From assembly GCF_007993815.1 (NCBI RefSeq), contig NZ_VJWE01000012.1:1-64000 (forward strand): 64,000 nucleotides of DNA. The letters are read 5' to 3'. The notes beneath the pieces were generated by a model. That model was not told the DNA's origin and searched no databases. It saw only the letters and a list, made by a program, of their open reading frames with translations. Below are positions 1 through 64,000 of the stretch, piece by piece (position 1 is the stretch's first letter; the number at the start of each line of letters is the position of its first letter). A program made the position numbers and the translations under genes. Source of the stretch: Acidovorax delafieldii (GTDB lineage: Bacteria; Pseudomonadota; Gammaproteobacteria; Burkholderiales; Burkholderiaceae_C).

Positions 1-63
1 GTGCCACCGCCATGGGAAGTCCCGCAACTGCTTCAAACCAATCTCAGCAGTTGGTCTGCCAAA

Positions 64-357
64 TTACATGGCGCTGAATTCGCCCGAAGGGATCTGGCCG
101 GTGCGCACGGCTTCGGCAGCTTGGGCACGCACGGCAGCGCGGTCGGCGGTGGACTTATAGGTCACCACACGCGAGCCTGCGGGTTCCATGTTGTGGGTGC
201 GGGCTTCGACAACAGCTTCGGCAGCCACTTCAGCGCGGGTGCGGTTGGTGTCGAACTTCAGGGCAAATTGCGAGCCATCGGCTTCATCGGCATGGGCGCC
301 AAAGGCGGCGAAAGCGGCAACAGCGGCGACGGAGAGGAAACGGGCGGTCTTGTTCAT
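64..357 (-). CDS. DUF4148-type exported small protein
   Basis: A 97-residue protein starting MNKTARFLSVAAVAAFAAFGAHA, a clear Sec signal peptide with an AHA cleavage motif near residue 23. The mature part is short, charged and Ala-rich, with a TRAEVAAEAVVEAR segment and a QIPSGEFSAM tail. That layout matches the small periplasmic DUF4148 proteins that are numerous in Burkholderiales. Their function is unknown. An AAGGA ribosome binding site precedes the ATG on the minus strand. It is divergent from tex across a 275-bp gap, so the two genes may share regulatory DNA. No partner gene suggests a role. Confidence 0.75.
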   Translation of the reverse strand: MNKTARFLSVAAVAAFAAFGAHADEADGSQFALKFDTNRTRAEVAAEAVVEARTHNMEPAGSRVVTYKSTADRAAVRAQAAEAVRTGQIPSGEFSAM

Positions 358-632
358 GATGAAAATCCTTAAAAGCTAAAAAAGCGTCTCAAAAAAGCCG
401 GGTCAAAAACCATTCCTGAACCGGGTTCGGTGAGTCGCCTTGCGGGTTCGGCTCATCGATGGGATGAACTGTACGTCGATGGTGTTCAGGGAAAAACCAC
501 CCAGTCGCAAACTAACTGTTCCAGTATTGGGAACAATCCGCCGAGCGGTCTAAGGGCTGCCAGAACCGCCTGTGGCAAACTCGCGCGCTTCGCTTTTTTG
601 TTTGACCGAGTCTCAGAGAGTCCGCCCCACCC
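358..632. other. Divergent intergenic region DUF4148/tex
   Basis: This 275-bp gap holds the upstream regions of both divergent genes. The notable element is a dyad at 517-535 (TGTTCC, 7 bp, GGAACA), listed separately. I see no convincing sigma-70 hexamer pair and no gene. Confidence 0.5.
517..535. promoter_or_regulatory. 19-bp dyad, possible operator
   Basis: TGTTCC and GGAACA form a perfect 6-bp inverted repeat around a 7-bp centre. It lies 98 bp before the tex start. The symmetry and spacing look like a dimeric repressor site, but no regulator can be named from the window. Confidence 0.3.
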
Positions 633-3002
<2,370 letters not shown>

Positions 3003-3006
3003 CGCA

Positions 3007-3032
3007 GCCGGCTGTGCCGCCGGTGGTTTTTT
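3007..3032 (+). terminator. Weak intrinsic terminator after tex
   Basis: CCGGC (3008-3012) pairs with GCCGG (3019-3023) across a 6-nt loop and is followed by GGTTTTTT. The stem is short, so confidence is modest. Confidence 0.4.
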
Positions 3033-3089
3033 GGCCGTGCAGGGGCCCATAATCGCCAGCACCTGAACCAACCACCGGCGCCGTACCCC

Positions 3090-3920
3090 ATGGAGTTGAA
3101 CGCACTGCTGGCCCAACCTGTGGCACTGCCCAGCCTTCCGCGCGCCGTGGCGCTGCTGATGAGCGAGCTGGCCCAGAACGAACCCAGCTTGCGGCGCCTG
3201 AACCAGCTGTTTGGCACCGATCCGGCCCTTGCGGCTCGTTTGCTGGAACTGGCCAATTCCCCCACCTTCCAGCTGCCCGGGCAGATCGCGGGCATCCCCG
3301 AGGCGCTGGCGCTGCTGGGCACCGCACAGCTGCGCACGTTGGTCACTTCGGCGCCGCTGGGCACCACGTCGCGCTCGGTGCCAGGGGTGAACATGCAGCA
3401 GTTCTGGCGTTACAGCCTCAACACCGCCAAGCTCGCGCGCTCGCTCGCTGGCATCGTCCACCACAACCAGATCGCGGCGTATACCGCCGGTTTGCTGCAT
3501 GCCCTGGGCGAGCTGGTGATCCACCTGGCCGACCCCGAGAAGGCACAGTCGGTCAACACCCTGGTGGCACCGTTTGACCTGCGCCGCGACAAGATCGAGC
3601 AGCGCATCTTTGGCTACAGCTACGGCCAGGTCACTGCGGGCTGCGCGCGCCGCTGGCAACTGCCCGAGGTGGTGATTGACGCCCTGCAGCACCAGCACGC
3701 ACCGTTTGACAACAAGGTCTACGAACCCCTGGCGGGCGTCATCCACCTGGCCGCCTGGCGCGCCCGCGCCCGCGAGGCCGAGCTCAACGAAAAAGAGCTG
3801 GCCGTGTCCTTCCCTGGCGAAGTGGGGCTGGCCCTGGGGCTCGACATCGACATGGTGCTGCAGCAAGACCCCATCGACTGGACCGCTCGACCGGATGCGG
3901 CGGCGGATTTCATCGTCTAG
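3090..3920 (+). CDS. HDOD domain protein
   Basis: A 276-residue single-domain HDOD protein. The N-terminal half carries the typical LPSLPRAVALLMSEL opening and the repeated helices around LARSLAGIVHHNQIAAYTAGLLHALGEL, where the HD motif of true phosphohydrolases is replaced. HDOD proteins are non-enzymatic signalling or scaffold proteins, often linked to cyclic-di-GMP or two-component circuits. No output or receiver domain is fused here. It stands alone between tex and the patatin gene, so its partner is unknown. Confidence 0.85.
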   Translation: MELNALLAQPVALPSLPRAVALLMSELAQNEPSLRRLNQLFGTDPALAARLLELANSPTFQLPGQIAGIPEALALLGTAQLRTLVTSAPLGTTSRSVPGVNMQQFWRYSLNTAKLARSLAGIVHHNQIAAYTAGLLHALGELVIHLADPEKAQSVNTLVAPFDLRRDKIEQRIFGYSYGQVTAGCARRWQLPEVVIDALQHQHAPFDNKVYEPLAGVIHLAAWRARAREAELNEKELAVSFPGEVGLALGLDIDMVLQQDPIDWTARPDAAADFIV

Positions 3921-4019
3921 TTGCCCGGTTGCGGGTCAGGCGGTTGCCGGGGAAGGCGCTGTTGAGTAAGGTCTACGGATTGACGGTGCTGCCCCAGCCG
4001 CTTTGCGACAATCAGCGCC

Positions 4020-5192
4020 ATGAAAGCACTGCGCATCCATGCTGGCCCCCGCGCCCGCCAACACCTGGAACAACAGGGCCTGCGGCCCGCTGACGTGAGC
4101 GTAATCCCGGCAGCGGCTGGCGGTCCCAAGGGACTGATCCTGGGGCCGATGGACCGGTTCATTTTTGGGGAGTGGCTGCCGCGCTCCGATCAGCCCGTGC
4201 ACTTGGTGGGCGCCTCGATTGGCGCCTGGCGCATGGCCACGGCCTGCCTGCAGCAATCGGTGGCGGCTTTTGAGCGGCTGGAGCATGACTACATCCACCA
4301 GGACTACGAGCTGCCACCCGGCAAAAAGCGCCCCACGGCCGCCCATGTGAGCGAGCGGTTCGGCCAGAACCTGGAGGCCTTCTACGGCGGGCGGGTGCAG
4401 GAAGTGCTCAGCCACCCCCGCTACCGCCTGCACATCGTCACGTCCCGGGGCCGCCATGTGCTGGGGCGGGAGCATGCGCTGGGCACGCCGCTGGGGTATC
4501 TGGGGGCGTTTGTGACCAACACCGTGCACCGCAAGGCGATGGGGGCCTGGCTGGAGCGGGTGGTGTTTTCCTCGTCGGGTGCGGCCTTGCCTTTTGCCAC
4601 GACCGACTACCGCACCCGGCAGGTGGGGCTGAACGCAGACAATTTCATGCAGGCGCTGCAGGCCAGCTGCTCGATCCCGTTTGTCTTGCAGGCCGTGCAC
4701 AACATCCCGGGCGCCCCGCGGGGCGCTTACTGGGACGGCGGCATCACCGACTACCACCTGCATCTTGCCTATGGTTTGCCGAATGGTGTTGCTTCTGAAT
4801 TGATAGCTGCTCAGGCAATAAGCACTAGCGCTCCCAGCGAAAAAGGCTCAAAAACTGCGGCCGAGCCGCTGCGCGCGGGCCCCGGGGGCATCGTGCTCTA
4901 CCCCCACTTCCAGCACCGCGTGGTGCCGGGCTGGCTGGACAAGGGGTTGAAGTGGCGCCACAAGGCCACGTCGGCGCTTGACAACATGGTGGTGCTGTCG
5001 CCCGACCCGGACTGGGTGCGCCGCTTGCCCAATGCCAAGCTGCCCGACCGCAATGATTTCACCCACTACGGCACGGACAGCCGTGCCCGGGCCCAGGCGT
5101 GGCTCGCGGCCACGCGTGCCAGCCAGCAGCTGGTGGACGAGTGGCGCGAGTGGCTGGAGCGGCCTGACATGGGCGCGGTGCAGCCGCTGTAG
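4020..5192 (+). CDS. Patatin-like phospholipase
   Basis: A 390-residue serine acyl hydrolase. The oxyanion-loop motif AAGGPKG is near residues 33-39, the nucleophile elbow GASIG near 63-67 and the catalytic Asp in WDGGITDYH near 239, so the Ser-Asp dyad is intact. No signal peptide is seen, suggesting a cytoplasmic enzyme; the lipid substrate is unknown. Residues about 258-279 are encoded by an in-frame copy of the 64-bp repeat and form an extra Ala/Ser-rich stretch between the catalytic Asp and the conserved LYPHFQ segment. The gene converges on the GGDEF-EAL gene with a 60-bp gap. Confidence 0.88.
   Translation: MKALRIHAGPRARQHLEQQGLRPADVSVIPAAAGGPKGLILGPMDRFIFGEWLPRSDQPVHLVGASIGAWRMATACLQQSVAAFERLEHDYIHQDYELPPGKKRPTAAHVSERFGQNLEAFYGGRVQEVLSHPRYRLHIVTSRGRHVLGREHALGTPLGYLGAFVTNTVHRKAMGAWLERVVFSSSGAALPFATTDYRTRQVGLNADNFMQALQASCSIPFVLQAVHNIPGAPRGAYWDGGITDYHLHLAYGLPNGVASELIAAQAISTSAPSEKGSKTAAEPLRAGPGGIVLYPHFQHRVVPGWLDKGLKWRHKATSALDNMVVLSPDPDWVRRLPNAKLPDRNDFTHYGTDSRARAQAWLAATRASQQLVDEWREWLERPDMGAVQPL
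4791..4854 (+). repeat. 64-bp dispersed repeat, copy A (in coding sequence)
   Basis: The CTAGCGC core at 4825-4831 sits at element positions 35-41. TTGATAGCT lies at positions 10-18 and GGCTCAAAA near the right end. It aligns without gaps with the copies at 12345, 14717, 30826, 51998 and 61156. It lies wholly inside the patatin gene without breaking the frame. Confidence 0.75.
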
Positions 5193-5252
5193 GCCACCAG
5201 GGCGGACGCGCCTCTGGGGCTCATTGGGTCTCCTGCGCTGGCCGAAGGTTTC

Positions 5253-8075
5253 TCAGTTCGAGGCAGAACGACGTGCCGCCTCTTGCACCGCCCGGGCAGC
5301 ATGGCGTGCAGCGTGGTCCCGGGCCCAAGGCAGCACGTCGGCCGCGGGCATGGGTCGGGCAATGCCATAACCTTGTGCGCGTTCGCAACCCAGCTCTAGC
5401 AGCTTGGCGCAGTGCTCGGCGGTTTCGACGCCTTCGGCCACCACATGGCGGTGGAACGCAGCCGCCAGCGCCACGATGGCTTTGACGAGGGTGAGGTCGT
5501 CGCCATCCTCCAGAATGCCGCGCACGAAGGACTGGTCGATCTTGATGGTCTCCGCGGGCAGGCGCTTGAGGTAGGACAGGGACGAAAAGCCGGTGCCGAA
5601 GTCGTCCAACGCAAAACGCACGCCCAGGGCCTGACAGCTTTGCATCATGCGGCGCATGTACTGCATGTCTTCGAGCGCGGCGGATTCCAGGATCTCCAGC
5701 TCCAGCCGCGAGGGAGACACCTCGGGGCAGGTGTGCAGGATGTCCTTGAGCCGCTGCACAAAGTTGGGCCGGTGAAAGTGGGGCGCTGCGATGTTGACGC
5801 TGACCTCCCATCCCATGCCCGCATCGCTCCACACCCGCATCTGCGCCAGGGCCTGGCGCAGCACCCATTCGCCCAGCTCGACCTGCAGGTCCGTGTCCTC
5901 CACCAGCGGCAGCACATGCTGCGGGCCCAGCAGCCCCTCTTGCGGGTGTTGCCAGCGCAGCAGGGCTTCGAGCCCGATGATCTCGCCCGTGCGCAGGTTG
6001 ACCTTGGGCTGGTAGTGCAGCACCAGCTCGCCCGCGTGCAGTGCGCGGGCCACCCGGGTCTGGCGGGTGTGCTGGGTCTGCACGGCGTGGTCGTGTTGCA
6101 CGTCGAACACGTGCAGCTGGTTGCGCCCGAAGCTCTTGGCCTGGCACATGGCCTGGTCGGCATGGCGCAGCAGGGTGTCGGGGTTGGCGTCGTCTTGCGG
6201 AAACACGGCCACGCCAATGCTGACGGTGATGTTCACCAGGCGGTCGTCAATCGCATAGGGCGCGGCCAGTTGCTGCATCAGCACGGCCAGGCGCGCCTCG
6301 ATGGCGGGCACATCGGGCTGTTCGCCCAGCAGCAGCACAAACTCGTCGCCGCCCATGCGGGCCACGGCTTCGTGGGCCGTGATGAATGCGCCCAGGCGCC
6401 GCGCCACTTCCTTGAGCAGACGGTCGCCCACGCGCTGGCCAAAGGTGTCGTTCACGGCCTGGAAGTGGTCCAGGTCCAGCATGCACACCGCCAGCAGCAG
6501 CTGCTTGTTGCGGGCCACAAACAGGGCGTGTGTGAGCTTTTCGGCCAGGGCCGCACGGTTGTACAGACCGGTGAGCGCGTCGTGGCGGGCGTGCCACGAG
6601 ATCTGGTGGCGCAGGTTGCGTGTTTCGGTCACGTCGCGGAATACCAGCACGCAGCCCGCCGCGTGGCCGCTTCCTTCGCGGATGGCGGCTGCCGTGTACT
6701 CGATGGCATAGCGCTCGCCAGAGCGGTGGATCAGCACCTCGTAGGTGGCCTGCTGCAGCCCACCCGGCTGGGTGTCGCGTTCGGCGGCCGCGCTGGCGGT
6801 GCGGCTGGCGGGCTCTTCGTAAAGACGGAACACGTCGTCCAGCTGCCGGCCCAGCGCCTGGTCGGCCGTGAACCCGGTCATGAGCTGTGCGGCCTCGTTG
6901 ATGGTCTCGATGCGCCCGCCCGGGTCGGTGGTGATGACCCCGTCGCCGATGGAGGCGAGGGTGACCTCGGCACGTTCCTTTTCAGCGCGCAGGGCTTCCT
7001 GGGCGCGCTTGCGCTCGGTCACGTCCACCAGCGTGCCGATGGTGCCAGCCAGTTCGCCGTTGGTGCTGGTGAAGGGCGCTTCGAAATAGGCCATGTCCAG
7101 CGGGGGCTGGTGGGGCGGGCGGATGCGGATCTCGTTGTCGTGCGCGCTGGCGATCCGGGCCGACCGTTCCGGGGCCAGTTCGGCCGGCAGGCTGGCCCCT
7201 GTAGCGCCGTCAGCACCTGGCTGCGACTGGAACAGGCGCTGCCATGCGCGGTTGGCGTCCAGGTAGGTGCCGTCGGCATGGCGCACAAACACGGGCAGGG
7301 GCAAGGCATCGATCAACTGGCGGGTGAAGTGCAGTTGCTCGCTTTGCTGGCGCTGCGTTTCGTGCAAGGACAGCACCAAGGACTGCACCTTGCCCGCCAT
7401 GTCGTTGAAGGTCTCGGCCATGGCGCGGGACTCCAGCGTGCCGGTGACTTCCATGCGGGTGCTCAGATAGCCTTGGCGAAACGCGTCGGTGGCCTGGGCC
7501 AGGCGCTGCAGCATGCGGGCATTGGCCCGCAGCAGCAGCGTCAGCAGAAAGAAGATGGTGAAGATGTTGAGCGCCGAGATGCGCGCCTGTACCAGCACCG
7601 TGGCCCACACCTGGTCCGCCAGGGGCTGCGGGTGGGCCGTCACCGTCAGTCGGCCCGATGTGCCGTCTGCCAGCGCGAGGCCGGACTGCTGCACAGGGGC
7701 GGAGAGGTCCAGCCAATCGGTAAACCATTTCGGAGCATTGGCGGGGTAGGGAAGGGCGGTGACCTCAATGGCGGGCTGGTCGGCGGCCTGCCATTTGATG
7801 GACGCCACCGCTGGCGCCGCCTGCGCCAACCCCTCGGTCAGGATACGGGTCACGGTGTCGGCATCGGGCGCGGGCACGGCGGCCAGGCGCAGCTGCAAAG
7901 GATCGCTGGCGCGCCGCAGTTCGGTAGAGCCTTGCTGCAGGGCTTCGTCGGTTTCCGCGGCCAGCAGGTAGTGGTAACGCACCCCGGTGACCAGCAGGAT
8001 GATCGCCACGATGGACACATACAGCCGGGGGTAGGTGCCCCGCAGAAGCCAGGTGGTGAGATTTCCGGTGCGCAT
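5253..8075 (-). CDS. Membrane PAS-PAS-GGDEF-EAL cyclic-di-GMP signalling protein
   Basis: A 940-residue protein. Order: membrane helix near 18-38, an extracytoplasmic sensing segment to about 165, a second helix, a HAMP-like linker, two PAS modules (about 255-370 and 370-500), a GGDEF domain with intact MGGDEF near 575 and an EAL domain with GLEALLRW near 702. The EAL domain keeps LDDFGTGFSSLSYL and IKIDQSFVRGI. Both the cyclase and phosphodiesterase signatures look complete, so the net activity cannot be read from sequence. No RxxD inhibitory site is seen five residues before GGDEF. The gene is monocistronic, with a 267-bp upstream gap. Confidence 0.93.
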   Translation of the reverse strand: MRTGNLTTWLLRGTYPRLYVSIVAIILLVTGVRYHYLLAAETDEALQQGSTELRRASDPLQLRLAAVPAPDADTVTRILTEGLAQAAPAVASIKWQAADQPAIEVTALPYPANAPKWFTDWLDLSAPVQQSGLALADGTSGRLTVTAHPQPLADQVWATVLVQARISALNIFTIFFLLTLLLRANARMLQRLAQATDAFRQGYLSTRMEVTGTLESRAMAETFNDMAGKVQSLVLSLHETQRQQSEQLHFTRQLIDALPLPVFVRHADGTYLDANRAWQRLFQSQPGADGATGASLPAELAPERSARIASAHDNEIRIRPPHQPPLDMAYFEAPFTSTNGELAGTIGTLVDVTERKRAQEALRAEKERAEVTLASIGDGVITTDPGGRIETINEAAQLMTGFTADQALGRQLDDVFRLYEEPASRTASAAAERDTQPGGLQQATYEVLIHRSGERYAIEYTAAAIREGSGHAAGCVLVFRDVTETRNLRHQISWHARHDALTGLYNRAALAEKLTHALFVARNKQLLLAVCMLDLDHFQAVNDTFGQRVGDRLLKEVARRLGAFITAHEAVARMGGDEFVLLLGEQPDVPAIEARLAVLMQQLAAPYAIDDRLVNITVSIGVAVFPQDDANPDTLLRHADQAMCQAKSFGRNQLHVFDVQHDHAVQTQHTRQTRVARALHAGELVLHYQPKVNLRTGEIIGLEALLRWQHPQEGLLGPQHVLPLVEDTDLQVELGEWVLRQALAQMRVWSDAGMGWEVSVNIAAPHFHRPNFVQRLKDILHTCPEVSPSRLELEILESAALEDMQYMRRMMQSCQALGVRFALDDFGTGFSSLSYLKRLPAETIKIDQSFVRGILEDGDDLTLVKAIVALAAAFHRHVVAEGVETAEHCAKLLELGCERAQGYGIARPMPAADVLPWARDHAARHAARAVQEAARRSASN

Positions 8076-8342
8076 TGACGGTGGTCCTCCCCTACAACCC
8101 CAGTGGTAATGAATGGTTAATTAATTGTTGACAGCGGCGAGTCTATCTTGTGAGAAGTTGTGAGCGTGGTTTTGCATCGCGCTACCGGCGCGGTGTTGCT
8201 GATGTGTGACGTTTTGTAAAACTGCGGAGCTGCCCGCACGCGCAATGCGCGCCTGACAAGTGCCCGGGCACGCGCTGGCTCCCCGCCATGTGCCCCCGCG
8301 CCCAGGTGCGCGGCAGTTGGCCCAAGGGTGAGGCGGCTGGGT
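8076..8342. other. Intergenic region between GGDEF-EAL gene and alcohol dehydrogenase
   Basis: This 267-bp gap contains the upstream region of the minus-strand GGDEF-EAL gene and the 3' flank of the dehydrogenase gene. A CCGCGC/GCGCGG hairpin at 8296-8313 has no T-run. I see no gene and no confident promoter. Confidence 0.5.
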
Positions 8343-9479
8343 TCAGAGCGACTGGGCCAGCATGTCGCGGTATTCCTCGGGTGTGGCGATGCGCGGGTTG
8401 GTCTTGTGGCAGTGGTCGGCCATCGCGCCCTTGATGATGTCGTCGAACATCGCCTCGTTCACGCCCATCGCGGCCAGGCCGGTGGGCAGGCTCAGGCGGG
8501 CGTTCATGTCGCGGATGGCTTCGGGAATATCGCCTGCGCTGGCCAGGCCCATGGCGTGGGCCATGCGTTCCAGGCGCTTTTCCTTCTGCACCGATTCCGC
8601 CTGCGCATTGAAGCGCACCACGGCGGGCAGGAACATGGCGTTGAGCGTGCCGTGGTGCAGGCGCGGGTTCACGCCGCCCAGGCTGTGGCTGAGCGAGTGC
8701 ACGGCGCCCAGGCCCTTCTGGAAGGCCATGGCGCCCTGCATGCTGGCGCTCATCATGTGCAGGCGTGCATCGCGGTCGCTGCCGTTTTTGGTGGCCTGCT
8801 CGATGTTCGCCCAGCCGCGCGTGAGGCCGTCCAGCGCAATGCCGTCAGCGGGCGGGTTGAACGCGGCGGACATGAAGGTTTCCATGCAGTGCGCAATCGC
8901 GTCCATGCCCGTGGCTGCTGTGAGCATGGGGGGCAGGCCGAGGGTGAGTTCGGGGTCGCAGATGGCGGTCTTGGGCACCAGGTTCCATGAGTGGAAGCCG
9001 AGCTTGCGGTGGTCGTCCACGATGATGATCGCGCCGCGCGCCACCTCGCTGCCCGTGCCGCTGGTGGTGGGCACGGCGATCAGCGGCGCGGCGCGGTCGG
9101 TGATGCGGGGCGAGCCGCCTTCGATGGTGGCGTAGTACGTCAGCGGCCCCTCGTGCGTGGCCGCAATCGCGATGCCCTTGGCGCAGTCGATGGCGGAGCC
9201 CCCGCCCACGGCGATCAGCCCGTCGCAGCCCTGGGCCTTGTACATGTCCACGGCGGCGCGCACGGCGGCCTCCGTGGGGTTGGAGGGGGTCTGATCAAAC
9301 ACGGCCACCGTCATGCCGGGCAGCGCGTCCAGCGCCTTTTGCAGCACGCCGGCGGCCTTCACGCCGGGGTCCGTCACGATCAGAGGGCGGGTGATGCCCA
9401 CGCGGTCGCATTCCTGCTTCAGCAGCTGGACGGCGCCGAATTCAAACTGGATCTGGGTGACGTAGTAGATGAAAGCCAT
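8343..9479 (-). CDS. Iron-containing alcohol dehydrogenase
   Basis: A 378-residue group III alcohol dehydrogenase. The nucleotide-binding loop GGGSAIDCAKG is near residues 95-105. SGTGSEV follows, and the metal-ligand region includes DAIAHCMETFMS, VHSLSHSLGG and HHGTLNAMFLP. The start MAFIYYVTQIQFEFG is chosen because homologous proteins begin just before the FxxG motif; the longer open frame upstream would run into the divergent gene. The substrate is unknown. The gene is divergent from an exported hydratase-family gene with 96 bp between starts, so the two may be co-regulated. Confidence 0.9.
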   Translation of the reverse strand: MAFIYYVTQIQFEFGAVQLLKQECDRVGITRPLIVTDPGVKAAGVLQKALDALPGMTVAVFDQTPSNPTEAAVRAAVDMYKAQGCDGLIAVGGGSAIDCAKGIAIAATHEGPLTYYATIEGGSPRITDRAAPLIAVPTTSGTGSEVARGAIIIVDDHRKLGFHSWNLVPKTAICDPELTLGLPPMLTAATGMDAIAHCMETFMSAAFNPPADGIALDGLTRGWANIEQATKNGSDRDARLHMMSASMQGAMAFQKGLGAVHSLSHSLGGVNPRLHHGTLNAMFLPAVVRFNAQAESVQKEKRLERMAHAMGLASAGDIPEAIRDMNARLSLPTGLAAMGVNEAMFDDIIKGAMADHCHKTNPRIATPEEYRDMLAQSL

Positions 9480-9560
9480 GGTGCAACAAGGTGTGTGAAT
9501 GGGGGTGCCAGCGATTACGATAGCTCGCCAGCCTTTGAAAAGGTTCTGAGCCCACTTTAT

Positions 9561-9569
9561 AAGGAGGAG
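9561..9569 (+). promoter_or_regulatory. Strong ribosome binding site fixing a TTG start
   Basis: AAGGAGGAG lies 6 nt before TTG at 9576. This near-perfect Shine-Dalgarno decides the start of the hydratase-family gene, although upstream codons stay open in frame. Confidence 0.8.
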
Positions 9570-9575
9570 ACAGCC

Positions 9576-10448
9576 TTGAAAACGAAGCAAACCCTGATGG
9601 CGGCCCTGGTGGCCGTCGCATCTGTGACAACAAGCGCCCAGGCCCAGTGCCTCACGGACGCGCAGGCCGCCGACCTGGTGGCCAACTATGTGGCCAAGAC
9701 CCCGGCAGCCAACCCCGAGAACCTGACGGACGCCGACGGCGCCTGCACACGCGGCAAGGTCAACGCCTTGCTGGCCCAGCGCATGGGCAAGGTGATTGGC
9801 TACAAGGCGGGCCTGACCAACCCCGCCGTGCAAAAGCGCTTCAACACCGACAAGCCCGTGTGGGGCAAGCTCTACGAGGGCATGGTGCTGCCCAGTGGCG
9901 CCACGGTGGATGCAGCCTTCGGTGCCCGCCCCCTGTACGAGGCCGACATGCTGGTGCGCGTGAAAAGCGCCGCCATCAACCAGGCCAAGACCCCCATGGA
10001 CGTGCTGGACGCCGTGGACCAGATCATCCCCTTCATCGAGCTGCCCGACCTGATGGTGCAGGCGCCGCCCAAGCTCAACGGCGCGGGCGTGACCGCCATC
10101 AACGTGGGCGCGCGCCTGGGTGTGGCGGGTGCCCCGATTGCCGTGCCGGCGTACCGGGGCGAGCGTTTTGCCATGCTCCAGGCCCTGGCCGACATGAACG
10201 TGTCGCTGACCGATGGCGCGGGTGCGCGCCTGGGTGGCGGCAAAGGCAGCGACATCCTGGACCACCCGCTCAACGCGGTGGTGTGGCTGGCCGGTGCGCT
10301 CGCGCAGGAAGGCCTGGCCATGCAGCCGGGCGACCTGATCAGCCTGGGCTCGTTCTCCGCATTGCTGCCGCCCAAGGCTGGCTTGTCGGTGACGGCCACC
10401 TACGACGGCTTGCCCGGCGCGGCACCCGTGCGACTGAGCTTCAAGTAA
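9576..10448 (+). CDS. Exported 2-keto-4-pentenoate hydratase / fumarylacetoacetase-superfamily protein
   Basis: A 290-residue protein starting at TTG behind a strong ribosome binding site. The first ~23 residues (KTKQTLMAALVAVASVTTSAQAQ) form a Sec signal peptide. The rest matches the MhpD/hydratase fold: GYKAGLTNPAVQ, PLYEADMLVRV with an E-x-D metal pair, a third acidic ligand in PFIELPDL, and VWLAGALAQEG near the end. Family members are cytoplasmic hydratases or decarboxylases of meta-cleavage pathways, so a secretion signal is unusual. The reaction here is unknown. It is divergent from the alcohol dehydrogenase and followed by a terminator. Confidence 0.82.
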   Translation: MKTKQTLMAALVAVASVTTSAQAQCLTDAQAADLVANYVAKTPAANPENLTDADGACTRGKVNALLAQRMGKVIGYKAGLTNPAVQKRFNTDKPVWGKLYEGMVLPSGATVDAAFGARPLYEADMLVRVKSAAINQAKTPMDVLDAVDQIIPFIELPDLMVQAPPKLNGAGVTAINVGARLGVAGAPIAVPAYRGERFAMLQALADMNVSLTDGAGARLGGGKGSDILDHPLNAVVWLAGALAQEGLAMQPGDLISLGSFSALLPPKAGLSVTATYDGLPGAAPVRLSFK

Positions 10449-10461
10449 CCCACCCCTGATC

Positions 10462-10490
10462 GGCCCGCCGCCTTGCGGGCCGTTGTCTTT
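10462..10490 (+). terminator. Intrinsic terminator after hydratase-family gene
   Basis: GGCCCGC (10462-10468) pairs with GCGGGCC (10475-10481), followed by GTTGTCTTTT. It ends the hydratase-family transcript and separates it from the esterase. Confidence 0.7.
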
Positions 10491-10509
10491 TCTGCCGAGA
10501 CCCCGACCG

Positions 10510-11472
10510 TTGATCGACCTGCACATCCATCACACCCGCCTGACCCCCCAGATGCGCAGCGTGCTCGAACGCATGGCCCGCGCCGGGCACCCGCCGCTGC
10601 ACACACGCACGCCGCAGGAGGCACGCATCGCCTACCAGGCGGGCGCCGACGTGCTGGAGGTGCCCAAGGCCGCGCTGGCGCGGGTGGAAGACCTGCAGAT
10701 CCCCGCCCGCGACGGTGCCATGCTGCCCGCACGGCTGTACGCGCCCAGCACCGACAAGGGCTTGCCCGTGCTGCTGTACACCCACGGCGGCGGCTTCACC
10801 ATTGGCAACATCGCCACGCACGACATCCTGTGCCGCGAGCTGGCGCGTCTGGCCGGTTGCATGGTGGTGTCGCTGGACTACCGGCTGGCGCCGGAGCACC
10901 GCTTTCCCACGGCCAGCAACGATGCGTGGGATGCGCTGCAGTGGCTGGCTGCCAACGCCGAGCGCCTGGGTGCCGACCCGCAGCGCCTGGCCGTGGGGGG
11001 CGACAGCGCGGGGGGCACGCTGGCCGCGGTCAACGCCATTCTGGCGCGCGATGCGGGCCTGCCGCTGGCGCTGCAGCTGTTGATCTACCCCGGCTGCGCG
11101 GCGCACCAGGACACTCCTTCGCACGCCACCTTTGCACGTGGCCTGGTGCTGGAGGAGCCCGCCATCAGTTGGTTCTTTGGCCACTACGTGACCACCCGCG
11201 AGGAGCGCGAGGACTGGCGTTTTGCGCCGCTGCTGGCGCCGGACGTGGAGGGCGTGGCGCCCGCGTGGATCGGCCTGGCCGAATGCGACCCGCTGGTGGA
11301 CGAAGGCGTTGACTATGCCGACAAGCTGCGCCTGGCGGGCGTGCCGGTGGACCTGGACATCTACCGGGGCGTGACCCACGAATTCATCAAGATGGGCCGC
11401 GCCATCCCCGAAGCGCGCAAGGCCCATGCCGACGCAGCCCGCGCGCTGCGGCTGGCTTTTCATCTGGAGTAA
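10510..11472 (+). CDS. Alpha/beta hydrolase, hormone-sensitive-lipase-type esterase
   Basis: About 320 residues. The oxyanion motif HGGGF is near residue 91, the nucleophile elbow GDSAGG near 164, then the Asp in CDPLVDEG and the catalytic His in THEF near the end, completing the triad. SLDYRLAPEHRFP is typical of the HSL family. The start is uncertain: TTG at 10510 is preferred because an earlier TTG (10483) lies in the terminator tail; ATG at 10552 is the alternative. No signal peptide is seen. The thioesterase-GNAT gene follows after 8 bp, suggesting co-transcription. The substrate is unknown. Confidence 0.88.
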   Translation: MIDLHIHHTRLTPQMRSVLERMARAGHPPLHTRTPQEARIAYQAGADVLEVPKAALARVEDLQIPARDGAMLPARLYAPSTDKGLPVLLYTHGGGFTIGNIATHDILCRELARLAGCMVVSLDYRLAPEHRFPTASNDAWDALQWLAANAERLGADPQRLAVGGDSAGGTLAAVNAILARDAGLPLALQLLIYPGCAAHQDTPSHATFARGLVLEEPAISWFFGHYVTTREEREDWRFAPLLAPDVEGVAPAWIGLAECDPLVDEGVDYADKLRLAGVPVDLDIYRGVTHEFIKMGRAIPEARKAHADAARALRLAFHLE

Positions 11473-11480
11473 ACGAACCC

Positions 11481-12338
11481 ATGCAAAGCAGTGATTTCCG
11501 TTGTTTCCACCGCCTGCGCGTGCGCTGGGCCGAGGTGGACATGCAAAAGATCGTGTTCAACGCGCACTACCTCATGTACGTGGATACCGCCATGTCCGAG
11601 TACTGGCGCGCGCTGGCGCTGCCGTACGAGGCGAGCATGCTGGCGCTGGGCGGCGAGATGTATGTGAAGAAGGCCACGGTGGAGTACCACGCCTCTGCGC
11701 GGCTCGACGACACGCTGGACGTGGGCCTGAAGTGCGCGCGCATCGGCAATTCGTCGTGCCTGTTCACGGCGGGCATTTTCTGTGGTGACCGCCTGCTGAT
11801 CTCTGCCGAGCTGGTCTATGTGTTTGCCGACCCGGCCACGCAGACCTCGCGTCCGGTGCCGCCCGCACTGCGTGCGATCTTTGAAGGTTTTGAAGCGGGC
11901 GCTGAGATGGCCGAGGTGCGCACCGGCGATTGGAACACCCTGGGCCGCGATGCCGGCCGCGTGCGCACCGATGTGTTTGTGCACGAGCAGGGCATTCCGG
12001 CCGAGGTCGAGGCCGATAGGCACGACATTTCGGCGCGCCACGCTGTGCTGTACAACCGGCTGGGCATGCCCGTCGCTGCGGGCCGCCTGCTGCAGCACGC
12101 ACCCGGCGTGGGCCGCATCGGCCGCATGGCGGTGGACCGGTCGGTGCGCGGTGCGCAGTGGGGCCGCCAATTGCTGGATGCGCTGGTGGACGCGGCGCGT
12201 GCCCGGGGCGATGCCGAAGTGCAATTACACGCTCAGCGCAGCGCCGAGGGCTTTTACCGCCGCGCGGGGTTCACGGTGGTGGGCGAGCCGTACGAAGAGG
12301 CAGGCATTGCGCACATCGCCATGGCCCGCAAGCTTTGA
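11481..12338 (+). CDS. Acyl-CoA thioesterase (YbgC type) fused to GNAT acetyltransferase
   Basis: A 285-residue two-domain protein. Residues ~1-130 are a 4-hydroxybenzoyl-CoA thioesterase-like hotdog domain (WAEVDMQKIVFNAHYLMYVD holds the conserved Asp). Residues ~150-285 are a GNAT domain resembling ElaA (RVRTDVFVHEQGIPAEVEAD, then RMAVDRSVRGAQWGRQLLDAL as the acetyl-CoA loop). Both parts look intact, so the protein probably hydrolyses an acyl-CoA and acetylates a separate substrate, or couples the two. It starts 8 bp after the esterase gene. A 64-bp repeat begins 7 bp after its stop codon. Confidence 0.87.
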   Translation: MQSSDFRCFHRLRVRWAEVDMQKIVFNAHYLMYVDTAMSEYWRALALPYEASMLALGGEMYVKKATVEYHASARLDDTLDVGLKCARIGNSSCLFTAGIFCGDRLLISAELVYVFADPATQTSRPVPPALRAIFEGFEAGAEMAEVRTGDWNTLGRDAGRVRTDVFVHEQGIPAEVEADRHDISARHAVLYNRLGMPVAAGRLLQHAPGVGRIGRMAVDRSVRGAQWGRQLLDALVDAARARGDAEVQLHAQRSAEGFYRRAGFTVVGEPYEEAGIAHIAMARKL

Positions 12339-12344
12339 TGGTTT

Positions 12345-12408
12345 GCTATTAAAAGGAGAGCTACTCGGGCATGTTGGACTAGCGCCTGTGCCCGATTTGG
12401 CTCAAATA
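12345..12408 (+). repeat. 64-bp dispersed repeat, copy B
   Basis: The core CTAGCGC is at 12379-12385. It begins GCTATT and ends TTGGCTCAAATA. An internal 7-bp inverted repeat (TCGGGCA at 12365-12371, TGCCCGA at 12389-12395) can form a hairpin between the convergent thioesterase and ygfZ genes. Its right end contains the ygfZ stop codon (12402-12404). Confidence 0.8.
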
Positions 12409-13319
12409 TCGTCCAGCAGCGGGTAGGGCAGGGGCAGCAGCGACAGCGCCACGCCGCCTTCTGCGCCCACTTGCAGAGAGCCCTCTTGGGCGGCGCTGAT
12501 CTGTAGCGACACGATGCTGTCAAACCCGCCGCCCGGCGCAGCGGCCACCTGCACCACGGTGCCGCAGGGTTGTTCGAGGTCGCTGGTGCTGAACACCTCG
12601 GCGCCCACCGCCACCTCGGCTGCTGCATGGGCAATGTAGGCGCGGCGCTTGAGCGTGCCACGGAACTGGCTGCGCGCCACCACTTCCTGGCCGGGGTAGC
12701 AGCCCTTCTTGAAGTTCACGCCGCCCACCGATTCGTAGTTGAGCATCTGGGGCACAAAGGCTTCGACCACCGGCGTGGTCAGCGTGGCGACACCGCTGAT
12801 GACTTCGCTCCAGAGCCACAGCGTGGCATCCAGCGCAGGGCCTGCGGGCGCGGGCTCTGTGGCGGGGGCTAACCAGAGGGCGCGCGGGGTGCCATCGGCG
12901 GGGTACAGGTGCACCACGGTGGCGGCACCCACATCGGCCTTGGTCCAGGCGGGCTGGGCGCTGCCAGCTACGGAGTTGATAGCGTCTCCGGCAACGCCAT
13001 AGAGGGCGATGTCGGCGGTGGCATCGGTCAGCTTGGCCTTGGCGCGCAGCACAAACATCGACAGGCGTTTGAGCGTGGCGGGCAGCAGGTCGCGGCTGCA
13101 GACCAGCAGCACCTCGCTGGCGCTGCGCTTGAAGCCGATGAAGCTGGCCTGCATGCGGCCCTTGGCCGACAAGAAGGCCGCGAGGCGGGCCTGGTCCATG
13201 CCGAGCAGGGCGAAATCCTGGGTGAGCTGGCCGTGCAGAAACTTGGCGGCGTCTTCGCCTTCCACGCGAATCACGCCGAGGTGGGACAAGGGGGCTATGC
13301 CATTCAAGGGGTAGGTCAT
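12402..13319 (-). CDS. ygfZ: YgfZ/CAF17 folate-binding iron-sulfur cluster protein
   Basis: A 305-residue tetrahydrofolate-binding protein related to the glycine-cleavage T-protein, with the diagnostic KGCYPGQEVVARSQFRG motif near residues 200-216 including the conserved Cys. YgfZ helps assemble or repair certain iron-sulfur enzymes. The start MTYPLNGIAPLSHLG is preferred over an upstream in-frame ATG, as it fits the family N-terminus. It is divergent from mltG with a 45-bp gap. Its TGA stop lies inside a 64-bp repeat, and a repeat-like fragment may lie in the coding region at 12958-12983. Confidence 0.92.
   Translation of the reverse strand: MTYPLNGIAPLSHLGVIRVEGEDAAKFLHGQLTQDFALLGMDQARLAAFLSAKGRMQASFIGFKRSASEVLLVCSRDLLPATLKRLSMFVLRAKAKLTDATADIALYGVAGDAINSVAGSAQPAWTKADVGAATVVHLYPADGTPRALWLAPATEPAPAGPALDATLWLWSEVISGVATLTTPVVEAFVPQMLNYESVGGVNFKKGCYPGQEVVARSQFRGTLKRRAYIAHAAAEVAVGAEVFSTSDLEQPCGTVVQVAAAPGGGFDSIVSLQISAAQEGSLQVGAEGGVALSLLPLPYPLLDDI
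12958..12983 (-). repeat. Possible 5' fragment of the 64-bp repeat in ygfZ
   Basis: The minus strand reads GCTATCAACTCCGTAGCTGG followed by CAGCGC, resembling the first third of the repeat. The CTAGCGC core is missing, so this may be chance. Confidence 0.3.
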
Positions 13320-13364
13320 CGCTGAATTATGATGCCCTGATTCATACATATTGGTAGCAGGGTT

Positions 13365-14351
13365 GTGCGACGTTTACTGGCTTTGATCGTGTTGGTGGGG
13401 ATCGCACTGGGCGGCGCTGCGTATTGGTGGCTGCACCAGCCGCTCGACGTGGGCCCCGAGCCGCTGGAGCTGGCCATCGAGCCCGGCACCACGCCGCGCG
13501 GCGTGGCCCGCGATGTGGTGGCGGCCGGGGTGAAGACGGACGCGCGCCTGCTCTACGCCTGGTTCCGTGTCTCGGGGCAAGACCGCGCCATCAAGGCGGG
13601 CAACTACGAAATCCCGCCCGGCACCACGCCCATCAGCTTGCTGCAAAAGCTGGCCCGGGGCGAAGAGGCCTTGCGCGCACTCACCCTGGTCGAAGGCTGG
13701 AACTGGCGCCAGGTGCGCCAGGCGCTGGCCAAGGAGGAGCAGATCAAACACGATGCTGCCGCCTTGACCGACGAGGTGCTGATGGCCCAGCTGGGCCGCC
13801 CCGGCGTGGCGCCCGAGGGGCGGTTCTTCCCGGACACCTACACCTACGCCAAAGGCTCCAGCGACATCGCCTTGCTGCGCCGGGCTATGCACGCCATGGA
13901 CCGCCATCTGGAGGCGGCCTGGGCTCAGCGCGCGGCCGACACCCCGCTCAAGTCGGCGGACGAGGCGCTGACGCTGGCCAGCATTGTCGAAAAGGAAACT
14001 GGCAAGGCCAGCGACCGGGGCCAGATTGCAGGCGTGTTCGTCAACCGCCTGCGGGTGGGCATGTTGCTGCAGACCGACCCCACGGTGATCTATGGCCTGG
14101 GCGAAAAATTTGACGGCAACCTGCGCAGGCGCGACCTGCAGACCGACACCCCCTGGAACACCTACACCCGCCCCGGCTTGCCGCCCACGCCCATCGCCAT
14201 GCCCGGCAAGGCCTCGCTGCTGGCCGCCGTGCAGCCGCAGGCCACGCGCGCGCTCTACTTTGTGGCCAAGGGCGACGGTACCAGCCATTTCAGTGCCTCG
14301 CTGGAGGAGCACAACCGCGCCGTCAACCGCTACCAGCGCGGGCAGCAGTAA
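13365..14351 (+). CDS. mltG: Endolytic murein transglycosylase MltG
   Basis: A 328-residue YceG-family protein with a GTG start. An N-terminal membrane anchor (LLALIVLVGIALGGAAYWW) precedes a LysM-like region and the catalytic domain. ASIVEKETGKASDRGQIAGV near residues 205-225 holds the catalytic Glu, and QTDPTVIYGLG and NTYTRPGLPPTPIAMPG follow. MltG cleaves nascent glycan strands at the inner membrane and sets strand length. It is 24 bp upstream of tmk and begins the mltG-tmk-holB-pilZ transcription unit. Confidence 0.95.
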   Translation: MRRLLALIVLVGIALGGAAYWWLHQPLDVGPEPLELAIEPGTTPRGVARDVVAAGVKTDARLLYAWFRVSGQDRAIKAGNYEIPPGTTPISLLQKLARGEEALRALTLVEGWNWRQVRQALAKEEQIKHDAAALTDEVLMAQLGRPGVAPEGRFFPDTYTYAKGSSDIALLRRAMHAMDRHLEAAWAQRAADTPLKSADEALTLASIVEKETGKASDRGQIAGVFVNRLRVGMLLQTDPTVIYGLGEKFDGNLRRRDLQTDTPWNTYTRPGLPPTPIAMPGKASLLAAVQPQATRALYFVAKGDGTSHFSASLEEHNRAVNRYQRGQQ

Positions 14352-14375
14352 ACAGTTTCTTGAACCAAGGCGCCC

Positions 14376-15053
14376 ATGTCACGACCCGGTCTGTTCATCA
14401 CGTTTGAAGGCATCGACGGTGCGGGCAAGTCCTCGCACATCGAAGGCCTGGCCGCGGCCTTCCGCACCCAGGGCCGTACTGTCACCGTGAGCCGCGAGCC
14501 CGGTGGCACGCCGCTGGCCGAAAAGCTGCGCGAGATGGTCCTGAACGACCCGATGGATGCGCTCACCGAGTCCTTGCTGATCTTTGCGGCCCGCCGCGAC
14601 CATCTGCGCAACGTGATCGAGCCCGCGCTGTCCCGTGGCGACGTGGTGCTGTGCGACCGGTTCACCGACGCCACCTTTGCCTACCAGGGCGCGGGGCGGG
14701 GCTTCGATCTGGGTGTGCTATCAACTTTAGAGCGCCTGGCGCAGACGGGACTAGCGCCTGAGACCAGTTTGATGCGTGAACCCGACCTGACGGTGTGGTT
14801 TGACCTGGCGCCCGAGGTGGCGGCCGAGCGGCTGGCCGGTGCGCGTGTGCCTGACCGCTTCGAGGCCCAACCGGTCGAGTTCTTCCGCCGCGTCGCCCAG
14901 GGCTATGCAGACCGCGCAGCCGCTGCACCGCAGCGGTTTGCGCGCCTGGATGCGGCGCAGGACCGCCACCGCGTGTGGCAGCAGCTCACCAGCGTGTTTG
15001 TGCGCAAGGGCTGGCTTGCCATCATGGTGGCTACGCAGGGAGGGGCGCAATGA
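14376..15053 (+). CDS. tmk: Thymidylate kinase
   Basis: A 225-residue dTMP kinase. The P-loop [11 protein letters not shown] is near residues 10-20, the REPGGTPL motif follows, and [16 protein letters not shown] holds the substrate-binding and lid residues; PDLTVWFDL is the conserved beta strand. The enzyme makes dTDP for DNA synthesis. Codons 114-135, just before PDLTVWFDL, coincide with copy C of the 64-bp repeat, giving a slightly longer loop than I recall for E. coli Tmk. Its TGA overlaps the holB ATG by 4 bp. Confidence 0.96.
14717..14780 (+). repeat. 64-bp dispersed repeat, copy C (in tmk)
   Basis: It begins GCTATCAA and carries GGACTAGCGCCTG at 14748-14760, a 13-bp identity with copy B in the same register. 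It is read through in frame within tmk. Confidence 0.65.
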
Positions 15054-16057
15054 GCGAGACCGCCGTGGCCCTGGCGCCCTGGATCGCTGCGCAGCGCACC
15101 AGCCTGCTGGCCCAGCGCGGCCACGCGTGGCTGTTGCAGGGGCCGTCGGGTCTGGGGCAATACACCCTGGGGCTGGAAATGGTGCGCGCGTGGCTGTGCG
15201 ATGCGCCGACAGAGCAGGGCGCCTGCGGCCACTGCGGCAGCTGCCACGCCATCGACGTGCGCACCCATGCCGACCTGTGCGTGCTGATGCCCGAGGTGCA
15301 GATGATGGCGCTGGGCTGGCCTCTGTCGGAAAAGGCCCAGGCCGACATTGACGACAAAAAGCGCAAGCCCAGCCGCGAGATCCGCGTGGAGGCCATGCGC
15401 GATGCGGTGGAGTTTTCGCAGCGCACCTCGGCGCGTGGCAAAGGCAAGGCCGTGCTGGTTTACCCCGCCGAGCAGATGAACCATGTCACGGCCAACGCGC
15501 TGCTCAAGACGCTGGAAGAACCGCCGGGCGACGTGCGTTTTGTGCTGGCCAGCGAGGCTGCGCACCAACTGCTGCCCACCATCCGCAGCCGCTGCCTGGG
15601 CCACACCATGGTCTGGCCTGTGGAGGCCGACAGCTTGGCCTGGTTGCAGGCCCAGGGCGTGGCCCGGGATGCGGCATTGTCGTTTCTGCGTGCAGCAGGC
15701 GGGCGGCCCGAGGACGCCCTGGCGCTGGCCCAGTCGGGCCGCAGCCCGCAGGCCTGGTCCGCCTTGCCCCAGGCCGTGGCGCGGGGTGATGTGACGGCGC
15801 TGGGCGACTGGGCCCCGGCCCAGGTGATCGACGCGCTGCAAAAGCTCTGCCACGACCTGCTGGCCGCCAGCGTGGGCGCCGCGCCGCGCTACTTTGCGCA
15901 GGCCGACCTGCCCAAGACGCCGCCACTGGGTGCGCTCACACGCTGGTCTCGCGCACTGTCCAAGGCGGCGCGCACGGCAGACCATCCGTTCAATGGCGGG
16001 CTCATGCTGGAGGCGCTTGTCGCCCAGGCGCGAAACACCCTACACTCCAGACACTAA
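15050..16057 (+). CDS. holB: DNA polymerase III delta-prime subunit
   Basis: A 335-residue clamp-loader subunit. The P-loop region reads [11 protein letters not shown], with Gln in place of the ATP-binding Lys, as expected for the non-hydrolysing delta-prime subunit. A four-Cys zinc module follows ([19 protein letters not shown]), then the sensor region [20 protein letters not shown] and RSRCLGH. It acts in the gamma complex that loads the beta clamp. The ATG overlaps the tmk stop (ATGA), indicating translational coupling. pilZ starts 15 bp after its stop. Confidence 0.94.
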
Positions 16058-16072
16058 GCCGCACACCCACCC

Positions 16073-16432
16073 ATGAGCAGTCCATCCACCGCGCCCCGTC
16101 CCAGCGTCATGCAGCTGGCCATCAAGGAAAAGGCCGCTCTCTACGCCGCCTACATTCCTTTTTTTGCAGAAGGGGGCATCTTCGTGCCCACCCAGCGCGA
16201 CTACAAGCTGGGCGACGATGTGTATGTGCTGCTGACCCTGCCCGACGACACCCAGCGCTACCCCGTGGCAGGCCGCGTGGCCTGGGTGACACCGGCCCGT
16301 GCTGCAGGCAACCGCACCCAGGGCGTGGGCATCCAGTTCCCCAAGGACGAAAAATCCCGCCAGCTCAAGGCCAAGATCGAGGAATTGCTGGGAACTGCGC
16401 TGGGCTCCGACCGTCCTACCCAGACGATCTGA
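16073..16432 (+). CDS. pilZ: PilZ domain protein (type IV pilus PilZ class)
   Basis: A 119-residue single-domain protein with the late PilZ strand pattern (FVPTQRDYKLGDDVYVLLTL, GVGIQFP). The N-terminal RxxxR cyclic-di-GMP-binding motif is missing, as in the pilus-biogenesis PilZ that binds PilB/FimX rather than nucleotide. The position after holB is a conserved arrangement in beta- and gammaproteobacteria. It ends the mltG-tmk-holB-pilZ unit, with a strong terminator 21 bp downstream. Confidence 0.9.
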   Translation: MSSPSTAPRPSVMQLAIKEKAALYAAYIPFFAEGGIFVPTQRDYKLGDDVYVLLTLPDDTQRYPVAGRVAWVTPARAAGNRTQGVGIQFPKDEKSRQLKAKIEELLGTALGSDRPTQTI

Positions 16433-16453
16433 CCGCGCCACCGCCGCCCCCGT

Positions 16454-16488
16454 GCCGACCCGCGCTGGCTGGTCGGCTTTTTTGTTTT
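16454..16488 (+). terminator. Strong intrinsic terminator between pilZ and tatD
   Basis: GCCGACC (16454-16460) and GGTCGGC (16471-16477) form a 7-bp stem followed by TTTTTTGTTTTT. It ends only 7 bp before the tatD ATG. Confidence 0.88.
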
Positions 16489-16495
16489 TCATCAC

Positions 16496-17302
16496 ATGTT
16501 CACTGATTCGCACTGCCACCTCAACTTCCCGGAACTGGTCAGCCAGCTGCCCGCCATCCGCCAGGCCATGGCCGAGGCGCAGGTCACCCGGGCCCTGTGC
16601 ATTTGCACCACCATGGAAGAGTTCGAGGGCGTGCACGCCCTGGCCCTGGCCCATGACAACTTTTGGAGCACGGTGGGCGTGCACCCCGACAACGAGGGCG
16701 TGACCGAGCCCAGCGTGCAGGATCTGCTGGACCGCGCGGCGCTGCCCCGCGTGGTGGCGATTGGCGAGACCGGCCTGGACTACTACGGCATGGAAGATCG
16801 CAAGGGCGGGCGCAGCATTGCCGACCTGGAGTGGCAGCGCGACCGCTTCCGCACCCACATCCGCGCGGCGCGCGCCTGTGGCAAGCCCCTCATCATCCAC
16901 ACGCGCAGTGCCTCCGACGACACGCTGGCCATCCTGCAGGAAGAGGGCGAGGATGGCGCAGGCAATCTGGCGGGCGGCGTTTTCCACTGCTTTACCGAAT
17001 CGATGCAGGTTGCGCGGGCCGCGCTGGATCGGGGCTACTACATCTCGTTCTCGGGCATCGTCACCTTCAAGAGCGCGCAGGAGCTGCGCGACGTGGTGGC
17101 CTTTGTGCCGCTGGACCGCATGCTCATCGAGACCGACAGCCCCTACCTGGCCCCGGTGCCCTACCGTGGCAAGACCAACAATCCATCGTATGTGCCCCAT
17201 GTGGCCCGGCAGGTGGCCGAGACCAAGGGCCTCACGCTGGAGGTGGTGGCGGAGGCCACCAGCCGCAATTTCGACCGCTTGTTCCCTGAGGTGATGGCAT
17301 GA
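16496..17302 (+). CDS. TatD family metal-dependent hydrolase
   Basis: A 268-residue TIM-barrel metal hydrolase. The N-terminal metal ligands are in DSHCHLNF (HxH), the bridging Glu in [10 protein letters not shown], then His in IIHTRS, HCFTE and the Asp in [10 protein letters not shown]. TatD proteins act as DNases, possibly 3'-5' exonucleases or deaminases for peroxide-damaged DNA. The ATG sits directly behind the terminator with no clear ribosome binding site. The stop overlaps the ankyrin gene by 4 bp (ATGA). Confidence 0.93.
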
Positions 17303-17973
17303 GCCTGCAACGACGTTCTGCTTTGGCCGCCGTGGCGTTGGGCCTGGTGTCAGTCCGGGCCTGGGCCGGTGCCTATGAAGATTTTTTTGTGGCCGTCCTG
17401 CGCGATGACGGTGATGCAATCACTGCGCTGCTGCGCCGGGGGTTTGATCCGAACACCCGTGATCCCAAGGGGCAGGTGGGGCTCATGATTGCCCTGCAAA
17501 ACGGCGCGAACAAGGCCGTTGCTGCGTTGCTGGCATCCCGTCGGCTGAATGTGGAGGCCCGCAATGCCAAGGACGAAAGCCCGTTGATGATGGCTGCCAT
17601 CAAGGGCAACGTGGAGGCCGTCAAGGCGCTTATCGCGCGCGATGCCGATGTCAACAAGACGGGCTGGACCCCGCTGCACTACGCCGCGTCGGCAGGTTCG
17701 CCGCAGCATGCGGTGATCATTTCATTGCTGCTCGAAAACCACGCCTACATCGACGCAACATCGCCCAACGGCACCACGCCGCTGATGATGGCGGCGCATT
17801 ACGGCTCTACCGAGGCGGTGCAACTGCTGCTGGACGAAGGTGCCGATCCCACGCTCAAGAACCAGCTGGGCTTGACCGCCGCCGATTTCGCCTTGCGTGT
17901 GAGCCGTACCGAGTCTGCAGAAAGAATCGCCGTGGCCATCCGCCGCCGCCAGCCCAACCGGGGCAAGTGGTAA
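17299..17973 (+). CDS. Exported ankyrin repeat protein
   Basis: A 224-residue protein with an N-terminal signal peptide ([22 protein letters not shown]). Four to five ankyrin repeats follow, with clear units [31 protein letters not shown] and [20 protein letters not shown]. Such proteins are periplasmic and bind protein partners; the partner is unknown. Translation is coupled to tatD (ATGA overlap). It converges with msbA. Confidence 0.88.
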
Positions 17974-18064
17974 CCACAGCAGGCGACGGCAGCACGCTGG
18001 TGCAAGGCGGAGCACGGCGGCTGCATTGAAGCCATCGGCGGCCACCCTGGTGGGCCGTGCGTGC

Positions 18065-19867
18065 TTATTCGGCGATGGCCCCTGTGCCCGACGCGGCGCG
18101 TGTCTGCAGCCGCGCATACAGCCCACCCTGCGCCATCAGCTCGCTGTGGGTGCCTTGCTCGGCGATGCGCCCGCGCTCCATCACCACGACGCGGTCGGCA
18201 TGCTCGATGGTGGACAGCCGGTGTGCAATGACCAGGGTCGTGCGGCCCTGCATCAGGCGCTGTAGGGCCTCTTGCACCAGGCGTTCCGATTCGGTGTCCA
18301 GGGCAGACGTCGCCTCGTCCAGGATGAGGATGGGGGCGTCCTTGTACAGGGCCCGCGCAATGGCCAGCCGCTGACGCTGCCCACCTGACAACTGCGTGGC
18401 GTTGTGTCCCACCACCGTGTGGATGCCCTGCGGCAGACCTTCTACATGCTCCGCCAGGTTGGCGGCAGCCAGGCATTCCCGCACCCGGGTTTCGTTCACG
18501 GCCTGGCCCAGCGCCACATTGGTGGCAATGGTGTCATTGAACATCACCACATCCTGGCTCACCATGGCAAATTGCGACCGGAGGGAGGGCAGGTCCCAGT
18601 CCGGCAAGGCATGCCCGTCGACCGCGATGGTGCCCGCTGAAGGCATGACAAAACGCGGGAGCAGGTTGACCAGCGTGGTCTTGCCGGCGCCAGAGGGCCC
18701 CACCAGTGCCACGATCTCGCCCGGGGCCACCTGCAGGTTGACCCCGTCCAGGGCGGGGGCGTGGTCGGCGCCAAACGATACAGTGACATTGCTCAGCGTG
18801 AGTGCGCCTTGCACGCGGTCCTTGCGGTAGATGCCACCAGTTTCTGCACCCGTGTCGCCCAGCAGCCCAAGGCCGCGTTCCAAAGCTGCTACACCCCGGG
18901 TCACGGGGCTGGCCACATCAGCCAGGCGCCGGATGGGCGCAATCAGCATCAGCATGGCCGTAATAAAGGACACAAACCCGCCCACGGTCACGTCCTTCGT
19001 ATCGACCGCACCCCGGCTCTGCCAGAGCGCAATGCAGATCACCACCGACAGCGCAGCGGCGGCCAGCAACTGGGTCAGCGGTGTCATGGCTGCGGAGGCG
19101 ATGGTGGACTTGATGGCCAGGCGGCGCAGGCTGCGGCTCAGGTCGGCAAAACGCTGCGCCTGCCCGCCTTGCGCGCCATGCAGGCGCACCATACGATGCG
19201 CCAGCACGTTTTCTTCGACCACATAGGCCAGCTCATCCGTGGCCTGCTGGCTGCTTTTGGTCAAGTGGTACAGCCGCCGCGACAGGGTCTTCATGATCCA
19301 GGCGACCCCCGGAACGACGACGGCAACAATCAGTGTGAGCTGCCAGTTGAGGTACAGCAAATAGACCAGCAGCGCGACCAGCGTGAAGCCATCGCGCGAC
19401 AGGCCGAGCAGGGCCTGCACCAGCAACGTGGCACCGGTCTGCACTTCATAGACCACGGTGTTGGAGAGGGCACTGGCCGACTGGCGCGCAAACAATCCCA
19501 TCTCTGCGGCCAGAACACGATCAAACAGCGCCTGGCGCAGTGTCAGCATGCCTTCGTTGGCGATGCGCGCCAGTGCATATTGACCCACAAACTGGGCTAC
19601 GCCGCGGACGAAAAAAACCCCCAGAATCGCCAGGGGCACCATCCACAGCTGCAAGGTCCCTTGGGTAAAGCCCTTGTCCAGCAGCGGCTGCAGCAGGGCA
19701 GGGATCAAGGGTTCGGTGATTGCACCCACCAAGGTTGCAACAATGGCCAGACTCCAGGCCATTCGCTGGTCGCCAAAGTACACCGACAGCCGCCTCAGGC
19801 GCGCCATCAAGGTCGTGGGGGGAGTAGGGGCTGTGGCGGGCTTGGTGCCCGTGTCGGTGGCTTGCAT
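18065..19867 (-). CDS. msbA: Lipid A / lipid flippase ABC exporter MsbA
   Basis: A 600-residue half-transporter with six membrane helices in the first ~330 residues and a C-terminal ATPase. Walker A is GPSGAGKTTLVNLL, the signature LSGGQRQRLAIARAL, Walker B PILILDEATSALD, and the H-loop is in LVIAHRLSTIEHAD. Length and the linker pattern fit MsbA, which flips lipid A-core across the inner membrane as a homodimer. It is transcribed alone, divergent from tolB with a 134-bp gap. Confidence 0.9.
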   Translation of the reverse strand: MQATDTGTKPATAPTPPTTLMARLRRLSVYFGDQRMAWSLAIVATLVGAITEPLIPALLQPLLDKGFTQGTLQLWMVPLAILGVFFVRGVAQFVGQYALARIANEGMLTLRQALFDRVLAAEMGLFARQSASALSNTVVYEVQTGATLLVQALLGLSRDGFTLVALLVYLLYLNWQLTLIVAVVVPGVAWIMKTLSRRLYHLTKSSQQATDELAYVVEENVLAHRMVRLHGAQGGQAQRFADLSRSLRRLAIKSTIASAAMTPLTQLLAAAALSVVICIALWQSRGAVDTKDVTVGGFVSFITAMLMLIAPIRRLADVASPVTRGVAALERGLGLLGDTGAETGGIYRKDRVQGALTLSNVTVSFGADHAPALDGVNLQVAPGEIVALVGPSGAGKTTLVNLLPRFVMPSAGTIAVDGHALPDWDLPSLRSQFAMVSQDVVMFNDTIATNVALGQAVNETRVRECLAAANLAEHVEGLPQGIHTVVGHNATQLSGGQRQRLAIARALYKDAPILILDEATSALDTESERLVQEALQRLMQGRTTLVIAHRLSTIEHADRVVVMERGRIAEQGTHSELMAQGGLYARLQTRAASGTGAIAE

Positions 19868-20001
19868 GTCGCCCGGATTCTACGTTTGTGCCATGCGCAG
19901 CCTGTCCGGCACGGTGGGTCGCGCACAGTTTGTCACAGGGGGCTCGCCGCTGTGTGTAACATTCGGGTTTGCCCTTTCGGCACTTGTTCGGCCACTGCTG
20001 G

Positions 20002-21327
20002 ATGCCAATGACCACAGATCGAATCTCCCAACACCCATCTTTCGCAGCTCCGCTGCTTCCCCTGCGCCGCCAGTTGCTGGCCGCACTCATCGCCTCACCA
20101 TCCATTCCAGCGCTTGCTCAGTTCCGTGTGGAAGTCACCGGCGTTGGGCTGACCCAATTGCCCATCGCCATTGCTCCGTTTCGGGGCGAGGCGCAATCGC
20201 CCCAAAAAATTGCGGCCATCGTCCAGGCCGACCTGGAGCGAAGCGGGCAGTTCCGCGCCATTGACGCCTCCGGCGCAGCGCTGGACGAAACCGCGCGGCC
20301 AGACGTCGCGCTGTGGCGCCAGAAAAGTGCGGATTCGCTGGCCACTGGCAGCGTCACGCGTTTGGCTGATGGGCGTTTTGATGTGCGGTTTCGTTTGTGG
20401 GATGTGGTCAAGGGCCAAGACCTGGGCGGACAGAGTTTTGTGGTCACGCAGGGCGACCTGCGCCTGGTGTCGCACCGCATTGCCGACTTCATCTACGAAA
20501 AGCTCACGGGTGAGCGCGGTATCTTCTCGACGCGCATCGCCTATGTGACCAAAACCGGCCCCCGTTACAGCCTTTGGGTCGCGGATGCCGACGGCGAGAA
20601 CGCCCAGTCCGCACTGTCCAGCCCCGAACCCATCATCTCGCCTGCATGGTCGCCCAACGGGGGGCAACTGGCCTATGTGTCGTTCGAGTCGCGCAAGCCG
20701 GTGGTCTATGTGCACGATGTGGCCACAGGTCGCAGGCGCCTGATCGCGAACTTCCGTGGCTCCAACAGTGCGCCAGCCTGGGCGCCGGATGGCCGTACGC
20801 TGGCGGTCACGTTGAGCCGCGATGGCGGCTCGCAGCTGTACACCATTGATGCCAACGGCGGCGAGCCGCGCCGCCTGATGCAAAGCGCAGGCATCGATAC
20901 CGAACCTGTGTTCTCGGGCGATGGCCGCAGCATTTTCTTTGTGAGCGACCGGGGCGGTGCCCCGCAAATCTACAAGGCGGGTGCGTCCGGTGGCAATGCG
21001 GAGCGCGTGACCTTCACCGGCACCTACAACATCTCACCCAGCGTGAGTCCGGACGGTCGCTGGCTCGCCTACATCTCCCGCGTGGGGGGCGCATTCAAGC
21101 TGCATGTGATGGACCTGTCCACGGGCACCGTCAATGCTGTGACAGACACGACGGCCGACGAAAATCCCAGCTTTGCGCCCAACAGCCGTCTCATTGTTTA
21201 CGCCACCCAACAGCAAGGCCGTGAAGCCCTCATGACCACCACCCTGGACGGCAAGATCAAGGCGCGTCTTGCCGGTCAGGCGGGCGACATCCGCGAGCCG
21301 GACTGGGGCCCGTTCCAAAAGCAATGA
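20002..21327 (+). CDS. tolB: Tol-Pal system translocation protein TolB
   Basis: A 441-residue periplasmic protein. The N-terminus has a signal peptide ([20 protein letters not shown]), then the TolB N-domain ([16 protein letters not shown]) and a six-bladed beta propeller with repeated [17 protein letters not shown] and [10 protein letters not shown] motifs. TolB links Pal to TolA during outer-membrane constriction. Start ATG at 20002 or 20008; no clear ribosome binding site is visible. It heads tolB-pal-cpoB, with tolQRA not adjacent. Confidence 0.94.
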
Positions 21328-21371
21328 ACTTATCTGCACTTTCAGTTATCAAGCCTTCAGGAGAAATTTGG

Positions 21372-21914
21372 ATGATGAAACGTATTACCCTTGCCCTCAC
21401 CGTTGCCGCTCTCGTGGCGGGCTGCAGCTCTGGCGTGAAGCTGGATGATGTGCCGGTCGAAGACAAAAATGCCACCTCCACCATGGGTGGAGCCAACAAC
21501 GGTGCCAACTCCGGCAATACCTCGCAAAGCGGCGTGGCGGGCGTGGACCTCGGCCAGTCCGGCCGTGACGGTGCAGGCCCCGTGGGGGTCGCGCGCGTCG
21601 TGTACTTTGATTACGACAGCTACGTGATCAAACCCGAGTTCCAGTCGCTGATTGAAGCGCATTCCCGCTTCATCAAAGCGGTCCCCAACCGCAAGGTCAT
21701 GATCGAAGGCCACACCGATGACCGTGGTGGCCGCGAGTACAACCTGGCACTGGGCCAGAAGCGTGCAGAAGCCGTGCGCCGCTCGCTGGGCTTGCTGGGC
21801 GTGCCTGACAGCCAGGTCGAGGCCGTGAGTTTTGGCAAGGAAAAGCCTGCAGCCCAAGGGGCTACCGAAGATGCACGCGCCCAGAACCGCCGCGCTGAAC
21901 TCTCGTACCGTTGA
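21372..21914 (+). CDS. pal: Peptidoglycan-associated lipoprotein Pal
   Basis: A 180-residue lipoprotein. The N-terminus MMKRITLALTVAALVAGCSS ends in an LVAGC lipobox. A low-complexity Gly/Asn/Ser linker leads to an OmpA-like domain with YFDYDSYVIKPEFQSLI and the peptidoglycan-binding EGHTDDRGGREYN. It anchors the outer membrane to peptidoglycan. The start at 21372 is set by AGGAGA 7 nt upstream. Its stop overlaps the cpoB start (TGATG). Confidence 0.96.
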   Translation: MMKRITLALTVAALVAGCSSGVKLDDVPVEDKNATSTMGGANNGANSGNTSQSGVAGVDLGQSGRDGAGPVGVARVVYFDYDSYVIKPEFQSLIEAHSRFIKAVPNRKVMIEGHTDDRGGREYNLALGQKRAEAVRRSLGLLGVPDSQVEAVSFGKEKPAAQGATEDARAQNRRAELSYR

Positions 21915-22705
21915 TGACATCCGCTGCACCGGTTTTCTCGTTGCGGGCGCTGGCCACGGCGGCACTGCTCGCCGTGTCGCTGTCTTCTGCCCATGCCGCC
22001 ATCTTTGAAGATGGCGAAGCGCGACGGGCTATCCTGGAGATGCGACAGCGCGTTGATGGTCTGCAGTCATCTCAGCAGCGTTCTGCCGAAGAGGTGCGCA
22101 AGCTGGGCGAAGAAAACGCTCAGTTGCGCCGCAGTCTGCTGGATTTGCAGACGCAGATCGAAACCTTGCGTGCCGAGCAAGCCAAACTCAACGGCCAGAA
22201 TGAGCAGCTTTTGCGCGATGTCGGTGAACTGCAGCGTCGGCAGAAAGACATCGCGCAGGGTGTGGATGAGAGATTGCGGCAGTTTGAGCCCATCAAGGTC
22301 AATGTGGATGGCCGCGATTTCCAGGCAGATCCTGCCGAAAAGCGGGATTTTGAGGCGGCTCTGGCTGTCTTTCGCTCCGGCAAATTCCCTGATGCAAGTG
22401 TCGCTTTCGCGGGCTTTGTGCGGCAGTATCCGCGCAGCGGCTACGTGCCCTCTGCGCGTTTCTGGTTGGGAAATGCCCAGTACGCTACGCGTGAGTACAA
22501 GGAAGCCATCGGCAATTTCAAACAAATGCTGACCGATGCCCCCACGCACGCCCGTGCGCCCGAGGCAGCTCTGTCCATCGCCAATTGCCAGATTGAGCTC
22601 AAAGATACACGCACCGCGCGCAAGACACTGGAAGACCTCATCCGGGCTTATCCGCAGTCTGAGGCCGCTGTGGCCGCTAAAGAACGCCTGTCGCGGCTCA
22701 AGTGA
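21914..22705 (+). CDS. cpoB: Tol-Pal coordinator CpoB (YbgF)
   Basis: A 263-residue periplasmic protein with a signal peptide (LATAALLAVSLSSAHA). A coiled-coil trimerisation segment lies at about residues 35-110 (EENAQLRRSLLDLQTQIETL), and TPR repeats fill the C-terminal half (FEAALAVFRSGKFPDASVAF, YKEAIGNFKQMLTDAP). CpoB links Tol function with PBP1B-driven septal peptidoglycan synthesis. It is translationally coupled to pal and to tcdA by TGATG overlaps on both sides. Confidence 0.94.
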   Translation: MTSAAPVFSLRALATAALLAVSLSSAHAAIFEDGEARRAILEMRQRVDGLQSSQQRSAEEVRKLGEENAQLRRSLLDLQTQIETLRAEQAKLNGQNEQLLRDVGELQRRQKDIAQGVDERLRQFEPIKVNVDGRDFQADPAEKRDFEAALAVFRSGKFPDASVAFAGFVRQYPRSGYVPSARFWLGNAQYATREYKEAIGNFKQMLTDAPTHARAPEAALSIANCQIELKDTRTARKTLEDLIRAYPQSEAAVAAKERLSRLK

Positions 22706-23544
22706 TGGCGGGTGATGTGGCTTTTGCCTCGCAGGCTGCGCCAGATGGTGGTGCGGAGCACGCTTCGGAGCACGCTTCGGAGCGCCGCTTTGGTGGGCTT
22801 CAGCGGCTCTACGGAGTGCAGGGCGCAGCCAGAATTCGCTCCGCACACGTGGCCGTGGTTGGTATTGGTGGAGTCGGGTCGTGGGCCGCAGAGGCCCTCG
22901 CGCGCAGTGGCGTCGCGCAAATTACCCTGATCGATTTGGACCATGTGGCTGAATCCAACATCAACCGACAGATCCATGCGCTCACCGATACGGTGGGACA
23001 GGCCAAGGTTTTGGCCATGCGTGATCGCATCGCACAAATCCACCCGGACTGCATCGTTCATTGCGTGGAGGAGTTTGTGGAGCCTGGAAACTGGCCTGCC
23101 TTGCTGCAAACGTCCGTAGACGCTCTCATTGATGCCTGTGACCAGATCAAAGCCAAAACTGCACTGTCCATATGGGCGCAGGCCCATGGGGTGCTGCACA
23201 TCACCGTGGGTGCAGCAGGGGGCAAGCGGCATGCGCACAAGGTGGATGTGGATGATCTCGCACTGACCACCCATGACCCGCTGTTGGCCCAAATGCGCTA
23301 TCAGCTGCGCAAACACCACGGTGCACCGCGGGAGGGCAAGAAGATCGGGGTCACCTGCGTTTTCAGCCGTGAGGCCGTAGCCCCGCCAGATGCTTCCTGC
23401 AATATCGATGGCGATGGTTCTTTGAACTGCCACGGCTACGGCTCGGTGGTCGCTGTGACCGCGACCTTCGGCCAATGTGCCGCAGGCTGGGTGCTCGATA
23501 AACTTGCAACCAATTCCCAATCGGCTGGAAAAAAGACGCTATAA
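22705..23544 (+). CDS. tcdA: tRNA threonylcarbamoyladenosine dehydratase
   Basis: A 279-residue E1/ThiF-fold enzyme. The nucleotide-binding motif GIGGVGSWAAEALARSG is near residues 52-68, followed by IDLDHVAESNINRQ and the IDACDQIKAKTAL segment. TcdA (CsdL) uses ATP to cyclise t6A to ct6A at position 37 of ANN-decoding tRNAs. The N-terminal ~35 residues are variable and contain a 12-bp tandem repeat encoding EHASEHASE. It is coupled to cpoB by TGATG. The tRNA-Lys promoter -10 overlaps its stop codon. Confidence 0.93.
   Translation: MAGDVAFASQAAPDGGAEHASEHASERRFGGLQRLYGVQGAARIRSAHVAVVGIGGVGSWAAEALARSGVAQITLIDLDHVAESNINRQIHALTDTVGQAKVLAMRDRIAQIHPDCIVHCVEEFVEPGNWPALLQTSVDALIDACDQIKAKTALSIWAQAHGVLHITVGAAGGKRHAHKVDVDDLALTTHDPLLAQMRYQLRKHHGAPREGKKIGVTCVFSREAVAPPDASCNIDGDGSLNCHGYGSVVAVTATFGQCAAGWVLDKLATNSQSAGKKTL
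22754..22783 (+). repeat. 12-bp tandem repeat in tcdA
   Basis: CGGAGCACGCTT occurs twice, followed by a half copy CGGAGC. It encodes EHASEHASE in the variable N-terminal tail of TcdA. Confidence 0.85.
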
Positions 23545-23545
23545 T
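23540..23545 (+). promoter_or_regulatory. Probable -10 box of the tRNA-Lys gene
   Basis: A perfect TATAAT overlaps the tcdA stop codon (23542-23544) and lies 41 bp before the tRNA. No good -35 hexamer is seen at 16-18 bp spacing. Confidence 0.5.
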
Positions 23546-23586
23546 TCAAGGCTTTGCAGCAATCGACACGATAGCTGCAATCGGTC

Positions 23587-23662
23587 GGGACGTTAGCTCA
23601 GTTGGTAGAGCAGCGGACTTTTAATCCGTTGGTCACAAGTTCGAATCTTGTACGTCCTACCA
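23587..23662 (+). tRNA. tRNA-Lys (TTT anticodon)
   Basis: A 76-nt cloverleaf. The acceptor 5' strand GGGACGT pairs with ACGTCCT (G1-U72 wobble). The D arm is GCTCAGTTGGTAGAGC. The anticodon loop CTTTTAA lies between GCGGA and TCCGT, and the T arm contains GTTCGAATC. CCA is encoded. The anticodon TTT reads AAA and AAG. Confidence 0.97.
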
Positions 23663-23699
23663 CCCGATTCAAAGCGCATCATTGAATGTGTGTTCATCC

Positions 23700-23729
23700 A
23701 AAAGCCTCCCTTGGGAGGCTTTTGTTTTT
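23700..23729 (+). terminator. Intrinsic terminator after tRNA-Lys
   Basis: GCCTCCC (23704-23710) and GGGAGGC (23713-23719) form a tight stem flanked by A and T runs (TTTTGTTTTT), 38 nt after the tRNA. Confidence 0.9.
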
Positions 23730-23802
23730 GGCGGCCATTTAAAGCGCCAGTCAAAGGCCATCGATGCCCCTGACTGGTAAATGTGGCCGAGGCTGGAGGG
23801 GA

Positions 23803-24867
23803 TCACCGGGTGGGTGCGTCCGTCTCCGGCGGTGGTGAAAAAAGGTCCCAGCTGGCCATGAACAGTGCAGCTATCACTGGACCGATCACAAACCCCGTGA
23901 GTCCGAACAAGGCCATGCCGCCCAGGGTAGAGATCAGCACGATGTAGTCGGGCATCTTGGTGTCTTTGCCTACCAGGATGGGGCGCAAGATGTTGTCCAC
24001 GAGTCCGATCACGCAGATGCCGAATGCAGTCAGCACCACGCCTTGCCACACAGCGCCTGTTGCCAGAAAGTAGATGGCCACAGGCACCCAGATCAGCCCG
24101 GCGCCGACGGCTGGCAAAAGGGACAGGAAGGCCATGAGCACCCCCCACAGCACCGGTCCCTGGATGCCCAAGATCCAGAAAATCATGCCGCCCAGCGCGC
24201 CCTGAGAAGCCGCCACCACAATGTTGCCTTTGACCGTGGCCCGGATCACGGTCGTGAATTTACCGACCAGCTGGCGCTTGTGCGCTTCTTCCAGGGGGGT
24301 GGCCTGCCCGATACGCTGTGCCAGACTGGCTCCGTCTCGCAGCAGGAAGAACAACAGGTACAACATGATGCCGAAGCTGACAATGAACTCCAGGGTGTTT
24401 TGACCGATGCTCAGCGCCTGTGTCGCAACGAATTGACTGGTCTGTACCGCGAAGGACGAGAGCTTTTGCTGCAACTCGCCTACGCTGGTCAGTTGGAGGC
24501 GGTCAAGCAGGCCTGCAGCCCAAGCTGGCAGTGCAGCAATGACCTGCTGCAGGTACAGCCCAAAATTGATTTGGCCTGAGCGCACCCGTTCGTAGATTGC
24601 TGTGGCTTCCTGAATGAGCGACACCGTGATGGCCGTCATCGGCAAGATCACCACCACAAGGCACAAACCGAGTGTGCATAAGGCCGCAAGCGTGGGCCGC
24701 TTGGGCATTTTTCGCAGCAGTTTGCGGTGCAGTGGGGCAAAAAGAATGGCGAGGATGACGCCCCAGAAAACGGCTCCGTGAAACTGCCACAGGATCGCAC
24801 CGAACGCGACGGTGACGAGGGTGAGCAGCAGCAAAAAGGCTTTGTCCTGGAGGTGTTGATGCGGCAT
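23803..24867 (-). CDS. AI-2E family transporter (PerM-like permease)
   Basis: A 354-residue inner-membrane protein with about seven to eight hydrophobic segments, including KAFLLLLTLVTVAFGAILW and the LGIQGPVLWGVLMAFLSLLP region. The C-terminal DNILRPILVGKDTKMPD and LGGMALFGLTGFVIGPVIAA motifs mark the AI-2E/UPF0118 family. Members range from autoinducer export to Na+/H+ antiport, so the substrate is open. The start MPHQHLQDK is chosen over a longer upstream frame lacking family sequence. It is divergent from sucA. Confidence 0.88.
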   Translation of the reverse strand: MPHQHLQDKAFLLLLTLVTVAFGAILWQFHGAVFWGVILAILFAPLHRKLLRKMPKRPTLAALCTLGLCLVVVILPMTAITVSLIQEATAIYERVRSGQINFGLYLQQVIAALPAWAAGLLDRLQLTSVGELQQKLSSFAVQTSQFVATQALSIGQNTLEFIVSFGIMLYLLFFLLRDGASLAQRIGQATPLEEAHKRQLVGKFTTVIRATVKGNIVVAASQGALGGMIFWILGIQGPVLWGVLMAFLSLLPAVGAGLIWVPVAIYFLATGAVWQGVVLTAFGICVIGLVDNILRPILVGKDTKMPDYIVLISTLGGMALFGLTGFVIGPVIAALFMASWDLFSPPPETDAPTR

Positions 24868-25078
24868 GGAGTGGGGTTTGCAATGAGATACCCGGAATGT
24901 ACGCGAGGCGTCGATCAGCGCGGCTTCTTGCGCTGTGCGGCGATGGTTTGGATCCACTTTTTGGGGGTGGACTTCGGTTCGGTGGCACAATGGCGCCCGT
25001 ACCAAGGCCCTTCCCCAGCCACAGTCGCATCCGCCAACCGGTTCAGCCGTGTCGCGGAAGGTTTCTCAACCAGCTAAT

Positions 25079-25095
25079 GCTTTCCCAAGGAAAGC
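25079..25095 (+). promoter_or_regulatory. Hairpin abutting the sucA ribosome binding site
   Basis: GCTTTCC (25079-25085) and GGAAAGC (25089-25095) form a perfect 7-bp stem with a 3-nt loop. The Shine-Dalgarno GGAGG (25096-25100) begins at the next base. Confidence 0.55.
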
Positions 25096-25110
25096 GGAGG
25101 TCAGCGGAAT

Positions 25111-27990
25111 ATGAGCGATACGACATCCGTCTATCAAGCCTACCAAGGCAACACCTACCTCTTCGGCGGCAATGCGCCCTATGTCGAAGAGATGTACGAG
25201 AACTATCTCGCCAATCCCGGTAGCGTGCCAGATACCTGGCGCGAGTACTTTGACGCGCTGCAGCATGTCCCCGCCGTGGATGGCAGCAACGCCAAAGACG
25301 TTCCCCATCTGCCTGTCATCAATGCCTTTGCCGAGCGTGCCAAGCAAGGCGGCACCAAGGTTGTGGTTGCGACGGGCGCCGACTCTGAACTGGGCCGCAA
25401 GCGTACCGCCGTTCAGCAGCTGATCGCCGCTTACCGCAATGTGGGTCAGCGCTGGGCCGATCTGGATCCGCTCAAGCGCACAGAGCGTCCCGCAATTCCT
25501 GAACTGGAGCCTTCGTTCTACGGTTTCAGCGACGCTGATCAGGAAACGGTGTTCAACACCAGCAACACGTTCTTCGGCAAAGAGTCGATGACGTTGCGTG
25601 AACTCATCAACGCGCTGCGTGAGACCTACTGTGGCTCCATCGGCGCTGAATACATGTACGCCACCGACCAGAACCAGAAGCGCTGGTGGCAGGAGAAGCT
25701 GGAAAAGATCCGCAGCAAGCCCAGCTTTGGTGCTGACAAGAAAAAACAAATCCTTGACCGCCTGACGGCTGCTGAAGGGCTGGAGCGCTTCCTGCACACC
25801 AAGTACGTGGGGCAGAAGCGCTTTTCGTTGGAAGGCGGCGAAAGCTTTATTGCTGCGATGGATGAACTCATCCAATCTGCAGGCGCCAAGGGCGTACAAG
25901 AAATCGTGATCGGCATGGCCCACCGCGGCCGCCTGAACGTGCTGGTCAACTCGCTGGGCAAGATGCCCAAGGACCTGTTCGCTGAGTTCGATCACACCGC
26001 TCCCGAAGACCTGCCTGCGGGTGACGTGAAGTACCACCAGGGCTTCAGCTCGGATGTGACGACCCCCGGCGGTCCGGTTCACCTGTCGCTGGCATTCAAC
26101 CCCTCGCACCTGGAAATCGTGAACCCCGTGGTCGAAGGCTCTGTGCGTGCTCGAATGGACCGCCGTGCCGATCCACACGGCAAGCAGGTTTTGCCAGTGC
26201 TGGTGCACGGTGACGCAGCCTTTGCAGGTCAAGGTGTCAATCAGGAAACTCTGGCGCTGGCCCAGACCCGTGGCTACTACACGGGTGGTACGGTGCACAT
26301 CATCATCAACAACCAGATCGGCTTCACCACGTCTGATCCACGTGACACCCGCTCCACGCTGTACTGCACCGACATTGTCAAGATGATCGAGTCGCCCGTA
26401 CTGCATGTGAACGGTGATGATCCGGAAGCAGTGGTGTTGGCCACTCAGCTCGCGCTTGAGTTCCGCATGGAGTTCAAGAAAGACGTGGTGGTGGACATCA
26501 TCTGCTTCCGCAAGCTGGGTCACAACGAGCAGGACACCCCGGCTCTGACGCAGCCGCTGATGTACAAGAAGATCGGCGCACACCCTGGCACACGCAAGCT
26601 GTACGCCGACAAGCTGGCGGCGCAGGGTCTGGGCGAGTCACTGGGCGACGACATGGTCAAGGCCTACCGCGCTGCTATGGATGCGGGCAAGCACACGGTC
26701 GATCCCGTGCTGACCAACTTCAAGAGCAAGTACGCGGTGGACTGGAGCCCGTTCCTGGGCAAAAAGTGGACCGATGCTGGAGACACGGCTATTCCTCTGG
26801 CCGAGTGGAAGCGCCTGGCTGAGAAGATCACCACCATCCCCGAGAGCGTGACGCCGCATCAGTTGGTGAAGAAGGTGTATGACGACCGCGCGGCCATGGG
26901 CCGTGGTGACATCCCTGTGGACTGGGGCATGGGTGAGCACATGGCATTTGCCTCGCTGGTGGCCAGCGGCTATCCCGTGCGCCTGTCCGGTGAAGACTGC
27001 GGCCGCGGCACGTTCACGCACCGCCACGCCGTGATCCATGACCAAAAGCGCGAGAAGTGGGACATTGGTACCTACGTGCCGCTGCAGAACGTGGCCGACA
27101 ACCAGGCCCCGTTTGTTGTGATCGACTCCATCCTGTCCGAAGAGGCCGTCCTGGGCTTCGAGTACGGCTATGCGTCGAACGACCCCAACACACTGGTGAT
27201 CTGGGAAGCGCAGTTCGGCGACTTCGCCAATGGCGCCCAAGTGGTGATCGACCAGTTCATCGCCTCCGGCGAAGTGAAGTGGGGCCGGGTAAACGGCATC
27301 ACCCTGATGCTGCCCCACGGCTACGAAGGCCAGGGCCCGGAGCACAGCTCTGCCCGCCTGGAGCGCTTCATGCAATTGGCTGCCGACGCCAACATGCAGA
27401 TCGTGCAACCCACTACGGCCAGCCAGATCTTCCACGTGCTGCGTCGCCAGATGGTGCGTGATCTGCGCAAGCCGCTGATCATCATGACGCCCAAGTCGCT
27501 GCTGCGTAACAAGGATGCGACCTCGCCGCTGTCCGAGTTCACCAAGGGCAGCTTCCAGACGGTGATTCCCGAGCAGGATGAAGCCATCGTCAAGAAGGCT
27601 GCCAAGGTCAAGCGCGTGATCGCATGCTCTGGCAAGGTTTACTACGACCTCGTGAAGAAGCGCGCAGAGAAGGAAGCCGACGACGTGGTGATCCTGCGCG
27701 TCGAGCAGTTGTACCCCTTCCCGCACAAGGCGTTTGCCGCTGAATTGAAGAAGTACCCCAACGCCACCGACGTGGTGTGGTGCCAGGACGAGCCGCAAAA
27801 CCAGGGTGCCTGGTTCTTCGTGCAGCACTACATCCACGAGAACATGCTCGAAGGCCAGAAGCTGGGCTACTCCGGCCGCGCTGCTTCGGCATCGCCAGCC
27901 GTGGGTTACTCGCACCTGCACCAAGAACAACAAAAGGCGCTGGTGGACGGCGCGTTTGCCAAGCTCAAGGGTTTTGTCCTGACCAAGTAA
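25111..27990 (+). CDS. sucA: 2-oxoglutarate dehydrogenase E1 component
   Basis: A 959-residue thiamine-diphosphate enzyme of the TCA cycle that decarboxylates 2-oxoglutarate and transfers the succinyl group to E2. The N-terminal segment YQGNTYLFGGNAPYVEEMYE matches the E2-binding region. The HxH-type motif is in IGMAHRGRLNVL, the ThDP/Mg region is around GQGVNQETLALAQ, and GEDCGRGTFTHRH and HGYEGQGPEHSSARLERF are family hallmarks. Full length. First of the odhA-odhB-lpdA genes; GGAGG lies 10 nt before the ATG and a hairpin abuts it. Confidence 0.97.
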   Translation: MSDTTSVYQAYQGNTYLFGGNAPYVEEMYENYLANPGSVPDTWREYFDALQHVPAVDGSNAKDVPHLPVINAFAERAKQGGTKVVVATGADSELGRKRTAVQQLIAAYRNVGQRWADLDPLKRTERPAIPELEPSFYGFSDADQETVFNTSNTFFGKESMTLRELINALRETYCGSIGAEYMYATDQNQKRWWQEKLEKIRSKPSFGADKKKQILDRLTAAEGLERFLHTKYVGQKRFSLEGGESFIAAMDELIQSAGAKGVQEIVIGMAHRGRLNVLVNSLGKMPKDLFAEFDHTAPEDLPAGDVKYHQGFSSDVTTPGGPVHLSLAFNPSHLEIVNPVVEGSVRARMDRRADPHGKQVLPVLVHGDAAFAGQGVNQETLALAQTRGYYTGGTVHIIINNQIGFTTSDPRDTRSTLYCTDIVKMIESPVLHVNGDDPEAVVLATQLALEFRMEFKKDVVVDIICFRKLGHNEQDTPALTQPLMYKKIGAHPGTRKLYADKLAAQGLGESLGDDMVKAYRAAMDAGKHTVDPVLTNFKSKYAVDWSPFLGKKWTDAGDTAIPLAEWKRLAEKITTIPESVTPHQLVKKVYDDRAAMGRGDIPVDWGMGEHMAFASLVASGYPVRLSGEDCGRGTFTHRHAVIHDQKREKWDIGTYVPLQNVADNQAPFVVIDSILSEEAVLGFEYGYASNDPNTLVIWEAQFGDFANGAQVVIDQFIASGEVKWGRVNGITLMLPHGYEGQGPEHSSARLERFMQLAADANMQIVQPTTASQIFHVLRRQMVRDLRKPLIIMTPKSLLRNKDATSPLSEFTKGSFQTVIPEQDEAIVKKAAKVKRVIACSGKVYYDLVKKRAEKEADDVVILRVEQLYPFPHKAFAAELKKYPNATDVVWCQDEPQNQGAWFFVQHYIHENMLEGQKLGYSGRAASASPAVGYSHLHQEQQKALVDGAFAKLKGFVLTK

Positions 27991-28041
27991 GGCCAGCTGC
28001 GACCCGACAACAGAACAAAACCCCATTCCGAAAGAATTGAT

Positions 28042-29307
28042 ATGGCTATCGTAGAAGTCAAAGTCCCCCAGCTGTCCGAATCCGTGGCCGAAGCCACCAT
28101 GCTGACCTGGAAGAAAAAGGCCGGTGAGGCCGTGGCGGTGGACGAGATCCTGATCGAGATCGAAACCGACAAGGTTGTGCTCGAAGTGCCCGCACCGTCC
28201 GCTGGCGTGTTGGCTGAAATCATCCAGGGCGACGGCGCCACGGTGGTTGCCGACCAGCTCATCGCCAAGATCGACACCGAAGGCAAGGTTGGTGCCGCGG
28301 CTCCTGCTCCGGCAGCAGCAGCTCCAGTTGCCGCCGCAGCGCCTGTTGCTGCCCCTGCCGCTGCCGGTGGCTCCAAGGGCGATGTGGCCATGCCTGCCGC
28401 CGCCAAGCTGCTCGCCGACAACAACCTGTCTGTGTCGGCCGTGGCCGGTTCGGGCAAGGATGGCCGTGTGACCAAGGGTGATGTGCTGGCCGCTGTGGCC
28501 GGTGGCGCCAAGGCTGCCGTGGCAGCCCCCAGCGTGATCCCCACCGGTGTGCCTTCCAAGACACTGCCCCAGGTGGCAGCGCCCGCTGGCAAGGAAGACC
28601 TGAGCGGCCGCCCCGAGCAGCGCGTGCCCATGAGCCGCCTGCGTGCCCGCGTGGCCGAGCGTCTGCTGCAGTCGCAATCGACCAACGCCATCCTGACCAC
28701 GTTCAACGAAGTGAACATGGCTCCGGTGATGGACCTGCGCAAGAAGTTCCAGGACAGCTTCACCAAAGAGCACGGCACCAAGCTGGGCTTCATGTCCTTC
28801 TTCGTCAAGGCTGCTGTGCATGCCCTCAAGAAGTACCCTGTGCTGAACGCCTCGGTGGACGGCAACGACATCGTCTACCACGGCTACTTCGACATCGGTA
28901 TCGCCGTGGGCTCGCCCCGTGGCCTGGTGGTGCCCATCCTGCGCAATGCAGACCAGATGAGCTTCGCCGACATCGAGAAGAAGATCGCCGAGTTCGGCAA
29001 GAAGGCTGCGGAAGGCAAGCTGGGCATTGAAGAAATGACCGGTGGCACGTTCTCCATCTCCAATGGCGGCACGTTCGGCTCCATGCTGTCCACCCCCATC
29101 ATCAACCCGCCCCAGTCGGCCATCCTGGGCGTGCACGCCACCAAGGATCGCGCCGTGGTCGAAAACGGCCAGATCGTGATCCGCCCGATGAACTACCTGG
29201 CCATGTCCTATGACCACCGCATCATCGACGGCCGCGAAGCCGTGCTGGGCCTGGTGGCGATGAAGGACGCGCTGGAAGACCCATCGCGCCTGCTGTTCGA
29301 CATCTGA
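28042..29307 (+). CDS. sucB: 2-oxoglutarate dehydrogenase E2, dihydrolipoyl succinyltransferase
   Basis: A 421-residue E2. The lipoyl domain has the acceptor Lys in [12 protein letters not shown] near residue 44. An Ala/Pro linker precedes the E1/E3-binding domain (about 112-155, [19 protein letters not shown]). The C-terminal catalytic domain ends with [12 protein letters not shown], holding the catalytic His. It forms the 24-mer core of the complex and makes succinyl-CoA. It lies 51 bp after sucA. A stem-loop separates it from lpdA. Confidence 0.97.
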
Positions 29308-29322
29308 TCCCCTGACTGTATC

Positions 29323-29368
29323 GACCCACCCGCGTGGCCCGGCCTCTGGTCCTGCCCGCCGGTGGGTC
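29323..29368 (+). terminator. Possible attenuator hairpin between sucB and lpdA
   Basis: GACCCACC (29323-29330) pairs perfectly with GGTGGGTC (29361-29368) across a 30-nt loop, followed by TTTCT. This could lower transcription into lpdA; the T-run is short. Confidence 0.4.
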
Positions 29369-29397
29369 TTTCTCCAACTGACTGAACGAGATTTCCC

Positions 29398-30825
29398 ATG
29401 AGCAAACAATTTGATGTGATCGTCATCGGTGGCGGCCCCGGCGGCTACATCGCCGCCATCCGCGCCGCCCAGCTGGGCTTCAATGTCGCGTGCATCGACG
29501 AATGGAAGAACGAAAAGGGTGGCCCCGCACCGGGCGGCACTTGCACCAACGTGGGCTGCATTCCCTCCAAGGCCCTGCTGCAGTCGTCAGAGCATTTCGA
29601 GCATGCCAACAAACACTTTGCCGAGCATGGCATCACCGCCACTGGCGTCAAGATGGACGTGGCCAAGATGATTGCCCGCAAGGACACCGTCGTGAAGCAG
29701 AACAACGACGGCATCCTGTACCTGTTCAAGAAGAACAAGGTCAGCTTCTTCCATGGCCGTGGCTCGTTCGTGAAGGCTGCCGAAGGCGGTTACGAGATCA
29801 AGGTGGCAGGTGCCGCTGAAGAGACGCTGACTGGCAAGCAGATCATCATCGCCACCGGCTCCAACGCCCGTGCGCTGCCCGGCACGCCGTTTGACGAAGA
29901 GCTGGTGCTGTCCAACGATGGCGCGCTGCGCGTGGGCGCCGTGCCCAAGAAGCTCGGCCTCATCGGCTCGGGCGTGATCGGCTTGGAAATGGGCTCGGTC
30001 TGGCGCCGCCTGGGTGCTGAAGTCACCATCCTCGAAGGTCTGCCCACTTTCCTGGGCGCGGTGGATGAGCAGATCGCCAAGGAAGCCAAGAAGGCCTTCG
30101 ACAAGCAGGGCCTGAAGATCGAGCTGGGCGTGAAGGTCGGCGAGATCAAGACCGGCAAAAAGGGTGTGAGCATTGCCTACACCAACGCCAAGGGCGAAGC
30201 CCAGTCGCTGGACGTGGACAAGCTCATCGTCTCCATCGGCCGCGTGCCCAACACCATCGGCCTGAACACCGAAGCGGTGGGCCTGCAGCTCGACGAGCGC
30301 GGCGCCATCGTGGTGGATGCCGACTGCAAGACCAATCTGCCCGGCGTCTGGGCGGTGGGCGACGTGGTGCGCGGCCCCATGCTGGCCCACAAGGCCGAGG
30401 AAGAGGGCGTTGCCGTGGCTGAGCGCATTGCCGGCCAGCATGGCCATGTCAACTTCAACACCATCCCCTGGGTCATCTACACCAGCCCCGAGATCGCCTG
30501 GGTGGGCCGCACTGAGCAGCAGCTCAAGGCTGATGGGGTCAAGTACAAGGCGGGCAGCTTCCCGTTCCTGGCCAATGGCCGCGCACGTGCGCTGGGCGAC
30601 ACCACCGGCATGGTCAAGATGCTGGCGGATGCCGAGACCGACGAGATCCTGGGCGTGCACATCGTGGGCCCACAGGCCAGCGAGCTGATCTCCGAGGCCG
30701 TTGTGGCCATGGAATTCAAGGCCAGCAGCGAAGACATCGCACGCATTTGCCATGCGCACCCCAGCTTGAGCGAAGCCACCAAGGAAGCAGCGCTGGCGGT
30801 GGACAAGCGCACGCTGAACTTCTGA
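29398..30825 (+). CDS. lpdA: Dihydrolipoyl dehydrogenase (E3)
   Basis: A 475-residue FAD-dependent disulfide reductase. The FAD motif is [19 protein letters not shown], the redox disulfide [15 protein letters not shown], the NAD motif [13 protein letters not shown] and the catalytic His-Glu pair in [15 protein letters not shown]. It reoxidises the lipoyl group of E2. It completes the 2-oxoglutarate dehydrogenase operon. The 64-bp repeat begins one base after its stop codon. Confidence 0.97.
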
Positions 30826-30889
30826 TATTGGGTCTCAATCGGTTGCAAGCGCATGATTAACATGCGCTTGTAGCTATTAATTTTGTAGT
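30826..30889 (-). repeat. 64-bp dispersed repeat, copy E, with strong hairpin
   Basis: On the minus strand it reads ACTACAAAATTAATAGCTAC at its left end, in register with the other copies. The core is the variant CATGCGC. CAAGCGCATG (30846-30855) and CATGCGCTTG (30861-30870) form a perfect 10-bp stem with a 5-nt loop. A 7-bp pair TCTGATA/TATCAGA (30821-30827, 30889-30895) flanks the copy. Confidence 0.65.
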
Positions 30890-30906
30890 ATCAGAGCAAC
30901 CGCAAA

Positions 30907-32004
30907 GTGACCGTCAAACAGGCTTACCTGGCCGAGCTGGCCGCCAAAGGCTATCAAAGCGACCCCGCCCAGCTGCGAGCAGTGGAAGCCCTGCAGCGCT
31001 GTGCTGACGAGTGGGCCCAGTACAAGGCTCGGCGCTCCAACGCGATCAAGAAGCTGATCAACCGCCCGGAGATTCCCCGCGGTGTCTACATGTATGGCGG
31101 GGTGGGGCGCGGCAAGAGCTTTTTGATGGAGTGCTTTTTTGACGCTGTGCCCCTGAAGCGTAAGGTGCGCTTGCACTTTCACGAATTCATGCGTGAAGTG
31201 CATCGCGAACTGGCAGCCCTTCAGGGCACGGTCAATCCGCTGGATGTGTTGGGCGAGCGCATTGCCAAACGCTACAAGCTCATCTGTTTTGATGAGTTCC
31301 ATGTGGCGGACATCACGGACGCGATGATCCTGCACCGATTGCTGGTGGCGTTGTTCGACAACGGCGTCGGCTTCGTGACCACTTCCAATTTCAAGCCTGA
31401 CGACCTTTACCCCGGTGGCTTGCATCGGGACCGCATCTTGCCCGCCATTGCACTGCTCAACGAGCGGCTGGAGGTGGTCAATGTGGACAATGGCACCGAT
31501 TACCGCCGGCGTACGCTGGAGCACGTAAAGCTGTATCACACGCCACTGGGCGCAGAGGCGGATGCCGAGATGAACCAGGCGTTCGACCAACTCGCTGAAG
31601 TGCACGATGAAGATCCCGTGCTGCATATCGAGGCGCGCGAAATTCGCGCCCGTCGCAAGGCTGGCGGGGTGGTGTGGTTTGACTTCAAAACACTGTGTGG
31701 TGGTCCTCGATCGCAAAACGACTACCTGGAAATTGCAACGCAGTTCCACACGGTGTTGCTGTCCGATGTTCCTTACATGCCTGTGAGCATGGCGTCGCCT
31801 GCGCGGCGCTTTACCTGGCTGGTGGATGTGCTGTACGACCGCCGGGTCAAACTCATCCTGTCGGCGGCTGTACCGCCCGAGCAGTTGTATACCGAAGGGC
31901 CTTTGGCTCACGAGTTTCCGCGCACAGTGTCCCGGCTCAACGAGATGCAGTCCAAGGAGTTTCTGGCGCTGGAGCGCCGCATGGTTGATACGGGGTTGAC
32001 ATGA
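30907..32004 (+). CDS. zapE: Cell division protein ZapE (AFG1-like ATPase)
   Basis: A 365-residue P-loop ATPase starting at GTG. Walker A is GGVGRGKSFLMECFF near residues 62-76. Walker B CFDEFHVADITDAMIL, TTSNFKPDDLYPGGL and the C-terminal YDRRVKLILSA fit the AFG1/ZapE family. ZapE binds the Z-ring and is needed under fast growth or low oxygen. It follows the odh operon after a repeat-derived hairpin. Its stop overlaps the next gene by 4 bp (ATGA). Confidence 0.93.
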   Translation: MTVKQAYLAELAAKGYQSDPAQLRAVEALQRCADEWAQYKARRSNAIKKLINRPEIPRGVYMYGGVGRGKSFLMECFFDAVPLKRKVRLHFHEFMREVHRELAALQGTVNPLDVLGERIAKRYKLICFDEFHVADITDAMILHRLLVALFDNGVGFVTTSNFKPDDLYPGGLHRDRILPAIALLNERLEVVNVDNGTDYRRRTLEHVKLYHTPLGAEADAEMNQAFDQLAEVHDEDPVLHIEAREIRARRKAGGVVWFDFKTLCGGPRSQNDYLEIATQFHTVLLSDVPYMPVSMASPARRFTWLVDVLYDRRVKLILSAAVPPEQLYTEGPLAHEFPRTVSRLNEMQSKEFLALERRMVDTGLT

Positions 32005-32696
32005 ACAAGACCGGTGGTCGCTTTTTGGCGGTAGTGCTGGCGCTGGCTTGCTCAATACTGCCTGTGCTGGTAGCCCCGGCCCGGGCCGCGACGGGGGTAG
32101 AAGTAGATGCCGCATCCGCGTCGACCGCTGCACATCGCAAAGTGGAGCGTGACCGAATCAAAATGGAGCGCGAGGCACTGACGGCCCGGCGGCAGCAGGA
32201 TGAGGCGGTGTGCTACCAACGCTTTGCTGTGGAGGATTGCTTGCGCGGCGTACGTGCCAAGGCACGGGAGTCCCACGACCGATTGCGTGCGCAGGAAATT
32301 GAACTCAACGATGCCGAGCGCAGGGAGAAAGCGGTGGAGCGCCTGCGGGCCATTGAAGACAAGCTAATGGCCGTACCGCCAGCGAGCAAACGCGCTGACG
32401 CGCAGGTTCGCAAGCCATCCGCCGATCCGGATGTTGCCAAGGCACAGAGGGACCAGGACGCACACCAACGCGCGCAGCAACAAAATAGCCGTGCCCAGGT
32501 TCAGGCCAGTGAACAGGCGGCCCGCGCTGCGGGGACTGCTGAGCGCGCTGCCCAATCGCGTGCCAAACATACCCAGGCGCTCCAAGCGGCGGAGGAGCGC
32601 CGCGCGCGGGTCGAAAAATCTCAAGCTGATGCCCTGGCTCAGGGCCGCAAGCCTGCAGCGCCCTTGCCAGCGCCTGCTACTTCTGCGCCTCGCTGA
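32001..32696 (+). CDS. Exported coiled-coil protein, function unknown
   Basis: A 231-residue protein not recognised as a named family. A signal peptide (FLAVVLALACSILPVLVAPARA) precedes a charged helical region that is strongly heptad-like from about residue 45 to 120. Two cysteines in CYQRFAVEDCL are the only ones in the mature protein and could form a disulfide. The C-terminal half is Gln/Ala/Arg-rich low complexity ending in a Pro/Ala tail. It is coupled to zapE by a 4-bp overlap, hinting at a role near the division envelope; that is inference. Confidence 0.75.
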   Translation: MNKTGGRFLAVVLALACSILPVLVAPARAATGVEVDAASASTAAHRKVERDRIKMEREALTARRQQDEAVCYQRFAVEDCLRGVRAKARESHDRLRAQEIELNDAERREKAVERLRAIEDKLMAVPPASKRADAQVRKPSADPDVAKAQRDQDAHQRAQQQNSRAQVQASEQAARAAGTAERAAQSRAKHTQALQAAEERRARVEKSQADALAQGRKPAAPLPAPATSAPR

Positions 32697-32790
32697 GTTT
32701 GGAAGGGCCGCTGAGCCACGCAATCAGTGGCCGAGTGGCTGACGATAGGGTAGCGGCGACTACCTGCTGGTTGCTCGATGGGTTTGCGTT

Positions 32791-32814
32791 CACCCGTCGA
32801 TACACCGACGGGTG
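32791..32814. repeat. 9-bp inverted repeat between convergent genes
   Basis: CACCCGTCG (32791-32799) and CGACGGGTG (32806-32814) form a perfect stem with a 6-nt loop between the coiled-coil gene and the phosphatase gene. It has no T-run, so it is a structure rather than a clear terminator. Confidence 0.5.
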
Positions 32815-32829
32815 GTGCAGACAAGGCCC

Positions 32830-33636
32830 TCAGGGCCGACCCGTGTCCAGCGGCGTCAGGCGCGCAATCTTTTTCTCTTCGGCCAGGGCTTCGATCTTGA
32901 CGACCACCAGCGACAGGTTGTCGCCGCCTCCGCGTGCCCGGGAGCGGGCTTTTTCAATCAGGAACTCCGTCGCTTCGCGGGGCGACAGCGAATCGACCAC
33001 TGATGCCAGTTCGGTGGGAGAAAAGTAGTGCCAAACCCCGTCGCTGCAGGCCAGCAAGACATCGCCCGGCTGAAGTTGGGGAATGACGTGGGTAGTGATG
33101 GGCGGGTCACTCTCTGTGCCCAGGCAACCCACCAGAATGTTGGAATGAGGATGGTTGTTGGCCTCGGCTTCCGTCAGCTCACCCCGGTCCACCAGGGCTT
33201 GCACATAAGAGTGGTCGCTGGTGCGGAATGCCAGCCGTGACCCTTGAAAGTGGTAGATGCGCGAGTCGCCCGCATGCACCCAATGGCAGTCGCCCCGGGG
33301 ATTGATGAGAAACGCAGCGATGGTGCTGTGAGGTTCCTGCTCTGCCGATATGGCAGTCAACCGGATAACGATGTGGGCCTCTTCAACCATGTTCTTGAGC
33401 ATTGCCACCGGGTCATCGGTGTCGGGCGAGTACCGCTCGAACAGTTGTCGTGCTGTCATCATGACCTGGTCTGATGCCTTGCGCCCCCCGCTGCGGCCGC
33501 CCATCCCGTCGGCAACCACACCCAGAACGCAGCCGTTGTGCCGCTCGTGGGAGATCAGGGCCACCTGGTCTTGCTGGTATTCGCGGTCACCCTTGTGGAT
33601 GCCGGTGGAGGCGATGAGGCGAAACGCTTTGGTCAT
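32830..33636 (-). CDS. PP2C-type serine/threonine protein phosphatase
   Basis: A 268-residue PPM phosphatase. The metal-binding motifs are in order: NREYQQD-like (GDREYQQDQ) near residue 17, VADGMGGRSGG near 42, CSDGVW near 200 and DNLSLVVVK near 248. It dephosphorylates Ser/Thr on target proteins using Mn/Mg. No kinase or FHA gene is adjacent, so its partner is unknown. It is divergent from the YdcH-like gene. Confidence 0.93.
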   Translation of the reverse strand: MTKAFRLIASTGIHKGDREYQQDQVALISHERHNGCVLGVVADGMGGRSGGRKASDQVMMTARQLFERYSPDTDDPVAMLKNMVEEAHIVIRLTAISAEQEPHSTIAAFLINPRGDCHWVHAGDSRIYHFQGSRLAFRTSDHSYVQALVDRGELTEAEANNHPHSNILVGCLGTESDPPITTHVIPQLQPGDVLLACSDGVWHYFSPTELASVVDSLSPREATEFLIEKARSRARGGGDNLSLVVVKIEALAEEKKIARLTPLDTGRP

Positions 33637-33743
33637 GCTGCAGATTGTGGGGGCGCCTACGCGAACGCCTGTCGTGGAAAGCGGGCCAAGCGCGTATTAT
33701 CCGCCCGCCTGTGGCATTTTTGCCATGCCCATGGCCTCCTGCC

Positions 33744-33947
33744 TTGAAACCCAGTCTGCACTCTCCCCACCGTCAGTTGATCGAGCTGCGCATGGAACAT
33801 GCCGATCTCGACGCACTCATCGACCGGTGTACGCCCGAAGCGGCACCCGACGAACTCACCCTGCGCCGTCTCAAAAAGCGCCGACTCGTGTTGCGTGACG
33901 CGATGGAACGGCTGGAGCGGCAACTTCAACCGCAAGAGCCCGCCTGA
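33744..33947 (+). CDS. YdcH/DUF465 family small protein
   Basis: A 67-residue, highly charged helical protein with the DUF465 pattern: LIELRMEHADLDALIDR and LTLRRLKKRRLVLRD. The TTG start at 33744 is chosen because it gives the usual ~10 residues before the conserved core; an ATG at 33792 would cut into it. Function unknown. Its stop overlaps the helicase start (TGATG), so the two are probably translated together. Confidence 0.78.
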   Translation: MKPSLHSPHRQLIELRMEHADLDALIDRCTPEAAPDELTLRRLKKRRLVLRDAMERLERQLQPQEPA

Positions 33948-36019
33948 TGTCACTGGAGGCCATGGTGCCCGAGGTGTTTGCCTCCGATGGTGTGCTGGCG
34001 AGGGCGGATGGGCATTTTCAACCGCGTGACGGTCAGACCCAGATGGCCATTGCGGTGGCCCAGACCATTACAGAGGGAGGGGCGCTGGTGGTGGAGGCAG
34101 GCACCGGAGTGGGCAAGACCTTTGCCTACCTGGTGCCGGCCTTGCTGAGTGGCGAGCGGGTGCTGTTGTCTACGGCCACCAAGGCCTTGCAAGACCAGTT
34201 GTTCGCCCGCGATCTGCCCCGCTTGGCGCACATCCTGGGGCTGCCCGTTCGCATGGCCCTGCTCAAGGGGCGCGCCAGTTACTTGTGCCTGCACCGAATG
34301 GAGCAGGCGCGGCAGGATGCTCAGGCCTTGGACCGAGGCGTCGCCCGTGTGCTGGCCAAGGTGGAGGATTGGTCGCGCCAGACCGTATCCGGCGATCTGG
34401 CCGAGCTGACAGGGTTGGACGAGCGATCGCCCGTGATCCCCTTGGTCACCTCGACGCGTGAGAACTGCCTGGGGTCTTCCTGCCCGCGCTTTCGGGAATG
34501 CCATGTTCATCGGGCGCGGCGCGAGGCGTTGGCGGCTGACATCGTGGTCATCAATCACCATCTGTTCTTTGCGGATGTGGCGGTACGCGAGTCAGGCATG
34601 GCCGAGTTGCTGCCGACGGTGCGTGTGGTCGTTTTTGATGAGGCCCACCAGATCAATGAGACTGGCGTGCAGTTCTTGGGTACGCAGATTTCCACGGGGC
34701 AATGGATAGACTTTGCCCGTGACCTTTTGATAGCCGGGCTGCAGCATGCGCGCGGTCTGGCTGACTGGACAGGCCTGGCGCAGCTTCTGGAGTTGTCTGC
34801 GCGGGACCTCCGTCTGGTCGTGGGCACCGCTGCTTTCCAGGGGCTGAATGGCATTTCGGGAGGGGGCAGATTGCGCTGGACGGAGGAGGCACCCGAAGGT
34901 GTCTCGGGCGCCGTATGGCAGTCCGCGCTGCGCGCATTGGCCTCGGCCTGTGCTCAGGCGCTGGAGGCCCTGGACACCGTGAGCGAAATGTCTCCCGATC
35001 TGGAGCGCTTGTACGAACGGGGCAGTGCACTATTGGCCCGGCTGGCCAGGTTTTCAGGCCCGTGCCAGGCCGATGCGGTGCGTTGGCTCGATGTCGGCAA
35101 CCAGTTGCGCCTGATCGAGTCCCCGCTGGACATTGCAGACGCCATGCGCACCCGGATTCTGGCGTCGCCCGCTGAAACCTCGGACGGCGAAGCTTGGCCC
35201 GAGGAGCCTGGCTCAAACGCCGGCAGGGCGTGGATTTTCACCTCTGCGACCCTCGGTGCGGACGACGCGTTGACCTGGTTCACCGAACGAGCTGGGCTCA
35301 CGGATGCTCGCATCCTTCGGGTGGCCAGCCCCTTCGACTATGCGCGGCAGGCGGCTTTGTATGTGCCGCGCCAGTTGCCGTCGCCTGCAGATCCGTCCCA
35401 CAGCCGTAGTGTGGCGGACTGGGTTGCACTGGCCGCCGAGCCGCTGGGCGGGCGCACGCTGGTGCTGACCACTACGCTCAAGGCCTTGCGCACCATTGGC
35501 GACGCACTCAAAGCACGTTGGCAGGCTTCAGGCACGTTGGAGGTGCTGGTGCAGGGCGAGTGGCCCAAGCGGCGCCTGATGGAGCGTTTTCGCGAGGGGG
35601 CATCGCACGGGCGGCCGGGTTGTGTGCTGGTGGCTTCGGCGTCCTTCTGGGAGGGGTTTGATGTGCCAGGCGATGCTCTGCAACTGGTGGTTATCGACAA
35701 GCTGCCTTTTCCGCCCCCGGGAGATCCATTGGTGGAGGCTCGCACCCAACACATCGAAATGGCCGGTGGCAAAGCGTTCACTGCCTACGCTCTGCCAGAG
35801 GCGGCGGTGGCACTCAAGCAGGGTGCCGGGCGTTTGATCCGGCATGAAGCGGATCGGGGTATTTTGGTGGTGGGCGACACGCGCCTCATCACGATGGGCT
35901 ATGGCAAGCGCTTGCTGGCAGCTTTGCCCCCCATGCGCAGGCTGGAATCGCTCGAAGAGTTTCAGTCTGCGCTGATGGCGCTTACCAAACCTTCCACCAC
36001 GGATCCGACTTGCCTTTGA
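33947..36019 (+). CDS. DinG/YoaA-type iron-sulfur ATP-dependent DNA helicase
   Basis: A 690-residue superfamily 2 helicase. Walker A is EAGTGVGKTFAYLVPAL near residues 47-63. Iron-sulfur cysteines lie in CLGSSCPRFREC plus an earlier CLH. The DEAH box is in VVFDEAHQ, and C-terminal motifs include SASFWEGFDVPG and QGAGRLIRHEADRGI. It unwinds 5'-3' and acts on R-loops, D-loops or stalled forks. The 3' end overlaps the convergent bamD gene by 38 bp. Confidence 0.93.
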   Translation: MSLEAMVPEVFASDGVLARADGHFQPRDGQTQMAIAVAQTITEGGALVVEAGTGVGKTFAYLVPALLSGERVLLSTATKALQDQLFARDLPRLAHILGLPVRMALLKGRASYLCLHRMEQARQDAQALDRGVARVLAKVEDWSRQTVSGDLAELTGLDERSPVIPLVTSTRENCLGSSCPRFRECHVHRARREALAADIVVINHHLFFADVAVRESGMAELLPTVRVVVFDEAHQINETGVQFLGTQISTGQWIDFARDLLIAGLQHARGLADWTGLAQLLELSARDLRLVVGTAAFQGLNGISGGGRLRWTEEAPEGVSGAVWQSALRALASACAQALEALDTVSEMSPDLERLYERGSALLARLARFSGPCQADAVRWLDVGNQLRLIESPLDIADAMRTRILASPAETSDGEAWPEEPGSNAGRAWIFTSATLGADDALTWFTERAGLTDARILRVASPFDYARQAALYVPRQLPSPADPSHSRSVADWVALAAEPLGGRTLVLTTTLKALRTIGDALKARWQASGTLEVLVQGEWPKRRLMERFREGASHGRPGCVLVASASFWEGFDVPGDALQLVVIDKLPFPPPGDPLVEARTQHIEMAGGKAFTAYALPEAAVALKQGAGRLIRHEADRGILVVGDTRLITMGYGKRLLAALPPMRRLESLEEFQSALMALTKPSTTDPTCL

Positions 36020-36779
36020 CGCCGCCATTCAGATAGGCGCTTTGAGGGTAGGACTTGTCCATCACGCGGCGTGCATCGTCTCGCAGCTGGGTCATTCCGA
36101 GCGCGTCGTACGACTGGATCAGGATGTACAACGCCTCTTCCAGCGCGGGCACGCCCTGGTAGTCTGCCAATGCGACCTGCGCGCGACTGATGGCAGCCAC
36201 ATAGGCGCCACGCTGGAAGTAGTACCGCGCCACATGCACTTCATATTGGGCCAGCGAGTTGACGATGTAGGTCATGCGCTGGCGCGAGTCCTGCGCATAA
36301 CGGGACTCAGGAAAGCGTGTGACCAGTTCGCTGAATGCTTCAAAGGAGTCTTTGGCCGCCTTTTGGTCACGCTCTGATAGATCCTGGCGCGAGATAAATG
36401 AGAACAGACCCAAGTTGTCGTTGAAGTTGACCAGGCCCTTCAGGTACAGCGCATAGTCCAATGCAGGGCTGGCAGGGTGCAGCTTCATGAAGCGGTCCAG
36501 CGTTGCGACGGCTTGCGCCTTTTCGCCCGCCTTGTAGTGGGCATAGGCTTTGTCAATCTGGGCCTGCTGTGCCAGTGGCGTGCCTGCCGCACGGCCTTCC
36601 AGCTTTTCCAGCAGAGGAACGGCCTTGTCATACGCCCCGCTGTTCATTTCGTCCTGGGCTTCCGAGTGGATGCGATTGGGACTCCAGCCTGCCGTTTTAT
36701 CAACTGTGGTGCTGGAGCAGCCAACCAGCAAACCAGCCAGCAGCAGGGCGGAAACAAGGGGCAGTGGGGCACGCAGCAT
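35982..36779 (-). CDS. bamD: Outer membrane assembly lipoprotein BamD
   Basis: A 265-residue lipoprotein. The signal peptide LVSALLLAGLLVGCSS carries an LVGC lipobox. TPR-type helices follow, including MNSGAYDKAVPLLEKLEGRA and FPESRYAQDSRQRMTYIVNSL, typical of ComL/BamD. BamD is the essential lipoprotein of the BAM complex that folds outer-membrane beta barrels. Its last 38 bp overlap the DinG-type gene on the other strand. It is divergent from dnaE across 209 bp. Confidence 0.95.
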   Translation of the reverse strand: MLRAPLPLVSALLLAGLLVGCSSTTVDKTAGWSPNRIHSEAQDEMNSGAYDKAVPLLEKLEGRAAGTPLAQQAQIDKAYAHYKAGEKAQAVATLDRFMKLHPASPALDYALYLKGLVNFNDNLGLFSFISRQDLSERDQKAAKDSFEAFSELVTRFPESRYAQDSRQRMTYIVNSLAQYEVHVARYYFQRGAYVAAISRAQVALADYQGVPALEEALYILIQSYDALGMTQLRDDARRVMDKSYPQSAYLNGGVKGKSDPWWKVW

Positions 36780-36988
36780 CGCAAGCAGCTTTCAGCAAAG
36801 AAGGAAAAAGGTGCACAAAGAAAGGCCCGAGGGTTCAGTCATAGGGGAGTGCGCTCTGCGTACTCGTCACGGAAGCCTTCGGCGCCATTTCGGGCACGAA
36901 AAAGCATTGTACTGGTGGCGCCAGCAGCGCCAAGGCGCTGCCGACGCAAGTCCTGTTGGAGAGTCGCAGGGGTTTCTACAATGCCTGC

Positions 36989-39900
36989 ATGTTTGTTCAT
37001 TTGCGCCTGCACACCGAGTTCTCCGTCGTTGACGGTACCAATCGCATCGACGAGGTGGCCAAAGCGGCCGCCAAGGACGGCCAGCCCGCTCTGGCCATCA
37101 CCGATCTCAATAACCTTTTCGGGGCGATCAAGTTCTACAAGGAAGCGCGAGGTAAAGGTGTCAAGCCCATCTTGGGTGCAGAAATCTTTCTTGAAGGCGA
37201 GGCGGGAGGTGTCCCATCGCGCCTTATCCTCCTGGTGCAGAGTCGCCAGGGGTATCTGAATCTGTCGGAGCTGCTGGCCCGGGCCTGGACGCGCAATATC
37301 GTCAAGAATCTGGCGCTGAGCACTTGGACGTGGCTGGAAGAGCTGTCAGAGGGATTGATTGCCCTGTCTGGCGCGCAGGCGGGCCCGGTAGGGCAAGCGC
37401 TGATGAAGGGGGATGAGTCAGGTGCCGCCGACGTTGCGTTGCGCTTGGCGGGCATTTTCCCGCACCGGTTTTACATCGAGCTGCAACGGGCCGGCCGAAA
37501 CGACGATGAAGCCCATGTGGTGGCAGCCGCTCAGCTTGCTGCCCGGTTGAACCTGCCGGTGGTGGCGACCCACCCCGTTCAGTTTGCCGAGCCCGATGAT
37601 TACGAGGCCCACGAGGCGCGCATCTGTATCGCCGAGGGGGAAATCCTGGCAAACCCGCGTCGTGTCCGCAAGTTCACCCGCGACCAGTATTTCAAGTCCT
37701 CGGCGGAGATGGAGGCCTTGTTTGCCGACCTGCCATCGGCCATCGCCAATACGGTCGAGATTGCACAACGCTGCAACCTGACCCTGGTGCTGGGCAAGCC
37801 GCAGCTCCCGGATTTTCCGACGCCCAACGGCATGCCCATCGACGAGTATTTCCGCTACGCGTCGTTCGAAGGGCTGGAGGAGCGCCTGAAACATCTTTTT
37901 CCTAACGAAGCTGAGAGGGACAAGGAGCGCCCGCGCTATGTCGAGCGTCTGGAATTCGAGCTGGGCACCATCCTCAAAATGGGGTTCCCGGGCTACTTCC
38001 TGATCGTGGGTGATTTCATCCAGTGGGCGAAGCAGAACGGCTGCCCAGTGGGGCCCGGCCGTGGCTCCGGCGCCGGTTCGCTGGTCGCTTATGCGCTAAA
38101 GATCACTGACCTGGACCCGCTGCAATACAACCTGCTGTTCGAGCGGTTCCTGAACCCGGAGCGCGTGTCGATGCCCGACTTCGACATCGACTTTTGCCAA
38201 TCTAACCGCGACCGGGTGATTGACTACGTCAAGGACAAGTACGGCAAGAACGCCGTGAGCCAGATCGCTACCTTCGGCACGATGGCGGCCAAGGCGGCCA
38301 TCCGCGACGTGGGCCGGGTCATGGACATGAGCTACACATTTTGTGATGGCATCTCCAAGCTGGTGCCAGGCAAGCCTGGCATGTCCTACACCCTGGCCTA
38401 TCCGCCTGAGGTGAAAAAGGACGGCGACAAGAACAACTATGCGCTGGAACTGGAGCCCATGCTCTACGAGCGCGTGCGCAAGGAAGAAGACGTCAAGACC
38501 GTCATCGAGATGGCACAAAAGCTTGAGGGTATGACGCGAAACATCGGCATGCATGCCGGTGGCGTTCTGATCGCGCCCGGCAAACTCACCGATTTTTGTC
38601 CGCTGTACCAGCAGCCGGGTAGCGAGTCCGCCGTGAGCCAGTATGACAAGGACGACGTGGAAGCCATCGGCTTGGTGAAGTTCGACTTCTTGGGGCTTGC
38701 CACGCTCACCATTCTGGAAATTGCGCGCGAGTTCATCATGAAGCGGCACAAGGGCCAGGAGAATTTTGCGTTCGAGAATATTCCCCTCGACGACGGACCC
38801 ACTTATCGGCTGTTCTCTGAGGGTAAGACCGAAGCAGTGTTCCAGTTTGAAAGCCGCGGCATGCAGGGCATGTTGAAAGAGGCGCGGCCCAGTCGGCTGG
38901 AAGACCTCATTGCCCTGAATGCGTTGTACCGGCCGGGGCCTATGGACCTGATTCCCAGCTTTGTGAACCGCAAGCATGGCAAGGAAGAGGTCATCTACCC
39001 CCACCCGCTGGTAGAGCCGGTGCTGGCCGAAACCTACGGCATCATGGTGTACCAGGAGCAGGTGATGCAGACCGCCCAGGTGCTGGGCGGATATAGCTTG
39101 GGCGGCGCCGACATGCTTCGGCGTGCCATGGGGAAAAAGAAGGCCGAGGAAATGGCCGAACACCGCGCCATTTTCCGCAAGGGTGCAGCGGAGAAAGGCA
39201 TCAGCCAGGAGAAGGCCGACGAGGTGTTCGACCTGATGGAGAAGTTCGCGGGCTATGGCTTCAACAAGTCACACGCGGCTGCTTACTCCCTGCTGGCGTA
39301 CCACACTGGCTGGCTCAAGGTGCACTACACGGCCGAGTTTTTCTGCGCCAACATGACCGTAGAAATGGACGACACCGACAAGCTCAAGGTGCTGTTCGAG
39401 GATGCACACAAGATGGGGCTGTCGTTCGAGCCGCCGGACGTGAATCGGGGCTTTTATCGGTTTGAACCAGTCACCGACAAGATCATCCGTTACGGTCTGG
39501 GGGCGGTGAAAGGCACTGGACAGCAGGCGATCGAAGCTATCGTCGGGGCCCGTGAAGGGCGCGGTGAAGGCCCCCAGGGTTCGACCAAAGGGCCCTTCAA
39601 AAGTCTGTTTGACTTCTGCGTGCGAGTGGACAAGGCCCGCATGAACAAGCGCACGGTCGAGGCCCTGATCAAGGCGGGTGCCTTTGATTCGATCCATCTC
39701 AATCGGGCGGCCCTGGTGGCCTCTATTGATCGGGCCTTTGACTTTGCTGCCGCAACGCTGGCCAACGTCAATCAGGGCGGCTTGTTTGACATGATGGGTG
39801 ATGATGCCCATGGCTCCGGCACCCAAGAGCCCGATCTGGTGGACGCAACGCCCTGGGGTATCAAGGAGCGGCTTACGCTGGAGAAAACCGCCGTCGGGTT

Positions 39901-40522
39901 CTACCTGTCTGGCCATCTTTTTGATGAAGTGGCGACCGAGGTGCGCCGTTTTGTGCGCACCCAGATCGATGAGCTGCTTGACAGCCGAGAGCCCCAGGTA
40001 CTTGCCGGCATCATCAGCGACTTTCGGGTCATCAACGGGCAACGCGGGAGGCTGGGACTCTTCAAGCTGGACGACAAGTCCGCTGTGATTGAGGCTTCTG
40101 CCGATGAGGCGTTGCTCAATACCTACCGCAATCAGCTCAAGGAAGATGAGTTTGTAGTGATGATGGGCCGGCTGCAGCTGGACCACTTCAGTGGCGGTCT
40201 GCGCGTCAAGGTGCAGCAGGTGTGGGACCTGGCGGGCGCGCGTTGCCGGTTTGGCAAATACCTGCATGTGACTGTGGGTGATAAGGCGCCAGATGTGCCG
40301 CGCTTGGTACGCGAGTTTCCGCCGTTGCGCGAAGAGGTCGCCGAAGGGGGGTTGGTGCACGGGTTGCGCGTGCGCATGGGCGTGCGCTGCCAGTCGGACG
40401 ATGCTGCTGCAGTGGCAGAGTTGCAACTGGGTGAAAACGCGCGTTTCTACCCCAGCGATGCTGCGTTGGCGGCATGGACCGCCCAAGTGGGTGCCGGTGC
40501 CGCCAATGTGGTGTACGAGTGA
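36989..40522 (+). CDS. dnaE: DNA polymerase III alpha subunit
   Basis: A 1177-residue replicative polymerase of the DnaE1 type. The N-terminal PHP domain starts FVHLRLHTEFSVVDG. The catalytic palm has GPGRGSGAGSLVAYAL and PDFDIDFC with the two active Asp residues. Helix-hairpin-helix and OB-fold regions follow (LEKTAVGFYLSGHLF, RVINGQRGRLGLFKLDD). ATG at 36989 is preferred because HLRLHTEFS is the family N-terminus. It stands alone. Confidence 0.97.
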   Translation: MFVHLRLHTEFSVVDGTNRIDEVAKAAAKDGQPALAITDLNNLFGAIKFYKEARGKGVKPILGAEIFLEGEAGGVPSRLILLVQSRQGYLNLSELLARAWTRNIVKNLALSTWTWLEELSEGLIALSGAQAGPVGQALMKGDESGAADVALRLAGIFPHRFYIELQRAGRNDDEAHVVAAAQLAARLNLPVVATHPVQFAEPDDYEAHEARICIAEGEILANPRRVRKFTRDQYFKSSAEMEALFADLPSAIANTVEIAQRCNLTLVLGKPQLPDFPTPNGMPIDEYFRYASFEGLEERLKHLFPNEAERDKERPRYVERLEFELGTILKMGFPGYFLIVGDFIQWAKQNGCPVGPGRGSGAGSLVAYALKITDLDPLQYNLLFERFLNPERVSMPDFDIDFCQSNRDRVIDYVKDKYGKNAVSQIATFGTMAAKAAIRDVGRVMDMSYTFCDGISKLVPGKPGMSYTLAYPPEVKKDGDKNNYALELEPMLYERVRKEEDVKTVIEMAQKLEGMTRNIGMHAGGVLIAPGKLTDFCPLYQQPGSESAVSQYDKDDVEAIGLVKFDFLGLATLTILEIAREFIMKRHKGQENFAFENIPLDDGPTYRLFSEGKTEAVFQFESRGMQGMLKEARPSRLEDLIALNALYRPGPMDLIPSFVNRKHGKEEVIYPHPLVEPVLAETYGIMVYQEQVMQTAQVLGGYSLGGADMLRRAMGKKKAEEMAEHRAIFRKGAAEKGISQEKADEVFDLMEKFAGYGFNKSHAAAYSLLAYHTGWLKVHYTAEFFCANMTVEMDDTDKLKVLFEDAHKMGLSFEPPDVNRGFYRFEPVTDKIIRYGLGAVKGTGQQAIEAIVGAREGRGEGPQGSTKGPFKSLFDFCVRVDKARMNKRTVEALIKAGAFDSIHLNRAALVASIDRAFDFAAATLANVNQGGLFDMMGDDAHGSGTQEPDLVDATPWGIKERLTLEKTAVGFYLSGHLFDEVATEVRRFVRTQIDELLDSREPQVLAGIISDFRVINGQRGRLGLFKLDDKSAVIEASADEALLNTYRNQLKEDEFVVMMGRLQLDHFSGGLRVKVQQVWDLAGARCRFGKYLHVTVGDKAPDVPRLVREFPPLREEVAEGGLVHGLRVRMGVRCQSDDAAAVAELQLGENARFYPSDAALAAWTAQVGAGAANVVYE

Positions 40523-40628
40523 TTGAGTTCCCCGCAGAAGTTTCTGTAAGCCGTGGGTTGAAAAATACCTGGTCAACAACCAGCTTCTCCTGCAGCGGCA
40601 CCCTGTTCGGGTCGCTAGAATGATTTTC

Positions 40629-40988
40629 ATGGCAACAAAACCACCTTCACCCCCCACCGCGCCGCCCGTGACCCGGCCTGCGCGGGATGATGGCGGTTCG
40701 GTCGTGCTCGAGAGGCGCACCCAAAAGACCCAGCCGCCGCAGATGTACCAGGTGGTCATGCTGAACGACGACTACACGCCCATGGAGTTCGTCATCGTGG
40801 TTCTGCAGGAGTTTTTCAGTAAAGACCGCGAAACTGCCACCCAGATCATGTTGAAGATCCACCTCGATGGCAAAGGCGTCTGCGGCGTTTATTCGCGCGA
40901 TGTGGCAGCCACCAAGGTAGAACAAGTGCTTGACGCCGCCGCCAAGGCGGGCCACCCACTGCAATGTGTGAGTGAACCTGTTGCATAA
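40629..40988 (+). CDS. clpS: ClpS adaptor protein
   Basis: About 119 residues (122 if ATG at 40620 is used). A disordered Pro-rich N-terminal arm leads to the ClpS core: [20 protein letters not shown] holds the N-degron pocket residues, then [21 protein letters not shown]. ClpS delivers N-end-rule substrates to ClpA. clpA starts 57 bp downstream, the usual pairing. Confidence 0.95.
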
Positions 40989-41045
40989 CAGGTTTTTCAT
41001 CCCCACTTAGAGTTATCTTTTCCACGCAAGCACAAAGGAGTTCAC

Positions 41046-43394
<2,349 letters not shown>

Positions 43395-43418
43395 CCTCGG
43401 GTTCCTCGCAGATCCACG

Positions 43419-43450
43419 AAAAGCCCACGGTTCACGCCGTGGGCTTTTTC
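43419..43450 (+). terminator. Intrinsic terminator after clpA
   Basis: AAGCCCACGG (43421-43430) and CCGTGGGCTT (43437-43446) form a 10-bp stem with a 6-nt loop and a following T-run. It serves clpA; the flanking A-run also allows use from the opposite strand. Confidence 0.9.
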
Positions 43451-43505
43451 ATTGGCGATGGCCGCCGGGGCCCATACACCCGCCGAGGCGGTGTTGAACT
43501 GTTTT

Positions 43506-45701
43506 TTAGCGTGATGGCGTGCGCGCGACCGGCGCGCCAGCGCGCCCTGCCTTGACCGGTTGTGTAGCTTGAGCAAGCAAGGGCGCACACTGCGCGTCGT
43601 CGTCAGCTCCGGGTACCGTTACAGGCAACAATGCCAAGGCGGCAGGCGCGGCCACCGCAGCGGCAATGGCTGCCCCGGCGCGCAACAGCAGGGGGCCTGG
43701 TTCTGCGCCCACATCGGGTTTGCCCAGCGTGCCGCGCACGTACAGCGGAGTGCGCAGCGAGAAGAACTTCCACTCCAGCGACGCTGGTTTCACGCTCAGG
43801 TTCAGGCGTTCCTCTGCCATGTCGATGGTGCCCGTGACATCCACCACCGCCTCGTTGGTGCTCAGCTTGGCGGTGCGGACCGTGGCAAGGCCTTCGCGCA
43901 CCGCCAGATCTGCCACCGCGCAATGCAGTTGCACTTCTTTGTTGTCGCCAAACAGTTTGCCCACCACGATGCTGCCCACGTTGAGTGCAGCGCGGTCGAG
44001 TAGTTCGCGGCTCAGAGTGCCATCGCGCACATACAGGCGGGCCTCGCCGCTGCTGCTGCCAAGCCACTGCGCTACGGAATTCCCCTGGCCATTCAGCGCC
44101 ATGGCGCCATCGAGTCGCCCCAGGCTTTTTTGGGTCAGTTCCACCTCGGGAAACAGCGCAGCGAGCCGCAGGTTTTGCACGCGGGTGTCCATGTGTACCG
44201 TCAGCGGTCGTTTGCGGCTGTCCAGCACCAGTTTGGATTCAATCTGGCCTTTGGCCACACCAAAATGCAAGGGTTCCAGGCGCAGCACGGCATCGTCCAA
44301 TACAGCATGCACGCTAAGGTCCTCCAGCGGCAGGCTGTTGGGTCGGATCACACGCTGCCCCGCAAACTTGAGATCCATATCCATGGTGCTCCAGCGATCG
44401 GTGGCAAACGCAGCGTTGGGCAGTACCTTGCCATTGCGGCCAGGCTGGGCAGTCGCCGTGGTGGCTGTACCGAGCACTGGTCCCAGGTCCACCAGGCGCA
44501 ACTGATTGGATGTGATAGCGCCTGAAAGTTTGCCGCGTGGCGCAGCCGACACGAAGCGCAGATTGCCGTGCAGATCGCTCTGGCCTACCGTACCAGTGAA
44601 GTCACGGTAGTCCCATACAGCACGGCCTGGTTGCAGACTGCCCTGCAATCGTCCCTGGGTCTGAAATGCGGGCGTATTGGGCAGTACAAGACCCGTGAGT
44701 GCATACAGGTCTGCCATGCTGGCGCCTTTGAGCATGACTTGGAAATCCATTCCTGACAGCGCACCAGGGTTTGCCAGAATGCCCCGAACGGCCGTTTCTA
44801 CGCTGCCCGCCTTGGCGGTGAATTGCAGGGGGTAGTTCACCTCTTTGTCGCGTAGCGAGAGCACAGAGCCGGCCTGACCCTGACCCTCGATACGCGCCTT
44901 GCCCAGCGTGCCCTTGAGGTCGAAGCGCACGCCATAAACTGGGGTGCTGGAGGCACTCGCCGTGCCAGACGCAGGCGATGCAGCATTCCCCGATGCAACG
45001 ACTGTCTGCCCTTCGCTCAGGGTGTCGACGCGGGCGGTCAGATCAAGGTCTTGCTTGGCGTCGTTATATGCCAAATGCCCCCCGCGGACCGCTAGCTGAT
45101 GAATGCTGAACGCCCAGCGCGGCGTGGCGTCATCGGGATCCCTCTTTGGGAGCAGTGTCCAATTGTTGCTACCGTCGCGCAGGCGGGCGAGGGAGATGTC
45201 CGGGCCAGACAGCTCCAGGGTATCAATGACCACTTGCCGCCCCAGTAGTGGCCAAAGCTTGAGCGATGCGCGCGCCATCTCGGCGCGTGCCGTGGTTTGG
45301 GGCGTTGCGGCTTTGCCAGGACGGGCAAATCCTGGCGGGTCTTGCAGAACCAGCTGGGTTCCCTGCACAGTGATGCCGGGAACCCAGCGGTGCCACCCTT
45401 CTTCAAGGGGCTGTGGCCAGTGCCAGGATGCGGATAAATCGCCCTCCACCGCAAACTGTCGTCCGGCTGCCTCGCTGAGGGTTTGGTTGATCCAGGGTTT
45501 GGAGCGGTTCCAATCCCACTGGCTCAGCGTTACCGCGCCTATCAGCAGCAGTCCTACCATGACTCCCGCTACGCCACAGGCAATGCGGACCCTGCTATGG
45601 CCCTGCCTCGGGCGAGGCGTTGAAGTCACTCCCGCTGGTGCCATTGCCGTCGCCATTGCGCGTGCAGATGTGGTGTGCTGGTCCGTTTGGGGCCTTGTCA
45701 T
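43506..45701 (-). CDS. AsmA family envelope protein
   Basis: A 731-residue protein with one N-terminal membrane anchor (ACGVAGVMVGLLLIGAVTL) and a long periplasmic body. The N-terminal region (AAGRQFAVEGDL, ITVQGTQLVLQDPPGF) and C-terminal region (GTIDMAEERLNLSVKP) fit the AsmA/TamB-like group. These proteins are thought to take part in lipid transport or outer-membrane assembly. Function here is inferred only from family. It is divergent from the pseudouridine synthase. Confidence 0.85.
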   Translation of the reverse strand: MTRPQTDQHTTSARAMATAMAPAGVTSTPRPRQGHSRVRIACGVAGVMVGLLLIGAVTLSQWDWNRSKPWINQTLSEAAGRQFAVEGDLSASWHWPQPLEEGWHRWVPGITVQGTQLVLQDPPGFARPGKAATPQTTARAEMARASLKLWPLLGRQVVIDTLELSGPDISLARLRDGSNNWTLLPKRDPDDATPRWAFSIHQLAVRGGHLAYNDAKQDLDLTARVDTLSEGQTVVASGNAASPASGTASASSTPVYGVRFDLKGTLGKARIEGQGQAGSVLSLRDKEVNYPLQFTAKAGSVETAVRGILANPGALSGMDFQVMLKGASMADLYALTGLVLPNTPAFQTQGRLQGSLQPGRAVWDYRDFTGTVGQSDLHGNLRFVSAAPRGKLSGAITSNQLRLVDLGPVLGTATTATAQPGRNGKVLPNAAFATDRWSTMDMDLKFAGQRVIRPNSLPLEDLSVHAVLDDAVLRLEPLHFGVAKGQIESKLVLDSRKRPLTVHMDTRVQNLRLAALFPEVELTQKSLGRLDGAMALNGQGNSVAQWLGSSSGEARLYVRDGTLSRELLDRAALNVGSIVVGKLFGDNKEVQLHCAVADLAVREGLATVRTAKLSTNEAVVDVTGTIDMAEERLNLSVKPASLEWKFFSLRTPLYVRGTLGKPDVGAEPGPLLLRAGAAIAAAVAAPAALALLPVTVPGADDDAQCAPLLAQATQPVKAGRAGAPVARTPSR

Positions 45702-45892
45702 AGAGCAGCCATGCTAGCCCGCAGAACGCAAATTTGCGTCGATTGCGTTGGTCAAAAGGCCTTTTGGCGTGCTTGTCCTACAGCGTTGCTCTGCATGGGC
45801 TTTGTGCTCCACCTGTATGCGCGGGTGAAGCGCTATCCCCGGTCGGGACTGGCGTATCTTGACGCCGACCAACCCCCTAGAATTTGCACGCC

Positions 45893-46801
45893 ATGCACAA
45901 CCCTCGCCATCCCCATGTATTGCCCGTGCGCGATGGGGTGAGCCCCAGCTGCGTGGTACTGCCTGCGCGAGGGCAGGGCAGCATGCTGGATTTTTTGACA
46001 GAGCGGCTGCCGGCCGTATCCCGTGAAGGGTGGCAGGAGCGCATGGAGGCGGGTGTCGTGGTGGATGAACGCGGGCGGGCCGTGTTGCCTGATCGGGCTT
46101 TTGAGGGAGGGCTGCGCCTTTACTACTATCGTAGCCTTCCCTCCGAGCCCGCCTTGCCGTTCAGTGAAGCGGTGGTGTACCAGGACGAGCATCTGGTGGT
46201 GGCAGATAAGCCGCACTTCATGCCGGTAACGCCCTCAGGCCGGTATCTGCATAACACCTTGCTGGTACGCCTCAAACGGCGGTTGGGGCTGCCCGAGCTC
46301 TCGCCATTGCACCGCATTGACCGTGATACGGCTGGGTTGGTGATGCTGTCAGTGCATCAGGCAACGCGCGGAGCGTATCAGGCGCTGTTCCGCGATCGAC
46401 AGATCATCAAGCATTACGAGGCCGTTGCGCCGTGGCGCGCCGACCTGACCTTCCCGCGTGACCACCGCAGCCGGTTGGAGGAGAGTCCGCAGTTCTTTCG
46501 TATGCAGGAGGTGTCGGGCGAGCCCAATAGCTACACCCATATCCAGGTGCTAGAGGTCACAGGCGACTGGGCTCGGTACCTGCTGTCGCCCGTCACTGGC
46601 AAGCGCCACCAGTTGCGCGTGCATATGGCGGCCCTGGGGCTGCCACTGCGCAACGACCCTTTTTATCCCGTCGTCAACGACCCGCCCGAAGGCGACTACT
46701 CGCGGCCTCTGCAGCTGTTGGCGCGGTCTCTTGAGTTTGTGGATCCCGTAACTGGGGTGCAAAGGGTTTTTGAAAGCAGACAGGCGCTGAGCCTGCCTTG
46801 A
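45893..46801 (+). CDS. RluA-family pseudouridine synthase
   Basis: A 302-residue enzyme. An S4-like N-terminal segment (MLDFLTERLPAVSREGWQER) precedes the catalytic domain with HRIDRDTAGLVML, which holds the nucleophilic Asp, and the C-terminal GKRHQLRVHMAALG motif. It isomerises a uridine in rRNA or tRNA; the position cannot be told from sequence. ATG at 45893 is chosen over an upstream TTG. Monocistronic. Confidence 0.9.
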   Translation: MHNPRHPHVLPVRDGVSPSCVVLPARGQGSMLDFLTERLPAVSREGWQERMEAGVVVDERGRAVLPDRAFEGGLRLYYYRSLPSEPALPFSEAVVYQDEHLVVADKPHFMPVTPSGRYLHNTLLVRLKRRLGLPELSPLHRIDRDTAGLVMLSVHQATRGAYQALFRDRQIIKHYEAVAPWRADLTFPRDHRSRLEESPQFFRMQEVSGEPNSYTHIQVLEVTGDWARYLLSPVTGKRHQLRVHMAALGLPLRNDPFYPVVNDPPEGDYSRPLQLLARSLEFVDPVTGVQRVFESRQALSLP

Positions 46802-46998
46802 ACACGCTGGGACCTCGACGCAGACCTGCATGACCACTTCTGTGTGCAGCAGCGAGTTGTTGTTGTGGTGAGTTTTTGCAAGGGTTTTCCCTATGCCTAA
46901 AAAGGCCATTGCACTGGCGATGGTTTTGTTTTTGCGCGACTTCGGGTACTTTGGTTCTCCGTATGCAAGTCGATGCATAAATTACCCAAACGCACCAG

Positions 46999-49026
46999 AT
47001 GATTCCCTCAAGCTCCCGCCATTCCGTCGCCTTCAAGCTGTCCTTGACGGCTTTGCTCAGTCTGTTGGCGGTTTTGTTGGCCACGATGGGCATCGTCAGT
47101 ACCCTGCTCTGGAAAGACTTCGGTCGCCTCGCGCGTGGTGATGCCATGCAATACGCCGCCCAGGTACGCACTTTGGTCCAGACCTTTGATGAAACGGCGC
47201 AAGAGCAGGCCAAGCGCGACTTCACCCTGTTCAAGGCGAATTTCCCAGGTCAATTCACCGTCGCAGAGTCGCCCGGGGCCGATGGAAAGCCCGAGGCGGT
47301 GCTGTCTTTCCAGGGGGCCTCCGTCAACGGCGACTTTGAAGTGGTGGACCGATTCTCCAAGGACAGCACGGGAGCAGTGGCCACGATTTTCGCGCGCACC
47401 GGCGACGATTTCATTCGTGTGACCACATCCCTCAAAAAGCAGGATGGTGAGCGTGCTTACAAGACCCTGCTGGACCGTAAGCACCCGGCCTATGCCCTCA
47501 TGAATGAGGGCAAAACCTATATCGGCCGTGCCAGCCTGTTTGGCCGTGAGTACATGACCGTGTATGAGCCCATCCGCGACGGGACTCGCACCATCGGCAT
47601 CCTGTTCATTGGCTCCGACATGGGTGCCATTCTGGGCAAGCTCGACACCGTGATGGCGGGACAAAAATTGTTTACCTCGGGTGCTGTGTATGCCGTCAAT
47701 CTCTCATCAGGCCCCGCACGGGGCAGTGTTTTCGGGTTGCCCGGCGCTGGCAAGTCCCTGAAGTTGGATGACAAGGACGACAACGCCAAGGCTTGGCTGG
47801 CGTCGTTGGCTGCGGTCCAGTCCTCTGGCGATCTGGAGTCCGGTTGGTCGCCCCGTCGAAGCGGTGAGAGTGATACCGCCACCCGCTACGTGGCGGTTGA
47901 GCACTACAGACCCTGGAGCTGGGCCATCGTTGCCGAGGCACCTTTGACAGAGATGATGAGTGAGGCGCGCGGCGTGCTCACCTGGCTTTGGCTGGGTGTG
48001 GCGGTGGCACTCGCGTTGCTCACTGTGGTGCTGTTGGTGGCTACGCGCAGGCTGGTGGGTGCCCCCGTGCAGCAGCTAAGCACAGCCCTTGGCTATCTGG
48101 CGCAGGGGGATCTCACGCACGCGGTGTCCGTCCGGTCGCGCGATGAAATCGGCTCTCTGGCCCAGGCCATGGAAGGCTTTCGCGTCCGGTTGGTGGAAAG
48201 TTTGGGCACGGTGCGTACCAGTGCCGACAGCGTATCTGCTGCCAGTACGGAGATTGCACAGGGCAACCAGGACCTGTCAGGCCGTACCGAAAGTCAGGCC
48301 AGTGCGTTGGAGCAGACGGCGGCCAGCATGGAGCAACTGGGCGCCACCATACGCCACAACGCCGACAGCGCAAGCCAAGCCAACCAACTGGCCGTGGGGG
48401 CCAGCCGGGTTGCCCAGCAGGGTGGTGAGGTGGTGTCCAAAGTGGTCCGCACGATGCAGGACATCAACAGCAGCAGCCAGAGGATTGCCGACATCATTGG
48501 CGTGATCGACGGCATTGCCTTTCAGACCAACATCCTGGCACTCAACGCGGCGGTCGAGGCGGCACGCGCGGGTGAACAAGGTCGCGGCTTCGCGGTGGTG
48601 GCCGCCGAGGTGCGCAATCTGGCCCAGCGCACGGCAGCTGAAGCCAAGGCCATCAAGGAGCTGATTGGCGCCAGCAGCGCCATGGTGCAACAGGGCTCGG
48701 TGCTGGCCGATCAGGCCGGCGCCACGATGCAGGAAGTCGTCAGCTCTATCCAGCGCGTGGCCGACATGGTCTCTGAAATCAGCGCGGCCAGTAGCGAGCA
48801 GACCGCCGGCGTTGGCCAGGTGGGTGAGGCTGTCACGCAGCTCGACCAGACCACGCAGCAGAACGCGGCGCTGGTGGAGGAAATGGCTGCGGCTGCCAGC
48901 AGCCTGCGCACGCAGGCGCAGCAGATGGTTGAGGCCATTGCGCGGTTCAACCTGGGCCAGGATGCGACAACGGCGCGTATGCCTGTGTCCGCATCGGACC
49001 GTGCCGTGCCAAAGCTCGGCGGCTAG
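46999..49026 (+). CDS. Methyl-accepting chemotaxis protein
   Basis: A 675-residue chemoreceptor. A first membrane helix ([19 protein letters not shown]) is followed by a ~280-residue periplasmic Cache-type sensor, a second helix ([19 protein letters not shown] near 330-350), HAMP, and a signalling domain with the conserved hairpin tip [19 protein letters not shown]. No NWETF-type C-terminal pentapeptide is seen. The ligand is unknown. It is alone and ends at a bidirectional terminator. Confidence 0.93.
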
Positions 49027-49058
49027 AGAGCATCGACAGAAAGACATCAGCCCATGAA

Positions 49059-49096
49059 AAAACCTGCCAGGCATTGCTGCCTGGCAGGTTTTATTG
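49059..49096. terminator. Bidirectional terminator between MCP gene and tRNA-Gly
   Basis: AACCTGCCAGGCA (49061-49073) and TGCCTGGCAGGTT (49078-49090) form a perfect 13-bp stem with a 4-nt loop. T-rich tails lie on both strands, serving the chemoreceptor gene and the minus-strand tRNA. Confidence 0.93.
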
Positions 49097-49099
49097 ATT

Positions 49100-49173
49100 T
49101 GGAGCGGGTGAAGGGAATCGAACCCTCGTATGAAGCTTGGGAAGCTGCCGTTCTACCATTGAACTACACCCGC
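49100..49173 (-). tRNA. tRNA-Gly (CCC anticodon)
   Basis: A 74-nt minus-strand cloverleaf starting GCGGGTGTAGTTCAATGGTA and ending with an encoded CCA. The acceptor stem GCGGGTG pairs with CACCCGC. The anticodon loop contains TTCCCAA with CCC. The T arm has GGTTCGATTCC. It closely resembles the E. coli CCC isoacceptor and reads GGG. Confidence 0.97.
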
Positions 49174-49339
49174 GACGCTCCGGATTATAGGCAGCATCCG
49201 CCAGCCGTCTGGCAAGCGCTTTGTGCAAGCGTGCAAAACGCATATCCATAGCCGAACATGTTGGTTGGGTGTGATCGCGTCGGGCTCTAAATTCCTTCTA
49301 CCTGCTGCACTGCACAGGCACTTCAAAGAAAGGGAACGG

Positions 49340-50311
49340 ATGCCAATGACAACCCAACGCACTCTCTCATCACAATGGTTTGGACGCCGCTGGATGCGTG
49401 CCTCCTTGGCATCCTGCATGGCGTTATTCGGTGGAACTTTGCTCGCTGCCACACCCATCCCCGCAGGCCCTCTGGTCACCACCGAGTGGCTGGCGCAGAA
49501 CCTGGACAACCCGCAGTTACGCATTGTGGAAGTGAGCGTGAACCCGGGCCTGTACGAGCGGAGCCATGTGCCGGGTGCGGTCAACTTCTCGTGGCACCAG
49601 GACCTGAACGACCGGGTGCGTCGTGACATCGTGAGCAAGGAGGCGTTTGAGGCCCTGTTGTCCAAGGCGGGCGTGTCGCAAGACACCACGGTGGTGCTGT
49701 ACGGCGACACCAACAACTGGTTTGCTGCCTGGGGCGCGTGGGTGTTTGACATCTATGGTGTCAAGAACGTGAAGCTGCTCGACGGCGGCCGCAAGAAGTG
49801 GGAGGCGGAGAACCAGCCGCTGAACAACCGCGTGCCCGAGTTTGCAGCCACCAGCTACCGGGTGGCCAAGGTGAACACCGACCTGCGGGCCCGCCTGTCC
49901 GATGCATTGGCTGCGGCAGAGGGCAAGAGCAATGCAAAGCTGGTGGACATCCGGTCGGCCGACGAATACGCGGGCAAGATTTTTGCCCCGGCCGGTGTGC
50001 CCGAGCTGAGCATCCGTGCTGGCCATATCCCCGGCGCGGCTAACGTGCCCTGGGGCCAGGCAGTCAAGGAGGATGGCACCTTCAAGTCCGCCGAGGACCT
50101 CAAAAAGCTCTACGCCAGCGCGGGCGTGGATGGCAGCAAGCCCATCATCACCTACTGCCGCATTGGCGAACGCTCCAGCCACACCTGGTTTGCGCTGTCC
50201 AAGATCCTGGGCTACAGCGTCAAGAACTATGACGGTTCGTGGACGGAATACGGCAATGCGGTGGGCGTGCCCATCACCAACCCGGCGGGCACCATCTGGG
50301 CCGCGAAGTGA
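49340..50311 (+). CDS. Periplasmic thiosulfate sulfurtransferase (tandem rhodanese)
   Basis: A 323-residue protein with an N-terminal signal sequence (RASLASCMALFGGTLLAA, with an RR pair just before it; Sec or Tat is unclear). Two rhodanese domains follow: the first is inactive, with YGDTNNWFAAW in place of a Cys loop. The second carries the active-site loop CRIGERSSHT near residue 275. It moves sulfane sulfur from thiosulfate to an acceptor. A YeeE/YedE transporter gene follows, separated by a terminator. Confidence 0.9.
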   Translation: MPMTTQRTLSSQWFGRRWMRASLASCMALFGGTLLAATPIPAGPLVTTEWLAQNLDNPQLRIVEVSVNPGLYERSHVPGAVNFSWHQDLNDRVRRDIVSKEAFEALLSKAGVSQDTTVVLYGDTNNWFAAWGAWVFDIYGVKNVKLLDGGRKKWEAENQPLNNRVPEFAATSYRVAKVNTDLRARLSDALAAAEGKSNAKLVDIRSADEYAGKIFAPAGVPELSIRAGHIPGAANVPWGQAVKEDGTFKSAEDLKKLYASAGVDGSKPIITYCRIGERSSHTWFALSKILGYSVKNYDGSWTEYGNAVGVPITNPAGTIWAAK

Positions 50312-50397
50312 ATGGGCTGACCGACAGAACCTTTTGGGAAGAAGCTGCAATGCAAAACAAAGAGATCTTTTGAGTTTTGGTAGGGGGTCTCCTTTAC

Positions 50398-50422
50398 AGC
50401 CCGCCTGGTGCGGGCTTTTTTT
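50398..50422 (+). terminator. Intrinsic terminator between rhodanese and YeeE genes
   Basis: AGCCCGC (50398-50404) and GCGGGCT (50410-50416) form a 7-bp stem followed by TTTTTT. It ends 14 bp before the transporter ATG. Confidence 0.85.
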
Positions 50423-50436
50423 ATGGGTGCGGTGCA

Positions 50437-51660
50437 ATGACATACAAGATCAAGGTCTCTGGCGCAGGAGCCCTGGCGTCGCTTGCAGCGCTGGCGGCAT
50501 TGGGTTGGGCGGCCCAGGCGGTTCAGGGCTTGCTAGGCGGGCGCACGCTCGTTTTTGCTCTGATCACGGGCGCGGTGCTGGGGCTCGTGCTGCAGCGCTC
50601 GCGCTTTTGCTTTTACTGCCACGCGCGCGACTGGTTTGAAGACCGCAATCCGCGCGGGCTGCTGGCCATCGTGCTGGCGCTGGCGGTGGGGGTGGTGGGC
50701 TACACCGTGGTGCTGGGCAACTGGGTGCCGGTGCCCCAGCCGGGTAAGCTGCCGCCCGACATGCACGTCGGCCCCGTGAGCTCGGTGCTGGTAGCGGCTG
50801 GGCTGTCGTTTGGTACCGGCATGGTCGTGTCGGGCTCGTGCATCAGCGCGCACTGGTACCGGCTGGCCGAGGGGGCCACGGTATCGCCGTTCGCGCTGGC
50901 CGGGTCGGCACTGGGCTTCATCCTGGGTTTCAAGACCTGGAACCCCTTGTACAGCCTGAGTGTGGCCGATGCGCCCGTGGTGTGGCTGCCTGCCCACCTG
51001 GGGTATGGCGGCGCCTTGCTGGTGCAACTGGGCGGGTTGGCCATGGTGGCTGCCTGGCTTTGGCGGGGCTTTGCGCAGGAGGCCACCGCATCATCAGCGC
51101 CGGGTGCAGTCCCTGCCGTACCAAGACTTCGTGCCGTGTGGCGCAACCTGTGGACCGGGCGCTGGCACTACTGGGTAGGCGGGTTGGTCGTGGGGCTGAT
51201 TGGCGCATTTGCCATCGTGCGCATGCGACCCCTGGGCGTGACAGCCACGCTGGGCAGCGCCGCACGCCAGTGGGCACAAGGGCAGGGCTGGATTCCAGGC
51301 CGGCTCGATGGACTCGACGGATTTGCGGGCTGCGCTACCGTGCCGCAGGCCACCTGGGTTACCCCCAATGCCATGCTGTTGGTGGGCCTGGTGGCGGGGG
51401 CGTTCGTGGCAGCCACGGCCAGCTGCCAGTTTGTGCCGCGCTGGCCCACGTGGCTCGATGCTGTACGAGGCCTGTCGGGCGGCGTGTTCCTGGGCTGGGG
51501 GGCGATGACCGGGCTGGGCTGCACCATTGGCACGCTGCTGTCCGGCGGCATGGCGGGCGCGCTGTCGGGTTGGGTGTTTGGGCTGTCCGTATTTTTTGCG
51601 GTGTGGGCCGGTCTGCAGATCAAGCGGCTGTGGCTGAGCGGGGGGCCGCAACAACGCTGA
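50437..51660 (+). CDS. YeeE/YedE family sulfur-compound transporter
   Basis: A 407-residue multi-pass inner-membrane protein with about ten hydrophobic segments and repeated Cys-containing YeeE motifs: RSRFCFYCHARD, GMVVSGSCISAHWYRL, AGCATVPQ and GLGCTIGTLLSGGMAGALSG. YeeE/TsuA proteins import thiosulfate using conserved cysteines. No TusA-like partner is seen next to it. With the periplasmic rhodanese upstream, it suggests thiosulfate handling. Start ATG at 50437 excludes a leader from the terminator. Confidence 0.88.
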   Translation: MTYKIKVSGAGALASLAALAALGWAAQAVQGLLGGRTLVFALITGAVLGLVLQRSRFCFYCHARDWFEDRNPRGLLAIVLALAVGVVGYTVVLGNWVPVPQPGKLPPDMHVGPVSSVLVAAGLSFGTGMVVSGSCISAHWYRLAEGATVSPFALAGSALGFILGFKTWNPLYSLSVADAPVVWLPAHLGYGGALLVQLGGLAMVAAWLWRGFAQEATASSAPGAVPAVPRLRAVWRNLWTGRWHYWVGGLVVGLIGAFAIVRMRPLGVTATLGSAARQWAQGQGWIPGRLDGLDGFAGCATVPQATWVTPNAMLLVGLVAGAFVAATASCQFVPRWPTWLDAVRGLSGGVFLGWGAMTGLGCTIGTLLSGGMAGALSGWVFGLSVFFAVWAGLQIKRLWLSGGPQQR

Positions 51661-51710
51661 GTCCACCCCGCAGTCCTATCCGATACACTGCGGGCCGCAT
51701 GGACGCGCAC

Positions 51711-51965
51711 ATGAAACCGATGACTCTGACGGCTTGGCTCTGGCGGGCGGTGCTGGCCGCAGGTGTGGCTGGCTGCGCCTACACACCCCCCGCGCCGTTC
51801 GTTGTTGTTGGCAACGGGAAGTCGGTATCCATCAACTGGGAAAATTCAACGCTGGGCCCTGACGGAGCCCTCAATGCGGCCGAAAAACACTGCGCGCGAT
51901 ATGGCCTGGGGGCAGAACTGTTGGCCCAGGTCAGTCGCTTTGAAGTGATCTACCGCTGCGTGTAA
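51711..51965 (+). CDS. Small putative lipoprotein
   Basis: An 84-residue protein (88 if ATG at 51699 is used). TLTAWLWRAVLAAGVAGC ends in a VAGC lipobox, then AYTPPAPFVVVGNGKSVSIN. Two further cysteines (EKHCARYG, YRCV) lie in the mature part. It is not assigned to a known family. It follows the YeeE gene by 50 bp and may be co-transcribed. A 64-bp repeat begins 33 bp after its stop. Confidence 0.7.
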   Translation: MKPMTLTAWLWRAVLAAGVAGCAYTPPAPFVVVGNGKSVSINWENSTLGPDGALNAAEKHCARYGLGAELLAQVSRFEVIYRCV

Positions 51966-51997
51966 GCCCCTCGCTGCAGACTCGCAATCCAACTGCG

Positions 51998-52061
51998 CTT
52001 TCAGACATTTTGGGCTCGAAGCGCTAGAAATATCTGCCTGTAAAGCTATAAAAATAATAGC
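51998..52061 (-). repeat. 64-bp dispersed repeat, copy F
   Basis: On the minus strand it begins GCTATT and carries the core CTAGCGC (forward 52021-52027) at positions 35-41, in register with other copies. It lies between the convergent lipoprotein and gabD genes. Confidence 0.75.
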
Positions 52062-52104
52062 TATTCACCGGCAGAGCGAAGCGACAGCCCCCCGGGGCAT
52101 CCGC

Positions 52105-53601
52105 TCACTGGCCGCTCTGGATGTCGCCCAGGCACAGGTATTTGATCTCCACATAGTCGTCCATGCCGTAGTGCGAGCCTTCGCGGCCCAGGCCCGACTG
52201 CTTGACGCCGCCAAAGGGTACGTGCTCTGTGGCCAGAATGCCCACGTTGGCACCGACCATGCCGTATTCCAGCGCCTCGGTCACGCGGAAGATGCGACCC
52301 ACGTCGCGGCTGTAGAAGTAGCTGGCCAGGCCGAACTCGGTGTTGTTGGCTGCGTCGATGGCTTCCTGCTCGGTCTTGAACTTGAACACGGGCGCAAACG
52401 GGCCAAAGGTTTCTTCGCGGGCACACAGCATGTCGGCCGATGCATTGGCCACCACCGTGGGCTCGAAGAACTGCCCGGAGCCCAGGCTCTTGAGCCGCTG
52501 GCCGCCAGCCACCACCTGTCCGCCCTTGGCCAGCGCGTCGTCCACGTGGCGCTGCACCTTGGCCAGAGCCGCTTCCTCGATCAGCGGGCCCTGGTTCACT
52601 CCGGCTTCAAAGCCATTGCCTACCTTGGCCGTCTTGACCTTGGCGGCGAACTTGGCCACGAACTCGTCGTACACGCCTTCCTGCACGTAAAAGCGGTTGG
52701 TGCATACGCAGGTCTGGCCCGCGTTGCGGTACTTGCTGGCAAAGGCGCCTTCCACGGCGCTGTCGATGTCGGCATCGTCAAACACCAGGAAGGGCGCATT
52801 GCCGCCCAGCTCCAGCGACATCTTCTTGACCGTGGGGGCCGACTGCGCCATCAGGATGCGGCCCACTTCGGTGCTCCCCGTGAAGCTGATGTGGCGCACA
52901 ACGTCGCTTGCGCACAGCACCTTGCCGATGGCAATGGAGTTGTCGCTGTCCGCGGGCAGGATGTTGAACACACCGGCCGGAATGCCCGCGCGGATGGCCA
53001 GCTCGGCGGCGGCCAGGGCGGTGAGTGGTGTCAGCTCGGCCGGCTTGATGACCACGGGGCAGCCCGCAGCCAGCGCAGGCGCGACCTTGCGGGTGATCAT
53101 GGCCAGCGGGAAGTTCCATGGCGTGATGGCCGCGCACACGCCGATGGGTTGCTTGAGCACCAGCAGGCGCCGGTTGTTGTCAAACTGGGGCAGGGTCTCG
53201 CCGTTGACGCGCTTGGCCTCTTCGGCAAACCATTCCACAAAGCTCGCGCCGTAGGCGACCTCGCCCTTGGCTTCTGGCAGGGGCTTGCCCTGTTCGGCGG
53301 TCATGATGCGGCCCAGGTCGTCCTGATTGGCCATGAGCAGGTCAAACCACTTGCGCAGGATGATGCTGCGCTCCTTGGCGGTCTTGGTCTTCCAAGGGCC
53401 CCAGGCGGCGTTGGCGGCGGCAATGGCGGCCTCGGCATCCTGCGGGCCCAGATTGGCCACGTCGGCCAGCTTCAGTCCCGTGGCTGGGTCGTTCACGTCA
53501 AAGCGGCTGCTGCCCGCCACCCACTGGCCGTTGATGAGGCCGTCAGTCTTGAGCAGCGTGGGGTCGTTCAGCAGTGTGAGGGGAGATGTCTTCATGTCCA
53601 T
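52105..53601 (-). CDS. gabD: Succinate-semialdehyde dehydrogenase
   Basis: A 498-residue aldehyde dehydrogenase. The NAD(P) loop FTGSTEVGR, the catalytic Glu in LELGGNAPFLVF and the catalytic Cys in AGQTCVCTNR are intact, with ITPWNFPLAMITRKVAPAL and the C-terminal PFGGVKQSGLGREGS. Close overall match to GabD. It oxidises succinate semialdehyde to succinate, the step after GabT. It is the last gene of the gabT-ABC-gabD row, 194 bp after the second permease gene. Start ATG at 53601 or 53595. Confidence 0.92.
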   Translation of the reverse strand: MDMKTSPLTLLNDPTLLKTDGLINGQWVAGSSRFDVNDPATGLKLADVANLGPQDAEAAIAAANAAWGPWKTKTAKERSIILRKWFDLLMANQDDLGRIMTAEQGKPLPEAKGEVAYGASFVEWFAEEAKRVNGETLPQFDNNRRLLVLKQPIGVCAAITPWNFPLAMITRKVAPALAAGCPVVIKPAELTPLTALAAAELAIRAGIPAGVFNILPADSDNSIAIGKVLCASDVVRHISFTGSTEVGRILMAQSAPTVKKMSLELGGNAPFLVFDDADIDSAVEGAFASKYRNAGQTCVCTNRFYVQEGVYDEFVAKFAAKVKTAKVGNGFEAGVNQGPLIEEAALAKVQRHVDDALAKGGQVVAGGQRLKSLGSGQFFEPTVVANASADMLCAREETFGPFAPVFKFKTEQEAIDAANNTEFGLASYFYSRDVGRIFRVTEALEYGMVGANVGILATEHVPFGGVKQSGLGREGSHYGMDDYVEIKYLCLGDIQSGQ

Positions 53602-53795
53602 GGGAATACTTCCGGGAGAGGTGACGAAACAGAGGGCGAGCAGAAAAGAGAAGGGGAGCAGAGCGGGTAGCCAACGACCCGCGTACATCTAGCCAAAGGC
53701 TAGCATGGGCGGGGCTGCGCCATGCGTCGCCAAAGTGGCACGGGCAACAGGGGCATGGGTGTGGATGCGTGCATGGTTGAACACGGCTTGCGCCG
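53602..53795. other. Gap between permease gene and gabD
   Basis: A 194-bp gap. It holds a small inverted repeat CTAGCC/GGCTAG with a 3-nt loop (53689-53703). I see no gene; gabD may have its own promoter here. Confidence 0.4.
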
Positions 53796-54614
53796 TCATG
53801 CGCGCCGGCCCCGCAGCCACTCCAGCGCCAGCAAGAGGCTGGTGGTGAAGAGGATGAGCAGTGTGGCCACGGCGGCAATGGTGGGCGAAATGTTCTCGCG
53901 GATGCCATTGAACATCTGGCGCGGCAGCGTGGACTGGTCGGCCCCGGCCAGGAAGAGGGTGACCACCACTTCGTCAAAGGAGGTGGCAAACGCAAACAGC
54001 GCGCCGGAGATCACGCCCGGCGCAATCACCGGCAGCGTGACGCGGAAGAAAGTGTTGAGCGGTGTCTCACCCAGGCTCAGCGAGGCGCGCACCAGGTTGT
54101 GGTTGAAGCCCGCCAGCGTGGCCAGCACGGTGGTCAGCACAAAGGGTGCGCCCAGGGCTGCGTGCACGATGATGAGGCCGAAGTAGCTGTCGGCCAGGCC
54201 CAGCGGCGCGAAGTACAGGTAGGTGGCCACGCCCACCACGATGATGGGCACCACCATGGGGGCAATCAGGATGGCCATGAGCAGTCCCTTGAACCGAAAG
54301 TCCGCCCGCGACAGGCCCACGGCGGCCAGGGTGCCCAGCACAGTGGCAATCAGCGTGGCTGCGGGCGCCACGATGAAGCTGTTGCGCGTGGCACGGGCCC
54401 ATTCGGCCGACTCGAACAGGTTGCGGTACCACTTGAGCGACCAGCCGTGGATGGGGTAGGCGAGGAAAGAGCTTTCGGAGAACGACAGCGGCACCATCAC
54501 CAGGATGGGGGCCAGCAGGAACACCAGCACGGACACGCACAGCGCGCGCACGGCCCACCAGCCGAGCTTGTCGGCCAACGTGGCGTACAGGGGGAATTGG
54601 GGCAGGCGAAACAT
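53796..54614 (-). CDS. ABC transporter permease, PotC type
   Basis: A 272-residue inner-membrane permease with about six helices. It has the EAA-type cytoplasmic loop around ASLSLGETPLNTFFRVTLP and the FAFATSFDEVVVTLFL segment typical of spermidine/putrescine PotC permeases. It pairs with the longer permease upstream to form the membrane channel. It is transcribed with gabT and the other ABC genes, which points to 4-aminobutyrate or polyamine import. Confidence 0.92.
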   Translation of the reverse strand: MFRLPQFPLYATLADKLGWWAVRALCVSVLVFLLAPILVMVPLSFSESSFLAYPIHGWSLKWYRNLFESAEWARATRNSFIVAPAATLIATVLGTLAAVGLSRADFRFKGLLMAILIAPMVVPIIVVGVATYLYFAPLGLADSYFGLIIVHAALGAPFVLTTVLATLAGFNHNLVRASLSLGETPLNTFFRVTLPVIAPGVISGALFAFATSFDEVVVTLFLAGADQSTLPRQMFNGIRENISPTIAAVATLLILFTTSLLLALEWLRGRRA

Positions 54615-54645
54615 GGGCAGCGACTTTCAGCTTTGGAGGGAGTGA

Positions 54646-55968
54646 TCAGCCCAGACTCAATTCTGCTTTGCCAATGCGGCGGTACACGCCGTACAGCAGC
54701 AGCGTGGCAGCCAGCAGCAGGGCACCCAGCGCGCAGGCCATGCCCCAGTTCACTTCCACATTGGTGTAGCGGGCGATGTAGTAGCTCAGCATCTGGTCAT
54801 CGGCCCCGCCCAGCAGCGCGGGCGTGACGTAGTAGCCAATGGCCAGGATGAACACCAGCAGGGCACCCGCGCCAATGCCGGGGTAGGTTTGCGGCACATA
54901 CACCCGAAAGAACGCGGCAATGGGCGAGCTGCCCAGCGACACCGCCGCACGCAAGTAGGTGGGCGGCACGCTTTTCATCACGCTGTATAGCGGCAGGATC
55001 ATGAACGGCAGCAGGATGTGCACCATGGCAATCACCACGCCCGTGCGGTTGAACAGCAGCGCCAGCGGCTGTTCGATCACGCCCAGGCCCATCAGGCCCC
55101 GGTTGACCAGGCCTTCGGATTGCAGCAGCACGATCCAAGCGGCCACACGCACCAGGATCGAGGTCCAGAAAGGCACCAACACCAGGATCATCAGCACGTT
55201 GGCCGAACGCGCAGGCAATGAGGCCAGCCACCAGGCCAGCGGGTAGCCCACCAGCAGGCACACCAGTGTGACCACCAGGCTGATGTGGAACGTGCGCAGC
55301 AGGATGCCGCCGAAGGCGCGCTGCTCCTCGGGCATGCGCTCGACCTGGCCCAGTGCGTCGCGCTGCAGGTCCACCGATGCAAGCAGGTAGTCGGGCGTCC
55401 AGCGGGCGCCGTTCTTGGCAATGGCGCGCCAGAAGGGAGTCTCGCCCCAGCGGGGGTCGGCGCCCAGCAGGCGCTCCCTGATGGCGTCGGCAGAACCTTC
55501 AAAAGGCAGGTCGCGGTAGGCCCCCATCACCATGGAGCGTGCGCCCGGCACCTCGGAGTTGAGCCGGCGCGCCAGGGCTCCAGCGTCCGAACGGTCGGGC
55601 AGGCGGGCTAGATCGCCCACCAGCGCGGCGTAGGCCGCCGCCGGTGGTGCGTCGCGCCGGTCCCAGCCGTCAAGGGCACGCATGGTGCCGGGCAGTGCGT
55701 TGGCCACTTCGGGGTTCTCCACCGCGCGCTGCAGCAGCGCGGCAATGGGCACCAGCAGCGTGAGCAGCAGAAACACCAGCAAGGGCAGCGTGAGGCTGAA
55801 CGCCCGCCATTTGCGCCGCACTTCGGCGCGTGCCAAGGCTTTGCGCAGCGCGCCGGGGGCGTGGCTGTCCTGTGCGCGGTGCGGGGCCATATCAGGGGCG
55901 TTCATGGCGATCACGCCGGAGTGGGCTTGCATGGTGGTGGGCTCTGTCTGCTGCTGGTGTGGGCTCAT
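54646..55968 (-). CDS. ABC transporter permease, PotB type, with long periplasmic insert
   Basis: A 440-residue permease, longer than the usual ~290 of PotB. A ~40-residue N-terminal cytoplasmic leader precedes helix 1 (LTLPLLVFLLLTLLVPIAALL). About 145 residues of periplasmic sequence (charged, with DRRDAPPAAAYAALVGDL) then lie before helix 2. The EAA loop is around LRAAVSLGSSPIAAFFRVYVP. The true start may be a later Met (residues 13 or 22). It lies 23 bp after the binding-protein gene. Confidence 0.9.
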   Translation of the reverse strand: MSPHQQQTEPTTMQAHSGVIAMNAPDMAPHRAQDSHAPGALRKALARAEVRRKWRAFSLTLPLLVFLLLTLLVPIAALLQRAVENPEVANALPGTMRALDGWDRRDAPPAAAYAALVGDLARLPDRSDAGALARRLNSEVPGARSMVMGAYRDLPFEGSADAIRERLLGADPRWGETPFWRAIAKNGARWTPDYLLASVDLQRDALGQVERMPEEQRAFGGILLRTFHISLVVTLVCLLVGYPLAWWLASLPARSANVLMILVLVPFWTSILVRVAAWIVLLQSEGLVNRGLMGLGVIEQPLALLFNRTGVVIAMVHILLPFMILPLYSVMKSVPPTYLRAAVSLGSSPIAAFFRVYVPQTYPGIGAGALLVFILAIGYYVTPALLGGADDQMLSYYIARYTNVEVNWGMACALGALLLAATLLLYGVYRRIGKAELSLG

Positions 55969-55991
55969 GGCTCAGGCGGGCGGGCGCAGGC

Positions 55992-57026
55992 TTACTGCGT
56001 GGCCCAGGCGGCAAAGCGCTTTTCCAGCGCCTCGCCCTGGTCGGCCCAGAAGCCCACGCTGAACTGCAGGGCCTCCTTGGCGTTGGTGGCCGAGGTGGGC
56101 AGGTCGTCCAGCACCTTCTTGTCCAGCGACGCCAGGGCCTTGGTGTTGGCCGGACCATAGGCAATGTTCTGTGCATAGGCGGCTTGCTGTGGGGTCTGCA
56201 TCGTGAAGGCGATGAACTTCACAGCAGCATCCTTGTTGGGTGTGCCCTTGGGAATGGCCCAGTAGTCCAGGTCGTAGATGCCGCCGGGCCAGTAGATCTT
56301 GAGGTTGCGGCCTTCGCGGTTGGCGGCGTCGATGCGGCCGTTGAACACCGTGGTCAGGGTCACATCGCCTGCGACCAGGAACTGGGGCGCCTGGGCACCG
56401 GCCTCCCACCACTGGATGTTGGGCTTGAGTTCGCTCAGCTTCTTGAACGCGCGGTCGGCGCCGTCCTTGGTGGCCAGCACCTTGTACACGTCGGCGGGCT
56501 TCACGCCATCGGCCAGCAGCGCAAATTCGAGGTTGTAGCGCGCGCCCTTGCGCATGCCGCGCTTGCCCGGGATCTTCTTGGTGTCCCAGAAGTCAGCCCA
56601 GCTGGTGGGTGGGGTCTTGAGCTTGTCGCCGTTGTAGGCCATGACGGTGGACCACACAAAGATGCCCACGGCGCACTCGTTCACCGCAGCGGGCAGCAGG
56701 TCGGCCTTGGGCACGATCTTGCTGTAGTCCAGCTTTTCGTACAGGCCTTCATCGCAGCCGCGCGCGGCGTCGGGCGATTCGACCTCGACCACGTCCCAGG
56801 TCACCTTCTTGGCCTCGACCATGGCCTTGACCTTGGCCTGCTCGCCGTTGTACTCCACGGCCACGATCTTGTTGCCTGCCTTTTCGTAGGGCTCGTAGAA
56901 GGCCTTCTTTTGTGCATTGGCGTTGGCACCGCCGAAGTTGACGACGGTGAGTTGCTGCTGCGCCAGGCTGGGCAGGGCCAGGCAGGCAGACAGGGCAGCG
57001 CAGGCGATCAGGCTCTTGTTTTTCAT
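55992..57026 (-). CDS. ABC transporter periplasmic substrate-binding protein, PotD type
   Basis: A 344-residue binding protein with signal peptide LIACAALSACLALPSLAQ. The mature fold (LTVVNFGGANANAQKKAFYE, IKIYWPGG-like KIYWPGGIYDLDYWAIPKG, AAVKFIAFTMQ) matches the PotD/PotF group of polyamine and related amine binders. The substrate is likely 4-aminobutyrate or a polyamine, from context. It lies between the ATPase and permease genes. Confidence 0.9.
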   Translation of the reverse strand: MKNKSLIACAALSACLALPSLAQQQLTVVNFGGANANAQKKAFYEPYEKAGNKIVAVEYNGEQAKVKAMVEAKKVTWDVVEVESPDAARGCDEGLYEKLDYSKIVPKADLLPAAVNECAVGIFVWSTVMAYNGDKLKTPPTSWADFWDTKKIPGKRGMRKGARYNLEFALLADGVKPADVYKVLATKDGADRAFKKLSELKPNIQWWEAGAQAPQFLVAGDVTLTTVFNGRIDAANREGRNLKIYWPGGIYDLDYWAIPKGTPNKDAAVKFIAFTMQTPQQAAYAQNIAYGPANTKALASLDKKVLDDLPTSATNAKEALQFSVGFWADQGEALEKRFAAWATQ

Positions 57027-57077
57027 GGTGCGGTTTCCTAGGGTTGAGGGAAGGGGACGGGGAACAAAAAATGCGGT

Positions 57078-58187
57078 TCAGTGAACGGTGGTCGGGGCGT
57101 AGATGCGCACGGACTCCGTGGGGAACTCCAGCAGCACCGCATCGCCAGGTTCGGGGTGCGGGTTGGCGTCGGCGCGGGTCAGCGGCAGCTTGACGGTGGC
57201 CTGCGCCTGGCCGGCGCCGATGTCGCACATCAGGCGCAGGTGGTCGCCGTAATAGATGGCACGGGCCACCGTGGCGCGCAGGGCGGGGGCCTGGGGCGTG
57301 GCGCTGGCGGCATGCAGCGCAATGCGCTCGGGGCGGATGCAGGCCTCGGCCGGGGCGCCGGGTGCCAGGTGGTTCACATTGAGGCCGGGCAGGCGCTGGC
57401 CGTCAGGCAACTGCAGTGCCCACGCCGTACCACTGCCTTGCAGCGTACCGGTGATGACCGTGCTGTCGCCCACAAAACCCGCCACAAAGCGGTTGGACGG
57501 GGTCTCGTACAGTGACTCCACATCGGCCAACTGCTGAATGACACCTTCGTTGAACACCGCCACGCGGTCGCTCATGGTGAGGGCTTCGCCCTGGTCATGG
57601 GTCACGTACACAAAGGTCACACCCAGCTGGCGGTGCAGCTCTTTCAGCTCGATCTGCATGTGCTCGCGCAGCTGCTTGTCCAGTGCGCCCAGGGGCTCGT
57701 CCATCAGCACCAGCTGGGGGTTGAACACCAGGGCGCGGGCCAGCGCCACGCGCTGCTGCTGGCCGCCCGACAGGCGTGCGGGCAGGCGGTCGGCCATGCC
57801 CGACAGGCGGACCATGTCCAGCGCCTTCTTCACGCGTTCGGCCTGCTCGGCCTTGGGCACCTTGCGCACGGTGAGCGGGTAGGCCACGTTCTGCCCCACG
57901 GTGAGGTGGGGGAACAGCGCGTAGTTCTGGAACACCATGCCAAAGTTACGCTTGTGCGGCGGCGTGCGCGTGATCTGCTTGCCATCGAGCAGGATGTCGC
58001 CCGCGGTGGGCGACTCGAAGCCGGCCAGCATCATCAGCGTGGTGGTCTTGCCAGAGCCCGAAGGCCCCAGCAGGCTCAGGAACTCGCCGCGCTGGATGTC
58101 CAGGTCCAGCGCACGCACCACAAGCTGTTCGCCGTCGTAGGTTTTTTGCACGCCGCTGAAGCGGACCAGGGGTTCTGCGTGGTTCAT
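57078..58187 (-). CDS. ABC transporter ATP-binding protein, PotA type
   Basis: A 369-residue ATPase. Walker A GPSGSGKTTTLMML, Q-loop MVFQNYALFPHLTV, signature LSGGQQQRVALARAL and Walker B QLVLMDEPLGALD are intact. A C-terminal TOBE-type domain (CIRPERIALHA) fits the PotA subfamily. MNHAEPLV is taken as the start; six codons upstream are also open. It powers the permease pair and lies 30 bp after gabT. Confidence 0.93.
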   Translation of the reverse strand: MNHAEPLVRFSGVQKTYDGEQLVVRALDLDIQRGEFLSLLGPSGSGKTTTLMMLAGFESPTAGDILLDGKQITRTPPHKRNFGMVFQNYALFPHLTVGQNVAYPLTVRKVPKAEQAERVKKALDMVRLSGMADRLPARLSGGQQQRVALARALVFNPQLVLMDEPLGALDKQLREHMQIELKELHRQLGVTFVYVTHDQGEALTMSDRVAVFNEGVIQQLADVESLYETPSNRFVAGFVGDSTVITGTLQGSGTAWALQLPDGQRLPGLNVNHLAPGAPAEACIRPERIALHAASATPQAPALRATVARAIYYGDHLRLMCDIGAGQAQATVKLPLTRADANPHPEPGDAVLLEFPTESVRIYAPTTVH

Positions 58188-58217
58188 GGTGGTGGGGGCA
58201 ATCAAGGGAGAAGGGAT

Positions 58218-59510
58218 TCAGCCCACAGCCGCGAAGCTGTCGGCCAGGATGGCCAGGCCTTCGTGCAGCAGTTCGTCCGATGCCGTCAGGGGCACCAGGA
58301 TGCGGATCACGTTGCCGTAGGTGCCGCAGGACAGCAGGATGAGCCCGCGCCGCGCGGCTTCGGCCACGACCTTTTTGGTCAATGCGGCGTCGGGGCGGTG
58401 TACATCGCCGTTTTCAAACAGCTCGATCGCCACCATGGCACCCAGGCCGCGCACGTCGCCGATGGCGGGTACTTTGGCGGCCATTGCTTTCAGGGCACTG
58501 ACCAGCAGCGCGCCCATGTCCTGGCTACGGGCCAGCAGGTTTTCCTGCTCGAACGCATCGATCACCGCCAGGGCTGCCGCGCAGGCCACCGGGCTGCCCG
58601 CATAGGTGCCGCCCAGGCCGCCAGCTGCAGGCGCGTCGATGATGTCAGCGCGGCCCACCACGCCCGACAGGGGGAAGCCGCCCGCCAGCGACTTGGCGGC
58701 GGTGATGAGGTCGGGGGCCACCGGCCATTGTTCGCAGGCGAACCACGTGCCCGTGCGGCCCGCGCCGGTCTGCACTTCGTCGGCAATCAGCAGGATGCCG
58801 TACCGGTCTGCGAGGGCCTTGAGGCCGGTGATGAACTCGGGCGGGGCCACATAGAAGCCGCCTTCGCCCTGCACGGGCTCGACGATGAAGGCGGCCACGC
58901 GCTCGGGCTCGATGTCGTTCTTGAAGATCAGCTCCACCGAATGCAGGGCCTGCTCCACGCTCACACCATGCAGTGCGTTGGGGAACAGCGCGCGGTAGGT
59001 CTCACCCGGGAACGGACCAAAACCCACCTTGTACGGAACGACCTTGCCGGTGAGGCCCAGCGTGAGGTTGGTCCGGCCGTGGTAGCCGCCCGTGAAGGCG
59101 ATCACGCCAGGGCGCTTGGTGTAGGCGCGGGCGATCTTGATGGCGTTTTCCACGGCCTCGGCGCCGGTGGTGAGCAGCAGGCTCTTTTTGGCAAACGCGC
59201 CGGGGGCCAGCGTGTTCAGGCGCTCGCACACTTCCACGTACGGTTCGTACGCCACCACCTGAAAGCAGGTGTGGGTGTACAGGTCCAGCTGGGCCTTGAC
59301 GGCGGCGATCACGCCAGCGTGCAGGTGGCCGGTGTTGAGCACCGCGATGCCACCGGCAAAGTCGATGAAGCGGCGGCCCTCCACATCCCACAGCTCAGCG
59401 TTGCGGGCCTTGTGGATGAAGAGTTCATGGGCCTGGCCCACGCCCCGGGCCACGGCGGCGTGGCGGCGGGTGAGGAGGGCGGCGTTGGTGAAATGGCGGT
59501 CTTGCTGCAT
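58218..59510 (-). CDS. gabT: 4-aminobutyrate aminotransferase
   Basis: A 430-residue class III PLP enzyme. Motifs: LLTTGAEAVENAIKIAR, GGYHGRT, the PLP Asp in LIADEVQTGAGRTG and the Schiff-base Lys in AAKSLAGGFPLSGVVG, followed by GGTYAGSPVACAA. It transfers the amino group of 4-aminobutyrate to 2-oxoglutarate, giving succinate semialdehyde for GabD. It heads the minus-strand row and is divergent from a GabR/MocR-type regulator over 201 bp. MQQDRHFTN is the family-typical start. Confidence 0.94.
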   Translation of the reverse strand: MQQDRHFTNAALLTRRHAAVARGVGQAHELFIHKARNAELWDVEGRRFIDFAGGIAVLNTGHLHAGVIAAVKAQLDLYTHTCFQVVAYEPYVEVCERLNTLAPGAFAKKSLLLTTGAEAVENAIKIARAYTKRPGVIAFTGGYHGRTNLTLGLTGKVVPYKVGFGPFPGETYRALFPNALHGVSVEQALHSVELIFKNDIEPERVAAFIVEPVQGEGGFYVAPPEFITGLKALADRYGILLIADEVQTGAGRTGTWFACEQWPVAPDLITAAKSLAGGFPLSGVVGRADIIDAPAAGGLGGTYAGSPVACAAALAVIDAFEQENLLARSQDMGALLVSALKAMAAKVPAIGDVRGLGAMVAIELFENGDVHRPDAALTKKVVAEAARRGLILLSCGTYGNVIRILVPLTASDELLHEGLAILADSFAAVG

Positions 59511-59711
59511 GGTGTGGGCGGTGGCTGTGAAGGACAAAAAGGGAATGAAAACCAGGAATGGGGCGAATTCTGGAATCCACGCCACGGCCCGTCCATGTAC
59601 AGCGCAGCGCTGTTTGGCGCGCACTGTGCAGGTCTAGAATCCTGTACAGGCAATCCCTGATTTGGTGTGCGCCAACCCAGTGCACAATTCGCCCCCTTTT
59701 TTGCTCCCCTG
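59511..59711. promoter_or_regulatory. Divergent gabT / regulator control region
   Basis: TGTACAG occurs at 59596-59602 and 59643-59649, with a one-mismatch copy TGTGCAG at 59625-59631, all in one direction. A -10-like TAGAAT (59634-59639) for the regulator lies between the last two. Direct repeats at the own divergent promoter are what MocR/GabR regulators usually bind, but this assignment is inference. Confidence 0.5.
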
Positions 59712-61148
59712 ATGCTCACTCTCAGCCCCGACCTCCAGACACCTCTGGTCAGCCAGATCGTCGATGGTCTGCGGGGGCTCATCGCAGGGCAGGTGCTCAA
59801 ACCCGGCAGCAAACTCCCGTCCATCCGCGCTTTTGCCGCTGCGCACGGCGTGAGCGTGTTCACCGTGGTCGAGGCCTACGACCGCCTGGTGGCGCAGGGC
59901 TGGCTGGTGTCGCGGGCCAACGCAGGCTTTTTTGTGAAGCGGCGGGGCGACGAGGGCGCTGCGCCCGGCACTGGTGCGCCCGAGCGGGCCGTGCCCCGCT
60001 TTGATGCGCGCTGGTACCTCAAACAAATTTTTGAAAACCGCAACCTGCCCATGAAACCGGGCTGCGGCTGGCTGCCGCACGACTGGCTGTTTGGCGATGC
60101 GGTCAAACGCAGCATGCGCCAGCTGTCGTCCGACGGGCCCGAGCTGGACGGCTATGGCCTGCCGCACGGCCACATGGCGCTGCGCATGGTGGTGGCCGAG
60201 TCGCTGGCCGAGCACCATCTGGCGGTGGACGCCGACCAGGTGCTGCTCACGCAGGGCTCCAGCCAGGCGCTGGACCTGGTGGCGCGTCGTCTCGTCAAGC
60301 CTGGCGATGTGGTGCTGGTGGACGACCCCGGCTATCCCAACCTGCTGTTCATGTTGCGCTTTGCGGGAGCGCAAGTGGTGGGTGTGCCGCGCACCGCCAC
60401 CGGCTACGACCTGCCCGCACTGGAGACTCTGCTGGCCGAGCGCCAGCCCACGGTGTTCTTCACGCAGCCGCGCCTGCAAAGCCCCACCTGCTCGGTGGCA
60501 TCGGTGGCGCACCTGCACCGGCTGCTGCAATTGGCCGAGCAGCACAACTTCATGCTGGTGGAGAACGACATCTACGCCGACATGGACCCCGGTGTGCGTC
60601 CCTCGCTGGCCAGCCTGGACCAGCTCAACCGCGTGATCTACCTGGGCAGCTTCTCCAAGACGATTTCGCCCAACCTGCGCACCGGCTTTCTGGCTGCGCG
60701 GCGTGACCTGCTCGACGAGCTGGTGCAGCTCAAGATGATCTCGGGCCTGACCTCGTCAGAGATCACCGAGCGCATCACGTTTGGTGTGGTGACGGATGGG
60801 CGTTGGCGCAAGCACCTCAAGTCGCTGCGCGAACGCCTGGCCGAGGCGCACCGCACGGTGGGGCGGCGCTTGCTGAACCTGGGGTTCGAGCTGTTCCACG
60901 AGCCCGAGGCGGGCATGTACCTGTGGGCCCGGCACCCCGACCTGCCCGACAGTGCCGAGCTGTCGAAAGAGGCCACCGGTGCGGGCATCATGCTCGGGCC
61001 GGGTCAGCTGTTTCTGGTGGAGCCCCGGCCTACGGGCTGGCTGCGGTTTAACGTGGCGTTCAGCCAGGACGAGCGGATGTGGCGCTTTCTGGAGCAGCGC
61101 ATCGAGATGGGCCAGCAGGTGGCGGAACAGGGCAGTTCCCTGGCCTGA
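59712..61148 (+). CDS. GabR/MocR-type GntR-aminotransferase regulator
   Basis: A 478-residue fusion regulator. The N-terminal GntR helix-turn-helix (about 10-75: LKPGSKLPSIRAFAAAHGVS) is joined to a full aminotransferase-fold domain. The PLP region keeps VENDIYADM and the Lys in LGSFSKTISPNLRTGFL, so PLP binding is likely. In GabR, PLP plus 4-aminobutyrate switches on gabT-gabD. Divergent placement from gabT supports that role. A 64-bp repeat begins 8 bp after its stop. Confidence 0.9.
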   Translation: MLTLSPDLQTPLVSQIVDGLRGLIAGQVLKPGSKLPSIRAFAAAHGVSVFTVVEAYDRLVAQGWLVSRANAGFFVKRRGDEGAAPGTGAPERAVPRFDARWYLKQIFENRNLPMKPGCGWLPHDWLFGDAVKRSMRQLSSDGPELDGYGLPHGHMALRMVVAESLAEHHLAVDADQVLLTQGSSQALDLVARRLVKPGDVVLVDDPGYPNLLFMLRFAGAQVVGVPRTATGYDLPALETLLAERQPTVFFTQPRLQSPTCSVASVAHLHRLLQLAEQHNFMLVENDIYADMDPGVRPSLASLDQLNRVIYLGSFSKTISPNLRTGFLAARRDLLDELVQLKMISGLTSSEITERITFGVVTDGRWRKHLKSLRERLAEAHRTVGRRLLNLGFELFHEPEAGMYLWARHPDLPDSAELSKEATGAGIMLGPGQLFLVEPRPTGWLRFNVAFSQDERMWRFLEQRIEMGQQVAEQGSSLA

Positions 61149-61155
61149 GTACGCG

Positions 61156-61219
61156 GTTTGAAGCGTTTTGGGGCGGGTGCGCTAGTGCAATATGCCTGGA
61201 TTGCTATCAAATAGATAGT
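61156..61219 (-). repeat. 64-bp dispersed repeat, copy G
   Basis: On the minus strand it begins ACTATC, with GATAGC at positions 12-17 and the core CTAGCGC (forward 61179-61185) at positions 35-41. It lies just upstream of the 169-bp inverted-repeat element. Confidence 0.78.
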
Positions 61220-61260
61220 GATTGACGCAGCTGCCCGTGGCCCCGGGGGGGGCTGCTCCA

Positions 61261-61429
61261 TAGGGACCCTCTGCACGAATCACCGCGTCGTGTGCATCAG
61301 CGGGCTCGGGCGGTCTGCAGCGTTGCAAATACTCGCAATAGCTACGGCTATTGCTGCGTTTTGCGCCTTGCAGCCCCTCCCGCTCCGCTGCGCTCACTTG
61401 GCCAGCGAGATTCGTGCAGAGGGTCCCTA
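61261..61429. mobile_element. MITE-like element with perfect 21-bp inverted ends
   Basis: TAGGGACCCTCTGCACGAATC begins at 61261 (first 20 bases shown up to GAAT plus C at 61281) and its exact reverse complement occupies 61409-61429. The interior folds on itself: GCAATAGC (61335-61342) pairs with GCTATTGC (61347-61354), inside CTGCA/TGCAG and GCAAA/TTTGC pairs. No coding capacity. The outermost TA on both sides could be a TA target duplication. The GntR stop codon lies in the right end. Confidence 0.72.
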
Positions 61430-62101
61430 GCGGTCGATGATGCGCCGCGCAAAGCGCTCCAGGTACTCCATCAGCTGCTCCGCGCCCGCCACGGCCTGGG
61501 CCTCGTCGCCACTGGCAATGCCCTGCGCCAGTTGCATGTGCGCGCGGGCACCCTCTGACACCTCGCCTTCGTGCTGGTAGGCGTACCAGAAGCGGCGGCA
61601 CTGCACGATGAGCGGTTGCACGCATTTGACGGCCGAGTGGTTCTGGCTGGCCTGGTGGGTGACGAGGTCCAGCTCATGGTCGGCCAGCATGTAGTCGTCG
61701 AGGTGGCCGCGCGCTGCGGCCTGCACCATGTTTTCCGCACACCGCACGATGGCCTGGCGCTGCGGCGCGGTGGCGCGGCGTGCGGCGTTGGAGGCCAGCA
61801 GGCGCTCCAGCACGCGGCGGGTCTGGATCACGTCCAGGTGGTCGGCCAGGTCGATGTGCGACACCAGCAGCCCGCGCCGGGGCTGCTGCACGATGAGCCC
61901 GATGGACACCATGCGCAGCAGCGCCTCGCGCACCGGTGTGCGGCCCAGGCCCGTGCTCTCGGCGATCTCGGCCTCCACCACGGGGCTGCCGGGCTGCAGC
62001 TGCAACGTGGAGATCATGGTCTCGATGGCGTCGTAGGCCACGTCCGCCGCGCGCCGCTTGGGCGCGGGGTCTTGCTGGGGGGAGGGGCGGCGGAGTGTCA
62101 T
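61427..62101 (-). CDS. GntR family regulator, FCD (FadR) type
   Basis: A 224-residue regulator. The winged helix (about 10-80) contains GLGRTPVREALLRM and the wing RRGLLVSHID. An all-helical FCD ligand domain follows, with the metal-binding pattern ADHELDLVTH. MTLRRPSPQQD is the family-like start. It lies 67 bp after the TRAP binding-protein gene on the same strand, so it probably controls the TRAP operon. The TAG stop lies in the end of the 169-bp element. Confidence 0.9.
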   Translation of the reverse strand: MTLRRPSPQQDPAPKRRAADVAYDAIETMISTLQLQPGSPVVEAEIAESTGLGRTPVREALLRMVSIGLIVQQPRRGLLVSHIDLADHLDVIQTRRVLERLLASNAARRATAPQRQAIVRCAENMVQAAARGHLDDYMLADHELDLVTHQASQNHSAVKCVQPLIVQCRRFWYAYQHEGEVSEGARAHMQLAQGIASGDEAQAVAGAEQLMEYLERFARRIIDR

Positions 62102-62168
62102 CGGGCGTGAAGGACGTTGCGGGAGGCCGCATCTTATGGGATGCGGCCCCGGTGACGCTTGCGGACTG

Positions 62169-63188
62169 TCAGAGGCTTGCGCCCGCCTTGCGCAGCTCGG
62201 CAATCTGCGGCGCCTTGGGCAGCCACAGCTTGTCGAACTCCTGGATGATGCCGTCGGGGTTGAACGACGATGCCGTCTTGAAGGCGATGGACGTGCCCTT
62301 GAACTTCTCGATCAGCCCGGCCTCGGTGGTCACGATGTCATTGATCTGCGCATCCAGCGACTGGGCCACCAGCTTGCGGATGATGTCCTTGTCCTTGGCA
62401 TCCAGCCCTTGCCAGATGCGGCCGGAGACCAGCGGCGCGAACGGCATGAACAGGGCGTTCATCTGCAGCAGGGCCTTGGCCACCTTGTCGAAGCGCTGGT
62501 TCCAGGAGAACTCGATGTCCGCCTCCAGCCCATCCACCTGGCCGTTGCTCATGGCGTCGAACACCTGGGGCGTGGGGATGGGCGTGGGGGCGGCGCCCAG
62601 CATTTGATAAAAGTCGCGGTACACGGGCGTGGGGTTGATGCGCAGCTTCATGCCCTTGATGTCGGTGGGCACGTTGATGTCCTTGGTGGAGAACACGGCG
62701 CGCATGCCGGTAATGCCCCAGCCCAGGCCAATGGTGCCGGTTTCGCGCGGCAGCACTTCGAGCAGCTTGGTGGCAGAGGGGTGTTTGACGAGTTTGGCCA
62801 CGGCAGGCGTGGAGCGCACCAGGTAGGGCGCATTGATGGCCGCGATGCTGGCCACGCGCGAGCCCAGCTCGGCGGCCTGGATCCAGCCCATGTCGAGCGC
62901 GCCGGACTGCAGCTGCTGCATCATCGCCGCCTCGTTGCCCAGCTGGCCCGAGTGGAAGACCGTGACGCTCAGTCGGCCATCGGTTTCCTTCTTGAGTGCC
63001 TCGCCAAACTGCAGCGCGGCGCGGTTCCAGGAGTGGCCCGCAGGCGTGATCAGCCCCAGGCGAAACTCCTTGGCATCGGCTGCACGTACCAGCGCTGGAA
63101 AGCCCAGCCCCGTGACGGTGGCAGCGGCCACGGCGTGGCGCTGGATGAAATGGCGGCGGGTGACAGTGTGGGCGGGCGTGGTCGTCAT
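62169..63188 (-). CDS. TRAP transporter substrate-binding protein DctP
   Basis: A 339-residue periplasmic binder. The signal has a twin-arginine motif (TRRHFIQR) before the hydrophobic stretch ending at VRA. The body shows DctP hallmarks: GLITPAGHSWNRAALQFGE, and GMKLRINPTPVYRDFYQMLG with the conserved Arg that binds carboxylates. The ligand is likely an organic acid; which one is not visible. It follows dctM by 58 bp. Confidence 0.92.
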   Translation of the reverse strand: MTTTPAHTVTRRHFIQRHAVAAATVTGLGFPALVRAADAKEFRLGLITPAGHSWNRAALQFGEALKKETDGRLSVTVFHSGQLGNEAAMMQQLQSGALDMGWIQAAELGSRVASIAAINAPYLVRSTPAVAKLVKHPSATKLLEVLPRETGTIGLGWGITGMRAVFSTKDINVPTDIKGMKLRINPTPVYRDFYQMLGAAPTPIPTPQVFDAMSNGQVDGLEADIEFSWNQRFDKVAKALLQMNALFMPFAPLVSGRIWQGLDAKDKDIIRKLVAQSLDAQINDIVTTEAGLIEKFKGTSIAFKTASSFNPDGIIQEFDKLWLPKAPQIAELRKAGASL

Positions 63189-63246
63189 GGTGAACTCCGT
63201 GTGAAAGAACCTTGGGAGGGGGACGGGGGATCTGTTGCTCGACGGG

Positions 63247-64000
63247 CTACTTGAGCAAACCGAGCGACAGGCTGGGGAACAGCGACAACATCACCAGCGC
63301 CACGCAGCTGATGATGAAAAACGGCAGCGTGACGATGAACATCTTTCCGGGCTTGGCCCCGGTGACGGCCGACGCGACAAAGAAGCTCAGGCCCACGGGC
63401 GGAGTCATCAGCCCCAGCACCAGGTTGACGACGATCACCACACCAAAGTGGCGCGGGTCAATGTGATAGACCTCGGTGGCAATCGGCAGCAGGATGGGCG
63501 CGGTCATGATGAGACCGGGGATGCCGTCGATCACCGTGCCGATGACCAGCAGGATCACGTTGGTGATCAGCAAGAAGGTGACCGGATCGTGTGCCACGGT
63601 CTGCACCCAGGCGGCCACCATCTGCGGCACCTTGCCGTAGATCAGCAACCACGAGAACACGGCCGCCGCCGCCACCAGAAACAGCACGATGGCCGAGTAA
63701 ATGGCTGAGCGCAGCAGGATGGCGGGCATCGCGTTGAAGCGGAACTCCTTGGTCACGTACCGACCCACCAGCGCCGACACCAGCGCACCCACGGCGGCAG
63801 ATTCGGTCGGGTTGGCCAGGCCACTCAGGATGGAGCCCACGATGATGATGGGGATCAGCAGCGTGGGGCTGGCCTGCACCACGGTGCGCGCGCGCTGGGC
63901 CAGCGTGCGCTTTTCGCTGCGCGGGTAGTTGTAGACAAAGCCCATGAGCGCGATCACGACAAAGAACAGCACGGTGAGCAGCACGCCGGGCAGGATGCCG
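63247..64000 (-). CDS. TRAP transporter large permease DctM, partial
   Basis: The 3' 251 codons of a DctM/SiaM large permease; the start lies beyond the window. Several membrane helices are visible, with LIPIIIVGSILSGLANPTESAAVGAL, GTVIDGIPGLIMTAPILLP and the C-terminal MTPPVGLSFFVASAVTGAK typical of the family. It is the channel subunit working with the adjacent DctP. A small DctQ subunit is not in the window. Confidence 0.93.
   Translation of the reverse strand, partial: GILPGVLLTVLFFVVIALMGFVYNYPRSEKRTLAQRARTVVQASPTLLIPIIIVGSILSGLANPTESAAVGALVSALVGRYVTKEFRFNAMPAILLRSAIYSAIVLFLVAAAAVFSWLLIYGKVPQMVAAWVQTVAHDPVTFLLITNVILLVIGTVIDGIPGLIMTAPILLPIATEVYHIDPRHFGVVIVVNLVLGLMTPPVGLSFFVASAVTGAKPGKMFIVTLPFFIISCVALVMLSLFPSLSLGLLK

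Follow-up and report, generated by a model that had tools for sequence, protein, structure and literature searches.

The usual definition of a MITE rests on its ends, the interior being regarded as free filler, and many MITEs have only these ends in common with their insertion sequence (IS). CTAG is a reported target of IS5-type elements, while the Correia/NEMIS-type elements are the usual example of IS630-family MITEs. IS-type terminal repeats and CTAG flanks do not form part of the description of a further class of repeats, REP/BIME. As presented in PMC2817692, REP/BIME repeats resemble the elements reported here in being dispersed palindromes of alternating orientation. The section of PMC3110155 on the repeat describes the beta-proteobacterial repeat element BRE as G+C-rich, 75-91 bp long, dispersed in Bordetella and Comamonadaceae with few copies in two Acidovorax, and often arranged in tandem arrays; neither ends nor a target are described there. 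QMITE2 of Coxiella, according to PMC5896051, is 150-190 bp in length, carries terminal repeats, lies mainly at 3' ends or in intergenic regions, holds a GTAG REP and is flanked by 7-11 nt duplications of variable sequence. A genome paper on Polaromonas JS666 is cited for MITEs in PMC10969869.

The element analyzed here lies in a stretch of 64,000 nucleotides at the start of an Acidovorax delafieldii contig (NZ_VJWE01000012.1; hereafter, the window). Like IS5-family MITEs, it is short and gene-less, its inverted ends match those of an IS5-family IS, and its family is flanked by CTAG; unlike them, it has an interior that does not come from the IS and that is common to elements with other ends, including ends matched to an IS630-family IS. 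In length, terminal repeats and placement it is similar to QMITE2, from which it is set apart by the GTAG REP and the variable duplications reported in PMC5896051. We estimate at about four in five the probability that it is an IS5-type non-autonomous miniature transposon with a portable core, moved in trans.

The initial annotation had placed perfect 21-bp inverted ends around a self-complementary, non-coding interior. The inverted repeat is exact (21/21) at 61261-61281 and 61409-61429, and with up to three mismatches it occurs only at those two places in the window and in none of 100 dinucleotide-preserving shuffles. Comparison with other copies showed that the three outermost bases at either 21-mer are copies of the target site, and the inverted ends are therefore 18 bp long and the element 163 bp (61264..61426), in agreement with the 163-bp consensus of 47 distinct aligned copies. 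The left terminal inverted repeat, GGACCCTCTGCACGAATC (61264..61281, plus strand), is an exact inverted match to the right one (61409..61426, minus strand). Flank comparison assigns ATAG (61260..61263), one difference from CTAG, as the left target-site copy and CTAG (61427..61430) as the right one; the left flank is likewise ATAG in G033, the sole other relative with the insertion. The 169-nt segment folds far better than its shuffles (−57.3 versus −31.5 kcal/mol on average; z −8.45; 0/200 as good), and none of the mechanically listed open reading frames of 60-150 codons that cross 61261-61429 resembles an independent gene. A 74-bp conserved hairpin core (61308..61381, minus strand) occupies the middle of the element; it is common to elements with other ends and is supported by covariation and by its match to R1, a covariance model built from 21 copies; the window core, itself one of those 21, scores 97.5 bits (E 1.1e-20). 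The element is thus short, devoid of a transposase gene, bounded by terminal inverted repeats and represented by several dispersed copies; a target duplication, imperfect at this copy (ATAG/CTAG), and loci lacking the insertion were also found. The original description of it as MITE-like is upheld by these further copies, by the presence in congeners of an IS whose ends are similar and by relatives that lack it at the locus.

Elements with these ends, designated type A, are represented by five copies in the genome of origin (5.02 Mb, 18 contigs), with 81-100% identity and one matching only partly. The type-A end, with up to two mismatches, was detected in 36 of the 47 congeneric genomes, this one included, and a reversed-pattern control gave 0 in all listed rows. 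In a named genome collection the exact end is present at 42 loci, 38 of which are called Acidovorax, the basis of the genus label used here. Six records of a plasmid collection match, and an annotated feature lies under the match in none. Among the 47 distinct type-A copies (a set that excludes L003), 17 have CTAG on both sides; it is present at the left of 24 and at the right of 24, and is missing from at least one side in 30. A TA duplication for the window copy was rejected in favor of CTAG, the commonest flank of the family; the TA dinucleotides noticed initially are its center. Some unusual arrangements of these ends were also encountered. In a Halothiobacillaceae MAG, a 334-bp type-A-like end pair (L050, 1787-2120) has CTAG at its left and an interior without a core match, and a 218-bp type-A element (L067, 6826-7043) contains two partial cores, perhaps an internal duplication. 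At G010:C8:228867-228913 and G022:C9:1254331-1254389 the type-A ends measure only 47 and 59 bp tip to tip; these are bare hairpins with no room for a core.

A search for a transposase gene between matching ends, as the initial annotation had suggested, led to an IS5-family IS with similar ends in congeners. In G011 (L027), type-A-like ends lie 1189 bp end to end around a 328-aa transposase, their tips differing from GGACCCTCTGCACGAATC at 3/18 bases on the left and 1/18 on the right. The transposase enclosed by type-A-like ends belongs to the IS5 family (NF033581, 319.6 bits, the cut-off being 140; DDE_Tnp_1 and DUF772 matches), and the IS is present in 11 copies at 99-100% in G011 and 12 at 93% in G023. 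Type-A-like ends were found at eight of 27 transposase loci (L180, L181, L183, L184, L185, L187, L188, L189), and ends of another type, B (GGCAACGCTGATTAAGG), at five (L200, L202-L205), where the transposases are 45-46% identical to that of type A; the remaining 14 have other, partial or no clear ends. At L195, L196 and L197, also in congeners, related IS5 transposases are accompanied by different IS ends (GGAAGGTCTGCAAAACC; GGGGCGAGCTTCAAAACTCC).

Searches of the element's own genome gave no match to PF05598 (control positive in 3/14 genomes), a marginal best match to an IS5 protein (E 7.4e-4) and, in a search run without a positive control, nothing with an IS630 protein. Because no autonomous partner was found in this genome, its copies are probably inactive at present and may be fossils. 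An origin of the element by internal deletion of the IS was likewise considered. No core match was obtained in L027, L180, L195, L203 or L205, and the one found at L183 lies outside the IS span; for the IS loci tested, the idea that the core is part of the IS was rejected, as R1 matches are absent from the IS spans. Given that many MITEs share only their ends with an IS, an interior missing from the IS does not bar the element from membership among IS5 MITEs.

At its right end the element adjoins an open reading frame for a GntR-type regulator (61427..62203, minus strand; TTG-started as listed, with an uncertain true start; the name is that of the initial annotation, agreed by eye). As had been noticed, the TAG stop of this gene lies within the right 21-bp repeat, the minus-strand reading of CTA at 61427-61429. 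Thirty orthologous GntR loci, that of the genome of origin included, were compared out of 39 genomes with any match, the others giving mostly short matches. The core is present only in the genome of origin and in G033, whose locus is 99% identical over the query, and absent from 28; at L176 only about 150 bases are available on the element's side, long enough to have revealed a core adjoining the stop. At each of the 28 element-free loci, GntR terminates at the same codon (TGA in 14, TAG in 9, TAA in 5), which refutes the proposal that the end of the element provided the stop. CTAG is found at the junction in none of these 28: the nine TAG stops have another next base, and three loci read TTAG. 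With CTAG at no empty locus, the pre-insertion target is one that we infer: the end of GntR would have formed a CTAG into which an IS5 transposase, acting in trans, would have moved the element, and the gene would have kept its own stop.

The same comparison bears on whether the segment is an ordinary conserved terminator between convergent genes, for which its strong hairpin and convergent neighbors would speak. Its absence at 28/30 orthologous loci led us to reject a terminator region; dispersed copies occur elsewhere, and by eye no T-run follows the hairpin, leaving this explanation with a negligible probability. The initial annotation had reserved it for a segment conserved in relatives and without further copies, and the opposite was found on both counts.

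Placement next to stop codons extends beyond this locus. The stop of an open reading frame of at least 150 codons adjoins 18 of the 44 type-A copies with enough flank, compared with 28/136 other CTAG sites at the same loci (Fisher p 0.0098), an excess that may reflect loss of insertions within genes and not a preference. Relative to the abutting gene the copies show no preferred orientation (the same in 8/18), and a bias towards it was discarded. In the genome of origin, the stop codon of an open reading frame of at least 120 codons lies no more than 3 bp from the assumed end in nine of the 30 core elements.

On the other side of the element, a 17-nt AT-rich inverted repeat (GCTATCAAATAGATAGT, 61203-61219) follows an aminotransferase-like gene. 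By eye, comparable repeats, many of them including a stretch like GCGCTAGCAGC, are present in the gap after this gene in most of the MITE-free relatives shown, and it therefore looks like an old feature of the gene's end. The different repeat annotated 41 bp from the element thus exists, but the insertion hot spot that it was thought to mark was rejected, since in most of those relatives, as judged by eye, the repeat is there without the element.

Matches to the element outside type A are, in its own genome, common to its middle only. With R1 (E ≤0.01), 30 matches were obtained in this genome, 27 of them within clear inverted ends of at least six kinds: A, to which a look-alike, A' (GGGATGTCCTGCATCACCC), is attached, B, C (AGTGTGCTGTCCCGCAAATA), E (GCGGGCTGAATCGGCGGG), F (AGAAGGTGTGAATGAG) and, confined here to longer elements, D (AGAGCCTGTTCAAGGTC). 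In 10 pairings of a type-A with a type-B element, identity is 0.84 over the core and 0.57 over the arms, the shuffled null being 0.47 (sd 0.05, largest 0.60), and across unrelated kinds of ends the cores sit at a nearly constant distance from the tips. The 74-bp interior is a portable module.

This portability reaches across transposase families. Type-C ends were found in 12 of the 47 genomes of the genus. At one locus, L268, they lie 1163 bp end to end, with TA flanks, around a 375-aa transposase of the IS630 family (NF033545, 247.6 bits, the cut-off being 100; DDE_3 match), and one end has one mismatch, the other two, to the 20-base type-C string; this single IS is the basis of the IS630 match of type C. 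The other type-C pairs are 162-163 bp long, and one is 173 bp. Among 30 type-C loci, a first set of 19 and a further five without a second end were scored, the other six being omitted as showing the other end of the same elements. A full R1 core match adjoins the ends at 17 of the 19, the exceptions being the IS at L268 and the 173-bp pair, and two core matches were obtained at the five; in total, the core is present at 19 of 24 loci tested, the IS itself being among the five without it. The cores of types B (IS5) and C (IS630) are 0.91-0.92 identical over their inner 53 nt. Such near-identity, together with the IS630 match of the type-C ends, implies that the same interior accompanies ends belonging to unrelated transposases. 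The type-C sisters are like IS630-family MITEs in length (162-163 bp), IS630-matched ends and TA flanks; unlike these, most of those tested hold the core of IS5-type elements.

These type-C relatives lend some color to the original assignment of the window copy to the IS630/mariner type with TA duplication, the more so as TA is central in CTAG and the flank of one copy cannot discriminate between the two. That assignment is nevertheless very improbable: IS630 ends and a TA duplication are features of the type-C sisters and not of the window copy, the IS with type-A ends is of the IS5 family, and CTAG, which is more than TA, is the commonest flank.

R1 searches detected the core in 96/150 genomes of the family (E 1e-3), 65/274 of the class and 41/299 of the phylum (E 1e-4), each tally including the genome of origin; these searches used stricter filters and scored few candidates per genome, so that copy numbers are lower bounds. 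The phylum search gave 28 positive genomes from outside the class, all but one of them from a single family. The layout of the elements was scored alike at 78 core loci (30 from the genome of origin, 23/27 from the family and 25/28 from the class, seven having been excluded for flanks that were too short): 42 are single-core, 27 double and nine without clear ends, a group that under the strict cut-off includes type-A L104 and L143 and type-B L130. Thirty-six of the 42 single-core elements measure 158-171 bp, and the 27 long ones 263-289 bp, with the far end always to the right of the forward core and never to the left. The scoring used set distances from the core and so partly imposes this geometry; a wider end search gave similar lengths for single-core elements. 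R1 recognizes a second, inverted core in 10/27 long elements, mostly 106-109 bp along, and by eye the second unit of type D has the appearance of a different or much changed hairpin. The long forms carry near-perfect end repeats of about 25-35 bp, which differ among L115, L117 and L119, three two-unit elements of about 263-270 bp in the genome of origin, each with its own repeat. Five candidate places for an autonomous element with two distant cores gave separate cores or close pairs, nothing convincing.

The two-core forms look like a repeat followed, after a linker, by its inverse, an arrangement that invites comparison with REP/BIME-type repeats mobilized by a tyrosine transposase of the REP-associated kind; the outer repeats would then be incidental. 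CTAG flanks and IS-matched ends argue against this; by eye, the known GTAG tag of REPs is not conserved in the core, nor do the elements show a GTAG-type tag and hairpin without terminal repeats. We give such an origin a slightly smaller chance still than the IS630/mariner assignment.

For an assessment of the core's secondary structure, 58 cores were aligned with MAFFT without fitting to any structure and compared with a hand-written 22-pair hairpin derived in part from these same sequences. Paired cells amount to 87.9% for this hairpin, 67.7% in shuffles and 32-44.3% in slid versions, and 20 of the 22 pairs have changes on both sides. Two motifs, AGGCG and GCAAC, face each other between the variable helices and are almost unchanged across the 58 cores, a pattern that suggests recognition of a folded strand, of DNA or RNA. 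The core may be kept through a function in cis, its folded DNA or RNA being bound by a widespread host factor, and may swap transposases by exchanging palindromic arms; we rate this at somewhat below an even chance.

Covariation of the helices and the proximity of copies to stop codons could also be accounted for if the core were a structured RNA, either a small RNA or a stabilizer of mRNA ends, carried on a transposon and selected via its effect on host 3' ends. The even orientation relative to abutting genes (8/18) speaks against such a role, and the CTAG target alone can give the placement at stop codons. No Rfam match at gathering score was obtained in eight loci, and of the lenient searches, which gave nothing of weight, one returned a microRNA match of 24.2 bits against a cut-off of 100 and another none. 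A selected RNA of this kind thus appears improbable.

A more serious rival, because the core of type A is scarcely better conserved than its arms (core 0.937; ends 0.945 and 0.970; intervening stretches 0.889 and 0.915), is that the core is a passive relic: the elements would descend from a common ancestral miniature transposon whose ends were replaced a few times, the hairpin being kept by correction between palindrome arms alone. Conversion between such arms could yield compensatory changes, and on a tree of the cores the ends cluster by type, with seven changes where the least possible is four and the shuffled mean 20.9. This tree, based on few columns, does not require that ends were exchanged repeatedly, and was set aside as a count of exchanges. 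Arm correction does not explain, however, why AGGCG and GCAAC stay near-constant in 58 cores amid freely changing helices, nor why lengths cluster near 163 and 270 bp, and we consider passive descent rather unlikely. Under our preferred reading of an IS5-type transposon with a portable core, the core would help the miniature element to persist or move, in cis, as a fold recognized by a host factor, and ends would be exchanged by recombination within the palindromic arms. A broader version of this proposal, to which we give less credence than to the cis function itself and only a little more than to passive descent, is that the core is older than any of its ends: a miniature element independent of any one transposase, a lasting unit in at least two classes of the phylum that would have switched between IS5- and IS630-type repeats, relying on a conserved host factor in cis, with a 270-bp plan of units about 106 bp apart.

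The window element itself is a further IS5-type MITE, a known type of element. What we did not find in the literature searched is one conserved, covarying interior common to IS5-type and IS630-type ends, nor any description of one core common to different ends. The closest published repeat is BRE. Likened by description and not by sequence to the BRE of PMC3110155, the core is similar in size, G+C-richness and host range; BRE differs from core elements in its tandem arrays and in having no ends or target described in the section on the repeat. If BRE is the core, the repeat was already noticed in 2011, with no ends, structure or partners given in that section of PMC3110155.

At the level of the locus, the CTAG target lets an element occupy a stop codon without lengthening the gene. 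At the level of the family, core elements invert the usual view of MITEs: the interior is conserved and covarying, and the ends vary, even across transposase families. This makes testable how gene-less elements survive beyond their transposases, and whether a host protein recognizes their interior.
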